From the NCBI GenBank assembly GCA_020630595.1, contig JAHDBC010000001.1:76189-140188 (forward strand): a DNA stretch of 64,000 bases. Direction: 5' to 3'. This DNA is from Planktomarina sp. (GTDB lineage: Bacteria; Pseudomonadota; Alphaproteobacteria; Rhodobacterales; Rhodobacteraceae). Both the position numbers and the translations under genes were made by a program. How positions within the stretch are numbered: position 1 is the first letter of the stretch; each line of letters opens with the position of its first letter. Below the pieces are notes generated by a model. That model had not been told where the DNA came from, did no database searches, and saw only the letters and a program-made list of their open reading frames with translations. Below, in pieces: positions 1 through 64,000 of the stretch.

Positions 1-308
1 GGCGGATGAACCATCATGGACATCGCTTCGAAGATGACCGGTTCGCCTGCCACAGTTGCAGTCACATCAGCGAAAAACGCATCGCCATGTTCCCATGTCC
101 CGGCGCGAAACGGGGTGATATCCACCTGATCCTGCGCCGTTACAAATCCATCTGGAAATGGCGCGAATTTTTCCGGCAACAATGGCGCAGGAATGCGGAT
201 GAACAGTTCCACCGCATCTGGATCGCGATCAATCATCACCTGATAGTCCGCGGTCCACACCGGGGACGCAAGAACGATAAAACACACTGATGCCAACGCA
301 GTCTTCAT
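1..308 (-). CDS. Secreted protein of unknown function, partial (C-terminus beyond window)
   Basis: The reading frame starts with ATG at 308 and runs leftward off the window, so only about the first 102 residues are seen. The first 20 or so residues (MKTALASVCFIVLASPVWTA) look like a Sec signal peptide, so the product is probably periplasmic or outer-membrane linked. The following part has short beta-like stretches and no motif I recognise. It is divergent from the cytochrome c gene at 408, with about 100 bases of shared upstream region. I do not recognise the family and infer no function. Confidence 0.6.
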   Translation of the reverse strand, partial: MKTALASVCFIVLASPVWTADYQVMIDRDPDAVELFIRIPAPLLPEKFAPFPDGFVTAQDQVDITPFRAGTWEHGDAFFADVTATVAGEPVIFEAMSMMVHP

Positions 309-407
309 GGATCAAAATATATGTCTGACCGCCGCTTGGTCAAAACCCCGAAAGGTCGCATGGCCAATCATCGCGCAATAGGGCAGACACCCACGACGGA
401 GGATTTT

Positions 408-884
408 ATGCGCATCGCATTCATAGCAACCCTTGCCCTGATCATTGGCGTTATCGGCTATGCTTTTTGGCCCACGTCGGCTGACCGACCCACGCCATTG
501 CCTTCCGTTGGTCCGGAACGGGGGGCGACAGTCTTTCGGTCCTATTGCGCCACATGCCACCAGATCACTGCGCCCGATGGCACCAAGTTTGCGGGCGGAA
601 ACGCAATGGCCGGGCCCAATCTTTATGGTGTTATCGGGCGTTCAGGCGGCGCGGTTGAAGGCTATCGCTACAGTTCAGCGCTGTCTGCTGCCGGGGCAGA
701 CCATGGGTTGATCTGGACCCCGGACACCGTTGCCGCCTATGTTCAGGACCCGACAGGGTATTTGCGCCAAATCACGGCAGACGACCGCGCCCGCAGCAAA
801 ATGGCGTTTCGACTGCGTACCAGTACGGCAGCCGACGATGCACGGTCCGTTGCCGCATATCTGGAACAGTTCGCGGCGCGCTAA
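408..884 (+). CDS. Membrane-anchored cytochrome c2-like protein
   Basis: A 158-residue class I c-type cytochrome. Residues 1-22 form one hydrophobic segment that looks like an uncleaved membrane anchor, followed by a short linker and the cytochrome domain. The heme site CATCH is near residue 49, a [10 protein letters not shown] block follows, and the likely axial Met is in SKMAF near residue 130; these blocks resemble Rhodobacter cytochrome c2. The start at 408 is chosen because GGAGG lies just before it; a frame to 321 is open but has no such site. Its stop overlaps the stop of dxs, so the two genes converge. Next to a pufX-type, pufC-less puf operon it is a candidate electron donor to the reaction centre, much as anchored cytochrome cy works in R. 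capsulatus. That role is inference. Confidence 0.85.
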
Positions 885-2782
885 ACTTTCATCGCGGGAA
901 CGACCCGCCCGGCACATTCAAGGGCCGTTGCAACAATGTCTACGGCGGTTAGCCCCGCGTCTTCATACATGCGTGCCGGGCTGGCCTGATCAATGAACCG
1001 ATCCGGCAGGGTCATGGTCCGCATGGCAAGCCCGCGATCAAACGCCCCTGCATTGGCCAGTTCGTGCATGACCATCGCGCCAAACCCGCCAACGGCCCCC
1101 TGTTCCACGGTGATCAACGCCCGATGATGACGGGCCAATTGATGGATCAGTGGCTTGTCCAGCGGTTTGGCAAAGCGTGCGTCCACCAGCGTAACGCTGA
1201 CGCCATGATCCAACAGCATCTGACGCGCATCGGCGCAGATATCCAAATGCCCGCCGAATGACAGGATCGCCACATCTGTGCCTTCGGCCACGATGCGACC
1301 TTTCCCAATCGCAAGGGATTGCGGCGTCTGTGGCATATCAACACCAACGCCTTCGCCCCGTGGGAACCGGAACGCGATGGGACCATCGTCATAGTCCACA
1401 GCGGTTTGGACCATATGCGCCAATTCCGCTTCGTCAGCTGGGGCCATCACAACCATGTTTGGCAGGGCGGCCATGTACCCGATATCAAATGCGCCCGCAT
1501 GGGTTGGACCGTCTGCCCCAACAAGACCAGCCCGATCCAGCGCGAACCGCACGGGCAGATTTTGCAGCGCCACATCATGCACCACCTGGTCATAGCCCCG
1601 CTGCAAGAACGATGAATAGATGGCGCAGAACGGCTTCATCCCCGTCGCCGCAAGGCCCGCAGCGAATGTCACGGCATGCTGTTCAGCAATGCCCACATCA
1701 AACACCCGCTTTGGCATTGCCTTTTGCAGGATATCCAAACCCGTGCCACCGGGCATCGCAGCGGTGATCCCAACCACCCGGCTGTCTGATTGTGCAGCCG
1801 CCAACAGGCCCTGTCCGAACACCTTGGTGTATGTGGGCGCATTGGGTACAGATTTCTTTTGTTCGCCTGTTGCGGGGTCGAATTTCGCGACACCGTGATA
1901 GCAATCGTTCGATGCTTCGGCGGGGGCGTATCCTTTGCCCTTGGTCGTGCAGACATGGATCAACACCGGCCCGTTCGCCCGGGTGCGGGCTGTGCGCAAC
2001 ACGGGCAAAAGTTGTGACATATCGTGCCCATCAATCGGCCCGATGTAACTGAACCCCAGTTCTTCGAATAAAGTGCCTGCACCGCCGCCCATGCCGGTCA
2101 CCAGTTGGCGCGCGCGCTTTGCATGGTCGCGGAATGGGCCGGGCAAGGCAGATTCGAATCCTTCCGCCATTTGTGCAAGTGGGCTGGTGTACAGACTGGA
2201 CAGATAACTGGACATTGCCCCTACGGGCGGCGCGATGGACATTTCATTGTCGTTCAGGATCACGAACAACCGCCGTCCTTCGGCGCCAGCATTGTTCATC
2301 GCTTCGTAGGCCATGCCCGCGCTGATCGATCCGTCACCGATGACCGCAATGGCATCGCCTGTGTCCATGCCCAGATCGCGGCCCGTGGAAAAGCCGAGTG
2401 CGGCGGAAATCGACGTTGATGAATGGGCCGCCCCGAATGGGTCATAGTCGGATTCTGCGCGTTTGGTGAAACCGGACAGCCCGCCTTCTTGGCGCAATGT
2501 ACGGATCCGGTCGCGGCGGCCGGTCAGAATTTTGTGCGGGTAACATTGATGCCCCACATCCCACACCAACTTGTCGTGGGGCGTATTGAACACGGCATGG
2601 ATCGCCACCGTCAGTTCAACCACACCCAACGACGACCCCAAATGCCCACCCGTTTCGGATACGGCCGATACGACCTCTGCCCGCAGTTCGTCAGACAGAA
2701 CGGCCAGTTCGGAATCGGAAAATTGCGCCAGATCACTGGGGTAGGTGACACGGTCCAAATGTGGGGTGATGGGGCGGGACAT
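881..2782 (-). CDS. dxs: 1-deoxy-D-xylulose-5-phosphate synthase (photosynthesis-cluster copy)
   Basis: Thiamine-diphosphate enzyme that joins pyruvate and glyceraldehyde 3-phosphate, the first step of the MEP isoprenoid pathway in the cytosol. About 633 residues, full length for the family. GDGSISAG near residue 150 is the start of the ThDP-binding motif, and [11 protein letters not shown] near 365 carries the catalytic Glu of the transketolase-type pyrimidine domain. I prefer the ATG at 2782 (AAAGGA just upstream) over one at 2797. It lies directly downstream of pufX on the same strand, behind a terminator, so some read-through from the superoperon is possible. This matches the Rhodobacter cluster layout, where a dxs beside puf feeds carotenoid and phytyl synthesis. 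A second dxs lies at 56410-58344. Confidence 0.96.
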
Positions 2783-2809
2783 TGCGGATCCTTTCAAAGT
2801 GATGCGGGC

Positions 2810-2846
2810 AAAAAAAGCGCCGCGAGAGGGGAAACCCTCCGCGGCG
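2810..2846 (-). terminator. Rho-independent terminator of the puf superoperon
   Basis: Read on the minus strand, CGCCGCGGAGGG pairs with CCTCTCGCGGCG around a short loop and is followed directly by seven T. It lies between pufX and dxs, about 115 bases past the pufX stop and just before the dxs ribosome site, so it should end most puf transcripts and leave dxs to read-through or its own promoter. Confidence 0.88.
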
Positions 2847-2959
2847 TCAGTGTCCTGTAGCCAACAGGAAGGGAACCGGGGTGGAAGACCCCGAGGATCA
2901 AGCCCCAGCTACGGGGCCCGAACCCATAGGCGGGGCCATATGCCGGCCCCAGCCAATCC
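2847..2959 (-). ncRNA. Structured puf 3' UTR, possible 3' UTR-derived sRNA
   Basis: Between the pufX stop and the terminator the minus strand holds four further perfect or near-perfect stem-loops: 2932-2950 (GGGGCC/GGCCCC), 2902-2917 (GCCCC/GGGGC), 2877-2893 (CGGGG/CCCCG) and 2854-2868 (CCTGT/ACAGG). Such stacked hairpins fit mRNA stabilisation of pufLMX. In R. sphaeroides a processed sRNA, PcrX, comes from this same 3' UTR. That this copy is also processed is inference from position and structure. Confidence 0.45.
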
Positions 2960-3211
2960 TTATTCTGCAGCCGTATCGTACACCGCTGGAACACCCGGCT
3001 TGGTTTCCGAATATTCGATTGGTGTTGGATCACCGGCTTGCTTGCTTTCTTCTGGCAGTGCGAGACCGATCAGGTAGATCACGTAAATGAACGCCCAGAT
3101 CCCAACCACCAGAAGGGCCGCATATCCTGCGCCTTTCATCATCAGCCCCAGAACATCCATCCGCAGACGGGATTCACGGCTGAAGGTGAAGATATCGTTT
3201 TGGTCAGACAT
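2960..3211 (-). CDS. pufX: RC-LH1 core complex protein PufX
   Basis: An 83-residue single-span protein that opens the LH1 ring so that quinone can leave the reaction centre; in some species it also drives core dimers. The block MMKGAGYAALLVVG at residues 24-37 lines up with MMKGAG... of R. sphaeroides PufX, and residues 27-52 form the one membrane helix. The length is typical (82 in R. sphaeroides). The start has AAGGAAGGA upstream. It is the last gene of the superoperon, 14 bases after pufM, where most marine Roseobacter phototrophs have pufC instead. The R. sphaeroides GxxxG dimer motif is not kept: the first Gly position is Leu33 here, while Gly37 is present. Confidence 0.93.
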   Translation of the reverse strand: MSDQNDIFTFSRESRLRMDVLGLMMKGAGYAALLVVGIWAFIYVIYLIGLALPEESKQAGDPTPIEYSETKPGVPAVYDTAAE

Positions 3212-3225
3212 ATCGCATTCCTTCC

Positions 3226-4152
3226 TTAGTAGATCTTCGGCAGGTAGCCGTGTGCGTCAGCCCATGCAGACCAATCATCCACCACGGTGCCCGTCAGCAA
3301 AATGCCGATGCCGCCAGTCAGTGTTGTCAGAACTGCAAACCACCACGCCCAGCGGTGAATGCCTTCCATTGTGGCGTTAAAGCCCATGGTCCAGCGCCAG
3401 AACAGGGCAGCCCGTTCAGATGCCGTGCCGCGGTCCACGATTTGTTCAATCTCACGATCGCCACCAAACCGGGATACGGCCAGGATGGTTGCGCCGTGCA
3501 TCGCGAACAGCAGGGCGGACCCATACAGGAACACGATCGAAAGGGCGTGGAATGGATTGTAGAACAAGTTGCCATACGTGATGGAAAACAGGTTCGTCCA
3601 ATCAAGGTGCGAGAAGATACCGTATGGCACCGCTTCGCCCCAATCGCCCATCAGGATCGGACGGATCAGACCCAGAACCAGGAACAACCAAATCGCGGAT
3701 GCAAAGGCGTAACAGACGTGTTTGCCCATGCCCAACTGATCAGCCAGCACGTAGCTGCGGATCCACCAGGAAATGACGGATACAAGCAGAAAGAAACTTG
3801 CGATCAGCCACCAGCCACCGTCATCCAACGGGGCAAAGCCAAGGCCATAACCCACTGGCGGTTCCAGCGACAAATAGAACAATTCGCGCATGAACAATGC
3901 CGGCGAATAATCGACTTGCGCCCAGTAGCTCATCCCGACGATGAAGAACCATGCGAAACCGGTTGCCAAAGACACCACACCAAAGGGGCCAAGGTACACC
4001 GGACCCAGCTGGGCGTTGCCGAACCAGCCAAACAGGTTGGAAAATCCGGGCTTGCCTGCACGTTCTTCGATCAGGTTGTTTTCGTTATCCATGCCCCATT
4101 CGGGTTCGCCCCGAACCTGGACCTGGGTGAAGATGTTTTGATATTCAGCCAT
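3226..4152 (-). CDS. pufM: Photosynthetic reaction centre subunit M
   Basis: Core subunit of the type II reaction centre in the intracytoplasmic membrane, with five membrane helices over 308 residues. Visible ligands, counted from Met1, are His182 and His202 (special pair and accessory bacteriochlorophyll region), His219, Glu234 and His266 (non-heme iron). These are the same positions as in R. sphaeroides M. It starts 13 bases after pufL stops and is followed by pufX, so the three are surely co-transcribed. The start has a GGAGG-like site at 4156-4160. No odd changes are seen. Confidence 0.98.
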
Positions 4153-4165
4153 CTGTCATCCCTCC

Positions 4166-4996
4166 TTACAGGTCAGCCCACCAGGGCAGTTCCAGATACC
4201 AATCCCACCACGCGATCCATTCATCGAACCAGATGGTTCCCGAAATCACGATACAAATGGCGGACCAGATGCCTGCGTTCAGCGCAACGAACAGACCCAG
4301 ACGGTGGATGCCCAATGTGCCAACGGAATAGCCGATGAAATCGCGGAAGAACGTGTCTTCGTGATCTGGCGTTTTCATTTCCGTGCCCTTGGCAGGGTTC
4401 ACAGCTGAAAGAACCAGCGCACCGTGCAGCGCAAGCGCCAGACAGGTGGTGAAGAAGAACGTGATCGCGACCATGTGGGCCGGATTGTAGTGGAAGTTGC
4501 CATAGGCATAGCCCACGTTGTTCACCCAGTTCAGGTGCGTGAAAATACCATATGGAAATGCATGACCCCATGCGCCCATCAAAACGGGCCGGATCACCAC
4601 CAGTGTCACATAGGCCAGAATGGCCACGCTAAAGGCGAATGGGACGTGATACCCCATGCCCAGCTTGCGGCAAATTTCAACTTCACGCATGGCCCAGGAC
4701 ACAAAGGCCCCAATGGCGCAGATGGTGATCAATTGCCAATATCCGCCTTCATTCAAAGGCGCGAACCCCAACCCGTATTCCAGTGCCGGTGGTTCAATAG
4801 AGATGAGCCATGGGTTCCATGTCCCACCATTGGCAGCGTCGATAAGAATCAACAGCGTGCCAAGTGCAGCGAAAAAGATCGTCGTGACCCCGAAAAAGCC
4901 CACATAGAAAGGGCCAACCCAGAAGTCGAACAGATCGCCGCCGACCAGCGTCCCTCCGCGGACGCGGTATTTTCTTTCGAAGCTGAGCAGTGCCAT
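4166..4996 (-). CDS. pufL: Photosynthetic reaction centre subunit L
   Basis: Partner of PufM; binds half of the special pair, bacteriopheophytin and the QB site. 276 residues, five helices. With initiator Met counted, His154, His174 (bacteriochlorophyll), His191 and His231 (iron) are present, matching L153, L173, L190 and L230 of R. sphaeroides. Glu213, Asp214 and Ser224 (L212, L213, L223), which carry protons to QB, are also kept, so the QB pathway looks intact. It follows pufA after a 123-base gap holding a large hairpin, the usual place where puf mRNA is processed to give excess pufBA message. Confidence 0.98.
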
Positions 4997-5078
4997 ACTT
5001 CTATTCTCCGCTTTGTGGCGTCCCGAACCTTACGGACCATGGTCTGGGGCGTCAGTTGTCTGTTCAATTTTTATTGGT

Positions 5079-5105
5079 GCGGGCAGGACGGTACGCCCCG
5101 CCCGC
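5079..5105 (-). promoter_or_regulatory. pufA-pufL intercistronic stem-loop
   Basis: GCGGGCAGGAC at 5079-5089 can pair with GCCCCGCCCGC at 5095-5105 (one G-A mismatch and G-C/G-U pairs), a GC-rich hairpin about 15 bases past the pufA stop. Position and shape match the Rhodobacter hairpin that protects the 3' end of pufBA mRNA and sets the LH1 to RC ratio. Function here is inferred. Confidence 0.7.
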
Positions 5106-5119
5106 AACCGGAATGGTCG

Positions 5120-5272
5120 TTACCCGCCAAAGGCTTGGGTGAACCAGTTTGTTTGTTCGTAGGACAGCAGAACCAAGTGGATCATTGCTGCCAGCAAGAA
5201 CAGGAACACGCCCTGCGCCACGAAAACGCGACGTGGGTCAAAGACGAGCCAGATTTTGTAAAATTGTGCCAT
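5120..5272 (-). CDS. pufA: LH1 light-harvesting alpha subunit
   Basis: A 50-residue antenna polypeptide, too short for most gene callers. It begins [15 protein letters not shown], the usual LH1 alpha N-terminus, then one membrane helix with the bacteriochlorophyll-binding His32 in AAMIHLVLL. It forms the LH1 ring with PufB around the reaction centre. The C-terminal tail is a little shorter than in R. sphaeroides. It starts 12 bases after the pufB stop, with AAGGAG overlapping that gap. No second antenna (puc, LH2) is seen in the window. Confidence 0.96.
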
Positions 5273-5284
5273 CTTTGATGCTCC

Positions 5285-5440
5285 TTAGAACGCGAACCAA
5301 GGCAGTTTGATGTACGTCAGTACGTGAGCGACAACGGCAATCAGTGTGAAAACTGTCAGACCGCTCATGTAGACTGAGTGCAGCTCTTGCGCTTGTTCGT
5401 CAGTCAAACCTGTGAACGACAGGTCAGATTTATCAGCCAT
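5285..5440 (-). CDS. pufB: LH1 light-harvesting beta subunit
   Basis: A 51-residue antenna polypeptide. The N-terminal half ([20 protein letters not shown]) is almost the same as R. sphaeroides LH1 beta; one membrane helix follows, with the bacteriochlorophyll ligand His39 in VVAH and the end LPWFAF. It is translated just before pufA and binds it to form the LH1 unit. The start at 5440 has GAAAGGAAG upstream. A structured 180-base leader separates it from pufQ. Confidence 0.96.
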
Positions 5441-5474
5441 AAGACTTCCTTTCGAAAACATATGCTGACGCCGC

Positions 5475-5519
5475 GCACCCCGCGGCCGGGTTCCCTTGGG
5501 GGTTATCCCCTTGGGGTGC
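5475..5519 (-). promoter_or_regulatory. Stem-loop in the pufQ-pufB leader
   Basis: An outer perfect 7-bp stem, GCACCCC/GGGGTGC, encloses an inner GGGG-TTAT-CCCC hairpin (5499-5510). It sits 35 bases before the pufB start in the 183-base gap after pufQ. Leader hairpins here slow 5' decay of pufBA mRNA in Rhodobacter; the same role is inferred. I see no other gene in 5441-5623. Confidence 0.5.
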
Positions 5520-5623
5520 CTGCACCAAAGTCGCCCCTGATACAGATCGGTTCATCCCCGGGGCGCGAACGCCCCCAGGACATGTCGGAGAGATGAGCGG
5601 ACCAATCATCCCCGAACCTCGTG

Positions 5624-5848
5624 TTACGCGCTAAAGATCATCGGTGTGATGATCCGGGCTTGCGACCATGCGCGTTTGATGGGGCCCTTTTCAGGCAGCG
5701 ACAGTTGCCGCGCCGCAGACAGGGCCCAGGTCAGAAACGAAAGCGGCAGGGCCGCCACGAAAATGACCGTGAAATAAGCATAATATTCGCGCTTTGGGGG
5801 CGCGGTGCGTGTCCGCACCTGTGGGGCATTCGACGTAAAGTCGGTCAT
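5624..5848 (-). CDS. pufQ: PufQ, bacteriochlorophyll synthesis factor
   Basis: A 74-residue protein with a charged N-terminus (about 1-22), one membrane segment (about 24-47) and a basic tail. Length, topology and place between bchZ and pufB match PufQ of R. capsulatus and R. sphaeroides, which is needed for normal bacteriochlorophyll formation by a mechanism not settled. Its ATG overlaps the bchZ stop (ATGA), so it is translationally coupled to bchZ; a GGAGAG site lies upstream. Confidence 0.9.
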
Positions 5849-7329
5849 GCGTTCTCTCCTGTTTTTGCACCCGTCTTGTTGGTGTCGGGTTGCAGAGCGC
5901 GGACAGTTTCGACCACCACACGTTCGGCACCACTTTCCAACGCGGCCTTTTCTGCGGCGTCGCGCAGGGTCTTGGCCGCGGAAATGCGGGTGAGAATCGG
6001 GTGGGTGGCGACGATGCGATCAAGTTCCCGCTGGGCATCCTCATCCCAAGGGAAATCGCGACGTAGGGTTGTTGGCGTGGCTTCTGCACTGTCCATTTCC
6101 GTGCCAAGCGGCAGAATATGAAACAGTGCGTCAAAAAGACCATTACAGACTTCTTGCAGCAGATATGTGGCCCCGGCGTAGCCCATGAATGGCGTGCCGG
6201 TATGGCGTCGAATGGCGGCCCCGGGGAACGATGCCGGAATGTATGCAGGCGACGGGCCATGACCGGCCTTCAATTCCGCTAAGTACATCTTTTCATTGAT
6301 AGAACCCATAACAATCAACGGGCGCTTTTCAGCCATCAGCTGGCGCACTTCATCGTTGTCGGTCTTCTTGCCACGGCAGCGGGCAACGGCGAACGCGCAA
6401 GGCAAACCCAGATCGGTTTCCATGTAGTGGCGAATGCCCCGCGCATAGGTTTCATTGGCCACAATTGCAAAGGTTGCAGTGGCAAAGAAATCCTGTGTCA
6501 CAGATCGCCATAGGTCCCAGATGGGTTTTATGGTAGAATGCTTTTCACGTTCAATGAATGGTTCGGGGTCGAGCCCGAGGAGTTCACCAAGGGTCCGCAA
6601 AAACTTGGTGGTGGACTCGACCCCTATCGGCGCTTGAAGGTAGGGCTTCGCAAGAAGCTCTGCCAACCCGCGTCCGAACTCGCGGTACATGCATACGTTC
6701 ACATCGGCATTCACCAAGTTACGCATTTCAGCCACATGGCTGCCAAGGGGCATCACCATGTTGACCTCTGCACCGATGCCTTCGATCAGCCGGCGGACTT
6801 CGGCCAGATCAGAAGGCATATTAAACGTCCCATACATGGGACCCAGGATATTGACCCGCGGCTTCGCACCCGCTTCCCGTTTCTTTTCGGGGGGCATGCG
6901 GCCCTTGGTCATTCCAAATTCTGTAAAGATCCATGTCATCGCCCGGTCGGCGGCTTCCCATTGATCTTCGTCAATCGTGCGCGGCAGGAACCGCTGGATA
7001 TTCGTGCCTTGCGGGGTGACGCCGCCACCGATCATTTCAGCGATCGACCCCGTCACCACCACCGCAGGCAAAGCTGGATCCAGCGTACCCCAGGCGCGTT
7101 TCATGGCGCCTTCGGTCCCGTCTCGGCCCAACTCTTCCTCGCCCAGACCTGTGACCACAATCGGCAATTCATGTGGGGGCAATCCGTCCGTATAATGAAG
7201 AACGGATGTCACAGGCAGGTTTTCACAGCCCACAGGGCCATCGATCACGCATTGCAGGCCTTTGGTCGCGCAGAATGCATAGATCGCGCCCCAATATCCC
7301 CCTGCCCTATCGTGATCTTGGATCAACAT
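5845..7329 (-). CDS. bchZ: Chlorophyllide a reductase subunit Z
   Basis: Part of the BchY-BchZ catalytic component of chlorophyllide a oxidoreductase, which reduces the C7=C8 bond to give the bacteriochlorin ring. It is a nitrogenase NifK-like protein of 494 residues, normal length. Early Cys residues (in FCATKG and GPVGCEN, about 19-35) are of the kind that bind the shared Fe-S cluster. The C-terminal tail is Ala/Glu-rich, as in other BchZ. It starts inside the bchY stop (TAATG) and ends inside the pufQ start, so it is coupled on both sides. Confidence 0.97.
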
Positions 7330-8894
7330 TACACCATCTCCGCCGCTTTGGCCGCGCGGGCTTGTTTATCCAGCTTTTTCTGGTGGGCGGCGCGGAATTC
7401 CGGGCGCAGGTTCGGTGATCCTTCCCAAACGCCAGCGGTGTCTTCGCGGCCCACGCCTTCGAAAAAGGCTTTCATGTGATCCATGCGATCTTTGTTGGCC
7501 ATGGCCGCATTCACAACCTGCGCCAAGGACCCGGCACCCGCTGGCCCCATCAACGGCCGGGCGGAAATCAGGTTGGTGTAATACAAACCGGGGATCGCCA
7601 ATTCCTTGGCCTTTTGCACAACGGGTGTAGTGCCAATCGCCAAGTCAGGTTTGATCGCTTCCATCGCGGAACAGTCATCTTCCAGCGATGCGCGGTATTT
7701 GACGGATACGCCCTTGCTTTCCAACCATGCGGCATCGTCCGCCGACCATGGTGTTTTCTGGCACGCGGTTCCCACATAGGCGACGTTTGCACCGGATTCG
7801 ATCAACAGGCGTGCAACCAGCAGTTCGGACCCTTCATACCCCGACAAGGTGATCGTTCCGTCAATCGGCATCGCGCCCAGCGCGCCCTTGATGGCTGGCA
7901 GGAACGCATTTTGCGCCGCCGCCACTTTGTCGGCAGACAGACCAAAGGCATCACCAATGTTGGACAACCACGCTGCCGTGCCATCATGGCCCACAGGCGC
8001 AGACCCAACAACCGGACGACCCGCCGCCTGAAATTCGCGGACGGACGCTGTGTAGAATGGATGGATCGCCGCGACAGCGCCGCAATCAAGCGCGGAATAC
8101 AATTCGCGCCATTCGCGGCATGGAACGGTTGGCCCAACGGCCAGCCCCATGGGGGCCAGCATTTGACCGATGATCATGGGATCGGCCGGGAACATTTCGC
8201 CCAGCAATGTCACGGTGGGGCGATCATTCTTGCCACCGACGGGTGCAGGCACGGGGCCTGCTTCAATTTCGGCGCGGGCGTAATTCAGCATGGCACCGGC
8301 CAGCACATCTTTCGCCTCTGCATGGGTGGGAACGCCAAAGCCCGGCACATCAATGCCAACGATCCGAACCCCATTGATTTCAGATGGCAGCAAACGCAGC
8401 GGCACGCCAGATGCCGTGGGCACGCACAGGTTCGTCACGACAATGGCGTCGTATTTATCAGGGTCCGCCATTTCATGCACGCTGTCACGAATATCTTCGA
8501 ACAGTTTGCCGGTGACCAGCGTTTCCGAATTGAACGGCACATAGCCCACCGACCGACGCGCGCCGTAGAAATGCGACACAAAGGTCAGCCCGTAAACGCA
8601 GCACGCAGACCCAGACAGGACCGTTGCCGTGCGCCGCATCCGCAATCCGACGCGCAATGACCCAAAGGCGGGGCACATGGATTGGGGTTTGTCGTGCGGG
8701 CCTTGGGGGTAATCCTTGGCGTATTGATCCAGAATTTCTGAATTGCCTGCCATGCGTGCCGCGGCTTCCATTTCGGCGGCACCCGCGTGGCAGCCCATGC
8801 CATCCACAGGGGTCGCACCCGCAGGTTCGACCCGGTCCGTTCCGGTCATCACGTCAGCCTGATCGGCGGTGTCATATTTGATTTCTTCAGACAC
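7329..8894 (-). CDS. bchY: Chlorophyllide a reductase subunit Y
   Basis: NifD-like partner of BchZ in chlorophyllide a oxidoreductase, about 521 residues. Cys residues in QSMCPAFGS and SACCVYG in the first 110 residues sit where the 4Fe-4S ligands of this family lie. I prefer the GTG at 8894, which has GAGG eight bases upstream inside the end of bchX, over the TTG at 8897. No ATG is available at the N-terminus. Only a few bases separate it from the bchX stop, so translation is coupled. Confidence 0.95.
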
Positions 8895-8897
8895 CAA

Positions 8898-9899
8898 TCA
8901 AACCTCGTCGTAGATAACTTCCAGGGATTCTTTGGGGGCGGATTTGGATCCACGCATGTCTTCATCGGTTGCAGGCGTCAGTGTGACCCCAGCGCCTGTT
9001 TCAGACCCATCAAACAGTTCCAACAGCCCGTCTTGGGACAGCGGCGTCGGCCGCACGGGCGGGGCTTCGGCCACGTTCATCCCCAGTTCCGCAAACAGCG
9101 CGCCCCACTGGGATGCATCTGTTCCGACAATCTGATAATTCGCCGATTTCTTGCGCAGGTCGTCATCTTGCGGAATGGACGCCAAAATTGGAATATCCAC
9201 CGCTTTGGCAAAAGCCTGCGCTTCGCCGGAATGGTCATCCTTGTTCACAACCAGACCCGCCACGCCGACGTTGCCACCCAGCTTGCGGAAATATTCCACG
9301 GCGGAACACACGTTGTTTGCCACATACAGCGACTGCAGATCGTTTGATGCGACCAAGATCACCTTTTGCGCCATGTCACGGGCAATCGGCAGGCCAAACC
9401 CGCCGCAGACCACGTCGCCCAGGAAATCCAGCAGGACATAGTCAAAATCCCAATCGTGGAAGCCCAGCTTTTCCAGCAGTTCAAACCCGTGAATAATGCC
9501 ACGGCCACCGCACCCCCGGCCAACCTCTGGCCCGCCCAGTTCCATGGCAAAGACACCACCACGCTTGAAACAAACGTCGCCGATTTGCACTTCTTCGCCG
9601 GCCAGTTTTTTCTTGGTCGATGTTTCGATGATCGTGGGGCAGGCCTTGCCACCGAACAAAAGGGATGTGGTGTCCGATTTCGGATCACAGCCGATCAGCA
9701 ACACCCGCTTGCCCTGTTCGGCCATCATGTGGGACAGATTTGCCAGCGTGAACGATTTTCCGATCCCGCCTTTGCCGTAAATCGCGATGATCTGCGTGTC
9801 TTTGGTCGCTTCGGTCGGGATGATGTCAGCCAGATCTTCGTTGGCTTCATCTTTCAGACGCTGATCAAAAGACTTCAGGTTTGGTACGTCGAGGCTCAT
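8898..9899 (-). CDS. bchX: Chlorophyllide a reductase iron protein subunit X
   Basis: ATP-dependent reductase (NifH-like) that passes electrons to BchY-BchZ. 333 residues. The P-loop GKGGIGKS is at about 42-49, and conserved Cys residues that bridge the dimer 4Fe-4S cluster lie in GGRG- and VVCGGFG-type blocks (about residues 130 and 165). ATG at 9899 overlaps the bchC stop as ATGA and has GGAGTG upstream; an earlier in-frame codon at 9914 lies inside bchC and is not needed. The C-terminal extension (about 270-333) is usual for BchX versus BchL. Confidence 0.97.
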
Positions 9900-10837
9900 T
9901 GAATAGCACTCCAATCCAGGATCATTTTCAGGCAGTTCGGGTCGGTGAATGCCGTTTCGTAAGCCGCGCTTGCGTCAGCTGGCTGCGATGTGTGTGTGAT
10001 CAGGTCAGCCAAGGACAGCGCACCGCTTTCGACCAATTGGCGGGTCGCGGTCAGGTCACAACGGTCCCATTCGGCCGCGATGCGCATCCGCGCCTCTTTC
10101 ATGAATGCGGGCGGAAACGCGAAGGACAGCGGCTGGGTATAAAACCCGGCCAGAACAATTTCCCCGCCTTTGCCCAACCGTGTGATCCAGTCGTTCAACA
10201 GATCACCACGCCCGGACGCATCGTAGATTGACATGTAATCCCGGCGATCGTCCGCATCAGGATGCAAGACCTGATACCCCATCGCCCCTGACGTCCGATC
10301 GGGGTTTACTTCCCAAACGGTGGGGGGCGGGCCACCGGCTGCAACGGTCAAACGGGCCAAAAGCCGGCCCAGCACACCGTGACCGATGATCAAATCAGGC
10401 AACGCCTTGTTCGGACCAGCAAGCGCATGGCGCGCGGTCGCAGCCAAAGCCAACAGCGCCCCTTCAGCCCCAAAACCGGGATCAATTTTTGTTACCCGGT
10501 CTTCGGCGCTGATCAGGCGTTTTGCTGATCCGCCAAACAGGCCAAATGCGCCATCATAACAGTTCGCACCGGGCACAAAGACGTAATCGCCTGCCTTCAA
10601 CGTGCAATCAGACCCTGCTTCAACAACGACGCCGGCTGATTCATATCCTGGGACCAACGGATACCCCATCCCCGGAAACGGCGGCATGTTTCCTGACCAG
10701 AACAGATTTTCCGTGCCAGTCGAAATACCGGAATGCTGAACGTCGATCACCAAATCGCCAGCACCGGGATCGTTCAATCCCAGTTCAGCCAGACCCAATG
10801 CGCGGGGTCCTGACATCATGACGGCGGTAGTCTGCAT
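9896..10837 (-). CDS. bchC: 3-hydroxyethyl bacteriochlorophyllide a dehydrogenase
   Basis: NAD-dependent, zinc-alcohol-dehydrogenase-like enzyme that oxidises the C3 hydroxyethyl group to acetyl, the last ring step to bacteriochlorophyllide a. 313 residues. It shows the GroES-like N-terminal block [13 protein letters not shown] (about 38-50) and [10 protein letters not shown] (about 64). ATG at 10837 follows AAGGAA; a TTG one codon earlier is unlikely. It heads the bchCXYZ-puf transcript, with two PpsR palindromes 58-101 bases upstream, and also receives read-through from crtEF. Confidence 0.96.
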
Positions 10838-10894
10838 CAAATCCAGTTCCTTTTGCGAATCTTAGTGACACAGGGGTGTGCCCGTTTGTCGCAC

Positions 10895-10912
10895 TGTAAG
10901 CATAACCTGACA
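10895..10912. promoter_or_regulatory. PpsR/CrtJ operator, bchC promoter, site 1
   Basis: TGT-AAGCATAACCTG-ACA, an exact TGT-N12-ACA palindrome upstream of bchC. PpsR (CrtJ) represses photosynthesis genes under oxygen through such sites. It lies 8 bases from the second copy, the spacing known for cooperative CrtJ binding at R. capsulatus bchC. Confidence 0.85.
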
Positions 10913-10920
10913 CTTTAAAC

Positions 10921-10938
10921 TGTCAAACGTATTGGACA
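10921..10938. promoter_or_regulatory. PpsR/CrtJ operator, bchC promoter, site 2
   Basis: TGT-CAAACGTATTGG-ACA, exact TGT-N12-ACA, in the 122-base gap between crtF and bchC. With the copy at 10895 it forms a tandem operator, 8 bases apart. Confidence 0.87.
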
Positions 10939-10959
10939 GTTTTTCGCGAATAAATGTGT

Positions 10960-12099
10960 TCAGGCGGGTTTGCGGGCCGTCACAACGGACGTGATAAAGG
11001 GCCGGGGCGCATGCGGCGTTTGTACATCAACAAAGCCAACCGACTGACAACATTCAGATATTTGGGCCTGCGACCGTGCGCGACCCGTCTGCATTGCAAG
11101 GGTATAAAGCGCAAAATACACATCCCCCGCGCGCGTGGGATTTTGGCCACCGGTCATGGGTTCCGACACCACCAACCGCCCGCCCGGGGGCAGTGCAGTG
11201 TAAATTTTGCCTAACAGTGCCGCCACTGTTGCGTCGGCGTGATCGTATAAAACGCGGATCAGGGTGATCGTATCCGCCCCAGCGGGCAAAGGATCATCAC
11301 GAAAACTGCCGGGGTGAACCTGCACCCTGTCCAGCAGGCCCGCGCCACGGAATCTGCTTTGCGCACCCGGGACAACAGCAGGCAAATCAAACAGATGCAG
11401 CGCAGGCCCCCGATGCCGCTGACCGACCGCGGTCAGAAACGCACCGGTGCCACCACCAACATCCAAAACGGCCCGGGATTTTGAAAAATCCACTGTGCGC
11501 AATGTATCTTCCGCGACCAGACGCTGGCTGTCCGCCATCAAATCGGAATACGTGCGCGTCACATCTGGATCGACGGCCGCACCTGCGCCAAAAACGTAAG
11601 GCCAAAATTCAGCGAGTTCTGTTTTCACATCGCCACGAAAGAACGCCACCGGATCTGACAGATCACGGTAGAACACATCATGGTGTCGGATCATCTGGAC
11701 CAGCCCCGGAACCGTCAGAAGCGCGGCGCCCCGGCTGGTCAAACGGTATGCACCACGCCGATTCGCAACCAGACCCAGCGCGGCGGTGGCCTGCATGAGA
11801 ATGTGCAGGCGTTCTTTCGGAATGGCCACATGGGCGAAAAGATCATCAAGGGTTTTTGGGCCGTCTTTCAGCTGATCCAGAATGCGCAATTCGACGACTG
11901 CGTATAACACCTGTGACTGCGCGAATCCGGCAACCAGATCGAACAGCGCCTCCCCTTCTTTGCGGGCAATGCGGGACAGGCCCGGCACCCGGGCCGCAAA
12001 CGACTGGAACCGCTGGGACCCCGCCAATTTTGCAACCCACCCGGCTTTCCAGCGCATCGGTGTTTCCCGCGCGCCAAGGGATCCGGTGTGTTGATTCAT
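10960..12099 (-). CDS. crtF: Demethylspheroidene O-methyltransferase
   Basis: SAM-dependent O-methyltransferase that methylates the 1-hydroxy group of hydroxylated carotenoids on the way to spheroidene. 379 residues. The N-terminal half (about 40-170) is a dimerisation/winged-helix part, and the SAM site VLDVGGGTGAFL is at about 215-226, followed by the acidic LFDLP block. It starts within the crtE stop (ATGA) and ends about 120 bases before bchC, giving the crtEF operon of Rhodobacter order. Confidence 0.95.
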   Translation of the reverse strand: MNQHTGSLGARETPMRWKAGWVAKLAGSQRFQSFAARVPGLSRIARKEGEALFDLVAGFAQSQVLYAVVELRILDQLKDGPKTLDDLFAHVAIPKERLHILMQATAALGLVANRRGAYRLTSRGAALLTVPGLVQMIRHHDVFYRDLSDPVAFFRGDVKTELAEFWPYVFGAGAAVDPDVTRTYSDLMADSQRLVAEDTLRTVDFSKSRAVLDVGGGTGAFLTAVGQRHRGPALHLFDLPAVVPGAQSRFRGAGLLDRVQVHPGSFRDDPLPAGADTITLIRVLYDHADATVAALLGKIYTALPPGGRLVVSEPMTGGQNPTRAGDVYFALYTLAMQTGRARSQAQISECCQSVGFVDVQTPHAPRPFITSVVTARKPA

Positions 12100-12971
12100 T
12101 GTGCCGGAATGGTCGGATGGACAGGGGTCAGCCGTTCAGCCGTATGGCGCACCATCTGCGCCAGATCAGCTTCACCCGGACACGACGGGATAGAAGCGAT
12201 CGCCCCCGCCAGAATATCTTTCAGTCGGTTGATCGCCCCCGTGACACCCAGCTGCGTCACCGCATTGGGGCGATTGTGCAGGTCATCCTGCCCCACTGGT
12301 TTGCCCAGCGCATCTGCATCATACAGGGCATCGCGCAAATCATCAGCCACTTGAAACGCTTCGCCAATCCGCGCACCCAATTCTTCCCACGGTTCGGGGT
12401 CTTGACCGGCGGCGATGGCACCCATCTGGGTGGCTGCAATGAACAGGGCCCCGGTTTTGGCCTGATGATATGCTGACAGATTGATGTCCGCTTCGCTTTC
12501 CCAAGCCTGTCCTGCACAAATCCCCAATGGCGAACCCGTGCGCTGCGACAGCGTCAGGACCAATTGAATGGCACGTTCGGCATCGACGTCTGCGGTTCTG
12601 GCCAAAACTTCAAAAGCAAGAACGATCAGGCTGTCACCTGTCAAAACGGCCAAGGGTTCTGAATACGCCCGGTGAATTGTTGGCTTGCCACGCCGGATGT
12701 CGGCATCATCAAAACAGGGCATGTCATCGTGGACAAGCGACGCACAGTGGATCAGTTCAAGCGCGACAGCCGCCGCATCGGTCAATGCCGGATCGGGATC
12801 CCCACAGGCCTGCGCTACAGACATCAGGATTGTCGGACGAATGCGGGCCCCGCCCGGGGTCACGGCATAATCCAGTGCGCTGGCCAATTGCGCGGGGGCC
12901 ATTCCGGCTTTGCCCTGCCCCACCGCAATGGCACGGCGCATTGCTGATTCGATCCGCTGGCTTTGGGACAT
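12096..12971 (-). CDS. crtE: Geranylgeranyl diphosphate synthase
   Basis: Prenyltransferase that makes C20 geranylgeranyl-PP for carotenoids and for the bacteriochlorophyll tail. 291 residues. The first Asp-rich motif is DDMPCFDDAD (about 97-106) and the second DDLRDALYD (about 225). It heads the crtEF operon and is divergent from crtD, sharing a control region with two PpsR sites. A GGA-rich site precedes the ATG. The FPP-type synthase ispA at 58359 is the housekeeping paralogue. Confidence 0.95.
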   Translation of the reverse strand: MSQSQRIESAMRRAIAVGQGKAGMAPAQLASALDYAVTPGGARIRPTILMSVAQACGDPDPALTDAAAVALELIHCASLVHDDMPCFDDADIRRGKPTIHRAYSEPLAVLTGDSLIVLAFEVLARTADVDAERAIQLVLTLSQRTGSPLGICAGQAWESEADINLSAYHQAKTGALFIAATQMGAIAAGQDPEPWEELGARIGEAFQVADDLRDALYDADALGKPVGQDDLHNRPNAVTQLGVTGAINRLKDILAGAIASIPSCPGEADLAQMVRHTAERLTPVHPTIPAQ

Positions 12972-12996
12972 GGAATCCTCCGCATTCGATAAGGGG

Positions 12997-13014
12997 TGTC
13001 AGTCCCGTTTGACA
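12997..13014. promoter_or_regulatory. PpsR/CrtJ operator, crtE side
   Basis: TGT-CAGTCCCGTTTG-ACA, exact TGT-N12-ACA, 26 bases upstream of the crtE start in the crtE/crtD divergent region. It overlaps the likely crtE promoter or leader. Confidence 0.82.
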
Positions 13015-13041
13015 GATTGTCATCCAAATCAGACGCAATAC

Positions 13042-13059
13042 TGTAAATCAAACTGGACA
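13042..13059. promoter_or_regulatory. PpsR/CrtJ operator, crtD side
   Basis: TGT-AAATCAAACTGG-ACA, exact TGT-N12-ACA, 27 bases from the other copy and about 50 bases before the likely crtD start. The two sites can serve both divergent operons. Confidence 0.83.
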
Positions 13060-13109
13060 TATTTAGAGCCCGAGTCAACAATGACCCATCTTTTTGGCGG
13101 AGCTTTCAG

Positions 13110-14651
13110 ATCACGAACTGCAGGAATATCGTTGTCGTGGGTGCCGGTGTGGGCGGATTGGCGGCCGCCATGCGCTTGTCTGCTGCGGGTCACCACGTCA
13201 CCGTCTTGGAAAAGGCTGGCGGTCCGGGGGGCAAAATGCGCACGTCCCCGTCAGATGCAGGCCCCATCGACATTGGCCCCACGGTGCTGACCATGCGGTG
13301 GGTGTTCGAAGATCTGTTTCGCGCCGCCGGAACAGACCTGACTGACCACGTAACCCTGACCGAAGACACCATTTTGGCACGGCACTGGTGGCATGATGGA
13401 TCAACGCTTGATCTGTTTTCCGACCCCGAACAATCCGCAAAGTCAGTATGGGGCTTTGCCGGATCCAAGGGGGAACGACAGTTTCGCGCTTTTTCCAATC
13501 GTGCGCGTCGCTTGTTCGAAGCCTTTCAAGGGCCGATGATGGAAACTGCGCAGCCATCGTCAATGGGATTGGCGCTGCGCGTTCTGAAAACGCCGCGCCT
13601 GATCATGGATATGGCGCCGCTGCATACAATGATGCAGTCACTGGCGCGGCAGTTCGATGATCCGCGATTACGCCAATTGTATGGGCGGTATGCAACCTAT
13701 GTCGGCGGAAGCCCCTTTGGCGCGCCCGCGCTGTTGTCGTTGATCGCCCATTCCGAAGCCTTGGGCGTTTGGTCCATAAAAGGCGGGATGCATGCGTTGG
13801 CCCAAGCGATGGAAACCGTGGCGCAGTCCATGGGCGTACGGTTCGCATATCATCAAACAGTCAAATCAATCTTGACCCACGACGGAAAAGCCACGGGCGT
13901 TCAAACAGCCGATGGCAACTGGATGGCCGATTGTGTGGTCTTCAACGGCGACCCTGCGGCATTGGCCGGTGGGCTGTTGGGTCAATCCACACGGCGTGCG
14001 GTTTCCAAATCATCGGTTGAACCGCGCAGCCTATCCGCGTGGGTCTGGGGGTTTCAGTCCACCCCCAACGGCCCCCCGCTGGCGCACCACAATGTGTTTT
14101 TCGGCAAAAACCCAAAGGAAGAATTTGACCCTTTGACCCAAGGCAAAATGCCAGACGACCCAACCCTGTACATCTGTGCGCAGGATCGCGGCGGCGGCCA
14201 TATTCCAACTGGGCCAGAACGGTTTGAAATCATCATGAACGGTGCGCCCACCCACGCACAGACCGCCACCACCAAGGAAAAAGAGCTATGTCATCAGCGG
14301 ACCTTTCACGCATTGAAACAGCATGGGCTGACGTTCGGCCCGGAACCGAAAGTGCAGGCGCTGACGACACCCGCAGATTTCAACGCGCTGTTTCCCGGCA
14401 GTCAGGGATCCCTGTACGGGCGTTCCCCGCATGGGATGACAGCCGGGTTGAAGCGCCCAACAGCGCGGACCCGGATCAGGGGCCTTTATCTGGTGGGCGG
14501 CGGGGCGCATCCGGGGGCGGGGGTGCCGATGGCGACCCTCTCCGCGATGCACGTGGCCGGGGCGATCGCACAGGACCAAACTTCGATCTTGCCGTCCCGC
14601 CGAACGGGTATGCCTGGTGGTATGTCGACGGGATCGAGTCCGGCGGAATAG
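13110..14651 (+). CDS. crtD: Hydroxyneurosporene/methoxyneurosporene dehydrogenase
   Basis: FAD-dependent C3,4-desaturase that turns 1-hydroxy or methoxy neurosporene into demethylspheroidene or spheroidene. The dinucleotide fold NIVVVGAGVGG is right at the start, and GGGAHPGAGVP near the C-terminus is the family's second FAD block; the tail MPGGMSTG is usual for CrtD. The start is a problem. The first beta strand begins at about 13125, but in this frame no ATG, GTG, TTG or CTG lies between 13056 and the GTG at 13137, which would cut off that strand. An ATC at 13110 has GGCGGAG seven bases upstream and is my choice; a start-codon change or sequence error is possible. The last 80-90 bases overlap crtC in another frame. 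Confidence 0.88.
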   Translation: MTNCRNIVVVGAGVGGLAAAMRLSAAGHHVTVLEKAGGPGGKMRTSPSDAGPIDIGPTVLTMRWVFEDLFRAAGTDLTDHVTLTEDTILARHWWHDGSTLDLFSDPEQSAKSVWGFAGSKGERQFRAFSNRARRLFEAFQGPMMETAQPSSMGLALRVLKTPRLIMDMAPLHTMMQSLARQFDDPRLRQLYGRYATYVGGSPFGAPALLSLIAHSEALGVWSIKGGMHALAQAMETVAQSMGVRFAYHQTVKSILTHDGKATGVQTADGNWMADCVVFNGDPAALAGGLLGQSTRRAVSKSSVEPRSLSAWVWGFQSTPNGPPLAHHNVFFGKNPKEEFDPLTQGKMPDDPTLYICAQDRGGGHIPTGPERFEIIMNGAPTHAQTATTKEKELCHQRTFHALKQHGLTFGPEPKVQALTTPADFNALFPGSQGSLYGRSPHGMTAGLKRPTARTRIRGLYLVGGGAHPGAGVPMATLSAMHVAGAIAQDQTSILPSRRTGMPGGMSTGSSPAE

Positions 14652-15511
14652 GCCGATCCATATCCATCATCGGGTTTATCGGGTCCGTGTTTTCGCCATG
14701 GTATGCGTGGTCGGGGCGCAAGCGGCCAGAAAACAACTGCTGCATCAATGTCGCGACCTATGGCCCCGGCGGGCGATTTACCATGACCGACCGGGGTACG
14801 GCGGCCCTGCGCAAATCATCCGATGTGTTTGAGGTGGGGCCGTCCAAAATGACATGGGACGGAACGCAGCTGGTGATCGATATCAACGAATGGGGATCGC
14901 CCCCGATGGTTGGCCCAGTGCGCGGACAGGTGATTGTAACCCCCCGCGCCATAACGACCGTCGAATTGCCACTGACAGCGGACGGCGCACATATCTGGCG
15001 CCCCTTTTCCCCCACATCCGACATAGAGGTGAATCTGGAAGCCAAAGGCTGGCAATGGAAAGGGCATGGATATTTTGACGCCAACTTTGGCACCCGCGCC
15101 CTTGAACAGGATTTCAGCTATTGGACATGGGGCCGTTATCCTTTGGCGGATGGGTCTGTGTGTTTTTATGACGCGGATCGGTTGGATGGTTCACAGCTGG
15201 GTGTTGGCATCCAGTTCGATGCAGAAAATCACCCCACAGTGATCGACGCCCCGCCAAAAGTGCGGTTCAAAAATTCTGCATGGCAAGTGCGGCGCGAAAC
15301 CCGGGCTGATGTCGGCGTCATGCCCGTGCAGGTAAAGGGCATGTTGGACGCGCCCTTTTATTCGCGGTCCATGGTGAAAACGCGTTTCAACGGCGAAGAA
15401 ACCACCGGTGTTCACGAAGCGTTGGATCTGAACCGATTTTCAAATCCCCTGCTGAAACCGATGCTGGCGTGTCGTGTTCCGCGCCGTGCCGGATGGACAT
15501 TCAAAGATTAG
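14561..15511 (+). CDS. crtC: Carotenoid 1,2-hydratase (hydroxyneurosporene synthase)
   Basis: Adds water to the 1,2 double bond of neurosporene or related carotenoids, giving the 1-hydroxy group later methylated by CrtF. Conserved blocks GYAWWYVDG (about 14606-14632), GFIGSVFSPWY and CCINVATYGPGGRFTMTDRG are clear and continue to the end at 15511. The start is uncertain and the 5' coordinate is approximate. The GYAWWYVDG block already lies inside the end of crtD, in the -1 frame, and no ATG/GTG/TTG/CTG exists in this frame from just after 14288 to the GTG at 14687. Non-standard initiation or -1 frameshifting from crtD would explain it. The stop overlaps the tspO stop, so the genes converge. 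Confidence 0.85.
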   Translation, partial: GDRTGPNFDLAVPPNGYAWWYVDGIESGGIGRSISIIGFIGSVFSPWYAWSGRKRPENNCCINVATYGPGGRFTMTDRGTAALRKSSDVFEVGPSKMTWDGTQLVIDINEWGSPPMVGPVRGQVIVTPRAITTVELPLTADGAHIWRPFSPTSDIEVNLEAKGWQWKGHGYFDANFGTRALEQDFSYWTWGRYPLADGSVCFYDADRLDGSQLGVGIQFDAENHPTVIDAPPKVRFKNSAWQVRRETRADVGVMPVQVKGMLDAPFYSRSMVKTRFNGEETTGVHEALDLNRFSNPLLKPMLACRVPRRAGWTFKD

Positions 15512-15978
15512 GCTTCGACCGCCACATGCGCGTTCTTGCGCCAAATCCATGCGTTCAATGCACCCGCATAGCTGACCCAGATCAGGTAAGGAACAAACAG
15601 CCATCCCGCCGCCGGCACAATTTGCCAGAACGTCAGCATCGTGGCCGCAACCGCAAACCACAGGCAGCCAATAACCACCAAGGCAGCGCCCAAACGTTTC
15701 AGCCCGAAAAATACCGGCGTCCACAATGTGTTCAACGCGATTTGCAAAGCCCAGAACGCCAGTGCAAAGCCGGATCCTTGTTCCATCGCGACCCATGTCG
15801 CGGCGACTGCCGCAGAAATATACAATGTGACCCACGCCAGTGGGAACAACCATGGCGGCGGCGTCCAAACAGGTTTCTTCAGCCGCTTGAAATACCAATC
15901 ATCCGGCGGGAACAGCGAACCCGTCGCGCCAGCGGCGCAGGTGGCCGCCAGAAATACGATGAAAATTTGCCAATCCAT
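15508..15978 (-). CDS. tspO: TspO/MBR family tryptophan-rich sensory protein
   Basis: A 156-residue outer-membrane protein of the TspO (CrtK) family with five membrane helices. Tryptophan-rich blocks are present, with PPWLFPLAWVTLY (about 41-53) and the WALQIALNTLWTPVFFGL core (about 76-93) typical of the family. In R. sphaeroides TspO binds tetrapyrroles and dampens photosynthesis gene expression under oxygen. It is the last gene of crtI-crtB-tspO, 27 bases after crtB, with an AAAGG site. Confidence 0.94.
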   Translation of the reverse strand: MDWQIFIVFLAATCAAGATGSLFPPDDWYFKRLKKPVWTPPPWLFPLAWVTLYISAAVAATWVAMEQGSGFALAFWALQIALNTLWTPVFFGLKRLGAALVVIGCLWFAVAATMLTFWQIVPAAGWLFVPYLIWVSYAGALNAWIWRKNAHVAVEA

Positions 15979-16005
15979 GGGTGTTCAACCTTTCAAGTAT
16001 GCTTA

Positions 16006-17046
16006 CTAACTAGGTTGAACGTCCCCAGGTTCCAACATGTTTCGCTGCTGTGCAGCATCGCGCTGACGCAAATCAGCCAAGACATCCAGCACCGCTTTGG
16101 TTCTGCTGGGGTGTTTTTGTGTGGTGTCAGCCGCAGCATCCACCAGAAATCTGACCTCTGGCAAAGGGTCGGCGTATACGACGGCGGACTGGGGCGCAGC
16201 CATGCTGACCCCGGATCGCACCAGCGCCAAACCCAACCAGCCCAGCTTTTGTCCTTTGGTCGTGATCGCACGCGAAGAAATGGAATCGTATCCATTCCGC
16301 CGCAGCTTACCACCGATCCCACAATAGATGTGGCGCGCGGCATAAATTGCGGGTCGCGATGATAAGGGCAGTGCCGTAATCCCTGCCTCTGACCGGCGAT
16401 AAAGCCGATCCGCCTCTGCCAGCAAACGCTTGGTCATTGTCCGAATGGCCGGGCGCGGCAGGGGATCGTGGTAAAAGGCTTGCAGGTCTATTCCAGCGTC
16501 ATCCATCCAATCGGTTGGCATGTAGAACCGCTTGAACCGGGCATCTTCGCCCACATCGCGGGCAATGTTCGTCAACTGCATCGCAACACCCAGATCACAG
16601 GCCCGCGCCAATGCGTTGGGATCGCGAACGCCCATCAGCACGGTCATCATCGCCCCCACAGCAGACGCAACGCGCGCAGAATACGCGCGCACATCAGACA
16701 AGGTCGCATAGGTTCGTTCCTGCGCGTCCCAAGCGAACCCTTCCAACAGGGCCTCTGGCAGGGCGCGGGGCATATCATGTTGATCGATCATCGCGGCAAA
16801 GGCGCGATCAATGGGGCTGTTCGCAGGGCGACCTTCGTAGATGGCATCCAACCGGTCTTGCAAACGCAACACGGCGGCCGCCTTTTCCGGCACTTCATCC
16901 ACGGCATCATCCGCAAAACGGCAAAACGCATAAAGCGCCAGCGCGGGGTCGCGCACTTTGGCAGGCAACAGCTTGGACGCTGCATGAAACGAATAGCTGC
17001 CCGTGCGAATGGCGTCCCGGCAATGTTGCAGATCAGCGTCGTTCAT
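16006..17046 (-). CDS. crtB: 15-cis-phytoene synthase
   Basis: Joins two geranylgeranyl-PP molecules head to head into phytoene, the first committed carotenoid step. 346 residues. The two Asp-rich motifs of squalene/phytoene synthases are present: FADDAVDE (about 44-51) and NIARDVGEDARF (about 160-171). The ATG overlaps the crtI stop as ATGA, so it is coupled to crtI. Confidence 0.96.
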   Translation of the reverse strand: MNDADLQHCRDAIRTGSYSFHAASKLLPAKVRDPALALYAFCRFADDAVDEVPEKAAAVLRLQDRLDAIYEGRPANSPIDRAFAAMIDQHDMPRALPEALLEGFAWDAQERTYATLSDVRAYSARVASAVGAMMTVLMGVRDPNALARACDLGVAMQLTNIARDVGEDARFKRFYMPTDWMDDAGIDLQAFYHDPLPRPAIRTMTKRLLAEADRLYRRSEAGITALPLSSRPAIYAARHIYCGIGGKLRRNGYDSISSRAITTKGQKLGWLGLALVRSGVSMAAPQSAVVYADPLPEVRFLVDAAADTTQKHPSRTKAVLDVLADLRQRDAAQQRNMLEPGDVQPS

Positions 17047-18578
17047 TCGGCAGGCACCCGTGTCACATCGGGGATCAGCTTGCCCAGCACTTCGGCGGCT
17101 GACACAACCCCCGGCACCCCTGCGCCCGGATGCGTTCCGGCGCCAACCAGATACAGGCCCTTGGCCTCTTCGCTTACGTTGTGCGGGCGGAACCAGGCCG
17201 ACTGCAGTATCCGTGGTTCGATGCTGAATCCGGCCCCCGCGGGGGACAGATAGCGGCTTTCGAAATCTTCGGGCGTGAACATCATTTCTGCGCTGATGTG
17301 ATCTTCGAACCCTGGCATCATGTCATTTACGACCTTGGCCACTTTTTGGCGGTAGCTGTCTTTGACCACGTCCCAGTTCACGGGGAATTCGCCGCCAATA
17401 TGCGGCACTGGCGACAGGACATAGAACGTATCGTCGCCGTCCGGCGCAACAGTGGGATCCGTTACGGACGGGCGATGCACATACAGGCTGAAATCATCCG
17501 CAAGGTGTTCGTGCATAAAGATATCTTTCAACAGGCCCTGATATCGCGGCCCGTTGACGATCGTGTGGTGCCCCACATCTGCCCATTTGCCCTTTGTGCC
17601 TTTGGTCCCGAAATACCAAACGAACAGACCCATCGACAGGCGGGTCTTATCCAGCTTGCGGTCAGTCCAACGTTTCTTGGGGTGGTTGCGCAACAAATGG
17701 CGATAGGTGAACCCCGCATCCGCGTTTGACACAACGATGTCAGCACGCATGATTTCGCCCGTTTCCAACCGGACCCCTGCGGCAGCGCCGTCTTTGATCA
17801 GTATTTCATCGACAGTTGAATTCATCCGCATCAAACCGCCCTGATCTTCGATCACGTTGACCATCTGGCGGGCAATTTCCTGAACCCCGCCCATGGCATA
17901 ATGGACGCCGAATTCCTTTTCCAGATGACTGACCAGAATATACATGCTGGTCACGTGCAACGGGTCGCCACCGATAAACAGAGGATGAAAGGAAAACGCC
18001 ATTTGCAGGCGCGGGTCTTTGAACCGTCGCTTGGCGTGTTGGTAAACCGACCGATCCGCCCGCAGCATACCGAACCGGGGCAACACCTTTACCAGATCCC
18101 ACAGTTTGTGCATGGGACGGCGACCCAAATCTTCGAACCCGAACCAATAGCGTTCTTCGCTATCTACCAGAAACTTGCGATATCCTTTGACATCCCCGGG
18201 CGACAATTGACGCACCTGTTCTTCGACGGCGTCTTCGTCGCCCGACATCACAAACTTGGACCCATCCGGCCAACGGATTTCATAGAATGGGTCCAACGCA
18301 CGCAAATCCACATCATCGCGGAAATTGCGCCCGCAGGCGGCCCATAAATCTTCGAATGTCTGGGGCACCGTTACAATTGTCGGACCCAGATCGAATCGGT
18401 GGCCGTTCTGGGTGATTGATGACCCCCGACCACCCGGTTCATCCAGCCGATCAATCACCGTAACCCGGTATCCCTTGGCACCAAGTCGCATGGCACCGGC
18501 CAAACCACCCAAACCCGCGCCAATCACAATTGCATGGGGCTGTGTGGCCCCGCCAAGGGTTGGATCAAGTCGTGTCAT
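17043..18578 (-). CDS. crtI: Phytoene desaturase
   Basis: FAD-dependent desaturase that introduces double bonds into phytoene to give neurosporene or lycopene. 511 residues from the ATG at 18578, which has AAGGAA upstream; the frame is open further up, but that part would run through the promoter and both PpsR sites. The N-terminal FAD fold VIGAGLGGLAGAMRL (about 19-33) and the C-terminal GAGTHPGAGVPG (about 478-489) are clear. It heads crtI-crtB-tspO, divergent from crtA. Confidence 0.97.
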   Translation of the reverse strand: MTRLDPTLGGATQPHAIVIGAGLGGLAGAMRLGAKGYRVTVIDRLDEPGGRGSSITQNGHRFDLGPTIVTVPQTFEDLWAACGRNFRDDVDLRALDPFYEIRWPDGSKFVMSGDEDAVEEQVRQLSPGDVKGYRKFLVDSEERYWFGFEDLGRRPMHKLWDLVKVLPRFGMLRADRSVYQHAKRRFKDPRLQMAFSFHPLFIGGDPLHVTSMYILVSHLEKEFGVHYAMGGVQEIARQMVNVIEDQGGLMRMNSTVDEILIKDGAAAGVRLETGEIMRADIVVSNADAGFTYRHLLRNHPKKRWTDRKLDKTRLSMGLFVWYFGTKGTKGKWADVGHHTIVNGPRYQGLLKDIFMHEHLADDFSLYVHRPSVTDPTVAPDGDDTFYVLSPVPHIGGEFPVNWDVVKDSYRQKVAKVVNDMMPGFEDHISAEMMFTPEDFESRYLSPAGAGFSIEPRILQSAWFRPHNVSEEAKGLYLVGAGTHPGAGVPGVVSAAEVLGKLIPDVTRVPAE

Positions 18579-18597
18579 GGGGCGGATTCCTTTTGAC

Positions 18598-18615
18598 TGT
18601 CTAGTAAAGTTTACA
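18598..18615. promoter_or_regulatory. PpsR/CrtJ operator, crtI side
   Basis: TGT-CTAGTAAAGTTT-ACA, exact TGT-N12-ACA, 20 bases upstream of the crtI start in the crtI/crtA divergent region. Confidence 0.83.
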
Positions 18616-18663
18616 TTTAGATAGACGTGAAAGCCACTGTGTCTTTTATTTATTTTGAAAATA

Positions 18664-18681
18664 TGTAAGCCTAGATTGACA
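18664..18681. promoter_or_regulatory. PpsR/CrtJ operator, crtA side
   Basis: TGT-AAGCCTAGATTG-ACA, exact TGT-N12-ACA, 20 bases before the crtA start, 48 bases from the crtI-side copy. Between them is an AT-rich stretch that likely holds both promoters. Confidence 0.83.
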
Positions 18682-18701
18682 ACCAAAGGGACCCGCAACC
18701 C

Positions 18702-19412
18702 GTGCCGCAGACCGTCAGCCTGTCTTTCTTTCGTTTTGACACCGCGTTTTCGCGGGCTTGGGCGTTTGCGATGATGGGGTTGGCGCGGCCTGCCATGGCA
18801 CGCGTTCCCGGAATCGGGTTCTGGAAATTGTGCGGTTCCGGCACAGGCGAAGGGTTCACACCCCTGCCAAACATCAGCGTCTATGCGATCCTTGCGGTCT
18901 GGCCGGATGAAGACACGGCGCGCGCACAAACATCAGATGCGGCCGTGTATAAACGGTATCAGTCCAAAGCGGGTGAACATTGGACGGTCTTTCTGACCCC
19001 ATCGCAGGCGCGGGGGGAATGGTCTGGTCAGGCCCCGTTCACAGTTGCGGATGTGGAATTGGATGGCCCTTTGGCTGCATTGACGCGGGCGACGATAAAA
19101 CCGTCCATCATGCAACGATTTTGGGGGCGTGTGCCATCGATCAGCAAGGTGATCGGATCAGACCCCAATGTCGCCTTCAAGATCGGGATCGGAGAGATCC
19201 CGTGGTTCCATCAGGTCACATTTTCCATATGGCCCAACGCCGCCGCCATGGCCCGGTTTGCCCGGGGGGACGGCCCCCACGGCCAGGCGATCAAAGCTGT
19301 GCGTGACGGCGCATGGTTCAAAGAAGAACTTTATGCCCGGTTTGCCATCGTTGGCGATGCGGGCACCTGGGGCGGTGAAAGCCCCCTTTCCAAACTGCAG
19401 GTGCAGACATGA
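18702..19412 (+). CDS. crtA: Spheroidene monooxygenase
   Basis: Heme-containing monooxygenase that oxidises spheroidene to spheroidenone with oxygen, the last step of the pathway and the main carotenoid form in air. 236 residues. The blocks RVPGIGFWKLCGSGTGEGF (about 34-52) and KIGIGEIPWFHQVTFSIW (about 161-178) are typical. The start is a GTG at 18702 with AAAGGG about 11 bases upstream. It heads crtA-bchI-bchD-bchO and overlaps bchI by ATGA. Confidence 0.95.
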   Translation: MPQTVSLSFFRFDTAFSRAWAFAMMGLARPAMARVPGIGFWKLCGSGTGEGFTPLPNISVYAILAVWPDEDTARAQTSDAAVYKRYQSKAGEHWTVFLTPSQARGEWSGQAPFTVADVELDGPLAALTRATIKPSIMQRFWGRVPSISKVIGSDPNVAFKIGIGEIPWFHQVTFSIWPNAAAMARFARGDGPHGQAIKAVRDGAWFKEELYARFAIVGDAGTWGGESPLSKLQVQT

Positions 19413-20413
19413 AAACGCCCTTTCCTTTTTCCGCCATTGTCGGACAGGACGACATGAAACTGGCTATGGTGCTTACGGCCATCGACCCCGGCATCGGGGG
19501 GGTATTGGTGTTTGGCGATCGTGGCACAGGGAAATCCACAGCCGTGCGCGGATTGGCTGCATTGCTGCCGCCGATCATGGCCGTGGACGGATGCCCTGTA
19601 AATTCCGCTGACACCGCAGATGTTCCCGATTGGTGGACAGGTGCCACCGGCGACATGATCGAAAAACCAACCCCTGTGATCGACCTGCCGCTTGGTGCGA
19701 CAGAAGACCGTGTCGTTGGCGCGCTGGATATCGAAAAAGCGCTGGCCAAGGGGGAAAAGGCATTCGAACCCGGTTTGCTGGCCCGGGCGAACCGGGGGTA
19801 TCTTTACATCGACGAATGCAACCTGCTGGAAGATCACATTGTTGATCTGCTTTTGGATGTGGCGCAATCGGGCGAAAACCTTGTCGAACGCGAAGGGCTA
19901 TCAATCCGGCATGATGCACGTTTTGTGTTGGTCGGATCAGGCAACCCGGAAGAAGGTGAATTGCGCCCGCAACTTTTGGATCGGTTTGGCCTGTCCGTCG
20001 ATGTGACCAGCCCACAAGACATCGAAACACGGGTCGAAGTCATCAAACGCCGGGACCGTTATGAAACCGATCGCGCCGCGTTTATGGATGCCTGGGCCGG
20101 CGAAGACGCCAAAATCCGTGCTGCCATTCTGGCAGGCCGCGACCAACTGGCCAAAGTGGCCACCCCGGCCAAAGCACTGGAAACCTGTGCGCAGCTGTGC
20201 ATCGCGTTGGGATCAGACGGTCTGCGCGGTGAACTGACATTGCTGCGCACGGCCCGCGCGCTGGCCGCATACGAAGGGGCCGGGTCAATCACCACAGATC
20301 ACATCAAGCGCATCGCACCATCCGCCCTGCGCCACCGTCTGCGCCGCGACCCATTGGACGAAGCCGGATCAGGCGCGCGCGTGATGCGCGTGGTGGAAGA
20401 GGTTTTGGGGTGA
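19409..20413 (+). CDS. bchI: Magnesium chelatase ATPase subunit I
   Basis: AAA+ ATPase of the BchI-D-H chelatase that puts Mg into protoporphyrin IX. 334 residues. Walker A GDRGTGKST (about 33-41) and Walker B LYIDECNLL (about 131-139) are seen. It overlaps crtA upstream and bchD downstream by four bases on each side, so the transcript links the last carotenoid step with Mg insertion. The large subunit bchH is not in the window. Confidence 0.98.
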   Translation: MKTPFPFSAIVGQDDMKLAMVLTAIDPGIGGVLVFGDRGTGKSTAVRGLAALLPPIMAVDGCPVNSADTADVPDWWTGATGDMIEKPTPVIDLPLGATEDRVVGALDIEKALAKGEKAFEPGLLARANRGYLYIDECNLLEDHIVDLLLDVAQSGENLVEREGLSIRHDARFVLVGSGNPEEGELRPQLLDRFGLSVDVTSPQDIETRVEVIKRRDRYETDRAAFMDAWAGEDAKIRAAILAGRDQLAKVATPAKALETCAQLCIALGSDGLRGELTLLRTARALAAYEGAGSITTDHIKRIAPSALRHRLRRDPLDEAGSGARVMRVVEEVLG

Positions 20414-22071
20414 CCCACCCCACGTGGGATCAGGCCAGTTTGGCGCTGCGCCTTTTGGCGCTTGATCCCGTGGGATTGGGCGGTGTCTGGGTGCGGGCCC
20501 GGTCCGGCCCGGTGCGGGATCGGTTTCTGGATGCCGTATCCAATCTGCCCGGCGCACAAACCAAAATTCCCGCAACCGCAACGGACGATGCACTGTTTGG
20601 CGGGCTGGATCTGGCACAAACGTTAGACCGGGGGCACACCGTTCGAACCACGGGTCTATTAGCCCGGGAAGGGGTTTGGCTTTTGACCATGGCCGAACGC
20701 ATTCCATCGGATTTGGCGGGGCGCATCACGCTGGCGATGGACGATGGAACGAAAGCCACCGTAGTCGCATTGGACGAAGGGGTTGATGACGAAATTCTGC
20801 CACCCGGCATTACGGATCGTCTTGCTTTTCATCTGGACCTCGAAGGGCTGCGATTGGCGGAAACGGCGACGATTCCCCTGCAACAGGGTCACATTTTGGA
20901 CATTTGCACCCCGGATGATATTGCCCAGACCATCACATCGATTGCCACACAATTCGGGATCACCAGTGCGCGGGCGATCCTGTTCACACTGCGGGCGGCA
21001 CGCGCCCACGCCGCCCTGCACCAGCGCGACACTGTGGACGATGCTGATGTAATGGCGGCCGCCGGGCTGGTGTTGGCCCCACGCGCAACACAAGTGCCAA
21101 CAGTGGAAGAAGACGATCCCGTCGATACACCGCCACCGCCCGACGCAACTGAACCGGATGGCGATCAGGGTAAGGGCAACCAAGACGATTTGACCATCCC
21201 CGAAGATATCCTGCTGGAAGCAGTGAAAGCTGCGCTGCCCGCGGATCTTTTGGCCCAAGTCGCAGCCCGCAACCATCGCGTTGCCAACGGCGGCGGCAGC
21301 GGATCCGGTGACAGGCAAAAGGGCAACCGCCGGGGCCGGCCCCTTGCCCCCCGGCAAGGCCGATTTGATGGACGGGCGCGGCTGGATCTGGTTGCGACAC
21401 TTCGGGCAGCGGCCCCTTGGCAGATGGTCCGCAAACGAACTGCAAAGACCCAGCGCCCGATCCATATCCGATCAACAGATCTGCGGTTCAAGCGGTTCGA
21501 AGACCAATCCGACCGCCTGTTGATTTTCACCGTCGATGCGTCCGGGTCTGCTGCAATCGCACGTTTGGCAGAAGCGAAAGGCGCGGTCGAACTTTTGCTG
21601 GCCGAAGCATACGCCCGACGGGATCATGTGTCGCTTGTCGCATTTCGCGGGAACGGGGCAGAACTTCTTCTTCCGCCGACGCGGTCATTGGTGCAGACCA
21701 AGCGGCGGTTGGCGTCATTGGCAGGCGGCGGTGGCACCCCACTGGCCGCAGGACTTAAAACCGCGATGGACGTCGCCCGTTCCGCCAAGGGCAAGGGCCT
21801 GACGCCCACCGTCGCCCTGTTGACAGATGGTCGGGCCAACATCGCGCTGGATGGGACAGCCAATCGCGCCCAAGCGGCTGCCGATGCCCAGCGCATGGCG
21901 CAACAAGCGCAGTCAGAATCCATTCAGGGGCTGGTGATCGATGTGTCCAAGCGCCCCGAAAAGGCGTTGCAATCGTTGGCCAGCCATCTGGCTGCGCCCT
22001 ACATCCCCCTGCCTCGCGCAGATGCCAAACGCCTGTCGCAAGCCGTTTCGGCCAGTTTGGACGCGATGTAA
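20410..22071 (+). CDS. bchD: Magnesium chelatase subunit D
   Basis: Platform subunit of magnesium chelatase. 553 residues in three parts: an N-terminal AAA-like domain with weak Walker motifs (1-210), an acidic Pro-rich linker (about 230-270, PPPPDATEPDGDQGKG), and a C-terminal von Willebrand A domain with the metal-site motifs DASGS (about 376) and LTDGRANIAL (about 475). The start is a GTG at 20410 overlapping the bchI stop. Confidence 0.97.
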   Translation: MTHPTWDQASLALRLLALDPVGLGGVWVRARSGPVRDRFLDAVSNLPGAQTKIPATATDDALFGGLDLAQTLDRGHTVRTTGLLAREGVWLLTMAERIPSDLAGRITLAMDDGTKATVVALDEGVDDEILPPGITDRLAFHLDLEGLRLAETATIPLQQGHILDICTPDDIAQTITSIATQFGITSARAILFTLRAARAHAALHQRDTVDDADVMAAAGLVLAPRATQVPTVEEDDPVDTPPPPDATEPDGDQGKGNQDDLTIPEDILLEAVKAALPADLLAQVAARNHRVANGGGSGSGDRQKGNRRGRPLAPRQGRFDGRARLDLVATLRAAAPWQMVRKRTAKTQRPIHIRSTDLRFKRFEDQSDRLLIFTVDASGSAAIARLAEAKGAVELLLAEAYARRDHVSLVAFRGNGAELLLPPTRSLVQTKRRLASLAGGGGTPLAAGLKTAMDVARSAKGKGLTPTVALLTDGRANIALDGTANRAQAAADAQRMAQQAQSESIQGLVIDVSKRPEKALQSLASHLAAPYIPLPRADAKRLSQAVSASLDAM

Positions 22072-22937
22072 TGGATTGGGCGCTGGCGCAGGCATGGTGG
22101 CCGCACGCGGATCACAGCCGGTTCATCGTCAGCGGCGGCACCACCTGGCATGTCCAACAAATGGGTGACGGCCCTGATCTTGTGTTGATCCACGGCGCTG
22201 GTGGTGCAACGCAAAGCTGGCGCAACCTGATGCCAATCTTGGCGCGCCACTATCGGTGCACCGCGATGGATGTACCGGGGCAGGGGCTGTCCAAACCATT
22301 GCCAGGTGGCAGGGCCGATCTGAACACGCTGACCCGTGCGATCAGCGCGCTGATCACGGACCTGAACCTCACGCCCAAGGCGACAGTTGCGCATTCTGCT
22401 GGCGGTGCCATTGCCCTGCGGATGGCCGAAATGGGGGCACCGCAACCCATTGTTGCGATCAACGCCGCCCTGTCAAAATTTGACGGAATCGCCGGGTGGC
22501 TGTTTCCCGTTGCGGCGAAACTGTTGGCCGCATTGCCTTTTGCGCCAGATGTTTTTGCCCGCACGGGGGGGCAACCCGCCAACGTGAAACGCCTGTTGGT
22601 CAACACCGGATCCACCGTCACCGATGAAGGCCTGCATCTGTATGGAAAATTGGCGTCCGATCCGGATCATGTTCGCGGCACGTTGCGCATGATGGCGGAT
22701 TGGGCGCTGGACGGGTTGTTGACACGCTTACCCAACAACCCGGCCCACACCCTGTTCATCGTGGGCGACAAAGATGGGACGGTCCCCCCCGATGTATCCA
22801 TCAAGGCGGCGCGGCGCATGAAGAACGCGCATATTCACCATTTCGAAACACTGGGCCATCTGGCCCATGAAGAAGCGGCAGAAGACGTCGCCCGGGTGAT
22901 TTTGGCCCACCTGAACCAGAAAAAACCCCGCCAATAG
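22071..22937 (+). CDS. bchO: BchO, alpha/beta hydrolase-fold protein of the Mg chelatase operon
   Basis: A 288-residue alpha/beta hydrolase-fold protein that always accompanies bchID in purple bacteria. The oxyanion block HGAGGATQSW is at about 41-50, the nucleophile elbow HSAGG at about 105-109 and the likely catalytic His in GHLAHEE near 263. Its exact role in Mg chelation is not established. TAATG links it to bchD. Its 3' end overlaps the hairpin that terminates the opposing ccrM transcript. It is the last photosynthesis gene in the window. Confidence 0.93.
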   Translation: MDWALAQAWWPHADHSRFIVSGGTTWHVQQMGDGPDLVLIHGAGGATQSWRNLMPILARHYRCTAMDVPGQGLSKPLPGGRADLNTLTRAISALITDLNLTPKATVAHSAGGAIALRMAEMGAPQPIVAINAALSKFDGIAGWLFPVAAKLLAALPFAPDVFARTGGQPANVKRLLVNTGSTVTDEGLHLYGKLASDPDHVRGTLRMMADWALDGLLTRLPNNPAHTLFIVGDKDGTVPPDVSIKAARRMKNAHIHHFETLGHLAHEEAAEDVARVILAHLNQKKPRQ

Positions 22938-22943
22938 GCGGGG
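22920..22943 (-). terminator. Terminator facing ccrM, over the bchO 3' end
   Basis: CCCCGCC-AATA-GGCGGGG at 22926-22943. On the minus strand it is followed by six T, so it ends the leftward ccrM transcript about 85 bases past its stop. It covers the bchO stop codon, so it may also stabilise that message. Confidence 0.8.
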
Positions 22944-23027
22944 CAAAGGTGGTGCACTGCGAGGGCCGCAGGCACAGGCGGTAATCAAATTCTTCTTGTC
23001 CTGATTGGTCTTGGGACTGCGTTTTCG

Positions 23028-24859
<1,832 letters not shown>

Positions 24860-24889
24860 GCGACTGCCTAGCCTGCAAGACCAGAAAGA

Positions 24890-24930
24890 AAAAGGGGGGC
24901 GGGTCCCATGTCCATACCCCGCCCCCCTTT
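24890..24930. terminator. Strong bidirectional terminator hairpin
   Basis: GGGGGGCGGG and CCCCGCCCCCC flank a 13-base loop, with five A before and four T after on the plus strand. On the minus strand it ends the transcript of the secreted-protein gene at 24965 before it enters rnhB. Confidence 0.8.
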
Positions 24931-24964
24931 TCATCAGCCGACCCTGTTTGGATCGGGTAGATTC

Positions 24965-25423
24965 TTATTCGATGCTGTATCCCGCACGCCGCAAACAGCG
25001 GGGGCGGTACCCGCGGCGGCGTTCCCCTTGGGTTGTGCGCACGCGGCTGAAACAATGATCGGGCAGATTGACCAAGGTTGCATGGACTGTCGTCCGGCTC
25101 AGGCATCGTTGCAGCATCAGGCGCACCCGGCCATGGGGGGTATCCAGCCGGCGGATACAGTCCGCCGACAGCGCCGCCCGATTGCGGGGTGTAGTGCGGT
25201 TCCGCTGGGGCTGGGGTTGCGGCAGCACAAGGTTGTTGCGTGTGTGCGGGTTTTGCGCTGATCGGTCGTCATCTTTGCGGTGCTTCAAGGCCAGACCAAC
25301 AATCGCGGCAATCGCCACGCCCAAGGCAATCTGTTCCCCCGTGGACCGTTGTGTTTGGGCCTGCGCGGGCGGGGTCAGGGCCATGGCAACAGCCGTTGCC
25401 GTAATCAGAAGAATTGCTTTCAT
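24965..25423 (-). CDS. Secreted Arg-rich protein of unknown function
   Basis: A 152-residue protein from the ATG at 25423, which has GAAAGG upstream. Residues 1-23 are a Sec signal peptide with a clear AQAQ cleavage region. A Gly/Ala-rich hydrophobic stretch (about 31-46) is followed by charged KHRKDDD, and the C-terminal part is rich in Arg with four Cys, which may form disulfides in the periplasm. I do not recognise the family. It stands alone, divergent from the gene at 25561. Confidence 0.7.
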   Translation of the reverse strand: MKAILLITATAVAMALTPPAQAQTQRSTGEQIALGVAIAAIVGLALKHRKDDDRSAQNPHTRNNLVLPQPQPQRNRTTPRNRAALSADCIRRLDTPHGRVRLMLQRCLSRTTVHATLVNLPDHCFSRVRTTQGERRRGYRPRCLRRAGYSIE

Positions 25424-25560
25424 GTCTGCACCTTTCGTTGAAGCGGGATCTGGTCCAACGGTGCGGCAACGGTGCAAAATCGCGCAATAACGCCGGCGTG
25501 TTATTGGATAACGGCGCACAGTTCTTGCCTGTCAGGGTGCGACGTTCATAGTATCCCCCC

Positions 25561-25836
25561 ATGAAACTGATTTCTTTGATCGCCCTTGGGGCCATGTGTG
25601 CCAGTTCGGCGTCAGCCGGATGTTTTGTGGAATATAAAGCCAAACAGGACGACCCTTTGGTGCTGCACTATGGGTTTTTGGAACTTCCTGCGCCCTGCCC
25701 CGACGATCCGATACCAGCAACGGCAGACCGGCTGTTGGCAGCGGGCTGGACCCTGTTGACCGTTCAATCCGCCGCAGAGACGGATCCAACCCCAGAACAA
25801 AAGGAAAATGCCGGTGACAACTTCCTTAGGTACTGA
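25561..25836 (+). CDS. Small secreted protein of unknown function
   Basis: A 91-residue protein with a Sec signal peptide (MKLISLIALGAMCASSASAG) and a mature part of about 71 residues with two Cys (positions 21 and 46) that could pair. No known motif. The ribosome site is poor (only a C-rich run before ATG), so expression may be low. It overlaps the next gene by 29 bases, which suggests coupled translation with the membrane winged-helix protein. Confidence 0.65.
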   Translation: MKLISLIALGAMCASSASAGCFVEYKAKQDDPLVLHYGFLELPAPCPDDPIPATADRLLAAGWTLLTVQSAAETDPTPEQKENAGDNFLRY

Positions 25837-26512
25837 CACCGCGCGGGGCTTGGGCCGTGTGATTGCGTTGGGTGTGGCCGCGATCGTGGTTCTGTTGACG
25901 GTGGCGGCGCTGTGGCTGTTCGTGACTTTGCCCGATGGCAATGCATTCAATGACCGTGTGGAACGCATCTTTGTGGAAAATGAAGCGCTGACCGCACAGA
26001 ACGATATTCAGTTTCTGGAAATTCTTGCGCAATCGGGCACTGCTTTTGCGGATACGTTGGCCAGTTACCGGGTCGTTATTTTTGTGCTGTTGTTGTTTGC
26101 CACCGCGCTGTTGGTCGCGACGCTTGTTTTTCTGGTTCTATTGATCGCGTTGAACCGACGTATGGCCCAAGTCGAAGCGTCGGGCATACAGGTCCGGTCT
26201 TTGTATATCAGTCGTGCGCAGAACCTTGTTTTGCTTAACAACATGGAATTCAAACTGACAGATGCCGCCACCGAAACACTGGCCGCATTGGCAGAGGCGC
26301 GAATGGACGGCGACATGCTGTCTGGCGCGGAACTTGAATCGTTGATTTCCGGGCGCCCCACATCCGACTGCGAAGAAGCCGCAGGCGCCACGCGCATCAA
26401 ACGCCTGCGCGATGTATTGGGCAATCAGATGGTAACCCAGCTGTTGATCCGGAACGTGGCACGGCGCGGCTATATGTTGGCCATCGACAAGGACGTGATT
26501 GAACTGACGTAA
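25808..26512 (+). CDS. Membrane-tethered winged-helix protein (OmpR/PhoB-type DNA-binding fold at C-terminus)
   Basis: A 234-residue protein with two strong membrane helices (about 17-41 and 88-115), a 45-residue periplasmic loop between them, and a cytoplasmic C-terminal domain. Residues 132-228 read like an OmpR-type winged helix: an LTDAATETLAAL helix, a recognition-helix region ATRIKRLRDVLG, and the wing NVARRGYML with the usual RGY. There is no receiver domain. Topology is the reverse of ToxR/CadC, which have the DNA-binding part first. Starts at ATG 25808 or GTG 25814 (AAGGA fits GTG better). It overlaps the small secreted protein gene. Function unknown; a membrane-bound transcription factor is inferred. 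Confidence 0.75.
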   Translation: MPVTTSLGTDTARGLGRVIALGVAAIVVLLTVAALWLFVTLPDGNAFNDRVERIFVENEALTAQNDIQFLEILAQSGTAFADTLASYRVVIFVLLLFATALLVATLVFLVLLIALNRRMAQVEASGIQVRSLYISRAQNLVLLNNMEFKLTDAATETLAALAEARMDGDMLSGAELESLISGRPTSDCEEAAGATRIKRLRDVLGNQMVTQLLIRNVARRGYMLAIDKDVIELT

Positions 26513-26575
26513 ATGTCCCACGTTGATCCCCAGAACCGTTAGCGATAACACACCAAGAAAGAAGGGGGCGATGCG

Positions 26576-27505
26576 ATGATTGTTTGTGCAGGCGACTGTT
26601 TGGTTGATTTGATCCAGTCCGGGCGGGATGGTGCAGCCATTAAATTTGATGGCCTGCGCGGCGGATCCACGTACAACACGGCGCTTGCCGCCGCCCGTCA
26701 ATCTGCCCCCACCGGGTTTTTGACGCCCATGTCCACGGATACCCTGGGGCAATTTATGATCGAAGAAATGGCAAATAGCGGTGTGGCGCAATTGATGCCC
26801 CCCACCGACGCGCCAACATCGCTGGCTGTTGTGACCCTGTCTGATGGCATCCCCAGCTATCAGTTCTACCGCCAAGGCGTCGCTGACCGCGCAACAGATC
26901 TGGCCAAAATGCGCAGCCATGCCCCTGCCGATATGACGGTCTTGCATATTTCGTCGCTTGGTCTGGCAGAAGGGCAAGATGCAGACGATCTGGCGGCATT
27001 CTTTGCAGAACAACCCGATACCGTGCTGAAATCGGTGGACCCAAACATCCGGGCCCTGCTGATCCCAGACCGGGCCAGCTATCTGGACCGTCTTTGGAAG
27101 GTCTTGGCGTCCGCAGATGTGATCAAATTGTCAGACGAAGATCTGGAATGGATTTTCGAAACACATGATCTGACAGACGGTTTCCGCCAGCTGATGGAAA
27201 AAACAAATGCGCCGTTGGTCGTTCTGACCATGGGGGAAAAGGGCGCGCGCGCAAATTTCCAGATGAATGACATCCCCGTGCCTGTTGGCACCGCTGACCC
27301 GTTTGTGGACAGCGTCGGCGCGGGTGATACGTTTATGGGGACGATGCTGGCACAGCTTAACGCTGCCGGTGCCGTAACCCGCACATCTGTCGCGGCCCTG
27401 TCTGTGGATCAGGTGACGGCGATTTTGAACACCGCCGCGCGGGCTGCTGCCATAAATTGCAGCCGCAAGGGCTGTAATCCGCCATGGGCGGCAGAGTTAA
27501 AGTAG
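26576..27505 (+). CDS. PfkB-family carbohydrate kinase (fructokinase-like)
   Basis: A 309-residue sugar kinase of the ribokinase/PfkB family, cytosolic. The N-terminal GDCLVDLI block, DPNIR (about 157-161) and the C-terminal signature DSVGAGDTF (about 246-254), with the catalytic Asp at about 252, are all seen. DPNIR plus this length fits fructokinases best, but the substrate cannot be fixed from sequence. AGGGGG lies just before the start. It stands 63 bases after the winged-helix gene. Confidence 0.87.
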   Translation: MIVCAGDCLVDLIQSGRDGAAIKFDGLRGGSTYNTALAAARQSAPTGFLTPMSTDTLGQFMIEEMANSGVAQLMPPTDAPTSLAVVTLSDGIPSYQFYRQGVADRATDLAKMRSHAPADMTVLHISSLGLAEGQDADDLAAFFAEQPDTVLKSVDPNIRALLIPDRASYLDRLWKVLASADVIKLSDEDLEWIFETHDLTDGFRQLMEKTNAPLVVLTMGEKGARANFQMNDIPVPVGTADPFVDSVGAGDTFMGTMLAQLNAAGAVTRTSVAALSVDQVTAILNTAARAAAINCSRKGCNPPWAAELK

Positions 27506-27551
27506 CAAACACCCCAAACTCCGCCTACATATAGAAGCAGGAGGAGATGTC

Positions 27552-27830
27552 ATGGCTTTACCTGTTGCCCCGCTGGCCGGCATTGCATTGCGGTATGGCG
27601 CCGTTGCAGTGGCAACCTACGCCGCCACGCGCACCATTCCGAAATTGCGCCGCAATCAGGACACTGAAGATGTGCTGGATACAGTGGAAGAAGGCATCGA
27701 ACTGCGCCGCGACGCGGAACAGATCAATGGCACCGGCCGCTTTCGGCGGGTTGTCCGACTGGGGCGCAATGGCCCGGGTGTGGAAATCGATGCCACCGCG
27801 CTGACCCGCATCCGCTTCAAAAGGGTTTGA
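27552..27830 (+). CDS. Small conserved protein of unknown function
   Basis: A 92-residue protein with an Ala-rich, weakly hydrophobic start (about 1-27) and a charged second half rich in Arg, Glu and Asp. A very good ribosome site (AGGAGGAG) and GAA-type codon use support it as real. It ends three bases before the glutathione S-transferase gene, so the two are probably one operon. No family recognised. Confidence 0.75.
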   Translation: MALPVAPLAGIALRYGAVAVATYAATRTIPKLRRNQDTEDVLDTVEEGIELRRDAEQINGTGRFRRVVRLGRNGPGVEIDATALTRIRFKRV

Positions 27831-27833
27831 CCC

Positions 27834-28436
27834 ATGCAACTGATCACAGCACCACCGTCCCCTTATGCGCGCAAGGCCCGCGTGGTTTTGCGGGAATTGA
27901 ATTTGCTGGATGCCGTGGAAGAAATCGATGTGGCGACAAACCCGCTGCAATCCACGGATCAGGCGCTTGCAGGCAATCCAACGGGCCGCATTCCATCGCT
28001 GATCCGCGCAGACGGTCCCGCCCTGTATGACAGCCGCGTGATCACCCGCTTTTTGAATGATTTGGGCAATGGCACACTCTATCCCGAAGGCGGCTGGGAT
28101 ATCCTGACGCTGGAAGCCACGGGCGATGCGATCATGGATTCGACCGTTGGCATGGTTTACGAAAAACGTCTGCGGTCCAAAACCCAGCAAAGCCCAGAAT
28201 GGCTGGATGCACAGTGGGGCAAGGCCAGCCGGGCCGTGGCCGCCCTTGAAACGCGCTGGATGCCGCTTTTGAACGGGCCATTGCATATGGGCCAGATCAG
28301 CGTTGCATGTGCCTTGGGCTATCTTGATTTGCGCCATTCTGACCGGGGTTGGCGCGATCAACACACCACGCTTGCCGCATGGTTTGATCAGTTTGCGCAG
28401 CGCGACAGCATGGTCGCAACACACGTCGACCCCTGA
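27834..28436 (+). CDS. Glutathione S-transferase family protein
   Basis: A 200-residue cytosolic protein with the two-domain GST layout. The thioredoxin-like N-terminal part starts LITAPPSPYARKARVVLREL, with Ser8 in the active-site place, and holds GRIPSLI and the glutathione-contact block LYDSRVITRFL (about 63-74). The helical C-terminal domain follows from about 85. Substrate unknown. It follows the 92-residue protein by three bases. Confidence 0.9.
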   Translation: MQLITAPPSPYARKARVVLRELNLLDAVEEIDVATNPLQSTDQALAGNPTGRIPSLIRADGPALYDSRVITRFLNDLGNGTLYPEGGWDILTLEATGDAIMDSTVGMVYEKRLRSKTQQSPEWLDAQWGKASRAVAALETRWMPLLNGPLHMGQISVACALGYLDLRHSDRGWRDQHTTLAAWFDQFAQRDSMVATHVDP

Positions 28437-28582
28437 AACTTCCATCACATCGCTGAAAGTGCGCCCGATTGTCCGCTGGACGCCCCCGCCAACCCGGGCT
28501 AGATACCCGCGGGACGTTGCCCTGTTTCGGGGTGCGATTCATGGGGCGTACCCGCCCGTAAGACACAAATTGGAGGAACCTC

Positions 28583-29140
28583 GTGGCGCACACAGACGAA
28601 CACGAAGGCACCCGCAGAGATTTTCTGTATTATGCCACCGCCGGTACCGGCGCTGTGGTCACGGGTGTGGCAGGTTGGGCATTGGTCAACCAGATGAACC
28701 CATCCGCGGACGTCCGCGCGTTGTCATCGATCCGCGTGGATATCAGCGGCGTGGAACCCGGCACACAGCTGACCGTCCTGTTTCAAGGCAAGCCGGTCTT
28801 CATCCGTCGCCGGACCGAAGCGGAAATTGCAGCGGCCCGTGCCGATGATGATGCCGCTTTGCAAGACCCGATCGCCCGGAACGAAAACGTCGGCGAAGCG
28901 CCAGCGACAGATGCCAACCGCGCGTTGGACGAAGATGGCGAATGGCTGGTGATGCTGGGTGTGTGTACCCACTTGGGCTGTGTGCCGCTGGGCGATGGCG
29001 CTGGTGATTTTGGCGGTTGGTTCTGCCCCTGCCACGGGTCCCACTACGATACGGCTGGCCGTATTCGCAAAGGCCCCGCAAACCAAAACCTGCTGGTCCC
29101 GACCGCCGCGTTCGACGGCGACGACCTCGTACTCGGATAA
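28583..29140 (+). CDS. petA: Ubiquinol-cytochrome c reductase Rieske iron-sulfur subunit
   Basis: The 2Fe-2S subunit of cytochrome bc1, which takes electrons from quinol. 185 residues. A Tat-type N-terminus (RRDFLYYAT) with a single membrane anchor (about 18-36) precedes the soluble domain. Cluster ligands are in CTHLGC (about 131-136) and CPCHGS (about 151-156). The GTG at 28583 has GGAGG upstream. First gene of petABC (fbcFBC), which serves both respiration and cyclic photosynthetic electron flow. The 146 bases before it hold the promoter region; I see no other gene there. Confidence 0.97.
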
Positions 29141-29152
29141 AGGAGAAGACCC

Positions 29153-30484
29153 ATGGGTGGAATTCCCCACGACCATTACGAACCAAAGTCCAACTTTGAA
29201 AAAGGGATGGCAAAGCGCCTTCCGATTTTTGGCCTGTTGTACGACACGCTGATGATCCCAACCCCAAAGAACCTGAATTGGATGTGGATTTGGGGCATCG
29301 TGCTGACATTCTGTCTGGCGCTGCAAATCATCACCGGCATCGTGCTGGTCATGCATTATATCCCACACGAAGACATGGCGTTTGCGTCTGTTGAACACAT
29401 CATGCGCAACGTGAACGGCGGCCACATGATCCGCTATTTCCACATGAATGGCGCGTCGCTGTTCTTTGTGGCGGTGTATCTGCACATTTTCCGCGGTCTT
29501 TATTATGGTTCTTACAAGGCCCCGCGCGAAGTCACGTGGATCATCGGCATGCTGATCTATCTGTTGATGATGGGCACAGCGTTCATGGGCTACGTTCTGC
29601 CATGGGGTCAGATGTCGTTCCACGGAACGGCCGTGATCACCGGCCTGTTTGGCGCGATCCCATTCGTGGGTGAAGCACTGCAAACATGGTTGCTGGGCGC
29701 ATCTTCCGTGGGTCAGCCTGCGCTGAACCGTTTCTTCAGCCTTCACTACCTGCTGCCGTTTGTGATTGCCGGTTTGGTGATCGTTCACATCTGGGCGTTC
29801 CACACCACAGGCAACAACAACCCAACAGGTGTCGAAGTGCGCCGCACATCGAAAGCCGAAGCGGAAAAAGACACGCTGCCGTTCTGGCCCTACTTCGTGA
29901 TCAAGGACCTGTTTGCGCTGGCCGTGATCTTGGTCGTGTTCATGGCAATCGTTGGCTTCATGCCAAATTACCTGGGCCACCCAGACAACTATATCGAAGC
30001 AAACCCACTGGCGACGCCTGCACACATCGTGCCGGAATGGTATTTCCTGCCATTCTACGCGATCCTGCGTGCGTTCACCGCGGACGTCTGGCTGGTGATG
30101 TTTGTTGACTTCATCACAGGCGGCATTGTCGACGCGAAATTCTTTGGCGTTCTGGCGATGTTCGGTGCGATTGCCGTGATGGCACTGGCCCCATGGTTGG
30201 ATACATCCAGCGTACGGTCCGGCCGGTATCGCCCGATGTTCAAAATCTGGTTCTGGATTTTGGTCGCTGACTTCATCTTCTTGATGTGGTTGGGCGCGAT
30301 GCCAGCGGAAGAACCCTATGCATCCCTATCTTTGTTGGGATCAACATATTGGTTCGCATACTTCCTGGTGATCCTGCCATTGTTGGGTGTTCTGGAAAAA
30401 CCCGAACAGCCACCGGCGACCATCGAAGACGATTTCAAGGCTCATTACGGCAAGGGCGATTCTGTCGCCACACCGGCAGAGTAA
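29153..30484 (+). CDS. petB: Cytochrome b of the bc1 complex
   Basis: Membrane core of cytochrome bc1 with two b hemes and the Qo and Qi sites. 443 residues, full length for alphaproteobacteria, with eight membrane helices. [10 protein letters not shown], the Qo-site PEWY motif (near residue 294) and the heme-binding His pairs in helices B and D are seen. It follows petA by 12 bases with AAAGGAG upstream. Confidence 0.98.
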
Positions 30485-30501
30485 AAAGGAACGATACGAC
30501 A

Positions 30502-31353
30502 ATGTTCAAGACACTCACCACCGGTCTGGCCCTTACTGTCGCTTTGGCGGCAGGCGGGGCCCACGCCGCAGGCGAAGCGCCCAAGGTCACGGATTACGAC
30601 TTTTCGTTCGAAGGTCCGTTTGGCGCTTATGATCAGATGCAGCTGCAGCGCGGCCTGCAGGTTTACACTGAAATCTGTTCCGCCTGTCACGGTTTGAAAT
30701 TCGTTCCAATCCGGACGCTGGCGGATGACGGCGGCCCACACCTGCCCGAAGATCAGGTGCGCGCCTATGCTGAATTCTACGAAGTTTGGGATCCGACCCT
30801 GTTCGACGGCGAAGGCGATTTCCGCCCCGCCGTTCCAGCCGATCACTTCCCCGAAGTGCTGTCTGCAAACGCACCTGACTTGTCCTTGATGGCCAAAGCC
30901 CGTGCTGGGTTCAGCGGCCCGTTGGGATCCGGGATCAACCAGCTGGTCAAAGGCATGGGCGGCGCGGAATACATCGCGTCCTTGTTGGCCGGATACGAAG
31001 ATCCACCATCCTGCGCACCGGATGATTTCGACGGCAGCTACAACGCGGTCTTCACCGCTGGCGGCTATCCAGTCGAATGCTATGACGAAGATGGCAAACG
31101 CAAATACCCCGGTTCATGGATCGGGATGTCCCAGCCATTGTGGGGCGATGATGTGGAATATGCTGACGGCACCGAAGCAACCATCGAACAAGCGTCCCAG
31201 GACGTTGCCGCCTTTTTGATGTGGACAGCCGAACCAAAGCTGAACGCACGCAAGCAGGCTGGTTTCGTGGGTGTGATCATCCTGTCGTTGCTGGCGGCCC
31301 TGTTGTACCTGACCAACAAGCGCATCTGGGCACCGGTCAAAGGCAAAGACTGA
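30502..31353 (+). CDS. petC: Cytochrome c1 of the bc1 complex
   Basis: Periplasmic c-type heme subunit of cytochrome bc1 with a C-terminal anchor. 283 residues. Signal peptide at 1-22 (ends AHA), heme motif CSACH at about 55-59, a C-terminal membrane helix at about 251-270 and a short cytoplasmic tail. ATG at 30502 follows AAAAAGGA. The axial Met region and two extra Cys (about 172 and 193) resemble Rhodobacter c1, where a disulfide sets the heme potential. Confidence 0.96.
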
Positions 31354-31378
31354 TCCAAGCGATCATCACTTAGATCAA

Positions 31379-31405
31379 GAACGGCCCTTCGGGGCCGTTT
31401 TTTTA
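31379..31405 (+). terminator. Rho-independent terminator of petABC
   Basis: ACGGCC-CTTCGG-GGCCGT followed by seven T, 25 bases past the petC stop. The T run touches the stop of the opposing aminotransferase gene. Confidence 0.9.
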
Positions 31406-32539
31406 TGGCCGATTGCGTTGGATATGCGCCTCTAGGGCGGCCAACCCTTCGTCCAGCCCTTTGCGTCCACAGCCCAGGCGGAACCTGTCGGTCGGCGTCG
31501 GGCCAAGGTCGGACCGATAGATCGTGCTGGGCAGGAACAAAACACCACTGTCTTCGACCAAGGCGCGGCAAAATTCTTCCACACCCTCTGCCCCCTTGTA
31601 TCTGGGGAATGCCATGCAAGACCCATCCGGCCGCCGCCAATCAAACAAATCGGGGTGCCGGGCAAAGAACGCATCCCATTTGATCAGGTTCTGATCCACG
31701 ATCGCGTTGTTACGGGCCAAAATCTGATCGCGTGCTTTCAGGGCAATCAGTGCCAACCGTTCGCTGGGTCCGGAATTGCAGATCGACAGGTAGTGTTTCA
31801 GCCGTTCCATCTTTGACAGAACTTCACGATCTTGGCAGGCAATCCACCCAATTCGCAGCCCCGGCAGACCATAAGATTTCGACATCACGCCCAGCGACAA
31901 ACCGCGTTCATAGACATCTGCGATGAACGGCAAGTGCTGTGTGCCTGTCGGGCCCAGACCATTGAAAATTTCATCGTGCAGAATCCAAATGCCATGTTTC
32001 CGGCACAGATCAATCAGCGCCATGTACCGGTCCAACGGCAAGATTGCCCCGGTCGGGTTGTGGGGAAAGTTGATCGTCACCAACCGGGTGTTGGGCTGGA
32101 TGGCTGCGGCAATTCGGTCGATATCCAGCGACCAGTTGTCATCAGGGTCCAACGGAACGCCAGTGGCCGAACAGATCATATGCGGCAGCGTTTCATGGGA
32201 TTGATAGTTCGGTGTCACAACAATGGCGTGGCTGTCTGCATCCAAAAGAACACTGTTGGCGGCAAAAATCCCTTCGCTTGCCCCGGCAAAGCACAGGATA
32301 TTGCTGGCGGATTGATCGGCAAATGTTCCGGCAATCACATCCCGCAAATCCGGCGCGCCAAAGGTTTCGGTGTACCCCAACGCCATGCCTTCGAATCCCG
32401 CGCGGTCTTCGTCGGATGCCATGGCCAGAAGATCGGGCAGGGTCATGGTTTCCGCGTCGGATGCGGTCATGTGATACCGCGCTTTGAATTCCCATTTTGA
32501 AAAATGGGTTTCGAGTCGAAAATCAGGAAGCGTGGGCAT
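31403..32539 (-). CDS. PLP-dependent class I/II aminotransferase
   Basis: A 378-residue fold-type I aminotransferase. The block PHNPTGAIL (about 163-171) and the PLP-lysine motif SKSYGLPGLRIGW (about 225-237) are clear. The substrate is unknown. It is divergent from the ornithine cyclodeaminase-family gene at 32571 with only 31 bases between starts, so the two are likely regulated together and may act on the same amino acid. GGAG lies before the ATG. Confidence 0.88.
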   Translation of the reverse strand: MPTLPDFRLETHFSKWEFKARYHMTASDAETMTLPDLLAMASDEDRAGFEGMALGYTETFGAPDLRDVIAGTFADQSASNILCFAGASEGIFAANSVLLDADSHAIVVTPNYQSHETLPHMICSATGVPLDPDDNWSLDIDRIAAAIQPNTRLVTINFPHNPTGAILPLDRYMALIDLCRKHGIWILHDEIFNGLGPTGTQHLPFIADVYERGLSLGVMSKSYGLPGLRIGWIACQDREVLSKMERLKHYLSICNSGPSERLALIALKARDQILARNNAIVDQNLIKWDAFFARHPDLFDWRRPDGSCMAFPRYKGAEGVEEFCRALVEDSGVLFLPSTIYRSDLGPTPTDRFRLGCGRKGLDEGLAALEAHIQRNRP

Positions 32540-32570
32540 AGGGTGGCTCCGGAAACCAGAAAGACCCGTG

Positions 32571-33530
32571 ATGATTACCTTAACCCACGATCAGATCGAA
32601 CCCCTAATCGATTGGACAGCCGCCACTGATGCCATCCGACAAGCATACATTGATGCATCGGCCGGGCGGGTGAACTTGCCGCCAGTCGGACACATCACAT
32701 TTCCCGAAACGGGTGGCGATTGCCACATCAAATATGGTCACGTGACGGGAACCACGTCGTTCGTGATCAAAGTGGCAACGGGCTTTCCTAGAAATGCTGA
32801 TGCGGGCCTGCCAAACGGCAACGGGCTAGTCTTGGTTTTATCATCTGAAACAGGCGCGGTGCAGGCCATGCTGCATGATCAAATGCTGCTGACTGATATT
32901 CGTACCGCGCTTGGTGGCGTAGTGGCGACCCAGTCGTTGGCACGGCCAGATGCGCGGAAGTTGCTTGTGATTGGGACAAGCGTTCAGGCACAATGGCAGG
33001 TTCGAACACATGCACGCGAAATCCCGGGATTAAGCGAAATCACGATGTGGGGCCGGACACCTGCAAAGATATTGGCAGCAGCGGATGTATTGGCACCATT
33101 CGCACAGGTCAAACCAACCCAGGACCTGCGCAGTGCGGTGGAAAATGCCGACATTATTGTAACTGCCACCGGTGCAACCCGTGCGCTGATCAGGTCCGAA
33201 TGGGTGCGGCCAGGAACGCACATTACGGCGGTCGGCGCAGATGCACCGGGCAAGCAAGAGCTGGACCCGGCGCTGGTGGCGAAATCTGATCTGATCACCG
33301 TTGATTCTATAAGCCAGTGTTCCGACCACGGCGAGGTCAGCCATGCGATTAAAGCGGGTCACTTAAGGGTCGATCAACTTGTAGAGCTCGGAAAGGTTCT
33401 GGAAGGGAGCGCAGCCGGTCGACCCTCAGATCAGGCAATTACGTTGACAGATTTGACCGGAATCGCAGCACAAGACATCGCGATCGCCACCGCAGTTCTA
33501 AATGCGCATCAGGATCAACGGCCCAGATAA
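32571..33530 (+). CDS. Ornithine cyclodeaminase / mu-crystallin family protein
   Basis: A 319-residue NAD(P)-binding protein of the OCD family, which includes ornithine and other amino-acid cyclodeaminases, ketimine reductases and opine-like dehydrogenases. The dinucleotide site LLVIGTSVQAQWQ (about 125-137) and the block VGADAPGKQELD (about 223-234) are typical. ATG at 32571 follows a weak site; upstream in-frame codons lie inside the divergent aminotransferase. It overlaps the end of thiQ by 16 bases at the 3' side. Substrate not determined. Confidence 0.88.
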   Translation: MITLTHDQIEPLIDWTAATDAIRQAYIDASAGRVNLPPVGHITFPETGGDCHIKYGHVTGTTSFVIKVATGFPRNADAGLPNGNGLVLVLSSETGAVQAMLHDQMLLTDIRTALGGVVATQSLARPDARKLLVIGTSVQAQWQVRTHAREIPGLSEITMWGRTPAKILAAADVLAPFAQVKPTQDLRSAVENADIIVTATGATRALIRSEWVRPGTHITAVGADAPGKQELDPALVAKSDLITVDSISQCSDHGEVSHAIKAGHLRVDQLVELGKVLEGSAAGRPSDQAITLTDLTGIAAQDIAIATAVLNAHQDQRPR

Positions 33531-34207
33531 TCGCGCAGAGCTTGCGGCGGTTCAGCCAACAACTGATGCGTCGGTCGCAGAGGGTGCGCCACATTGTCAG
33601 CAACAAAACATGCAGTGTCACAGGACGTTTGCCAATCTTCCAAATTGTGGCTGACCATCAAAACGGTTGCATTATTTTTGACCTGAACCTGTTTTACCAA
33701 GTCCAACATATCCTTGCGCAGCGCAGGTCCCAGTGCGGCAAAGGGTTCATCCAAAAGAATCAGCGGTTTGGATCGCAGCAACATCCGTGCAATGGCGACA
33801 CGGCTTTGCTGACCGCCAGATAAATTTGACGGCAGCGCGGTTGCATGGTCGCTTAGACCCACGGAACGAATTGCCTCTTTTACGGCCTCCTTTTGCGCGG
33901 TGTTAGGGTTAAGGTTGGGGGCCAGTCCAAGGCTGACATTCTGTTCAACTGTCAGATGGGGAAACAGGTTGTTGTGCTGGAACAGCATCGAAACCGGCCT
34001 TTGTCCAGGATCAGCAGTCATCGGTTGCCCACACCATTCAATCTGACCACGGATCGGACGAACAAACCCTGCGATGCCGGACAGAAGGGTGGATTTACCA
34101 CCCCCCGATGGGCCAACGATTGCCGTCCAACCCCCGGCGGGAATTTCAAAATCGGCGGACAGACGAAAATCGCCTTGGGCCAAAACCACCTGATCGAACC
34201 TAAGCAC
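33515..34207 (-). CDS. thiQ: Thiamine ABC transporter ATP-binding protein
   Basis: ATPase of the ThiBPQ importer for thiamine and its phosphates, at the inner membrane. 230 residues. Walker A GPSGGGKST (about 32-40), the signature LSGGQQSRVAIAR and Walker B LILLDEPF are all present. I chose GTG at 34207, inside the end of thiP (its frame begins M-L-R-F-D), over a TTG seven codons earlier. It is the last gene of the riboswitch-controlled operon. Confidence 0.92.
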   Translation of the reverse strand: MLRFDQVVLAQGDFRLSADFEIPAGGWTAIVGPSGGGKSTLLSGIAGFVRPIRGQIEWCGQPMTADPGQRPVSMLFQHNNLFPHLTVEQNVSLGLAPNLNPNTAQKEAVKEAIRSVGLSDHATALPSNLSGGQQSRVAIARMLLRSKPLILLDEPFAALGPALRKDMLDLVKQVQVKNNATVLMVSHNLEDWQTSCDTACFVADNVAHPLRPTHQLLAEPPQALRDYLGR

Positions 34208-35753
34208 GGCCCCGCCCCCCACGATCAAACATCCAAAACAAAAGCAGGCTAAAGCCCACCAGAATCAATGCCGCCCCGGCCGCATCATCCATCCGGTACG
34301 CGCCCATCAATCGGTAAAGCGCAAGTGGCAGCGTTTCGACTGCCGGGTCAGCAAACAGTGTGATCACACCCAAATCCCCCATCGACAACGCCGCCGCCAA
34401 CCCCATCGCAAACCCCAAGGGCCGACGCACCGCTGGCAAAACCACATATCGCGCCCATGTTCCCTGCGGCATCCCGATGGACTGCCGCAACCGATCATGA
34501 TCCGAATAAACCTGCGCAACTGCAGGGGCCAGAACCCGCAAGGCGAACGGCAGTGACATCACCGCATTGACCGTCAGCGTCACCACCAGCGCAAAATCCA
34601 TTGGGCGGGCAAAGGGAAAGATCATCAAGAACAGCCCCGTTCCAATCACAAGGGGGCTGGTCGCCAGACCCAGAACACCAATGCCTTCTGCCAGTTTGCG
34701 CACCCCATCCGCAGACCGTGCGACCATCAGCGCAAGGCCCAGCGCCATGGCCGCGCACAACAGCGCAGACAGCACGGCCACCCAAACAGACGTCCAAAGC
34801 GCAGACCAGATTGACGATGGCAGCCCCCACAGGCCGGGCAGCCCCGACAGGACGATCGCACCAAGCGGCACCAACAAGAACGCCGCCCCCAGCCCGATCC
34901 AAGCCCAATCGAGCGGCGAAGGGCGCGACCACGTGGGCACAACCCCCACATCCGACCCCCCCTGCACCCGCGGCAAGGGCACAAGAAACGCAAGCGCCGC
35001 GACACAAACACATATCGCAATCTGGATCAGGCCCAGCGTTGCAGCCTTGCCAATATCGAAATCAAACCGAAACGCCTGATAGACCGCCAGTTCGATCGTC
35101 GTGGCGCGGGGTCCACCGCCGACGGCCAAGGCAACGGTAAAGCTGGTCAGGCACAACAGAAAGATCAACAGGAACGCACCCGGTAGACTGCGTTTCAGCA
35201 TGGGCCATTCGATCAACCGGTGCAGCGCAAACCCATCGGCCCCCAATGATGCGGCCAACCGGAACTGCCCCGGCGGGACTGACAGCCAGCCCTGCAAGAT
35301 CAACCGTGTGGCAAGGGGCAGGTTAAAGAACACATGGGCCAGGATGACGCCCCCAGCGCCATAGATCGACACATTCGGCAAACCCAACAGCGTCAGCCCG
35401 TCGTTGATCCAGCCTGACCGACCAAAAACCGCGATCAGGCCCAAAACACCCACAATAACAGGCAGGATAAAGGGCGCCCCCAACAGGGTCACCAACATGG
35501 ACCGCCCCGGAAACGACCGCCGCGCCAAGGCGCGGGCAATGGGAACCGCGCAAATCACACTGATCCCGGCAGACAGCAGCGCCTGCCACACGGTAAAGCG
35601 GACTGCGGCCCAATCCCCGGCCCGCAACCCGCCATACCCTTCGGCCCGCAAAGCGACCATCGCCAGCGTTCCAAGGCTAAGCGTCAGCAGCAGGGCCAGA
35701 ACCCCGCTGCCAACCACGCGCCGTATCGTTACTTCGACAGTGCGGCTTGCCAT
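34200..35753 (-). CDS. thiP: Thiamine ABC transporter permease
   Basis: Inner-membrane permease of the thiamine importer, with two fused permease halves and about 12 membrane helices in 517 residues. Each half carries a BPD-type inner-membrane signature, near 190-250 and 440-480. It overlaps thiB by 25 bases upstream and thiQ by 8 downstream. Confidence 0.92.
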   Translation of the reverse strand: MASRTVEVTIRRVVGSGVLALLLTLSLGTLAMVALRAEGYGGLRAGDWAAVRFTVWQALLSAGISVICAVPIARALARRSFPGRSMLVTLLGAPFILPVIVGVLGLIAVFGRSGWINDGLTLLGLPNVSIYGAGGVILAHVFFNLPLATRLILQGWLSVPPGQFRLAASLGADGFALHRLIEWPMLKRSLPGAFLLIFLLCLTSFTVALAVGGGPRATTIELAVYQAFRFDFDIGKAATLGLIQIAICVCVAALAFLVPLPRVQGGSDVGVVPTWSRPSPLDWAWIGLGAAFLLVPLGAIVLSGLPGLWGLPSSIWSALWTSVWVAVLSALLCAAMALGLALMVARSADGVRKLAEGIGVLGLATSPLVIGTGLFLMIFPFARPMDFALVVTLTVNAVMSLPFALRVLAPAVAQVYSDHDRLRQSIGMPQGTWARYVVLPAVRRPLGFAMGLAAALSMGDLGVITLFADPAVETLPLALYRLMGAYRMDDAAGAALILVGFSLLLFWMFDRGGRGRA

Positions 35754-36709
35754 TCGGCCAATGCGTCATCACGCACCGCTGCGGCCTGTTCGGGCGCAAA
35801 AATCAACGATTGTTCCGCAGGCAACGCCATCGGAAAGCCATCCGGCAAACCGGAGGCCGGTGTCACAGCAGGGAACATCCAGTTGGTCGTTGGAATGATC
35901 GACTGAAACGCATCGGTCACCATGAAGTTCAGGAATTGATCTGCCAATTCAGGTTGATCTGATCCTGCCAATTTCCCGGCGACTTCGATCTGCATGTAAT
36001 GCCCTTCGTCAAAGGTGGCGAATGTCTTGGACATGTCTTCTTCAGCGATGATGTGATAGGCTGGCGACGTTGTGTACGACAGAACCATGTCTGCTTCACC
36101 TTCAAGGAACATGCCGTATGCTTCTGACCAGCCAGCGGTAACAGTGACCACATTATCAGCCAGATTTTCCCAAATCATTGGCGCATCGTCACCATAGGCT
36201 TGCTTGACCCACATCAACAGACCCAGCCCGGGGGTTGATGAACGCGGGTCTTGGATAACGATCTTCGTGTCGCTGTCGCCCAGTGCCTTGAAATTGGCAG
36301 GCAAATCAGCGCCAGCATTGCCAACGAATGCGAAATAGCCCCAGTCAAATGGCACGAAAGTTGGGTCATCCCAGCCGCCCGGTACAGCAAAATCTGCTGT
36401 GACAGAATGGGGTGCAAACAGATCCGTCGCCGCAGCTGCAGCCGTCAGATTCGTATCCAGACCCAGCACCACATCGGCATCGGATCGCGCACCTTCCAGC
36501 TGAATGCGGGCCAAAAGGGCCGCACCATCGCCGGCAGGTACGATTTGCAAGTCACAGCCACAGGTCGCTTCGAATGCTTCTTCCACCGCTGGGCCGGGGC
36601 CCCAATCGGATGCAAAACTGTCATAGGTATAGACTGTCAGCACAGGGGTGTCCGCCATCACGGACGTTGCTGTCATCAGTCCTGCGAAAAAGAAAGGAAC
36701 GGTTTTCAT
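35729..36709 (-). CDS. thiB: Thiamine-binding periplasmic protein
   Basis: Solute-binding protein that hands thiamine to ThiPQ. 326 residues. Signal peptide at 1-19 (ends VMA), then LTVYTYDSFASDWGPGP, the usual ThiB start of the mature chain. ATG at 36709 has GGAGGA upstream; the longer open frame runs back into the riboswitch and is not coding. First gene of thiBPQ. Confidence 0.94.
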   Translation of the reverse strand: MKTVPFFFAGLMTATSVMADTPVLTVYTYDSFASDWGPGPAVEEAFEATCGCDLQIVPAGDGAALLARIQLEGARSDADVVLGLDTNLTAAAAATDLFAPHSVTADFAVPGGWDDPTFVPFDWGYFAFVGNAGADLPANFKALGDSDTKIVIQDPRSSTPGLGLLMWVKQAYGDDAPMIWENLADNVVTVTAGWSEAYGMFLEGEADMVLSYTTSPAYHIIAEEDMSKTFATFDEGHYMQIEVAGKLAGSDQPELADQFLNFMVTDAFQSIIPTTNWMFPAVTPASGLPDGFPMALPAEQSLIFAPEQAAAVRDDALAEWQAALSK

Positions 36710-36755
36710 GTAATCCTCCATATCGCCGGACGGGGTTCGGGAATGGAGATGTCCA

Positions 36756-36836
36756 TACCTTCCCTCCGCCGGTCTTAACCGGTTCAGGTTCAACGGGTCC
36801 GCTTACGCATCTCAGCCAACTTGGCCCCCCGAGGTA
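36756..36836 (-). promoter_or_regulatory. TPP riboswitch (THI element) of thiBPQ
   Basis: On the minus strand the core CTGAGA (36810-36815) and ACCCGTTGAACCTGAACCGG followed by TTAAGACCGGCGGAGGGAA match the THI-box pattern, about 45 bases before the thiB start. TPP binding is expected to shut down translation or transcription of the operon. Confidence 0.93.
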
Positions 36837-36957
36837 GCGTTCGCATACGCCACGGCATGGCATTTTGCAACCTCACGAAAACTGGTATGATTCAAACATT
36901 TTCATGTGGTCCCTTTGTCCAAGGTATTTTATGGTGATCGTAGGTAGGGATAGGACC

Positions 36958-37347
36958 GTGCTGCAAAAACTGGGTGGAGCTTTCATTTGCTGTGCCGCAC
37001 TGGTGGGGTGTGACCTCAGGCCCGGTGACCCTGTTGCTGTTTTGGAACAAAACCTGATTGAACAACGGTGCGCGATCAACATTGCAGCCCTTGGCGACAT
37101 GCGCAAACGCGGCATTTTGCCGGACCCGGACATGGTCGCCGGTTGCGACACGCGCGCCCGACCCAAAGACGTTGATATCACGCCCCGGCCAGATGTACCC
37201 CGCCCAACGTCCGCCGACGCCGAAGCGTTGCGGTTTGATCTGGTCGCACGGCGGATGAATCCACAGTTTGCGGATGACCTGATGACATCCGAAGCCTTTG
37301 AAGACTACGTTTTGATGTACGGGCAATGGAAATCCCTGCGGCCCTAG
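36958..37347 (+). CDS. Small lipoprotein of unknown function
   Basis: A 129-residue protein from the GTG at 36958 (TAGGGATAGGA upstream). The N-terminus is a lipoprotein signal with lipobox LVGC (Cys at about 18). The mature part is charged, with two further Cys (about 37 and 62) and a Pro-rich middle (about 68-82). Longer starts at 36865 or 36931 would bury the lipoprotein signal. It stands between the thiB promoter and aroC. Family not recognised. Confidence 0.7.
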
Positions 37348-37405
37348 GACGCTTGCCCCCTTTGCGCCAGACCGTTATGCCGCCCCTGAACAGAAGGGAC
37401 GCGGC

Positions 37406-38506
37406 ATGAGCCTGAACAGCTTTGGACATTTGTTTCGTGTAACCACCTGGGGCGAAAGCCACGGACCGGCGCTGGGCGCGACCGTGGATGGCTGCCCCCC
37501 GGGCGTTCACATCGATGAATCAATGATCCAACAGTGGTTGGACAAACGAAAACCGGGCCAAAACAAATTCACGACACAGCGCCGCGAACCCGATCAGGTC
37601 AAAATCCTGTCCGGTGTATTCGAAGGCCAAACCACGGGCACCCCGGTCCAGCTGATGATCGAAAACACCGATCAACGGTCCAAGGATTACGGGGACATCA
37701 TGGATAAATTCCGCCCCGGCCACGCAGACATCACCTATTATCAGAAATACGGCATCCGCGATTATCGCGGGGGGGGGCGGTCTTCTGCGCGCGAAACGGC
37801 AGCACGGGTTGCCGCAGGCGGTTTGGCCCGCGAAGCGATCAAGTCCATAGCGCCAGACCTGCGGATCACAGGTTATATGACCCAAATGGGCCCGCATGGC
37901 ATTGATCGTTCAAAGATAGATTTGGACCAGATCAACAAGAATCCGTTTTGGACGCCAGATGCCGACGCCGCAGCCACATGGGCCGATTATCTGGACGGCA
38001 TCCGCAAATCAGGGTCATCCGTTGGCGCTGTAATCGAAGTGATCGCCCAAGGCGTTCCAGCCGGACTTGGTGCGCCGATTTATGGGAAATTAGACACGGA
38101 TTTGGCTGCCGCCATGATGTCAATCAACGCGGTCAAAGGCGTGGAAATTGGCGATGGCATGGCCGCCGCCACCCTGACAGGCGAAGCGAACGCAGATGAA
38201 ATTTCCATGGGGCCAGACGGCCCTGTTTATGGATCAAACCATGCCGGTGGCATTCTGGGTGGCATCAGCACGGGGCAAGACGTTGTGGTGCGGTTCGCGG
38301 TGAAACCCACATCCTCTATCCTGACCACGCGCGACACGATCACGAAATCTGGCGAAGCGGCAGAAATCATCACCAAGGGCCGCCACGACCCCTGCGTTGG
38401 CATCCGCGCCGTACCGGTGGGCGAAGCCATGATGGCCTGTGTGATCCTGGATCACCTGCTGCTGCATCGGGGCCAGATTGGGGAAAACCGTGGGATCATC
38501 GGATAA
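37406..38506 (+). CDS. aroC: Chorismate synthase
   Basis: FMN-dependent last enzyme of the shikimate pathway, making chorismate for aromatic amino acids, folate and ubiquinone. 366 residues. The signature regions GESHGPALG (about 12-20), [20 protein letters not shown] (about 126-145) and [15 protein letters not shown] (about 278-292) are all kept. Start at ATG 37406 after GGACGCGGC. Confidence 0.98.
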
Positions 38507-38972
38507 CCGTCCCCGATGGGTGCTGGCGCTGATTGCGCTGGTGTCTGGTTGGGGTCTTCTGACCGCTGCGCTGTCGATCTATGAATACGTTCGGTTCGGG
38601 GTGCAATGGGGGTTTCTGACCGGTGAACGTGACTTGGACCCCGTCTTTTTCAGCATGTCACTGCACATGATCCAACCTTATGGCGCGCTGTCGATGTTGA
38701 CGGGGAATGCCGTGATTGCCGCGCTGTTTGTGCCGCTGATCTTCGGGTTTGGCTTTTTTCGCGGCATGGTTGGTCGCGCCAGCCTGATTGCGGTGTTCGT
38801 TTTTTCGGTGATGTTTGCAGGCGATATCATGGCCAGCGGATACGCGTTTCACTTTGGCGCCACATGGGCCGAAGGCGAAGCGTTTCGCGAATTGTTTTTC
38901 GCCCCCGGCCTGATCATCGCAGTGTTCGGGCCGGGTTTGATCTTGTTTGGTTGGGCAATCTGGCGGCGTTAG
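38490..38972 (+). CDS. Membrane protein of unknown function
   Basis: About 160 residues with four hydrophobic helices (about 12-32, 58-80, 87-108 and 130-152). GTG at 38490 has GGGGA upstream and overlaps the end of aroC; a TTG at 38478 is the alternative. No known domain. It converges with the thioredoxin gene, sharing stop-codon bases. Confidence 0.65.
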
Positions 38973-39376
38973 GCCGTTGCAGCGGCAAGCGCCGCATCCA
39001 ACAGATTGGCAATCGCCGACTGCGACGTATTTGCCACGATGCGCCCAATTTCCTGATCGCCCTTCAATGCGACCAGCGTTGACCGGCGTGGAATATTCAA
39101 CCTTTTGACCAGATCACCCCGGCCATACTGATCCCAATCCACACGGACGAAGGTGATGTTTTGATCATAAGCTGGGTTTGCCTGTTTCAGGGCCTGAATG
39201 CGGCGTTCCTGCGCCTTGCACGTGGTGCACCAATCGGCTGCAAAATCCACAAACACGGTTTTGCCTTCATCCAACAATTGGTCCACCAAGCCGGGTGTGT
39301 AATCAAGGTCTGCAAATGCAGCAGCCGGCACCGTTGCGGCGGCAGTTGCAGTGATCAGAAAGGTACGACGATCCAT
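38969..39376 (-). CDS. Exported thioredoxin-like protein
   Basis: A 135-residue protein with a Tat-type signal (MDRRTFLITATAAATVPAAA) and a thioredoxin domain with the redox pair in WCTTCK (about 49-54). That motif is like the C-terminal domain of DsbD. ATG at 39376 has AAGGAG upstream. The neighbour at 39398 is a CcdA-type membrane protein, so the two together look like a split DsbD that carries reducing power to the periplasm, for example for cytochrome c assembly. Confidence 0.88.
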   Translation of the reverse strand: MDRRTFLITATAAATVPAAAFADLDYTPGLVDQLLDEGKTVFVDFAADWCTTCKAQERRIQALKQANPAYDQNITFVRVDWDQYGRGDLVKRLNIPRRSTLVALKGDQEIGRIVANTSQSAIANLLDAALAAATA

Positions 39377-39397
39377 GGGGGACACTCCTTTGTAAGA

Positions 39398-40120
39398 TTA
39401 AAAACGAACAGACAGATCTTGGAACCAGTACGGCAGGGTATCCAAGGCCCAGATTTCGATGACATGGTGCAGCTTGAACAAAATTGCTGCGCCCACAATG
39501 ATGAAGACGACGCCCAAAATGGGACGGGATTTTTCAGCAATGCGGCGCATCAACGCCTGCCGCTTTTGCAGTGCAGACCGGGCACCATAGCCCAGACCCA
39601 CGATGATGGTCGAAACGCCCAGCGCAAAAAAGATCATCGTTGTGGTTGCACCGATCACAGACCCACCGGTCGAAGCAAAGCTCATTGCGGCACCCAAGGT
39701 TGGTCCGACACAGGGCGTCCAAACGGCGCCCAGCAGCATGCCACCCAGAAACTGACCGCGCAGCCCACGATCCAGCCCATCCATCTGGCTGTCTGCGCTG
39801 GCGGCAAAACCACCCGTCGCTGTGGCAAACCGCGTGGACAATTGCGGCACCAACAGCACCAAACCGAACGCCACCATCAATGCTGCCGCGATCTGGCTGA
39901 TCAGCAGGTCATCAATGCCCAGCGCCACGCCGAAACTGGCGACGAACACGCCCAGCACAACAAATGTCAGGCTCATCCCCGCGGCCAACGCCACTGGACC
40001 CCATTTGCTGGCTTGCAGGGCCGTTGCCAACACGATGGGCAGCACGGGCAGCACACATGGATTGATCAGGGTCAAAAGACCGGCAAGATATGCAAAAACA
40101 AGCGTCATCCAGAATGACAT
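39398..40120 (-). CDS. CcdA-family thiol-disulfide transmembrane protein
   Basis: About 240 residues with six membrane helices. The two Cys needed for electron transfer lie in NPCVLPVLP (about 21-29) and TPCVGPT (about 135-141), the CcdA/DsbD-beta pattern. It takes electrons from cytosolic thioredoxin and passes them to a periplasmic partner, likely the thioredoxin made from the next gene 12 bases downstream. ATG at 40120 is preferred to an upstream TTG. Confidence 0.9.
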   Translation of the reverse strand: MSFWMTLVFAYLAGLLTLINPCVLPVLPIVLATALQASKWGPVALAAGMSLTFVVLGVFVASFGVALGIDDLLISQIAAALMVAFGLVLLVPQLSTRFATATGGFAASADSQMDGLDRGLRGQFLGGMLLGAVWTPCVGPTLGAAMSFASTGGSVIGATTTMIFFALGVSTIIVGLGYGARSALQKRQALMRRIAEKSRPILGVVFIIVGAAILFKLHHVIEIWALDTLPYWFQDLSVRF

Positions 40121-40170
40121 GGGCCAAGCAGGCCGCAATGTCAGCCAAAATCGGGTTACAGCCTATAACA

Positions 40171-41040
40171 TCAGCGTGGGGCGATCCGTGAACGCTGCAC
40201 CATGAAAATACCGATTGTGATGATCGCAACGCCAAAGATATCCACTGCGCCCAGCGATTCCCCCAATAGGATGGCGGCAATGGCGACCCCGAAGAATGGA
40301 TTCAGAAAATGGAACGTCGCGGCTTTGACGGCCCCGATCCGACCGACCAGCCAGAACCAGATGAACGTCGCCACCAACCCCGGAAAGATCGTTGTGTAGG
40401 CGAATGCGGCCGTCAGACGCGGCGACCATGTGACATCCCATGTTTCAAACATCAGCCCGGGCACCAACAGCGCGGCCGCCCCCACCAGCATTTGCAACCC
40501 GACGATCATCAGTAGATTGCCACCCGATGACGCCCCCCGGACCATCAAGGTTGCCGTTGTCAAAGCACAGACCCCGATCAAACACAGCGCAACACCAAAC
40601 AGATCTGTGCCGCCTTGCAAACGTGCGCCCATAATCAGCCCGACACCGATGATCCCGGCGCACAAGCCAATGACCCCCAAAGGCGGCAGCCGGTCGCGAA
40701 AAATCAACCAGCCCGCCAATGCCACCAACAACGGCATGGTTGATGCAATGATGGACGCCAGCGATGCTTCAACCGTTTGCATCGCGATGAAATTCAGGCC
40801 CAGGTACAGCGCGTTCTGGCAGATGCCGAACACCAGCGTCGCCTTCCATTGGTCGCGGGTCAGCATCCATGATTGTCCCAGACCGCGCGCAATGATGACG
40901 CCAAGGAGTCCAGACAAAAAGAACCGCAGTGACAACGACAACATCGGTGGCGCTTCGGCAACGATGATCCGGGCGGAACTGAACGCTGATGACCAAATCA
41001 GGGCAAAGGTCAGCCCGGCCAGGATTGCCCGAATATCCAT
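40171..41040 (-). CDS. DMT/EamA family transporter
   Basis: A 289-residue inner-membrane protein with ten predicted helices in two EamA repeats (about 1-140 and 145-285), the drug/metabolite exporter fold. Substrate unknown. ATG at 41040 has AAAGGGAA upstream. The HU gene upstream is separated by a terminator. Confidence 0.88.
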   Translation of the reverse strand: MDIRAILAGLTFALIWSSAFSSARIIVAEAPPMLSLSLRFFLSGLLGVIIARGLGQSWMLTRDQWKATLVFGICQNALYLGLNFIAMQTVEASLASIIASTMPLLVALAGWLIFRDRLPPLGVIGLCAGIIGVGLIMGARLQGGTDLFGVALCLIGVCALTTATLMVRGASSGGNLLMIVGLQMLVGAAALLVPGLMFETWDVTWSPRLTAAFAYTTIFPGLVATFIWFWLVGRIGAVKAATFHFLNPFFGVAIAAILLGESLGAVDIFGVAIITIGIFMVQRSRIAPR

Positions 41041-41061
41041 CTGTTCCCTTTCTGCGCCCAT

Positions 41062-41088
41062 AAAAAAAGGCCGCCCACCGGGCGACCC
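41062..41088 (-). terminator. Rho-independent terminator of the HU gene
   Basis: On the minus strand GGTCGCCCGGTGGGCGGCC is followed by seven T, 27 bases past the HU stop. Confidence 0.88.
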
Positions 41089-41114
41089 TTTAACACTTCT
41101 GGTGGATTGGCAAG

Positions 41115-41402
41115 TCAGCCGTTGACCTGATCCCGCAGCGATTTTGCGATGGTCACTTTCACAACCTTGTCGGCATCTTTCTTGACCATTTCCTGTGTGG
41201 CAGGGTTGCGCACCATCCGTTCAGGACGTTCGCGGCAATACACTTTTCCAATACCCGGCAACGTCACGGAACCGCCGCCAACAACTTCGCGCACGGTCAC
41301 GTTGCACACGGCATCCAGCGCCGCGGCGGCGGCTTTCTTGTCAGCGCCCATTTCTTCGGCAAGTGCTGCGATCAGTTGCGTTTTGGTCAAAGGTTTTGCC
41401 AT
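41115..41402 (-). CDS. hup: HU family DNA-binding protein
   Basis: A 95-residue nucleoid protein that bends DNA as a dimer. It starts MAKPLTKTQLIAALAEEMG and has the beta-arm block GIGKVYCRERPERMVRNPATQE-like sequence at about 46-68, with the Arg/Pro contacts of HU; a Cys replaces the more common residue in the arm. AGGGAG precedes the ATG. Single gene between two terminator or leader hairpins. Confidence 0.93.
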   Translation of the reverse strand: MAKPLTKTQLIAALAEEMGADKKAAAAALDAVCNVTVREVVGGGSVTLPGIGKVYCRERPERMVRNPATQEMVKKDADKVVKVTIAKSLRDQVNG

Positions 41403-41432
41403 TATTCTTTACTCCCTACTGCCCCTTATGTG

Positions 41433-41451
41433 GGCTATTTCGGGGATAGCC
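41433..41451 (-). promoter_or_regulatory. Inverted repeat in the hup leader
   Basis: GGCTAT-7 bases-ATAGCC, perfect 6-bp arms, about 31 bases upstream of the hup start. It could be an operator or a leader hairpin; the sequence alone does not decide. Confidence 0.35.
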
Positions 41452-41514
41452 TACCGTGATGTTGTATTCACACACAACAAATAGCTGACACAAATACGAT
41501 TTTTTTTGCGGCCC

Positions 41515-42984
41515 TTACAAAAACGCTGTTTCGTTGAAACTGCGCAATTTCCGCGAATGGATCCGTTCCAACGGCATATCGCGCAGAATTTCCATGGCAC
41601 GAATGCCAATCAGCAAGTGACGCTGGACCTGCGTGGTATAGAAATCCGTCGCCATGCCGGGCAGTTTCAATTCACCATGCAGCGGCTTGTCTGACACGCA
41701 CAAAAGCGTTCCATAAGGGACGCGAAACCGGAAACCATTTGCGGCGATGGTCGCGCTTTCCATGTCCAATGCGACGGCCCGCGATTGCGACAAACGCTGA
41801 ACCGGGCCTTGTTGGTCGCGCAACTCCCAGTTGCGATTGTCAATCGTGGCGACGGTGCCTGTCCGCATCAGCCGTTTCAATTCGTAGCCTTCAAGTTCGG
41901 TCACTTCTGCGACGGCTTGTTCAAGGCTTGTCTGAATTTCGGCAAGTGCGGGGATCGGCACCCATACGGGCAAATCATCGTCTAGAACATGATCTTCCCG
42001 CAGATACGCATGCGCCAGAACGAAATCCCCCAACGCCTGTGAATTGCGCAGCCCGGCGCAATGCCCAACCATCAACCACGCATGGGGGCGCAACACGGCG
42101 ATATGATCCGTTGCCGTTTTCGCATTCGATGGGCCGACGCCGATGTTCACCAAGGTGATCCCCGATCCATCCGCCGCTTTCAGGTGATAGGTCGGCATCT
42201 GCGGCAGCTTGGCCGGCAAATCCAATGGCGCGTCGCCCGTTGAAATTTCAACATTCCCGGTGGCAACAAAGCTGGTGTAGGGCGACCCCGGATCGTCCAG
42301 CATCCGGCGCGCATAGGCTTCGAATTCCGTGACATAGAATTGGTAGTTGGTGAACAACACATGGTTCTGGAAATGCGCGGGATCCGTGGCAGTGTAATGC
42401 GCCAAACGGGCCAGCGAATAATCCACCCGCTGCGCGGTAAACGGGGCAAGGGGTTCCGGGCTGCCCGGCGCCAGCGACGACGTACCATTGACGATATCGT
42501 CATTCGTGGTCGCCAAATCCGGCACATCGAATGTGTCGCGCAACGTGAACCCGGCTGCGCCATCTTGTGGGATCGCCACATCCGCACCCGCAACGGCAAA
42601 ATGCACAGGCATGGGCGTATCAGATGGCCCCACATGAACGGCAACGGCATGGTTTTCGATCAGCAGATCAATTTGCTGAACCAAATACGCCCGGAACAAT
42701 CGGGGACGGGTGATCGTTGTCGCATAGGTCCCGGGCCCCGCCACATGGCCGAAAGACAGGCGACTGTCGATGGACGCAAAGCTGGATGTGGTCAACCGAA
42801 CTTCTGGATAAAAGGCGCGAATGCGATGGTCCGGCGGCCCATCGACCAGTGCAGACTTGAAAGCAGACGACAAAAACTCCACCGCTTCATCGTACAAGGC
42901 AATCAGATGATCCACCGCTTTCGTGGCATCGGTAAAGGTCTTGTTGGCCTGCGTTGGGGGGTGGGTTGTTATTCGGTCTGTCAT
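41515..42984 (-). CDS. amn: AMP nucleosidase
   Basis: Splits AMP into adenine and ribose 5-phosphate in the cytosol. 489 residues, close to E. coli Amn (484). The N-terminal Amn-specific domain is at about 20-180, and the C-terminal nucleoside-phosphorylase-like domain holds the VNIGVGPSNAKTATDHIA and DMESATIAANGFRF blocks (about 284 and 425). Its ATG overlaps the ade stop (ATGA), so adenine released here is made next to the enzyme that deaminates it. Confidence 0.95.
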   Translation of the reverse strand: MTDRITTHPPTQANKTFTDATKAVDHLIALYDEAVEFLSSAFKSALVDGPPDHRIRAFYPEVRLTTSSFASIDSRLSFGHVAGPGTYATTITRPRLFRAYLVQQIDLLIENHAVAVHVGPSDTPMPVHFAVAGADVAIPQDGAAGFTLRDTFDVPDLATTNDDIVNGTSSLAPGSPEPLAPFTAQRVDYSLARLAHYTATDPAHFQNHVLFTNYQFYVTEFEAYARRMLDDPGSPYTSFVATGNVEISTGDAPLDLPAKLPQMPTYHLKAADGSGITLVNIGVGPSNAKTATDHIAVLRPHAWLMVGHCAGLRNSQALGDFVLAHAYLREDHVLDDDLPVWVPIPALAEIQTSLEQAVAEVTELEGYELKRLMRTGTVATIDNRNWELRDQQGPVQRLSQSRAVALDMESATIAANGFRFRVPYGTLLCVSDKPLHGELKLPGMATDFYTTQVQRHLLIGIRAMEILRDMPLERIHSRKLRSFNETAFL

Positions 42985-44774
42985 TGTGCCTCTAGAATAA
43001 GTTCTGTTTGTTTGAATGTTGTCACGTCGATCAAGCCTTTGTCGCTGATCCGCAATTCAGGGATGACAACCAGCGCCAAAAGCGAATGTTGCATGTACGC
43101 ATTGTTCAGGGTGCATCCACAGTCGGCCATGGCCTGCACCATCTGGTCGGCCTTTGCCGCGACTTCGGTGGCCGGGGAATCAGACATCAATCCCGCGATG
43201 GGCAATTCGATCAGCGCCAGTTCCCGGCCATCTTTCCACACGGTGACCCCGCCCCCCACATCTGCAAGGCGGTTCGCGGCAAGGGCCATGGCATCGCGGC
43301 AAGTACCGACGACGATCATGTGGTGGCTGTCATGGGCCACGGTGGATGCCATAGCCATATCACCCGCATAACCAAACCCTGACACAAAGGCGTTCGTGAC
43401 GCCGCCCGTGGCGCGATGGCGTTCCACCAGCGCGATCTGGCAAACGTCATCTTTTCCTTCAATCAACCCGCCGTGCACAGGTAAGGTTGCCGTTTTGGCC
43501 TGTGTCGGCGCCTGATTTTCAACCACCCCGATCACACGGACCGTCGCCTGTGATGTGCCCGCTGGGGCGGGGATTTCAAAATCAGCCGCACGTTTGTGGG
43601 CACCCATGTTCACCGTGCCACGCGCATCGGCGGGCCAATCCAGATGCGGGCATTCCACCGCGATTTGGCCCTGTTCAGCCACAACCACACCCCGCGCAAT
43701 CACCGTTTCAATGGGCAGGCTGCGCAGGTCAGATGTCAGGATCACATCGGCCCGCCGCCCCGGCGCGATGGACCCAAGTTCGCGTTCCAGACCAAAATGG
43801 GTGGCCGTATTGATCGTCGCCATTTGCAGTGCCACCATCGGATCACAGCCGCAGTCAATGGCGTGGCGCACAACCCTGTTCATGTGCCCATCATTGACCA
43901 ATGTGCCGGAATGACAGTCATCGGTGCACAGAATGAAATTTCGCGGGTCCAGCCCCTGTTCGGTCACGGCCTTGATCTGGGTTTCAACATCATACCACGC
44001 GGATCCCAGCCGCATCATCATGCGCATCCCTTGGCGAACGCGGGATATACCATCTTCGACACAGGTGCCTTCGTGATCGTCCGCAGGACCCCCGGCGGCA
44101 TAGGCGTGGAACGCTGGCCCCCGGTCCGGCGATGCATAATGCCCGCCAATGGTGCGCCCGGCCCGGGCCGTTGCGGCCATTTCAGCCAGCATTTTGGGAT
44201 CTTCGTGGATCACGCCCGGGAAATTCATCATTTCGCCCAACCCGATGATGCCGGGCCATGTCATCGCCTGTGCCACGTCATCAGGGGTGATTTCGTGGCC
44301 GGTTGTTTCCAAACCCGGGGCAGACGGTGCGCACGATGGCATTTGCGTGTAGATGTTGATGGGTTGCATCAACGCTTCGTCGTGCATCAAACGCACACCA
44401 CGCAGACCCAGAACATTGGCGATTTCGTGCGGGTCCGTGAACATCGTGGTGGTCCCGTGGGGGATTACGGCACGTGCAAATTCAGCCGGGGTCAACATGC
44501 CCGATTCAATGTGCATATGCCCATCGCACAGGCCCGGGATCATTGTCTGGTCAGTGGTAATCACCTGCGTTTGGTCGCCAATACAATGGGATGCATCAGG
44601 CCCAACATATGCAAATCGGCCAGATTTGATCGCAACATCCCAGCGCAGGATTTCACGGGTGTGGACATTTGCAACATGGCCACCTTGGATCACCATGTCT
44701 GCGGGGGCGCGGCCTGCTGCAACGGCGATCAAATCGCCGGCAACATCTGGCCATGACGGAAATTTCTGTACCAT
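42981..44774 (-). CDS. ade: Adenine deaminase
   Basis: Amidohydrolase that turns adenine into hypoxanthine and ammonia, with a metal centre in the TIM barrel. About 597 residues, full length. DGHMHIESGML (about 91-101) carries the metal His pair, and the FTDPHEIANVLG block (about 116-127) and the C-terminal DSHHMIVVGTC block (about 503) are Ade-specific. The start is ATG 44774 or 44780; no good ribosome site separates them. The frame further up lies in the divergent promoter region. Operon with amn. Confidence 0.95.
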   Translation of the reverse strand: MVQKFPSWPDVAGDLIAVAAGRAPADMVIQGGHVANVHTREILRWDVAIKSGRFAYVGPDASHCIGDQTQVITTDQTMIPGLCDGHMHIESGMLTPAEFARAVIPHGTTTMFTDPHEIANVLGLRGVRLMHDEALMQPINIYTQMPSCAPSAPGLETTGHEITPDDVAQAMTWPGIIGLGEMMNFPGVIHEDPKMLAEMAATARAGRTIGGHYASPDRGPAFHAYAAGGPADDHEGTCVEDGISRVRQGMRMMMRLGSAWYDVETQIKAVTEQGLDPRNFILCTDDCHSGTLVNDGHMNRVVRHAIDCGCDPMVALQMATINTATHFGLERELGSIAPGRRADVILTSDLRSLPIETVIARGVVVAEQGQIAVECPHLDWPADARGTVNMGAHKRAADFEIPAPAGTSQATVRVIGVVENQAPTQAKTATLPVHGGLIEGKDDVCQIALVERHRATGGVTNAFVSGFGYAGDMAMASTVAHDSHHMIVVGTCRDAMALAANRLADVGGGVTVWKDGRELALIELPIAGLMSDSPATEVAAKADQMVQAMADCGCTLNNAYMQHSLLALVVIPELRISDKGLIDVTTFKQTELILEAQ

Positions 44775-44837
44775 GACCATACGTTTCTGATTTAGACCGC
44801 ATGCGCAACCCCCGCCCCTGCAAAAGGACCCTGCCCC

Positions 44838-45266
44838 ATGGACATCGTTATCTTTCACAACCCGGCCTGCGGCACATCGCGCAACGTGGTGCGTTTGGTG
44901 CAAGATGCGGGCTACAGCCCCACGGTGGTGGAATATCTGCAAACCGGTTGGACCAAACCCCAGCTTCAGGCCCTATTTGCAGCAGCCGACCTGACCCCAC
45001 GCGAGGCGCTGCGGACCAGCAAATCGCCCGCCGAAGATCTTGGTCTAACCCAGCCGGATGTGGCCGACGAAACCCTGCTGGATGCGATGGTGGAACACCC
45101 CATTCTGGTCAACCGCCCCATCGTTGCAACCCGCAAAGGCGTGCGTCTGTGCCGCCCTTCGGGTCAGGTTTTGGCGCTGTTGGATGATTGGCCTGCCGCA
45201 CCCTATGCAAAGGAAGACGGTTCCCTGATCATTGATACAGACGGTCAGCCGGTGCCGGGGGCCTGA
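44838..45266 (+). CDS. arsC: Arsenate reductase (glutaredoxin type)
   Basis: Cytosolic thiol enzyme that reduces arsenate to arsenite. 142 residues, the size of plasmid-type ArsC. NPACGTSRNVV (about 8-18) holds the active-site Cys11, and the arsenate-contact block ILVNRPIVATRKGVRLCRP (about 91-109) is kept. AAAGGA precedes the ATG. No arsB or arsR is next to it; it is divergent from ade. Confidence 0.93.
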   Translation: MDIVIFHNPACGTSRNVVRLVQDAGYSPTVVEYLQTGWTKPQLQALFAAADLTPREALRTSKSPAEDLGLTQPDVADETLLDAMVEHPILVNRPIVATRKGVRLCRPSGQVLALLDDWPAAPYAKEDGSLIIDTDGQPVPGA

Positions 45267-45363
45267 CGCAAAAAACATGACTTTTCCACAATCTGACATC
45301 ACAAAAGTCCAAATTTAGCCCTGATCCGGAACCAATAATGCCCAGTCTTTCAGTGGTGTGGAT

Positions 45364-46068
45364 ATGCAGATGCAATTGGGTTTGTGGAAAAACGAATGTG
45401 GGGCCATCGTCTCTGATTGGGTGGTGGTTGGGGCGTCTGTTGTGGGGCTGGGGGCTGCGGCGGCACTGATGCTGTCGGGCAGCACAGAAGACCTTGCCGG
45501 CGACGTTCAGCGCAATTTGACACAAACAACTGTATCCACCCCCGATTTGGATTTTCAGGTTAACGGTCCCCCCGCGACACAACTTGATGCCATAGAATAC
45601 GCATCTTACGTGGGAAAAAGTGACGATTCAGGCGGAACCATTGATAACGACACGATCAACGGTGTCATCGCAGATAAGAATGCCCTGTCCGACAGCCAGC
45701 TTCAGCAGGAATATGCGACCGGTGTCATGATCGGCCCTATGCAACGTCCATCCGCCTTGGGTCAGTTGAAACAGGACGTGGTGACCGACCTGTTGATCGA
45801 ACGCGGCTACAACCCCCCGTGGGAAGAAGCACCGATTTACAACACAACCCCCACATCTTTGACGGCCGATGATTTCGCCGAACTGTGGGATGGGGAAACA
45901 GCGCTGACCACACGTGCGGCGGTGGTCGCGGCGATTGTCGAATTCGACACGCTGCACGACCTGAACCTGCCCGCGGCCTTGGAAACAGCAGAAACCAAGT
46001 GGGAATACATCATCATCGAAGCGTTGATGGAAGAACGCGGTCTGTCGGAACCCGCAACAAAAGGCTAG
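45364..46068 (+). CDS. Flp-pilin-like N-terminus joined to a large soluble domain
   Basis: About 234 residues. The first 45 resemble the N-terminus of small Flp/Tad pilins: a charged start, ECGAIVSDW with a Gly-Ala that could be a prepilin cut, then one hydrophobic helix (about 20-38). The rest (about 45-234) is an acidic soluble domain rich in Thr and Asp that is far larger than a normal Flp pilin; I do not recognise it. Start codons GTG 45358, ATG 45364 and ATG 45370 are all possible. No other Tad genes are in the window. It stands alone after a 91-base gap. Confidence 0.65.
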   Translation: MQMQLGLWKNECGAIVSDWVVVGASVVGLGAAAALMLSGSTEDLAGDVQRNLTQTTVSTPDLDFQVNGPPATQLDAIEYASYVGKSDDSGGTIDNDTINGVIADKNALSDSQLQQEYATGVMIGPMQRPSALGQLKQDVVTDLLIERGYNPPWEEAPIYNTTPTSLTADDFAELWDGETALTTRAAVVAAIVEFDTLHDLNLPAALETAETKWEYIIIEALMEERGLSEPATKG

Positions 46069-46121
46069 CGCTTACCGAAATTATGGTGTGGACTCCGGGT
46101 AAATCTGAACAGGACCATACC

Positions 46122-46871
46122 ATGACGACGACGGGAACGAATCTGGATCATTGGGCAGAACGCGTCGATTTGGCGGCTGCCTTTCGCTGGGCCGAACGAC
46201 TGAACCTGCACGAAGGCGTTGCCAATCATTTCAGCTTTGCCATCAACGATGATGGCACGCAGTTCTTGATGAACCCCAACCAGATGCATTTTCGCCGGAT
46301 CAAGGCATCGGACATGCTGATGATCGATGCGAATGACCCTGAAACCATGAATGGGCCCAACGCGCCTGACCCAACAGCGTGGGGCTTGCATGGCGGGCTG
46401 CACCGCCATTGCCCCCACGCGCGCTGCGCGATGCATGTGCATTCGCCCTATGCCACTGCGCTTGCCATTCTTGCAGATGGGGTTTTGCCCCCGGTCGATC
46501 AGAATGCGGCGACGTTCTATAACCGCACCGTTGTCGACGACCATTACGGTGGGCTGGCCTTCGAAGACGAAGGCGCGCGGTGTGCACAGCTGTTTGACGA
46601 CCCTAAGAAAAAGGTCATGGTGATGGGCAACCACGGCGTCATGGTGATCGGGGATACGGTCGCAGAAACCTTTAACCGGCTGTATTATTTTGAACGCGCG
46701 TGCATGACGTATATTCTGGCGCTGCAAACGGGCAAACCATTGCGCGTTCTGTCGGATGAAGTGGCTGAAAAAACAGCGCGGGAACTGGAATCCTATCCCG
46801 AACAGGATGTGCGGCATTTGGCAGAACTGAAGGCCATTCTGGACGAAGAAGGGTCAAATTACGCAAATTAG
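46122..46871 (+). CDS. Class II aldolase/adducin family protein
   Basis: A 249-residue protein of the family of L-fuculose-phosphate and related zinc aldolases. The metal His are in MHVHSPYATAL (about 105-115) and in GNHGVMVIGDTV near residue 170. Substrate unknown; some members are decarboxylases or act in purine and sugar side paths. ATG at 46122 follows AGGA; a longer frame from 45885 lies inside the gene before. It is followed nine bases on by the 100-residue protein. Confidence 0.88.
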   Translation: MTTTGTNLDHWAERVDLAAAFRWAERLNLHEGVANHFSFAINDDGTQFLMNPNQMHFRRIKASDMLMIDANDPETMNGPNAPDPTAWGLHGGLHRHCPHARCAMHVHSPYATALAILADGVLPPVDQNAATFYNRTVVDDHYGGLAFEDEGARCAQLFDDPKKKVMVMGNHGVMVIGDTVAETFNRLYYFERACMTYILALQTGKPLRVLSDEVAEKTARELESYPEQDVRHLAELKAILDEEGSNYAN

Positions 46872-46879
46872 GGTCTGGC

Positions 46880-47182
46880 ATGGCAGAAGACAAAGTCGTC
46901 GTTGAAAACATCAACACGCCCGGGCGCACGTCCCGGGTGGACCGCACCAAATACGAAGACATGCGCCGCGCATATTTGGATGGGTTGACCGATACCGCCC
47001 CCGGTCTGACCGCCGCCGAGGCGAAAGAGGCCGCAAAACGCACCCTAAGCCCTGATGTGTTCCCCGGTGGGGCAACGGCGGGATGGTGGGCCAAAACAGT
47101 GCAACTGGATCTAGAGGCCAAGGGCATCGTGGCCCGCAGCAACACCAAACCCTTGCGATTTTACAAAACCGACAAAGCCTGA
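46880..47182 (+). CDS. Small conserved protein of unknown function
   Basis: A 100-residue soluble protein with a mixed charge pattern, many Lys, Arg, Glu and Asp, and a block GGATAGWWAKTVQLDLEAKG in the second half. It resembles a small domain-of-unknown-function family seen in Rhodobacterales (I think DUF6958), but I cannot check that. It lies nine bases after the aldolase-family gene and probably shares its transcript. Confidence 0.7.
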   Translation: MAEDKVVVENINTPGRTSRVDRTKYEDMRRAYLDGLTDTAPGLTAAEAKEAAKRTLSPDVFPGGATAGWWAKTVQLDLEAKGIVARSNTKPLRFYKTDKA

Positions 47183-47254
47183 TGTCGCAATGGGGCAAGA
47201 CAGCCCCTGCCATCAGACCAACCCTGTGCGGGACCGCAAAAAGGGGGGCCGCAC

Positions 47255-48247
47255 ATGACCACGGAAACAGATATCGCCGGTGAGGCGGAACGCTGGAACC
47301 ATCACCCCGGCGAAGTGATGTTGAACCCCTTGTTTCAATGGCCGTTGCGCACGCGCGCGATCTTAAAGTGGTATGCCGCCTATTGGCTGGCGATTTCCAC
47401 AACAACGGTGACAATCGTGGCGGCGGTCATTGTTTATTTCATCCTGCTGCCACCGTTGGACAGCATGCAGACGTGGCATTGGTCATGGATGCTGCGGGTT
47501 TATCTGGCCAACGCGATCCCCCATGCCCTTATCGCGGGCGGATTGCATATATGGCTGTATCACTGGCGGCGACAGGATTTGCGGTTCAAATTCGATGCGC
47601 GCGACCAAACGCGCGACAATGGGCATTTCACTTTCCGCAACCAGATTCACGACAACATGTTCTGGTCCATCGTATCTGGCTATACCCAATGGACGGTGGC
47701 CCAGTGGCTGGTTTTCTGGGCCATGGCAAATGGCTGGGCGCCCGCGTTCCTGTTCCCGGAAAATCCTGTCTGGTTTGTTTTGATGTTTCCGTTTTTGGTG
47801 GTCTGGTCCAGCTTTCATTTCTATTGGGTGCACCGCGCGCTGCACGTGCCGTGGCTGTACAAAATCGCCCATGCGCTGCATCACCGGAACATCAATGTCG
47901 GCCCTTGGTCTGGCATTTCGATGCATCCGGTCGAACATTTTTTGTTTTACACCAATTTCCTGATCCACTTGGTGGTGCCCAGCCATCCAATTCACGTCTT
48001 GTTTCACGGCTATATGCAATCGATCCACCCGGTGTTCAGCCATTCAGGATTCGAAATGTTGGAAGTGCGGCGCGGCAAGACAAAAGCCAAAATGGGCGAT
48101 TTCTTTCACCAGCTGCACCACAAATATTTTGAATGCAATTACGGCACCGTGGAAATGCCGTGGGACCGTTGGTTCGGCACGTTCCACAACGGATCAAAAG
48201 AAGCCACCGACCGCACCCGGAAATTCAAAAAACAGATGTACACTTAG
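47255..48247 (+). CDS. Sterol desaturase / fatty acid hydroxylase family protein
   Basis: A 330-residue membrane protein with about four hydrophobic helices and the His boxes of the di-iron hydroxylase family: HRALH (about 193-197), HALHHRN (about 206-212) and HQLHHKYF (about 287-294). Such enzymes oxidise lipids or carotenoids using oxygen. Nothing in the sequence fixes the substrate. A possible link to carotenoid or lipid change in a phototroph is speculation. Good spacing and GAA-type codon use support it. Confidence 0.87.
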   Translation: MTTETDIAGEAERWNHHPGEVMLNPLFQWPLRTRAILKWYAAYWLAISTTTVTIVAAVIVYFILLPPLDSMQTWHWSWMLRVYLANAIPHALIAGGLHIWLYHWRRQDLRFKFDARDQTRDNGHFTFRNQIHDNMFWSIVSGYTQWTVAQWLVFWAMANGWAPAFLFPENPVWFVLMFPFLVVWSSFHFYWVHRALHVPWLYKIAHALHHRNINVGPWSGISMHPVEHFLFYTNFLIHLVVPSHPIHVLFHGYMQSIHPVFSHSGFEMLEVRRGKTKAKMGDFFHQLHHKYFECNYGTVEMPWDRWFGTFHNGSKEATDRTRKFKKQMYT

Positions 48248-48272
48248 CGGGGCGCGGCATAGCGTTTGACCC

Positions 48273-48734
48273 ATGCGCTATGTCCTTCTTTTTCTAACGA
48301 TGTGGTCCCCTGCTTTCGGACAGGGGACGAACCAACCCATTCAGGACGAACGCCTGAATGTGCCTGCCTGTTTTGCAGCGGTGGACCACTTGCCGGCGTC
48401 TTATCGGGCGCAGTTGCAACAGGCCTGCATCGCCATCCCGGCCAAGCTGTGCGACGTTCGCGGGTCGGTACAAGCCTGCTATGATGACACCAACCGACTG
48501 GTCTTTGCTTACGTGCGCGAACACCGCGACGCGCTGCCTGAAACGATCGAGGCCGCGCCTTTGGCCCAGCGCAGTTACGCAGCCGCATTGGCACGGATTG
48601 ATGCGATGCTGTCTTTTGGCGGTGAATGCGAAACCCAAACCGAACTGTGCGATTACAGTCTGACCACATCTGCCCTGTCGGCCCTGTTTTTGCAGGCACG
48701 CCGGGCGGGCGTCACCTTGGGCGGTGCACAATGA
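48273..48734 (+). CDS. Secreted Cys-containing protein of unknown function
   Basis: A 153-residue protein with a short Sec signal peptide (about 1-16). The mature part has six Cys, which could form disulfides in the periplasm, and is mostly helical by appearance. It overlaps the next gene by four bases (ATGA), so the secreted protein and the FrhB-family protein are translated together. Family not recognised; an LprI-like lysozyme-inhibitor fold is possible but not shown. Confidence 0.7.
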   Translation: MRYVLLFLTMWSPAFGQGTNQPIQDERLNVPACFAAVDHLPASYRAQLQQACIAIPAKLCDVRGSVQACYDDTNRLVFAYVREHRDALPETIEAAPLAQRSYAAALARIDAMLSFGGECETQTELCDYSLTTSALSALFLQARRAGVTLGGAQ

Positions 48735-49963
48735 CCCACGGGTTCACCAGCGTCAGGCAGATCGTTGAACAGGGGTATTGCGTCAGCTGTGGCCTGTGCA
48801 GCGCGATCAGCAACGGGCGTGCCGCGATGGGCTGGACCGCAGGCGGGAACTACCGGCCAGATACATCCGCCCTGTCTGACAGCGAAGAAAAAAACATTCT
48901 GTCCCTGTGCCCCGGTATCAATCTGACTGGACCATTTGACGCAAATTCCCCCGCATTAGACCCTGTTTGGGGCAAGATTGGCGATGTTTCGATGGGCTGG
49001 GCCACGGACCCCGAAACCCAACACCGGTCGTCTGCAGGCGGGGTGATGACAGCCATCAACCGCTATCTGTTGGAAACTGGTCAGGTGGATTTCGTACTGC
49101 AGGTTGCAGCCGCACAAGACGATGCATTGCACAGCGAACCCGTCATGATCCGCGACCCGGACGATTTGTTGACCGGGTCACAGTCACGCTATGCGCCGGT
49201 TGCACCACTGAAAGTCATTTACCAAGCGTTGGACCTGGGCGAACGGTTTTCCGTATCCCTCAAACCCTGCGACATTGCCGGTGTGCGCAACCTGCAACGG
49301 ATCGATGGCCGCGCACGTGACCTGATCTTTTACACGCAAACGATGTTTTGCGGAACGACCCCCGCCCGATCCGAAACCGAAGCGTTTTTTGATCGGCGCG
49401 ATGTCGATCCTGCGTCATTGGTTCATATGCAGTGGCGTGGCGATGGGTGCCCCGGCAAGACCAAGGGCACCCTGCCCGATGGCACAATCGTAGATGGCCC
49501 TTACAGCGAACTTTGGACCGGCAAGTGGCAAACCCAATTCCGATGCAAGATCTGCCCTGATGCGGTCGGTCTTCAGGCCGATTTGGCAACGGGCGATATC
49601 TGGGCGGGTGGCATGCCAACGGGTGAAACGCCGGGCGAAAATGCGATCATCCCGCACACGGATATCGGGTTGCAGGTGTATCGCGGCGCGGTTGATGCGG
49701 GCTATCTGCATGTGGTGCCATTGGATATCGATGCAGTGAACGATTCGCAGCCACACCACGTTGCGTTGCGCCGCACATTCGGAACGCGGGTGGCCGCCAC
49801 CACCGCAGCCGGGCACGCTGCACCGAACTATACCAACCTGAACGAAACGGCACTGACCGCGACCCTTACCGATGCGGAACGGGACGCGACATTTGCCGGG
49901 ACCCGCGAACGGGTCAGCAAGGGACAGGCAGATGAATGCGTGGATTTCGATGGCTTCGACTGA
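48731..49963 (+). CDS. FrhB/FdhB-family iron-sulfur flavoprotein (coenzyme F420 hydrogenase beta-subunit-like)
   Basis: A 410-residue protein. The N-terminal YCVSCGLC (about 16-23) is a ferredoxin-like Cys group. The middle block with SLKPCDIAGVRNLQ (about 176-189), GDGCPGKTKG and FRCKICPD (about 273-280) are the Fe-S/flavin features of the FrhB domain. Members reduce F420, couple ferredoxin to other acceptors, or (BciB) reduce the 8-vinyl group of chlorophyllide. Which applies is not decided; it lies away from the photosynthesis cluster. Overlaps the secreted Cys protein gene. Confidence 0.82.
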   Translation: MTHGFTSVRQIVEQGYCVSCGLCSAISNGRAAMGWTAGGNYRPDTSALSDSEEKNILSLCPGINLTGPFDANSPALDPVWGKIGDVSMGWATDPETQHRSSAGGVMTAINRYLLETGQVDFVLQVAAAQDDALHSEPVMIRDPDDLLTGSQSRYAPVAPLKVIYQALDLGERFSVSLKPCDIAGVRNLQRIDGRARDLIFYTQTMFCGTTPARSETEAFFDRRDVDPASLVHMQWRGDGCPGKTKGTLPDGTIVDGPYSELWTGKWQTQFRCKICPDAVGLQADLATGDIWAGGMPTGETPGENAIIPHTDIGLQVYRGAVDAGYLHVVPLDIDAVNDSQPHHVALRRTFGTRVAATTAAGHAAPNYTNLNETALTATLTDAERDATFAGTRERVSKGQADECVDFDGFD

Positions 49964-50031
49964 TGCGTCGCGAACAGGATGGACCTGTCTGAAATAGGCA
50001 TTATGCCATTGCCAACATCAGGGGGACCACC

Positions 50032-51192
50032 ATGCAATACGGTTTGACAGAAGAACAGGAAATGATCGCCAGCACCGTGCGATCTTTTGTCGAGAAAGAG
50101 ATTTATCCCCACGAAGACCTGGTCGAACGCACCGGCGAAGTCCCCGCTGAAATCGCACAGGACATCAAACAAAAGACCATCGATCTGGGCTTTTACGCCT
50201 GCAACTTTCCCGAATCGGTTGGTTGCGCCGGGCTGAACCATGTTGAATTCGCGCTGGTTGAACGCGAACTGGGTCGCGGATCCATGGCGCTGAACCACTT
50301 TTTCGGCCGTCCCCAAAATATTCTGATGGCCTGCGAAGGCGAACAGATCGAACGCTACCTGATGCCAGCGGTGCGCGGCGAACGCATGGATGCGCTTGCG
50401 ATGACAGAACCGGGTGCCGGGTCAGACGTGCGGGGGATGAAATGTGCGGCTGTGCGTGATGGCGGCGATTGGGTGGTCAATGGCACAAAACATTTCATCA
50501 GCGGCGCAGAACACGCCGATTTCTTGATCGTGTTCATCGCCACCGGGGAAGATCAAACCCCCAAGGGCCCCAAAAAGCGCATCACCTGTTTTCTGGTCGA
50601 CCGGGGCCACCCGGGGTTCACAATCCGCGATGGATACAAATCCGTCAGCCACCGCGGATACAAAAACATGATCCTTGAATTTGATGATTGCCGCCTGCCG
50701 GATGCGGCCGTTCTTGGTGAAGTGGACGGTGGGTTCGACGTGATGAACACTTGGCTGTACGCAACGCGGATCACGGTCGCCGCCATGTCCGTGGGGCGCG
50801 CGCGCCGTGCCTTTGATTACGCGCTGGATTACGCGGCCACACGCGAACAGTTCGGCCAGAAAATCGGAAAGTTTCAGGGGGTCAGTTTCCAGTTGGCTGA
50901 CATGATCACGGAAATTGATGCCGCCGACCTTTTGACGCTGGCGTCCGCTGACCGGTTGGACAAGGGCCTGCCTGCGAACCGTGAAATCGCATCGGCCAAA
51001 CTTTACGCAACTGAAATGCTGGCCCGGGTCACGGATGCGGCCATTCAGGTGCATGGCGGCATGGGTTTGATGGATGATTACCCGCTGGAACGGTTTTGGC
51101 GTGATGCCCGCGTCGAACGGATTTGGGATGGGACATCAGAAATTCAGCGCCACATCATCAGTCGCGATCTGTTGCGCGCACTTGGCGCCTAA
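50032..51192 (+). CDS. Acyl-CoA dehydrogenase
   Basis: FAD enzyme that oxidises an acyl-CoA to the 2-enoyl-CoA. 386 residues in the three-domain layout. The signature regions AMTEPGAGSDVRGM (about 123-136) and VNGTKHFISGAEHADF are clear, and QVHGGMGLMDDYPLERFWRD (about 341-360) closes the C-terminal domain. AGGGGGACC precedes the ATG. It lies before the acyl-CoA synthetase and CaiD-like hydratase, so the three probably act on one acyl substrate. Confidence 0.95.
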   Translation: MQYGLTEEQEMIASTVRSFVEKEIYPHEDLVERTGEVPAEIAQDIKQKTIDLGFYACNFPESVGCAGLNHVEFALVERELGRGSMALNHFFGRPQNILMACEGEQIERYLMPAVRGERMDALAMTEPGAGSDVRGMKCAAVRDGGDWVVNGTKHFISGAEHADFLIVFIATGEDQTPKGPKKRITCFLVDRGHPGFTIRDGYKSVSHRGYKNMILEFDDCRLPDAAVLGEVDGGFDVMNTWLYATRITVAAMSVGRARRAFDYALDYAATREQFGQKIGKFQGVSFQLADMITEIDAADLLTLASADRLDKGLPANREIASAKLYATEMLARVTDAAIQVHGGMGLMDDYPLERFWRDARVERIWDGTSEIQRHIISRDLLRALGA

Positions 51193-51220
51193 GCACACGC
51201 AACAAATCACAGGGAAGAGG

Positions 51221-51367
51221 ATGAGTATTGTTTGCCCCCCAATGATCCTAAATTTCGGCCGAAACGGTCGGTTGAAGGGCACAGCCATCGACGCTCCCGC
51301 CTGTGCTGCCCTTATAGGGTTGCTCATCTTGCTTAACAAAACGTTAACGGGGTTAAGAAATGGGTGA
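51221..51367 (+). CDS. Possible 48-residue membrane peptide
   Basis: A short frame with GGAAGAGG touching its ATG and one hydrophobic stretch (ACAALIGLLILL). Its stop overlaps the start of the acyl-CoA synthetase gene by eight bases. It also crosses the CtrA-like site, so it may be chance. Reported as weak. Confidence 0.2.
   Translation: MSIVCPPMILNFGRNGRLKGTAIDAPACAALIGLLILLNKTLTGLRNG
51333..51348. promoter_or_regulatory. CtrA-type binding site
   Basis: TTAA-CAAAACG-TTAAC, an exact match to the TTAA-N7-TTAA(C) consensus of the alphaproteobacterial cell-cycle regulator CtrA, 12 bases before the start of the acyl-CoA synthetase gene. A third TTAA follows at 51353. Confidence 0.5.
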
Positions 51368-53375
51368 TTTGACCAGACTTTTTGCACCCAAGACAATCGC
51401 CGTGATCGGCGGCGGCGCATGGTGCGAAGCGATCATTGCCGCTGCACGGCAGGTGGGGTTCACGGGAACCATTGTTCCGGTTCACCCCGCGGGCAAAACG
51501 ATTGCGGGCCTTGCGTCTGTAACATCGGCCGATCAGATAGACACCCCGATTGATGCGGCCTTCATCGGCGTGAACCGCCACGCCACATTGGATGTTGTGG
51601 CGCAGCTGCGCGATTTGGATTGCGGCGGTGCGACCTGTTTCGCCAGCGGCTTTTCGGAAGCCGAAGCCGAAGATGCAACAGGCACCGATTTGCAATCCCA
51701 GCTTGTTGCCGCCGCGGGGGACATGCCGATTCTGGGTCCAAACTGTTATGGATTTCTGAACGCGCTGGATGGCGCGGGGATCTGGCCGGATCAGCATGGA
51801 TTGGTCCCTGTGGATCGCGGCGTCGCCATTCTGACCCAAAGTTCAAACATCCTGATCAATCTGACCATGCAGATGCGCGGCCTGCCCATCGCACAGGTCG
51901 TGGCCTGCGGGAATCAGGCGCAAACGACCCAAACCGATATCGGACTGCATTTGCTGGACGATCCCCGCATCACCGCTTTGGGCCTGCACATCGAAGGGTT
52001 CGGTGATTTGCGCGGGTGGGAAAGCTTGGCGCAAAAGGCACGGGCCAAAGGCATTGCCTTGATCGCCCTGAAATCCGGGCGATCTGATCAGGCGCAGGCG
52101 GCAGCCATTTCCCACACCGCATCCCTGACTGGCAGCGATGCGGGTGCAGATGCGTTTCTGAAACGGCTGGGCATTCGCCGCGCCAACAGTCTGCCCGTAT
52201 TTTTGGAAGCGTTGAAGCTGGCCCATGTTTTTGGGCCACTGCCTGCAAAATCCATTGCAAGCATTTCCTGTTCCGGTGGCGAGGCAGCGCTTGCCGCTGA
52301 TACCGCATTGAACACGCAGCTGACGTTTCCCCCGTTGACCGAACCACAACGGGGTGCGCTGTCAGCCGTGTTGGGGCCGATGGTCGCTTTGGCCAATCCG
52401 CTGGACTATCACACCTATATCTGGCGGGACATGGCATCCATGACGGCCTGCTGGGCGGCACTGACTGGGGACAATGTGACCCTAACGCTGGTGATTTTGG
52501 ACTATCCCCGTGCCGATCGGTGCGACGCATCTGATTGGGATGTGGCAACCCGCGCCGTTATCGAAGCCGCGCGAACGTCGGGGCGGCGGTTTGCCGTTGT
52601 TGCCACCCTGCCCGAATTGTTGCCGGAACACACCGCCGCGCATCTGATGGCCCATGGCGTTGCGCCATTGAACGGGTTGGATCATGCGATGGCCGCCATC
52701 GATCTGATGTCTGATCCCGTGCCCCCCGCACCGGACCCAGTGTTATTGCCCGGAAACGACAGGGCGACGTCCCCCCTGACAGAGGCGCAGGCGAAATCGG
52801 AATTGGCAGAATTCGGTGTGCCCATTCCCGGCAACGTCACAGTCACAGGCCCCGTGACCAACATTCCGCTGCAGTTCCCCGTCGCGGTCAAGGTGCTGGG
52901 TCTGGCCCATAAAACAGGGGCCGATGGATTGGCGTTGAACCTGCAATCGCTTGAACAGGTTCAAACCGCGCAGGCAACGCTGGCGGCGGGGGATTTGCTG
53001 ATCGAAGAAATGGTCCCGGATGCGGTTGCGGAAATTCTGGTTGGCGTGACACGCGATCCGGCGCATGGGTTTGTGCTAACCGTGGGCGCGGGCGGCACAA
53101 TGACTGAAATTCTTGCTGATACGGCATCTGTGCTGATCCCCGCAACCGATGCAGACATCCGTGCGGCCCTGTCCGGGCTGCAAATTGCGCCAATTTTGAA
53201 CGGGTATCGCGGCAAACCCGGCATGAATTGGGATGCCGCGGTCCAGACCATCATGTCCATCCAATCATATGTCATTGCAAAGGCCGATCAGGTCGAAGAG
53301 GTTGAGGTCAACCCGATGATCTGCACCCCGACCCGGGCGGTCGCGGTCGACGCATTGATCCGCACCGCGCCCTAA
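51360..53375 (+). CDS. NDP-forming acyl-CoA synthetase (acetate-CoA ligase family)
   Basis: A 671-residue enzyme that makes or uses acyl-CoA with ADP/ATP through a phospho-His. It has the three parts of the family: a CoA-binding Rossmann domain (about 1-140, VIGGGAW), a succinyl-CoA-synthetase-like flavodoxin domain (about 150-450, with SHTASLTGSDAGADAF) and a C-terminal ATP-grasp part (about 475-671, VAVKVLGLAHKTGADG). It stands between an acyl-CoA dehydrogenase and a CaiD-like hydratase, 14 bases from the latter, so an acyl or carnitine-type substrate is likely. Exact acid not determined. Confidence 0.88.
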   Translation: MGDLTRLFAPKTIAVIGGGAWCEAIIAAARQVGFTGTIVPVHPAGKTIAGLASVTSADQIDTPIDAAFIGVNRHATLDVVAQLRDLDCGGATCFASGFSEAEAEDATGTDLQSQLVAAAGDMPILGPNCYGFLNALDGAGIWPDQHGLVPVDRGVAILTQSSNILINLTMQMRGLPIAQVVACGNQAQTTQTDIGLHLLDDPRITALGLHIEGFGDLRGWESLAQKARAKGIALIALKSGRSDQAQAAAISHTASLTGSDAGADAFLKRLGIRRANSLPVFLEALKLAHVFGPLPAKSIASISCSGGEAALAADTALNTQLTFPPLTEPQRGALSAVLGPMVALANPLDYHTYIWRDMASMTACWAALTGDNVTLTLVILDYPRADRCDASDWDVATRAVIEAARTSGRRFAVVATLPELLPEHTAAHLMAHGVAPLNGLDHAMAAIDLMSDPVPPAPDPVLLPGNDRATSPLTEAQAKSELAEFGVPIPGNVTVTGPVTNIPLQFPVAVKVLGLAHKTGADGLALNLQSLEQVQTAQATLAAGDLLIEEMVPDAVAEILVGVTRDPAHGFVLTVGAGGTMTEILADTASVLIPATDADIRAALSGLQIAPILNGYRGKPGMNWDAAVQTIMSIQSYVIAKADQVEEVEVNPMICTPTRAVAVDALIRTAP

Positions 53376-53389
53376 GCGAAAGGCACATC

Positions 53390-54175
53390 ATGTCTGATAC
53401 CCCCGTCAAAACCCACCGCGAAGGTGCCATTCTTCAGGTCACGCTGGACCGACCAAAGGCCAATGCGATTGATCTGCAGACATCCCGGCAAATGGGTCAG
53501 GTGTTTGCCGAATTTCGCGATGATCCGGATTTGCGCGTTTGCATCATCACTGGTGCGGGGGAAAAATTCTTTTGCCCCGGATGGGATTTGAAGGCGGCGG
53601 CTGACGGGGATGAAGTTGATGGCGATTATGGCGTCGGTGGGTTTGGCGGGTTGCAGGAACTGCGCGATCTGAACAAGCCCGTGATCGCCGCCGTTAACGG
53701 CATCTGCTGCGGCGGTGGTTTGGAATGGGCTTTGTCGGCAGATATCATTCTGGCGGCGGACCATGCGACATTTGCCCTGCCCGAAATCCGATCTGGCACA
53801 GTTGCGGACGCGGCATCAGTCAAACTGCCCAAGCGCATTCCCTATCATATTGCGATGGAATTGTTATTGACCGGCCGTTGGTTTGACGTGACCGAAGCAA
53901 AGACCTGGGGATTGGTCAATCATGCCTATCCTGCGGATCAACTTATGGATCAGGCGTGGGAAATGGCGCGGCTTTTGGCGTCTGGCCCGCCGTTGGTCTA
54001 TGCCGCGATCAAGGAAGTCGTTCGCGATGCGGAAGACAGCAAATTTCAGGATGCCATGAACCGCATTACGGGCCGGCATCTGAAAACAGTTGATGTGCTT
54101 TATGCCAGTGAAGACCAGTTGGAAGGAGCAAAGGCGTTTGCCGAAAAGCGTGACCCCGTCTGGAAAGGCAAATAG
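53390..54175 (+). CDS. Enoyl-CoA hydratase/isomerase, CaiD-like
   Basis: A 261-residue crotonase-fold enzyme. The oxyanion-hole parts GAGEKFFCPGWDLKAA (about 51-66) and NGICCGGGLEWALSADI (about 104-120) are clear; the latter carries the acidic residue used for water addition. Its sequence style is closest to carnitinyl-CoA dehydratase (CaiD). Next to an acyl-CoA dehydrogenase and an acyl-CoA synthetase this suggests a carnitine/crotonobetaine-like path, but simple acyl-CoA hydration is also possible. AAAGGC before the ATG. Confidence 0.9.
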   Translation: MSDTPVKTHREGAILQVTLDRPKANAIDLQTSRQMGQVFAEFRDDPDLRVCIITGAGEKFFCPGWDLKAAADGDEVDGDYGVGGFGGLQELRDLNKPVIAAVNGICCGGGLEWALSADIILAADHATFALPEIRSGTVADAASVKLPKRIPYHIAMELLLTGRWFDVTEAKTWGLVNHAYPADQLMDQAWEMARLLASGPPLVYAAIKEVVRDAEDSKFQDAMNRITGRHLKTVDVLYASEDQLEGAKAFAEKRDPVWKGK

Positions 54176-54196
54176 CCCATGGCGGGAAACGCAAGG

Positions 54197-54826
54197 CTAT
54201 CTGCGTTTTTGGAACTGAACGATCCACCCCAGATCATCCGCATGATCCCCTGTCGCGCCTTGATGGTAAAGACGGCAGGCGCTTAGGGTCAGGCCAGATA
54301 TATCTGCAGACAAAGTGTCGAAAGCAGATTGAAAACCGGCGGCCTGATAATGCATCTGGTTGATCCCCAAAACGAACCAACCGCCCGGTTTGGTGATACG
54401 CAGCAGTTCCGGCAACGGGTCTGGCCCCAAATGGCCAAGCGTGAAGGTTCCCGCACTGATGATCAGATCATAGGTATGATCCGCCAGCGGCAAGGGTTTC
54501 AGCAAATCGGCCTGCATCAGGTCGGCATACAGCCCCTTTTGTTCAGCGATACGCAGCATTTCGGGCGAAAGATCCAATCCGTGCAGGCCCCCGGTCCAAC
54601 GCCCGGACAGATGTTCGCCAACCGCACCCGTCCCCACCCCAACGTCAAGCGCAAGGCCCCGGGCTGGCAGTGCAAGGGCCGCCCGGGCCAAATGTTCGGG
54701 CATCGCGTACTGATGACCCTGAACAAATGTCGCGTCATAGGTTTCCGCCCAATCATCGTACAAACGGCGATGATCGTCCTGCGCGCCCAGCGCATAGGCC
54801 GCATCCAGATTTGGTGATTTCCCCAT
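54197..54826 (-). CDS. Class I SAM-dependent methyltransferase
   Basis: A 209-residue cytosolic methyltransferase of the Methyltransf_11 type. The SAM site LDVGVGTGAVGEHL is at about 60-73 and LDLSPEMLRIAEQKG at about 84-98, with YDLIISAGTF after. Substrate unknown; UbiE/Coq5-like members look similar. ATG at 54826 has AGGGGAA upstream. It is divergent from the epimerase gene at 54871. Confidence 0.87.
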   Translation of the reverse strand: MGKSPNLDAAYALGAQDDHRRLYDDWAETYDATFVQGHQYAMPEHLARAALALPARGLALDVGVGTGAVGEHLSGRWTGGLHGLDLSPEMLRIAEQKGLYADLMQADLLKPLPLADHTYDLIISAGTFTLGHLGPDPLPELLRITKPGGWFVLGINQMHYQAAGFQSAFDTLSADISGLTLSACRLYHQGATGDHADDLGWIVQFQKRR

Positions 54827-54870
54827 CACTTCCCCTTTTCCTGTGCAGACTATGGGCCTAAGTCAGGCCC

Positions 54871-55713
54871 ATGACAAAGACCCTTTTGTGCATCGGTTAC
54901 AGCTATTCGGCCCAGGCATTGGTGCCGCATCTGGAAGGCTGGTCAATCATTGGCACCACGCGGTCCGCTGAAAAAGCAGCAGCCATCACCAGTGGACAAG
55001 TCACCGGTGTTGTTTGGCCCGGCACAGATCTGACCCCCTATCTGGAACAGGCGACGCATCTGTTGATGTCTGCTTCGCCGCTTGAAAATGGGGATCCATT
55101 GTTGGCGGCGTTTGATCTGTCTGCATATTCGTTCGAATGGGTCGGCTATCTGTCCACGACGGGGGTTTATGGCGACCATGACGGGAATTGGGTCGATGAA
55201 ACCACACCGTTGGCACCATCCACGCGGCGGGGCAAACAGCGCGTCGCGGCGGAAACGGCGTGGCAGGCGGCTGGCGTGCCGCTGCATATATTTCGATTGG
55301 CTGGCATTTATGGCCCCGGGCGTGGGCCGTTTTCCAAGGTTCGCAAGGGCACGGCCCAACGCATCATAAAACAGGGTCAGGTTTTTTCACGCATCCACGT
55401 GGACGATATTGGGCAAACCCTTGCGGCCAGCATCGCACAGCCAAACCCCGGGTCTGCCTATAATGTTTGTGATGATGATCCTGCCCCGCCGCAGGATGTG
55501 ATCGGCCATGCGGCAGAATTGCTGGGCTTGCCTTTGCCCCCGGCGCTGGATTTCGAAACGGCGGATATGTCGGCCATGGCCCGCAGTTTCTATGCGGAAA
55601 ACAAACGCGTTCGGAATGATCGGATCAAAGATGAACTGGGTGTCGCACTGAAATTTCCCACCTACCGCGAAGGGTTGGCGGATCTTTTGCGCCGCGAACG
55701 GGATCAGCCGTGA
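54871..55713 (+). CDS. SDR-family NAD(P)-dependent epimerase-like protein
   Basis: A 280-residue protein of the extended SDR/epimerase superfamily, similar in plan to YeeZ. It starts with the Rossmann-like LLCIGYSYSAQAL instead of a clean GxxGxxG, has the active-site region STTGVYGD (Tyr at about 97), and the FRLAGIYGPGRGPF block (about 141-154). Substrate unknown. A perfect hairpin GGGCCT/AGGCCC touches the ATG in place of a clear ribosome site. The stop overlaps the next gene's stop. Confidence 0.85.
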   Translation: MTKTLLCIGYSYSAQALVPHLEGWSIIGTTRSAEKAAAITSGQVTGVVWPGTDLTPYLEQATHLLMSASPLENGDPLLAAFDLSAYSFEWVGYLSTTGVYGDHDGNWVDETTPLAPSTRRGKQRVAAETAWQAAGVPLHIFRLAGIYGPGRGPFSKVRKGTAQRIIKQGQVFSRIHVDDIGQTLAASIAQPNPGSAYNVCDDDPAPPQDVIGHAAELLGLPLPPALDFETADMSAMARSFYAENKRVRNDRIKDELGVALKFPTYREGLADLLRRERDQP

Positions 55714-56357
55714 CGGATGCCCACCCGGCGCAACCCCCACGCAAGGGCGCAAAACACCGCGAAAACGACCACGGCGACAACGACGTTGGTGATGTAAAAT
55801 TCCATCCGGCCTGAAAGGTCCAGATTGTTCAGGAATGGATAGGGCAAACCACTGGTCACAGTGCCCGTGGGCGTATCATTCAATGGGCCGATCACCCATT
55901 CCGCCCACAACAGGTATCCCACCACGGTCGACATCAGCCAACACAGGCCACTGATGATCCGCGTAAAGACGCGATTGATCAAGAACGCATCGATCCACAT
56001 CAGCACCGCGCCCACACCGTGCATGTAATATTCACGCCACCAAACCTGCAGCGTTCCATCTTTGGTCACCGATGCAGAATCTGCAAAGTACAGCCGCCAA
56101 AACAGGAACACGACCATCAGATTGACGACTGCCGTTGCGGATGAAAATCCATCAAATCGATTGTCGCTGATGTCGTAGGAAATCATCAAAACGCGCGCCG
56201 CCACAAAGGTGGACATGAACAGCGCCCAAACCGTCAAATACCGGAACGGTCCACCGAACCCATCCCATTCAGATGACACAACGGAATAGACACAGAAAAA
56301 AGCGGCCAATCCAAAGACCAGCCACCGATAGGATTTGATCAAAGCTGAATGTTCCAT
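55704..56357 (-). CDS. Membrane protein of unknown function (Pr6Pr-like)
   Basis: A 217-residue protein with about six membrane helices and a His/Trp-rich loop (WWREYYMHGVGAVLMW). The plan resembles the Pr6Pr/FAR-17a family, but there is no catalytic motif I can name. It converges with the epimerase-like gene and lies upstream of dxs-ispA on the same strand with 52 bases between. Confidence 0.7.
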   Translation of the reverse strand: MEHSALIKSYRWLVFGLAAFFCVYSVVSSEWDGFGGPFRYLTVWALFMSTFVAARVLMISYDISDNRFDGFSSATAVVNLMVVFLFWRLYFADSASVTKDGTLQVWWREYYMHGVGAVLMWIDAFLINRVFTRIISGLCWLMSTVVGYLLWAEWVIGPLNDTPTGTVTSGLPYPFLNNLDLSGRMEFYITNVVVAVVVFAVFCALAWGLRRVGIRHG

Positions 56358-56409
56358 GGGCGCAGGCTACTGCGTTGCTTCGGCCCGTCAACACTGCCGC
56401 AACGGCATG

Positions 56410-58344
56410 TCATGTGGCCGCCCGTTTTCCGTCCAGTTGCGCGATCCCCAGAAGATCCAGAACCTTGGTTTCGATGTCACCTGCCGTCAGCCCAGCCATG
56501 GCATACATATCCGCTGGGCTGGCCTGATCGATGAACGTGTCGGGCAGGACCATGGACCGAAATTTCAACCCCGTGTCGAACACGCCTTCTTCTGCCAACA
56601 GCTGGGCCACATGTGACCCGAACCCGCCAACTGCGCCTTCTTCGATGGTGATGACAACGTCGTGGGTCGCTGCCAAGCCGATGATCAAATCACGGTCCAG
56701 CGGTTTGGCAAACCGCGCATCCGCAACGGTGGGGTGCAACCCTTTTGATTGCAATCGATCCGCGGCCAGTTCAACTTCGGCCAGACGGGTGCCAAACGAC
56801 AGGATCGCCACTTTCGCCCCTTCCCTGACAATACGGCCTTTCCCGATTTCCAAGGGTTCCGGGGCTTCAGGGATATCCACGCCAACGCCTTCGCCCCGTG
56901 GAAAACGGAATGCGATCGGGCCGTCATCATGGGCCACGGCAGTGGCCACCATGCGGGCAAGTTCTGCTTCGTCGGCGGCGGCCATCACGACCATCCCGGG
57001 AAGATTTGCAAGATAGGCCACATCAAAAGAACCGGCATGGGTTGCGCCATCGGCACCCACCAAGCCTGCACGATCGATGGCAAACCGGACCGGCAACCCC
57101 TGCAATGCAACATCGTGCACAACCTGATCGTAGCCGCGCTGCAAAAACGTGGAATACATCGCACAAAATGGCTTCATCCCACCCGCAGCCAATGCCGCCG
57201 AAAACGTGACGCCGTGCTGTTCTGCAATGCCCACATCAAAACAGCGCGATGGGTAACGTTCCGCAAACAGATTCAGCCCCGTTCCGTCAGGCATGGCGGC
57301 GGTCACGGCGCAGACCTTGTCATCTTTGGCGGCGAAATCCAGCAAGGTTTTCGCAAAGACCGAAGTATAGGACGGCGCGTTGGATTTCGCCTTTTTCTGT
57401 TCGCCCGTGATCACATCGAATTTGGCAGTGGCGTGGCCTTTGTCCCGCGCAGCTTCGGCGGGGGCGTAACCTTTGCCTTTCTGCGTCACCACATGGATCA
57501 GGATCGGCCCGTTGGCCCGATCCTTCACCGTGCGCAAAACCGGCAGCAATTGATCCATGTCATGCCCGTCGATGGGGCCCAGATAGGAAAAGCCCAATTG
57601 TTCGAACATCGTGCCGCCGACTGTCATATGTTTCAGCATGTCTTTGGCGCGTTTTGCCCCTTCGCGCAGGGGCGGCGGCAACAGGCTGACGGCGCCCTTG
57701 GCGGCGGCCTTGAATTCCTGAAACGGTTCGCCTGCATACAGTTGGGACAAATACGATGACAGCGCGCCGACGGGTGGGGCAATGGACATTTCATTGTCGT
57801 TCAGAATAACGATCATCCGCTTTTTCAAGTGACCGGCGTTGTTCATCGCTTCAAACGCCATGCCAGCGGACATTGATCCGTCACCGATCACAGCAATGGC
57901 ATCGCCGATCCCATGTTCTGTCGCACCACCCAGATCGCGGGCCACGGCAAAGCCCAGTGCCGCAGAAATTGACGTGGACGAATGCGCGGCCCCAAAAGGA
58001 TCGTAGGGCGATTCCGCCCGTTTGCAGAACCCCGATAGCCCGTCTTTCATGCGCAAGGTCCGGATGCGATCACGCCGTCCGGTCAGAATTTTGTGCGGAT
58101 AGCATTGGTGCGACACATCCCAAATGATCCGGTCTTTGGGGGCATCAAACACCGCGTGCAACGCCACGGTCAGTTCCACCACACCCAAACCTGCGCCCAG
58201 ATGCCCACCCGTTTCGGACACGGCCGAAATCGTTTCCTGCCGCAGTTCATCCGCAACCTGTTTCAATTGTGCATCCGTCAGCCCATTCAGGTCTGCGGGC
58301 GTTGAAACAGTGTCTAACACTGGGGTTTTGGGGCGATCAGACAT
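56410..58344 (-). CDS. dxs: 1-deoxy-D-xylulose-5-phosphate synthase (ispA-linked copy)
   Basis: Second full-length DXP synthase, 644 residues, closely like the copy at 881 along its whole length. [16 protein letters not shown] (about 159-174) is the ThDP motif and [12 protein letters not shown] (about 373) the catalytic Glu region. It follows ispA by 14 bases, so it is the housekeeping copy in the xseB-ispA-dxs operon found across Proteobacteria. AAAGGC precedes the ATG. Confidence 0.97.
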
Positions 58345-58358
58345 GGGATGCCTTTCGT

Positions 58359-59231
58359 TTATTTCTTGCGGTCAACCACGAACTGGGCAGCCGCCTTTAG
58401 TGTTTCGGCGCGATGGCCATAGGGGGCAAGCGCATCGGATGCTTCATCGACCAAGGCACGCGCACGCGCCTTTGCCTGATCCAACCCCAAAAGCGATACA
58501 AAGGTTGCCTTTCCAGCCTCTGCATCTTTTTGTGTCGCTTTGCCGACTTCTGCCGCATCGCCTTCTACATCCAAGATGTCGTCCGCAATCTGAAAGGCGA
58601 GGCCCAGCGCAACGGCATAGCGACGCAGGGGGGCCGGATCTTCGCCAGCCAAAACCGCGCCAGCCTGCGCCGACCACCGGATCAAAGCGCCCGTTTTGTT
58701 GTGTTGAAGGTCCGAAATTTCATCCAGATTAAGGGGTGTGGAAGCAGTTTCGGCGGCGATATCCTGTGCCTGCCCCAGTACCATGCCCTCTGCCCCACTG
58801 GATTTCGCCAACCCTGCAATCAGGGCGATCCGGACGGCGGCATCCCCATGGGTGGTCGGATCGGCCAAAAGATCAAACGCCAGTGTTTGAAGGCCATCGC
58901 CCACCAGTACGGCCGTGCCATCATCCCACTTTTTATGTACCGTGGGCTGGCCCCGGCGCAGATCATCATCGTCCATGCATGGCAGATCATCGTGAACCAA
59001 CGAATAGGCGTGCAATGCTTCGACCGCCGCCCCGGCAAATGCAGGACCATGGCCCGGCACATCAAACAAGGCAGCGGATTCCATGACCAAAAACCCGCGC
59101 AGACCTTTGCCCCCAGCGACCGCATAGCGCATGCCATGAACGACCGGCAGGTCCGCGTACCCGGCCATCCGGTCCGCCAGAACGGCCTGCGTCGCTGCAG
59201 CAGCAGCAGATAGTCGTTCAGGAAAGGACAT
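58359..59231 (-). CDS. ispA: Farnesyl diphosphate synthase
   Basis: Short-chain prenyl transferase giving C15 farnesyl-PP for quinones and cell-wall lipid carriers. 290 residues. First Asp-rich motif [10 protein letters not shown] (about 81-90), second DDILDVEGD (about 222-230). It lies between xseB and dxs in the usual isoprenoid operon. Paralogue of crtE. Confidence 0.95.
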
Positions 59232-59235
59232 CGGT

Positions 59236-59484
59236 TCAGACGCCGTCCAGCGGTTTATGCCCCGTGGGCTGACCGTCTGCGTTCAATGTGATCGCGGCAA
59301 CTTTTTCTTCTGCCGCTTTCAGCTTGTCTTCGCAGTGCTTTTTCAGTGCAGCGCCGCGTTCATACAATGCGATGGAATCGTCCAGCGCGACATCGCCGCG
59401 TTCCAATTGGGTCACAACCTGTTCCAGTTCGGCCATCGCCGCTTCGAAACTCATCCCTGATACATCGGTGTCAGCCATTGCCAC
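59236..59484 (-). CDS. xseB: Exodeoxyribonuclease VII small subunit
   Basis: An 82-residue helical protein that joins XseA in the single-strand DNA exonuclease VII. The [34 protein letters not shown] block (residues about 10-43) is the family core. It overlaps the end of the deacetylase gene by 14 bases and precedes ispA by four. xseA is not in the window. Confidence 0.94.
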
Positions 59485-60400
59485 GCTCCATCAAAACCTT
59501 AACGTGTGCCTTGGCGCTGGCGGCCAAGGCTTCCAAATCATAGCCACCTTCCAGACAACTTACCACCCGGCCTGACGCATGGGTGTCAGCCAAATCATAC
59601 AGCTGGTCCGTCGCCCAGGCGAAGTCTTCTTCTTGCAGTTCCATACCCGCCAATGGATCAGCCGCATGTGCATCAAATCCTGCGGAAATCAGCAGAAGTT
59701 CAGGTTGCCACCGATCCACCATGGGCAACACCTGTTCTTGCATGGCTTTGCGAAACGCCATGCGGCCCGCGCCATCGGGCAGGGGAACGTTCAACACGTT
59801 GTTATAGCCGCCCGTTTCATGCGCATGCCCTGTGCCGGGGTACAGCGGCATTTGGTGGGTCGATGCAAAAAAGATACGGTCATCCCCTTCCACCAAATCC
59901 TGCGTGCCATTGCCGTGGTGAACATCGAAATCCACGATCGCCACACGTTTCAGGCCATGATGATCCAACGCATGTTTCGCGGCCAAGGCAATGTTGCCAA
60001 AGAAACAAAACCCCATTGGTGTCGATGTTTCGCAATGGTGCCCCGGTGGGCGCATCGCGACGAAGGCGTTTTTGGTTTCGCCCGCCATCACCATATCAAC
60101 CGCCTTGATCGCGCCGCCCGCAGCGCGCAGCGCGGCCTCTAACGTGCCGGGTGACATATGCGTATCGCCATCCAGCGACACCCACCCATCAGACGGGGAA
60201 GCGGATTTGATGAAATCAATGTGGTCCTGTGGATGCGCACGCAGCAGATCGTCATCCGCAACTAGTGGCGCGGTCACCGTGGGCAGATCCAGCGGCGCCA
60301 AGGCCGCAAGGATGTATTCCAGCCGCGCAACCTGTTCAGGGTGGCCCGGTGGTGTCACATGCTGCAGGCAAGCGGGGTGTGTGATGATGGTCGTTGTCAT
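59471..60400 (-). CDS. Histone deacetylase family protein (acetoin-utilisation type)
   Basis: A 309-residue zinc amidohydrolase of the class II histone-deacetylase family. [21 protein letters not shown] (His pair near residue 140) and the metal block [12 protein letters not shown] (about 173-184) are complete, and the late LEGGYD (about 289) is present. In bacteria such proteins deacetylate polyamines or acetyl-lysine; the substrate here is unknown. It heads a run into xseB-ispA-dxs, common in alphaproteobacteria. Confidence 0.92.
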
Positions 60401-60445
60401 GCCCGTGTCAAAGCGGAAAAGACACGGGCTGGCAAGGCGGACCTG

Positions 60446-61144
60446 TTATTCCGGCGCAAGCATGTACCCGGCCCCACGCACCGTTTGCAGGTAACGTGGC
60501 TGTTTCGGGTCCGCTTCGATTTTGCGGCGCAAGCGTGTGATTTGAACATCGACAGCGCGTTCCTGGGCCTGCCCCCCATCCCGGCCCAATTCTTCGACCA
60601 GTTTGGTGCGGGTCAATGCTTCGCCCGGTGCCGCTGAAAAAATACGCATCAGGTGGCTTTCGGTGGCGGTCAACCGCACCAGATCGTTGCCCTGCCACAT
60701 TTCGCCCCGGTCAATGTCATAGCGTACGGGGCCAAGGTGCAGCACTTTCGGGATTTTCTTTTCTGGTTCCGGCGCAGGGGCACGGCGCAAAATGGCGTTG
60801 ATGCGCAACAGCAATTCTTTGGGTTCAAACGGTTTGGCCAGATAATCGTCAGCCCCGGCTTCCAGCCCTTTGATCCGATCTTCGGTATCGCCTTTGGCTG
60901 TTAACAAAAGAATGGGCGTAGACCGTGTTTCGCGCAGATGCGCCGTCAGTTCGATCCCACTTTCGCCGGGCATCATCACATCCATGATGATCATATCGAA
61001 ATCAAGACCCGACAAAATGCGCCGCGCATGGGCTGCATCCCGGGCTGCAGACACCAAGAACCCGTTTCGGATCAGGAATTTTTGCAGCAATGTGCGGATG
61101 CGTTCGTCGTCATCCACGATCATCAAATGTGCGTCTGGTATCAT
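60446..61144 (-). CDS. petR: OmpR-family response regulator, PetR-like
   Basis: A 232-residue two-domain regulator. The receiver domain (1-120) has the acidic pocket DDD at 11-13, phospho-Asp55 in IIMDVMMPG and Lys near 107 in LAKPF; the winged-helix DNA-binding domain follows (about 135-230, with RLRRKIE and VRGAGYML). Its ATG overlaps the petP stop. This MarR-plus-OmpR pair matches petP-petR of R. capsulatus, where it lies upstream of petABC; here petABC is 30 kb away. No sensor kinase is next to it. Confidence 0.88.
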   Translation of the reverse strand: MIPDAHLMIVDDDERIRTLLQKFLIRNGFLVSAARDAAHARRILSGLDFDMIIMDVMMPGESGIELTAHLRETRSTPILLLTAKGDTEDRIKGLEAGADDYLAKPFEPKELLLRINAILRRAPAPEPEKKIPKVLHLGPVRYDIDRGEMWQGNDLVRLTATESHLMRIFSAAPGEALTRTKLVEELGRDGGQAQERAVDVQITRLRRKIEADPKQPRYLQTVRGAGYMLAPE

Positions 61145-61653
61145 GCCCCGCCCTTCTCGCTCAGCTTGATATACATTTTACGCATCTCTGGGTCCATCAT
61201 GGCTTCAAGCACTTCACGAAACCCGTGAACAGCTTCGGGTCCGGCTTGTTTGTAAGCTTTGCGCATGCGGGCACTTTGGGCAAATGACAATTCACGTTCC
61301 AGTGTTTGCCCCGCGTCTGTCAGGGTTAGATTGCGTTCGCGTTTGTCTTTCAGACCGACCGTGTTTTCCACCAACCCATCTTCGATCAACGTGCGCAGAA
61401 CACGGTTCAGGCTTTGCTTGGTCACGCCAAGAATGTTCAACAAATTGTTCACCGTTGTGCCCGGACTGCGCGCGATAAAGTGCAGGGCGCGGTGGTGCGC
61501 GCGGCCATACCCCTGATCGACCAAAATCCGGTCCGGATCTGCGGTAAACCCGCGATAGGCAAAGAACATCGCTTCGATCCCTTTGCGCAGCTGATCATCT
61601 GTCAAAAACAGCAACGCTTCGCCCAATTCGGAACGTCCGGTCGGATCAGCCAT
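61141..61653 (-). CDS. petP: MarR-family transcriptional regulator, PetP-like
   Basis: A 170-residue winged-helix regulator. The DNA-binding helices are around TTVNNLLNILGVTKQSLNRVL (about 65-86), followed by the wing with DKRERNLTLTDAG. It resembles PetP of R. capsulatus. I prefer ATG 61653 (AGGG six bases upstream) to GTG 61662. It is divergent from ilvE; the 158-base gap holds both promoters and nothing else I can name. Confidence 0.88.
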   Translation of the reverse strand: MADPTGRSELGEALLFLTDDQLRKGIEAMFFAYRGFTADPDRILVDQGYGRAHHRALHFIARSPGTTVNNLLNILGVTKQSLNRVLRTLIEDGLVENTVGLKDKRERNLTLTDAGQTLERELSFAQSARMRKAYKQAGPEAVHGFREVLEAMMDPEMRKMYIKLSEKGGA

Positions 61654-61811
61654 AATTTTCACCCTGTCGCTTTTTTAGGCAAGATACGTCAGTGTTGTTG
61701 ACATTCCAAGAATCGATTGTTAGCCAATCACACATTTTGCGCAACTTTATGTCCGCATCGGTCATATTGGCGTAATTTTCATAAACCTTAGCCACCTGAA
61801 GGAGGAGAGAC

Positions 61812-62678
61812 ATGGCAGGTTACGACGACCGCGACGGCATCATCTGGATGGATGGTGAATTGGTGGACTGGCGTTCTGCGAACGTCCACATTTTGACCCA
61901 CGGCATGCACTATGCATCATCCGTATTCGAAGGGGAACGCGCCTATAACGGAAAGATTTTCCTGTCGCGCGAACACACCGAACGGCTGCATTTTTCCGCA
62001 GGCGAATTGGATTTTGAAATCCCGTTTTCGGTGGATGAAATCGAAGACGCCAAGAAAGCCGTGCTAAAGGCCAACGGATTGTCCGACGCATATGTGCGCG
62101 CAATCGCATGGCGCGGCGCAGGCGAAGACATGGGCGTCGCATCTGCACGCAACCCGGTTCATCTTGCCATCGCGGCATGGGAATGGGGCGCATACTATGG
62201 CGACGCGAAATACGATGGCGCCAAGCTGGATATTTCGAAATGGAAACGGCCATCCCCGGAAACCATTCCCGTCCATGCCAAGGCCGCTGGATTGTACATG
62301 ATCTGTACAACCTCCAAACACGCCGCCGAAGCCAAAGGGTGCAGCGACGCCCTGTTCATGGATTATCGCGGCTACGTGGCCGAAGCGACCGGCGCGAATA
62401 TCTTTTTCGTGAAAGATGGCGAAGTGCACACCCCGCTGGCTGATTGTTTCCTGAACGGCCTGACGCGGCAAACCGTGATTGGCATGCTGCGGGACAAACA
62501 GATCAAGGTTCACGAACGCCACATCATGCCAGAAGAACTGGACAGTTTCGAACAGTGCTGGCTGACCGGCACCGCCGCCGAAGTCACACCGGTTGGGCAG
62601 ATCGGCGAACACAAATATGTCGTGGGTGATCTGTGCCGCCAGATGGCCGAAGATTACGAGGCATTGGTCCGGTCTTAA
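61812..62678 (+). CDS. ilvE: Branched-chain amino acid aminotransferase
   Basis: PLP enzyme of fold type IV that makes Leu, Ile and Val from their keto acids. 288 residues. HGMHYASSVFEGERAYNG (about 31-48) is the family start, and the phosphate-binding block EATGANIFFVKDGEVHTP (about 192-209) and TGTAAEVTPVGQI (about 253-265) are kept. GGAGGAG is just upstream of the ATG. Confidence 0.96.
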   Translation: MAGYDDRDGIIWMDGELVDWRSANVHILTHGMHYASSVFEGERAYNGKIFLSREHTERLHFSAGELDFEIPFSVDEIEDAKKAVLKANGLSDAYVRAIAWRGAGEDMGVASARNPVHLAIAAWEWGAYYGDAKYDGAKLDISKWKRPSPETIPVHAKAAGLYMICTTSKHAAEAKGCSDALFMDYRGYVAEATGANIFFVKDGEVHTPLADCFLNGLTRQTVIGMLRDKQIKVHERHIMPEELDSFEQCWLTGTAAEVTPVGQIGEHKYVVGDLCRQMAEDYEALVRS

Positions 62679-62696
62679 CCCGGCCCATAATCAATC

Positions 62697-62728
62697 AAAA
62701 AGCCCCGCCAACCGGACGGGGCTTTTTT
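62697..62728 (+). terminator. Bidirectional terminator after ilvE
   Basis: AAAAAGCCCCG and CGGGGCTTTTTT flank a short loop. On the plus strand it ends ilvE, and on the minus strand the A run makes a T run that can end the small gene at 62729. Confidence 0.88.
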
Positions 62729-62989
62729 CTATTTTCGTTCCAGATCAGTCAGCCGCTGGCCGTCATCGCCCAGATGGTTGCCCGCATCGCCAGCCCAATC
62801 GCCTTCCTGTTTGATCGCTTCGGCCTGTTCGGGTGGCAGTTCACGGGCCAAATCTGCGACTGGACGGTCGTCGCGGTCCACTTCTTCCAGTTCAGTCAAC
62901 TGCGCGGCACCGGCATTTGGAATCTCTGTCAGGTTTTCCGTATGCGTGCCGGATCCCGGCTGGGTGCTGTCTGTTGTTTTGTCGGCCAT
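62729..62989 (-). CDS. Small acidic, Thr/Asp-rich protein of unknown function
   Basis: An 86-residue soluble protein, strongly acidic (many Asp and Glu), with no hydrophobic segment and a probably disordered first third. AAAGGAGAA precedes the ATG at 62989; the frame is open much further up but that is a shadow of copD. Such short acidic proteins are often stress or nucleoid related, but nothing shows that here. Confidence 0.7.
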   Translation of the reverse strand: MADKTTDSTQPGSGTHTENLTEIPNAGAAQLTELEEVDRDDRPVADLARELPPEQAEAIKQEGDWAGDAGNHLGDDGQRLTDLERK

Positions 62990-63033
62990 GTGCGTTCTCC
63001 TTTGGATAAAGAACGCGGGTGGATCGAATTGGT

Positions 63034-63828
63034 TCAAATTGCGGGGGGCGACTGATGCGTCAGCCATGCGGTAGCGCAAATCACAGCCCCAAAGATCACT
63101 GTTTCGACGCGCACCGTTCGGTGCAGGGCGGCAGCCGACTGTGTTGCGACACTGCGGCGGTTGTACACAGCGCACAGCAAAACACCCACCACCAGCGCAA
63201 CCTTGACCAAAAGCGTGCGGCCATAGGAGTCTGATACCAACGCGCTGACGGACCCAACCATCAGGTAAGACAGGACAAGTCCGAATGCGATTGCAAGTGG
63301 CACCAATGCCATGGCCCAGCGCCCAAACCACGCACCGACCGAAACCTTGGCACCCCGGTCCGCACACAGGATCAGGACAATCCCACCGGCCCAGAACGCC
63401 ATAACACCCACGTGAAAGGCCACAAGGGACATGGCATACCCAGACACGGCAGCGCCATGCCCCGTCGATGCGATGGCAAACACAACGCCAACGACCGCCG
63501 CAACGCCAAACCCGAACCACAGGCCGGACAGCATCAAAAAGCCCCCGGCAATCGCCCATGCAAAATCAGATCGCGCTTTGGGGGTTTCCAACAGAATTTC
63601 ATGGATAAACGGATCAAACATCCCGTCCCATGCCCCGGCCAGATCATAGGCTGACGTCGCATAACTGCCCGCCGCCCCAGCCAGCAGAACCGCCCCAAAC
63701 GCAGCGCCCCACCATGGTCGGGGCATCATCGCCTGCCCAGCGCCAAGCAAACGCAGAACAAAGGGGCCTGTTCCAAAAAAGCCCGCACCCAAAAGCACGG
63801 CCTTTAGGGTGACAGTCAGGATGATCAT
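63034..63828 (-). CDS. copD: Copper resistance D family membrane protein
   Basis: A 264-residue inner-membrane protein with about eight helices, of the CopD/YebZ type thought to bring in copper after CopC binds it in the periplasm. Its ATG overlaps the stop of the copC-like gene. Histidines in the loops (for example GHGAAVSG and the C-terminal LTHQ) are in places used by the family. Copper supply for cytochrome oxidase is a likely use. Confidence 0.87.
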   Translation of the reverse strand: MIILTVTLKAVLLGAGFFGTGPFVLRLLGAGQAMMPRPWWGAAFGAVLLAGAAGSYATSAYDLAGAWDGMFDPFIHEILLETPKARSDFAWAIAGGFLMLSGLWFGFGVAAVVGVVFAIASTGHGAAVSGYAMSLVAFHVGVMAFWAGGIVLILCADRGAKVSVGAWFGRWAMALVPLAIAFGLVLSYLMVGSVSALVSDSYGRTLLVKVALVVGVLLCAVYNRRSVATQSAAALHRTVRVETVIFGAVICATAWLTHQSPPAI

Positions 63829-64000
63829 TGTTCCGTCAATGTGAACGAAACAGTCCCCGTTTGAACGTGGCCATCAGACCCGATCCCGCGCCAGTCCAGC
63901 GTGATCAACCCCGGTGCCAGCGCTGTGTCAGCCGGGATGTCAAACACCGTGGCCGCAGGGCCGCGCGGCACATCCAACCGAACCACTGTTTCGTTTTCAG
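63825..64000 (-). CDS. copC: CopC-like copper-binding periplasmic protein, partial (start beyond window)
   Basis: Only the last 58 or so residues lie in the window. They read like the C-terminal beta-strands of CopC: LDWRGIGSDGHVQTGTVSFTL, where the Asp-Gly-His is the conserved metal-site turn. Coupled by ATGA to copD, so both form one operon. The N-terminal His that completes the copper site cannot be seen. Confidence 0.8.
   Translation of the reverse strand, partial: ENETVVRLDVPRGPAATVFDIPADTALAPGLITLDWRGIGSDGHVQTGTVSFTLTEQ

Follow-up and report, generated by a model that had tools for sequence, protein, structure and literature searches.

The 64,000-nt stretch of Planktomarina DNA analyzed here (the window) encodes a gene pair that probably represents a membrane-bound one-component regulator of inverted topology, denoted BIG, together with an obligate secreted partner, and that would control its own expression and that of genes for surface proteins. 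At the level of sequence and predicted structure, this proposal is built on the architecture of BIG, its fold model, the co-retention of the two genes, a palindromic motif with the set of genes that it precedes, and the scarcity of this motif at DUF5333 genes in genomes lacking the pair. The regulator reading is favored because the motif tends to follow the pair, because the fold of BIG is of a DNA-binding type and contains invariant basic residues, and because the small gene is both a target and an inseparable companion. The relevant features of the window are:

25485..25491, + strand: half-site CAATAAC, read by eye
25500..25512, no strand assigned: candidate palindromic operator GTTATTGGATAAC, 48 bp before the ATG of the small gene
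25561..25836, + strand: small secreted partner candidate, 91 aa (ORF, alignment), with a signal peptide read by eye and a bbaba fold in the model
25808..26512, + strand: BIG, candidate membrane-anchored transcription regulator of the inner membrane with a C-terminal OmpR-type winged helix, 234 aa (ORF)
25859..25930, + strand: TM1 of BIG, residues 18-41 (hydropathy)
25931..26071, + strand: acidic periplasmic loop of BIG, residues 42-88 (hydropathy, alignment)
26072..26155, + strand: TM2 of BIG, residues 89-116 (hydropathy)
26201..26491, + strand: winged-helix domain of BIG, residues 132-228 (Pfam, alignment, AlphaFold2, Foldseek)

Kyte-Doolittle analysis revealed two membrane segments in BIG, with the top-scoring 19-residue windows beginning at residues 21 and 89. 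Residues 42-88, the loop, contain 3 K/R versus 8 D/E, and residues 117-146 contain 4 K/R versus 1 D/E. Because the loop is acidic and positive charge follows TM2, the predicted orientation is N-in, loop out, and C-in, so that both ends of BIG should be cytoplasmic. Hydropathy and charge agree with the first-pass annotation, which had described a 234-residue protein with two membrane helices and a periplasmic loop. Its further claim of a C-terminal OmpR-like winged helix is matched by structure prediction and Foldseek; in Pfam, Trans_reg_C aligns with residues 147-224 at E=0.0013 (2e-4 if the soluble part is searched by itself) and with 19.2-21.7 bits, that is, below the gathering cut-off of 26.2. 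The receiver domain, which had been described as missing, is indeed absent from the Pfam matches of BIG at E≤10, and a sequence search of BIG against the PDB found no match. The AlphaFold2 model, which was built from a 54-sequence alignment, has a mean pLDDT of 71.5, with block means of 72-84 for residues 131-200 and 57-71 for residues 201-230. It contains strands within residues 132-148, helices at 152-166, 173-181, and 190-203, and strands at 214-217 and 221-224, an order that suggests, with moderate confidence, a winged helix in the C-terminal part. Compared with the PDB by Foldseek, the model yielded 168 matches at E≤10, four of them at E≤0.001; the best 50 of the 168 were all OmpR/PhoB-family proteins or DNA-binding domains of CadC/ToxR, and the matches listed include RpaA, GlnR, BaeR, ArlR, YycF, CadC (5ju7), and ToxR (8b4b). 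Residues R196, K198, R199, R201, and D202 are invariant in 81 of 81 sequences, and the basic residues among them are located in the predicted recognition-helix region. Averaged over the columns of the same 81 sequences, the consensus reaches 86% in the loop and 88% in the winged helix, versus 67% in TM1.

The small gene overlaps the BIG gene by 29 bp in the window. Cys21 and Cys46 of its product are invariant in a 49-row alignment, and the model, which is a confident one (pLDDT 88.9), contains, after the signal peptide, strands at residues 21-29 and 34-42, a helix at 51-60, a strand at 64-72, and a helix at 78-87. A comparison of this model with the PDB gave no structural relative, all matches having E values of 1.1 or more. 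The conserved C-terminal end of the small protein is missing in 20 of 79 loci (16 carry Roseovarius in their titles; L005, L006, L015, L054, and L056 are among the 20), and the two genes do not overlap there. Loop residue 75 of BIG is Leu in 17 of the 20 loci with the truncated small protein versus 1 of 60 with the full-length protein, a coupling that was set aside as confounded with the Roseovarius clade.

A scan of genome contigs for BIG gave 394 encoding places, the best 80 of which (64-72% identity) were used as orthologue loci. Their titles carry genus names, which we take to be Rhodobacterales, or only 'Rhodobacteraceae', 'Paracoccaceae', or 'Alphaproteobacteria bacterium'. The gene pair had been flagged for a survey of its conservation, and it is kept: the small gene is located directly upstream of BIG in 79 of the 80 loci, the exception being L029, where the contig ends only 102 bp before BIG. 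Neither outcome that the first-pass annotation had named as refuting, a predicted fold other than a winged helix or a lack of conservation of the pair, was obtained. By the start calls made in this analysis, the genes overlap in 57 of the 79 pairs, and in 50 of these the overlap is 29 bp. Among 198 genomes of the family, 157 match the BIG profile and 157 the small-protein profile, and these are the same genomes (the two lists were compared by eye); the small protein never occurs without BIG in the 198. In an order-level sample 93 of 101 genomes match BIG. In a class-wide sample of 289 genomes, searched with a single sequence and a profile, BIG was found in four, all of the same family, and gave no match in the other 285. 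Both genes are also kept where they have become unlinked, that is, on two contigs in G328, on opposite strands in G390, and 3.8 kb apart in G471, and the small gene keeps its operator in such pairs. The coupling of the small protein to BIG that had been proposed at first pass is supported indirectly by this occurrence in the same 157 of 198 genomes even with the genes apart; its suggested role as periplasmic signal or chaperone is more speculative. The pair is missing from all five sampled genomes of genus g247. G333, which belongs to the window's own genus and is a single contig of 100% completeness, has neither gene of the pair and represents a natural knockout.

Across the pair promoters of 79 orthologue loci and the window, the palindrome GTTATYSRATAAC precedes the small gene. 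A site within 1 mismatch is present in 72 of these 80 promoters versus a mean of 0.04 in 50 shuffles, a contrast that reports strength, not independence, because the promoters counted are those that supplied the seed. In 77 of the 80, at least two sites within 3 mismatches are present; the spacings seen most often, 32, 33, 21, 43, 53, and 54 bp, are close to integral numbers of helical turns. In the window, the centre of the half-site CAATAAC lies 21 bp from the palindrome centre, as in many orthologue promoters, and GTTATYNRATAAC at 25500-25512 is the single exact copy in the 2.74-Mb assembly. Outside the promoters, the density in the pair loci is about 11 sites per Mb at a PWM score of 12 or more. 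Neither the palindrome, in four forms, nor DUF5333 was found in the literature searched. The operator and the gene set described below (csg, DUF5333, and other secreted proteins) go beyond the first-pass annotation.

DUF5333 is encoded in 145 of the 198 family genomes, both with and without the pair. The scan covered 142 of these 145 genomes, with G305 (pair-less, marginal match), G323, and G420 (fragment, contig edge) left out, and extended up to 420 bp upstream from the best match. A palindrome scoring at least 12 precedes DUF5333 in 76 of the 128 genomes that contain the pair versus 3 of the 14 that lack it (Fisher p=0.007), where genomes and not independent losses are counted and shared ancestry inflates the significance. 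In assemblies at least 90% complete, which were sorted by hand, the values were 74/121 versus 1/10 (p=0.002), and without the three discovery genomes they were 73/125 versus 3/14 (p=0.009). A first pass over 90 genomes had given 53/76 versus 3/14 (p=0.001), and the weaker matches that were added contributed 23/52. At score 12, 52 of the 128 genomes with the pair have no DUF5333 palindrome. The palindromes are located 108-193 bp ahead of the domain match. The pair-less genomes that have one are G481 (98% complete) and two assemblies of 77-82% completeness, and these two may simply miss the pair in the assembly. In the window's genome, GTTATTGCATAAC (score 19.1) is found 63 bp before the DUF5333 start, versus no DUF5333 palindrome (score 0.1) in the pair-less G333 of the same genus, a contrast that amounts to one event. 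The sequence upstream of DUF5333 in G333 resembles that of the window's genome. In the latter (L135:1501-1975) the DUF5333 gene comes after an ORF that resembles nuoF and is presumably nuoF-like, and the DUF5333 operator may therefore lie inside the complex I operon.

Further sites point to other exported proteins. Of the listed exact off-locus sites with a G/C centre in genomes containing the pair, 9 of 16 are located within 300 bp of an ORF with a signal peptide by crude calls, whereas the proportion is 13-18% for random positions and 24% for positions outside ORFs (p=0.006); csg sites were counted apart. The products adjacent to these nine sites comprise two OmpA, one peptidoglycan-binding domain, one Tll0287, and one DUF5333 protein, glycine-zipper matches below the cut-off, and two proteins without any match. 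The corresponding number for A/T-centred listed sites in genomes with the pair is 1/3, and for the listed sites in pair-less genomes, only two of seven of which are G/C-centred, it is 0/7. For one-mismatch sites in the window's genome it is 1/4, the neighbor in that case being DUF5333.

In five genomes, exact off-locus palindromes precede csg operons. Pfam identifies curlin repeats at three of the five loci and CsgH at one; a CsgH search finds all five genomes. We scanned 27 CsgH loci of 26 genomes, including three matches below the Pfam cut-off. An upstream palindrome with a score of at least 9 is present at 17 of the 27 loci, with 28 sites upstream versus one downstream, and at 12 of 22 if the five discovery loci are omitted; 10 of the 27 have no csg palindrome. 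CsgH loci in pair-less genomes have the palindrome in 0 of 2 cases, one of them below the Pfam cut-off (p=0.13), a number too small to carry weight. In L185-L214, the motif accompanies most csgA-csgH-csgB operons but is absent from most other curlin-repeat genes. A search for CsgH in 111 genomes of genus g247, run without a positive control, gave no match, and the window's own genome gave no curlin match. Curli as the core task of the pair was rejected, as curlin repeats are present in 31 of the 198 family genomes and CsgH in 26 versus the pair in 157. The Alphaproteobacteria surveyed in one study all lack csgD (PMC3521004).

That another factor, for example of the Fur/Zur type, binds GTTATYSRATAAC, and that its regulon simply includes BIG and the small gene, we consider unlikely. 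The motif is an inverted repeat, which is unusual for an OmpR-type domain and is evidence against BIG as the binder; in the portion of the source available, OmpR-family proteins are described as often binding direct repeats (PMC9275681). The same portion gives TGA-N8-TGA as the site of CenR (PMC9275681), which differs from the palindrome, and CenR was rejected as the binder. In favor of a Fur/Zur-type or other factor, two of the three clearly unlinked pairs have a site at the small gene only, with BIG having none, and in G458 a Zur-like gene is found about 870 bp away from an off-locus site, with a zrgA gene farther on. The Zur motif has the same arms as the pair palindrome. Indeed, the arms GTTAT...ATAAC recur in Zur-like palindromes GTTATRNYATAAC with a different centre near znuA-family genes (L412, L415/L420, L418); among these, GTTATGATATAAC beside the znuA-family gene of the window's genome (L415/L420, G000 contig 60) is presumably a site of the Zur kind. 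In a scan of 23 znuA-family loci from 14 of 21 relatives, with L415 and L420 overlapping, RNY-centred palindromes of this type were found in four loci (two relatives besides the window's genome), and none of the 23 contained a YSR-centred site scoring at least 17. Since the centres are RNY at znuA-family loci versus YSR at the pair operator, and no YSR site with such a score was seen at those 23 loci, Zur itself is unlikely to be the binder; a Fur-family relative could possibly bind the YSR palindrome. Against a foreign regulator stands the distribution of the motif, which is nearly universal at the pair promoter and scarce at DUF5333 genes without the pair.

The same co-variation of the motif with the BIG gene speaks against a reading of the winged helix as a protein-protein module and of BIG as a membrane adaptor. 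Membrane tethering would limit access to DNA, and the Trans_reg_C score is below the Pfam cut-off, but the four basic residues R196, K198, R199, and R201 are invariant in 81/81 sequences and the structural neighbors of BIG include DNA complexes (GlnR, RpaA, ToxR), so that a function other than DNA binding appears very unlikely. It is also somewhat unlikely that the small protein acts solely as a secreted effector under shared regulation and has no contact with BIG. The unlinked small gene has its own operator, as other secreted targets do; yet, in the 198 genomes, the small protein is never found without BIG, whereas pair-less genomes can encode DUF5333 and few have csg, and conservation of the BIG loop is similar to that of the DNA-binding domain.

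In the regulator reading, we infer DNA binding by BIG, contact between BIG and the small protein, a signal, and either activation or repression of the targets. The two N-terminal membrane helices would hold the C-terminal winged helix at the cytoplasmic face, where BIG would bind copies of GTTATYSRATAAC on one face of the DNA ahead of its own operon. It would also bind ahead of genes for secreted and outer-membrane proteins, with DUF5333 as a putative target in many genomes containing the pair and csgA-csgH-csgB in many genomes that have this operon. The small protein, whose gene opens the operon and is itself a candidate target, would be the obligate periplasmic partner of BIG; it would most likely dock on the conserved 47-residue loop and may report the state of the periplasm or of an exported product, and its synthesis would close a feedback loop. 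A bolder version, which we regard as possible but tentative, is a family-wide secretome switch, in which an exported two-cysteine bbaba sensor of periplasmic or surface product binds the loop, BIG sets the levels of the sensor, curli, and secreted genes, and the pair replaces the missing CsgD in Rhodobacteraceae.

BIG shares the winged-helix effector domain of OmpR/PhoB response regulators (by AlphaFold2 and Foldseek, with Trans_reg_C below the cut-off) but has two membrane helices in place of their N-terminal receiver. Like CadC and ToxR, it appears to place an OmpR-type winged helix at the inner membrane. In those proteins the winged helix is N-terminal and is followed by a single membrane helix and a C-terminal periplasmic domain; the opposite order had been noted at first pass and holds for BIG, which has a C-terminal winged helix, two helices, and no folded periplasmic sensor domain of its own. 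BIG would fill the curli-control role of the enterobacterial activator CsgD, from which it is set apart by its description, CsgD being a soluble LuxR/FixJ-type protein. The statement that no named system has this form holds for the topology and the partner fold, but less so for the general kind, to which the co-component systems VtrA/VtrC and ToxR/ToxS come nearest. As far as the available part of the source describes them, these consist of adjacent, often overlapping genes for a tethered DNA-binding factor and a periplasmic partner (PMC9214523), and the BIG pair likewise comprises adjacent or overlapping genes for a membrane protein of DNA-binding type and a periplasmic partner candidate. According to the same part, their order is an N-terminal DNA-binding domain, a membrane helix, and a periplasmic domain, their factors are fast-evolving, and a downstream gene encodes the partner, a lipocalin-like barrel (PMC9214523), whereas BIG is highly conserved and has a C-terminal DNA-binding-type domain, two helices, and a 47-residue loop, and its partner is a signal-peptide protein of about 70 residues with a bbaba fold, encoded upstream. 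The components of the VtrA/VtrC superfamily form an obligate periplasmic heterodimer, a state that the BIG pair may share. With transmembrane transcription regulators, as defined in the available part of a survey (PMC10269533), BIG has in common a DNA-binding domain, with the caveat of the Pfam cut-off, and at least one membrane segment. That BIG, like these regulators, would bind DNA and alter transcription is suggested indirectly by the co-variation of the motif with its gene. This survey relies on Pfam models of DNA-binding domains (PMC10269533) and may have missed BIG because BIG scores below the Trans_reg_C cut-off.

The regulator pair appears to be undescribed: no description was found in the literature covered, which lies largely outside subscription journals. 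The pair is strongly conserved (157 of 198 sampled genomes) in an abundant, mostly marine family, and, if the proposal is true, a candidate regulator of curli in these bacteria is now at hand and a topology is added to those of membrane-bound transcription factors. The operator, the list of targets, and the same-genus contrast render the idea testable.

Concerning the neighboring genes, no ORF cluster downstream of BIG recurs in more than 17 of the 80 loci, barring ORFs that overlap the end of BIG. A DNA methylase with a RAMA domain (Pfam) is encoded at 23028-24934 on the minus strand of the window; we take it to be CcrM-like, and a gene near it is presumably ribonuclease HII-like (rnhB). This ccrM-rnhB neighborhood is present beside the pair, on the other strand, in 68 of the 80 loci. 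Between the methylase gene and the pair, a divergent gene for a secreted-looking protein of 154 aa (24965-25429, minus strand) borders the intergenic region that contains the operator; 3 of the 80 loci encode a similar protein at E≤1e-5, and the gene may be a further target.
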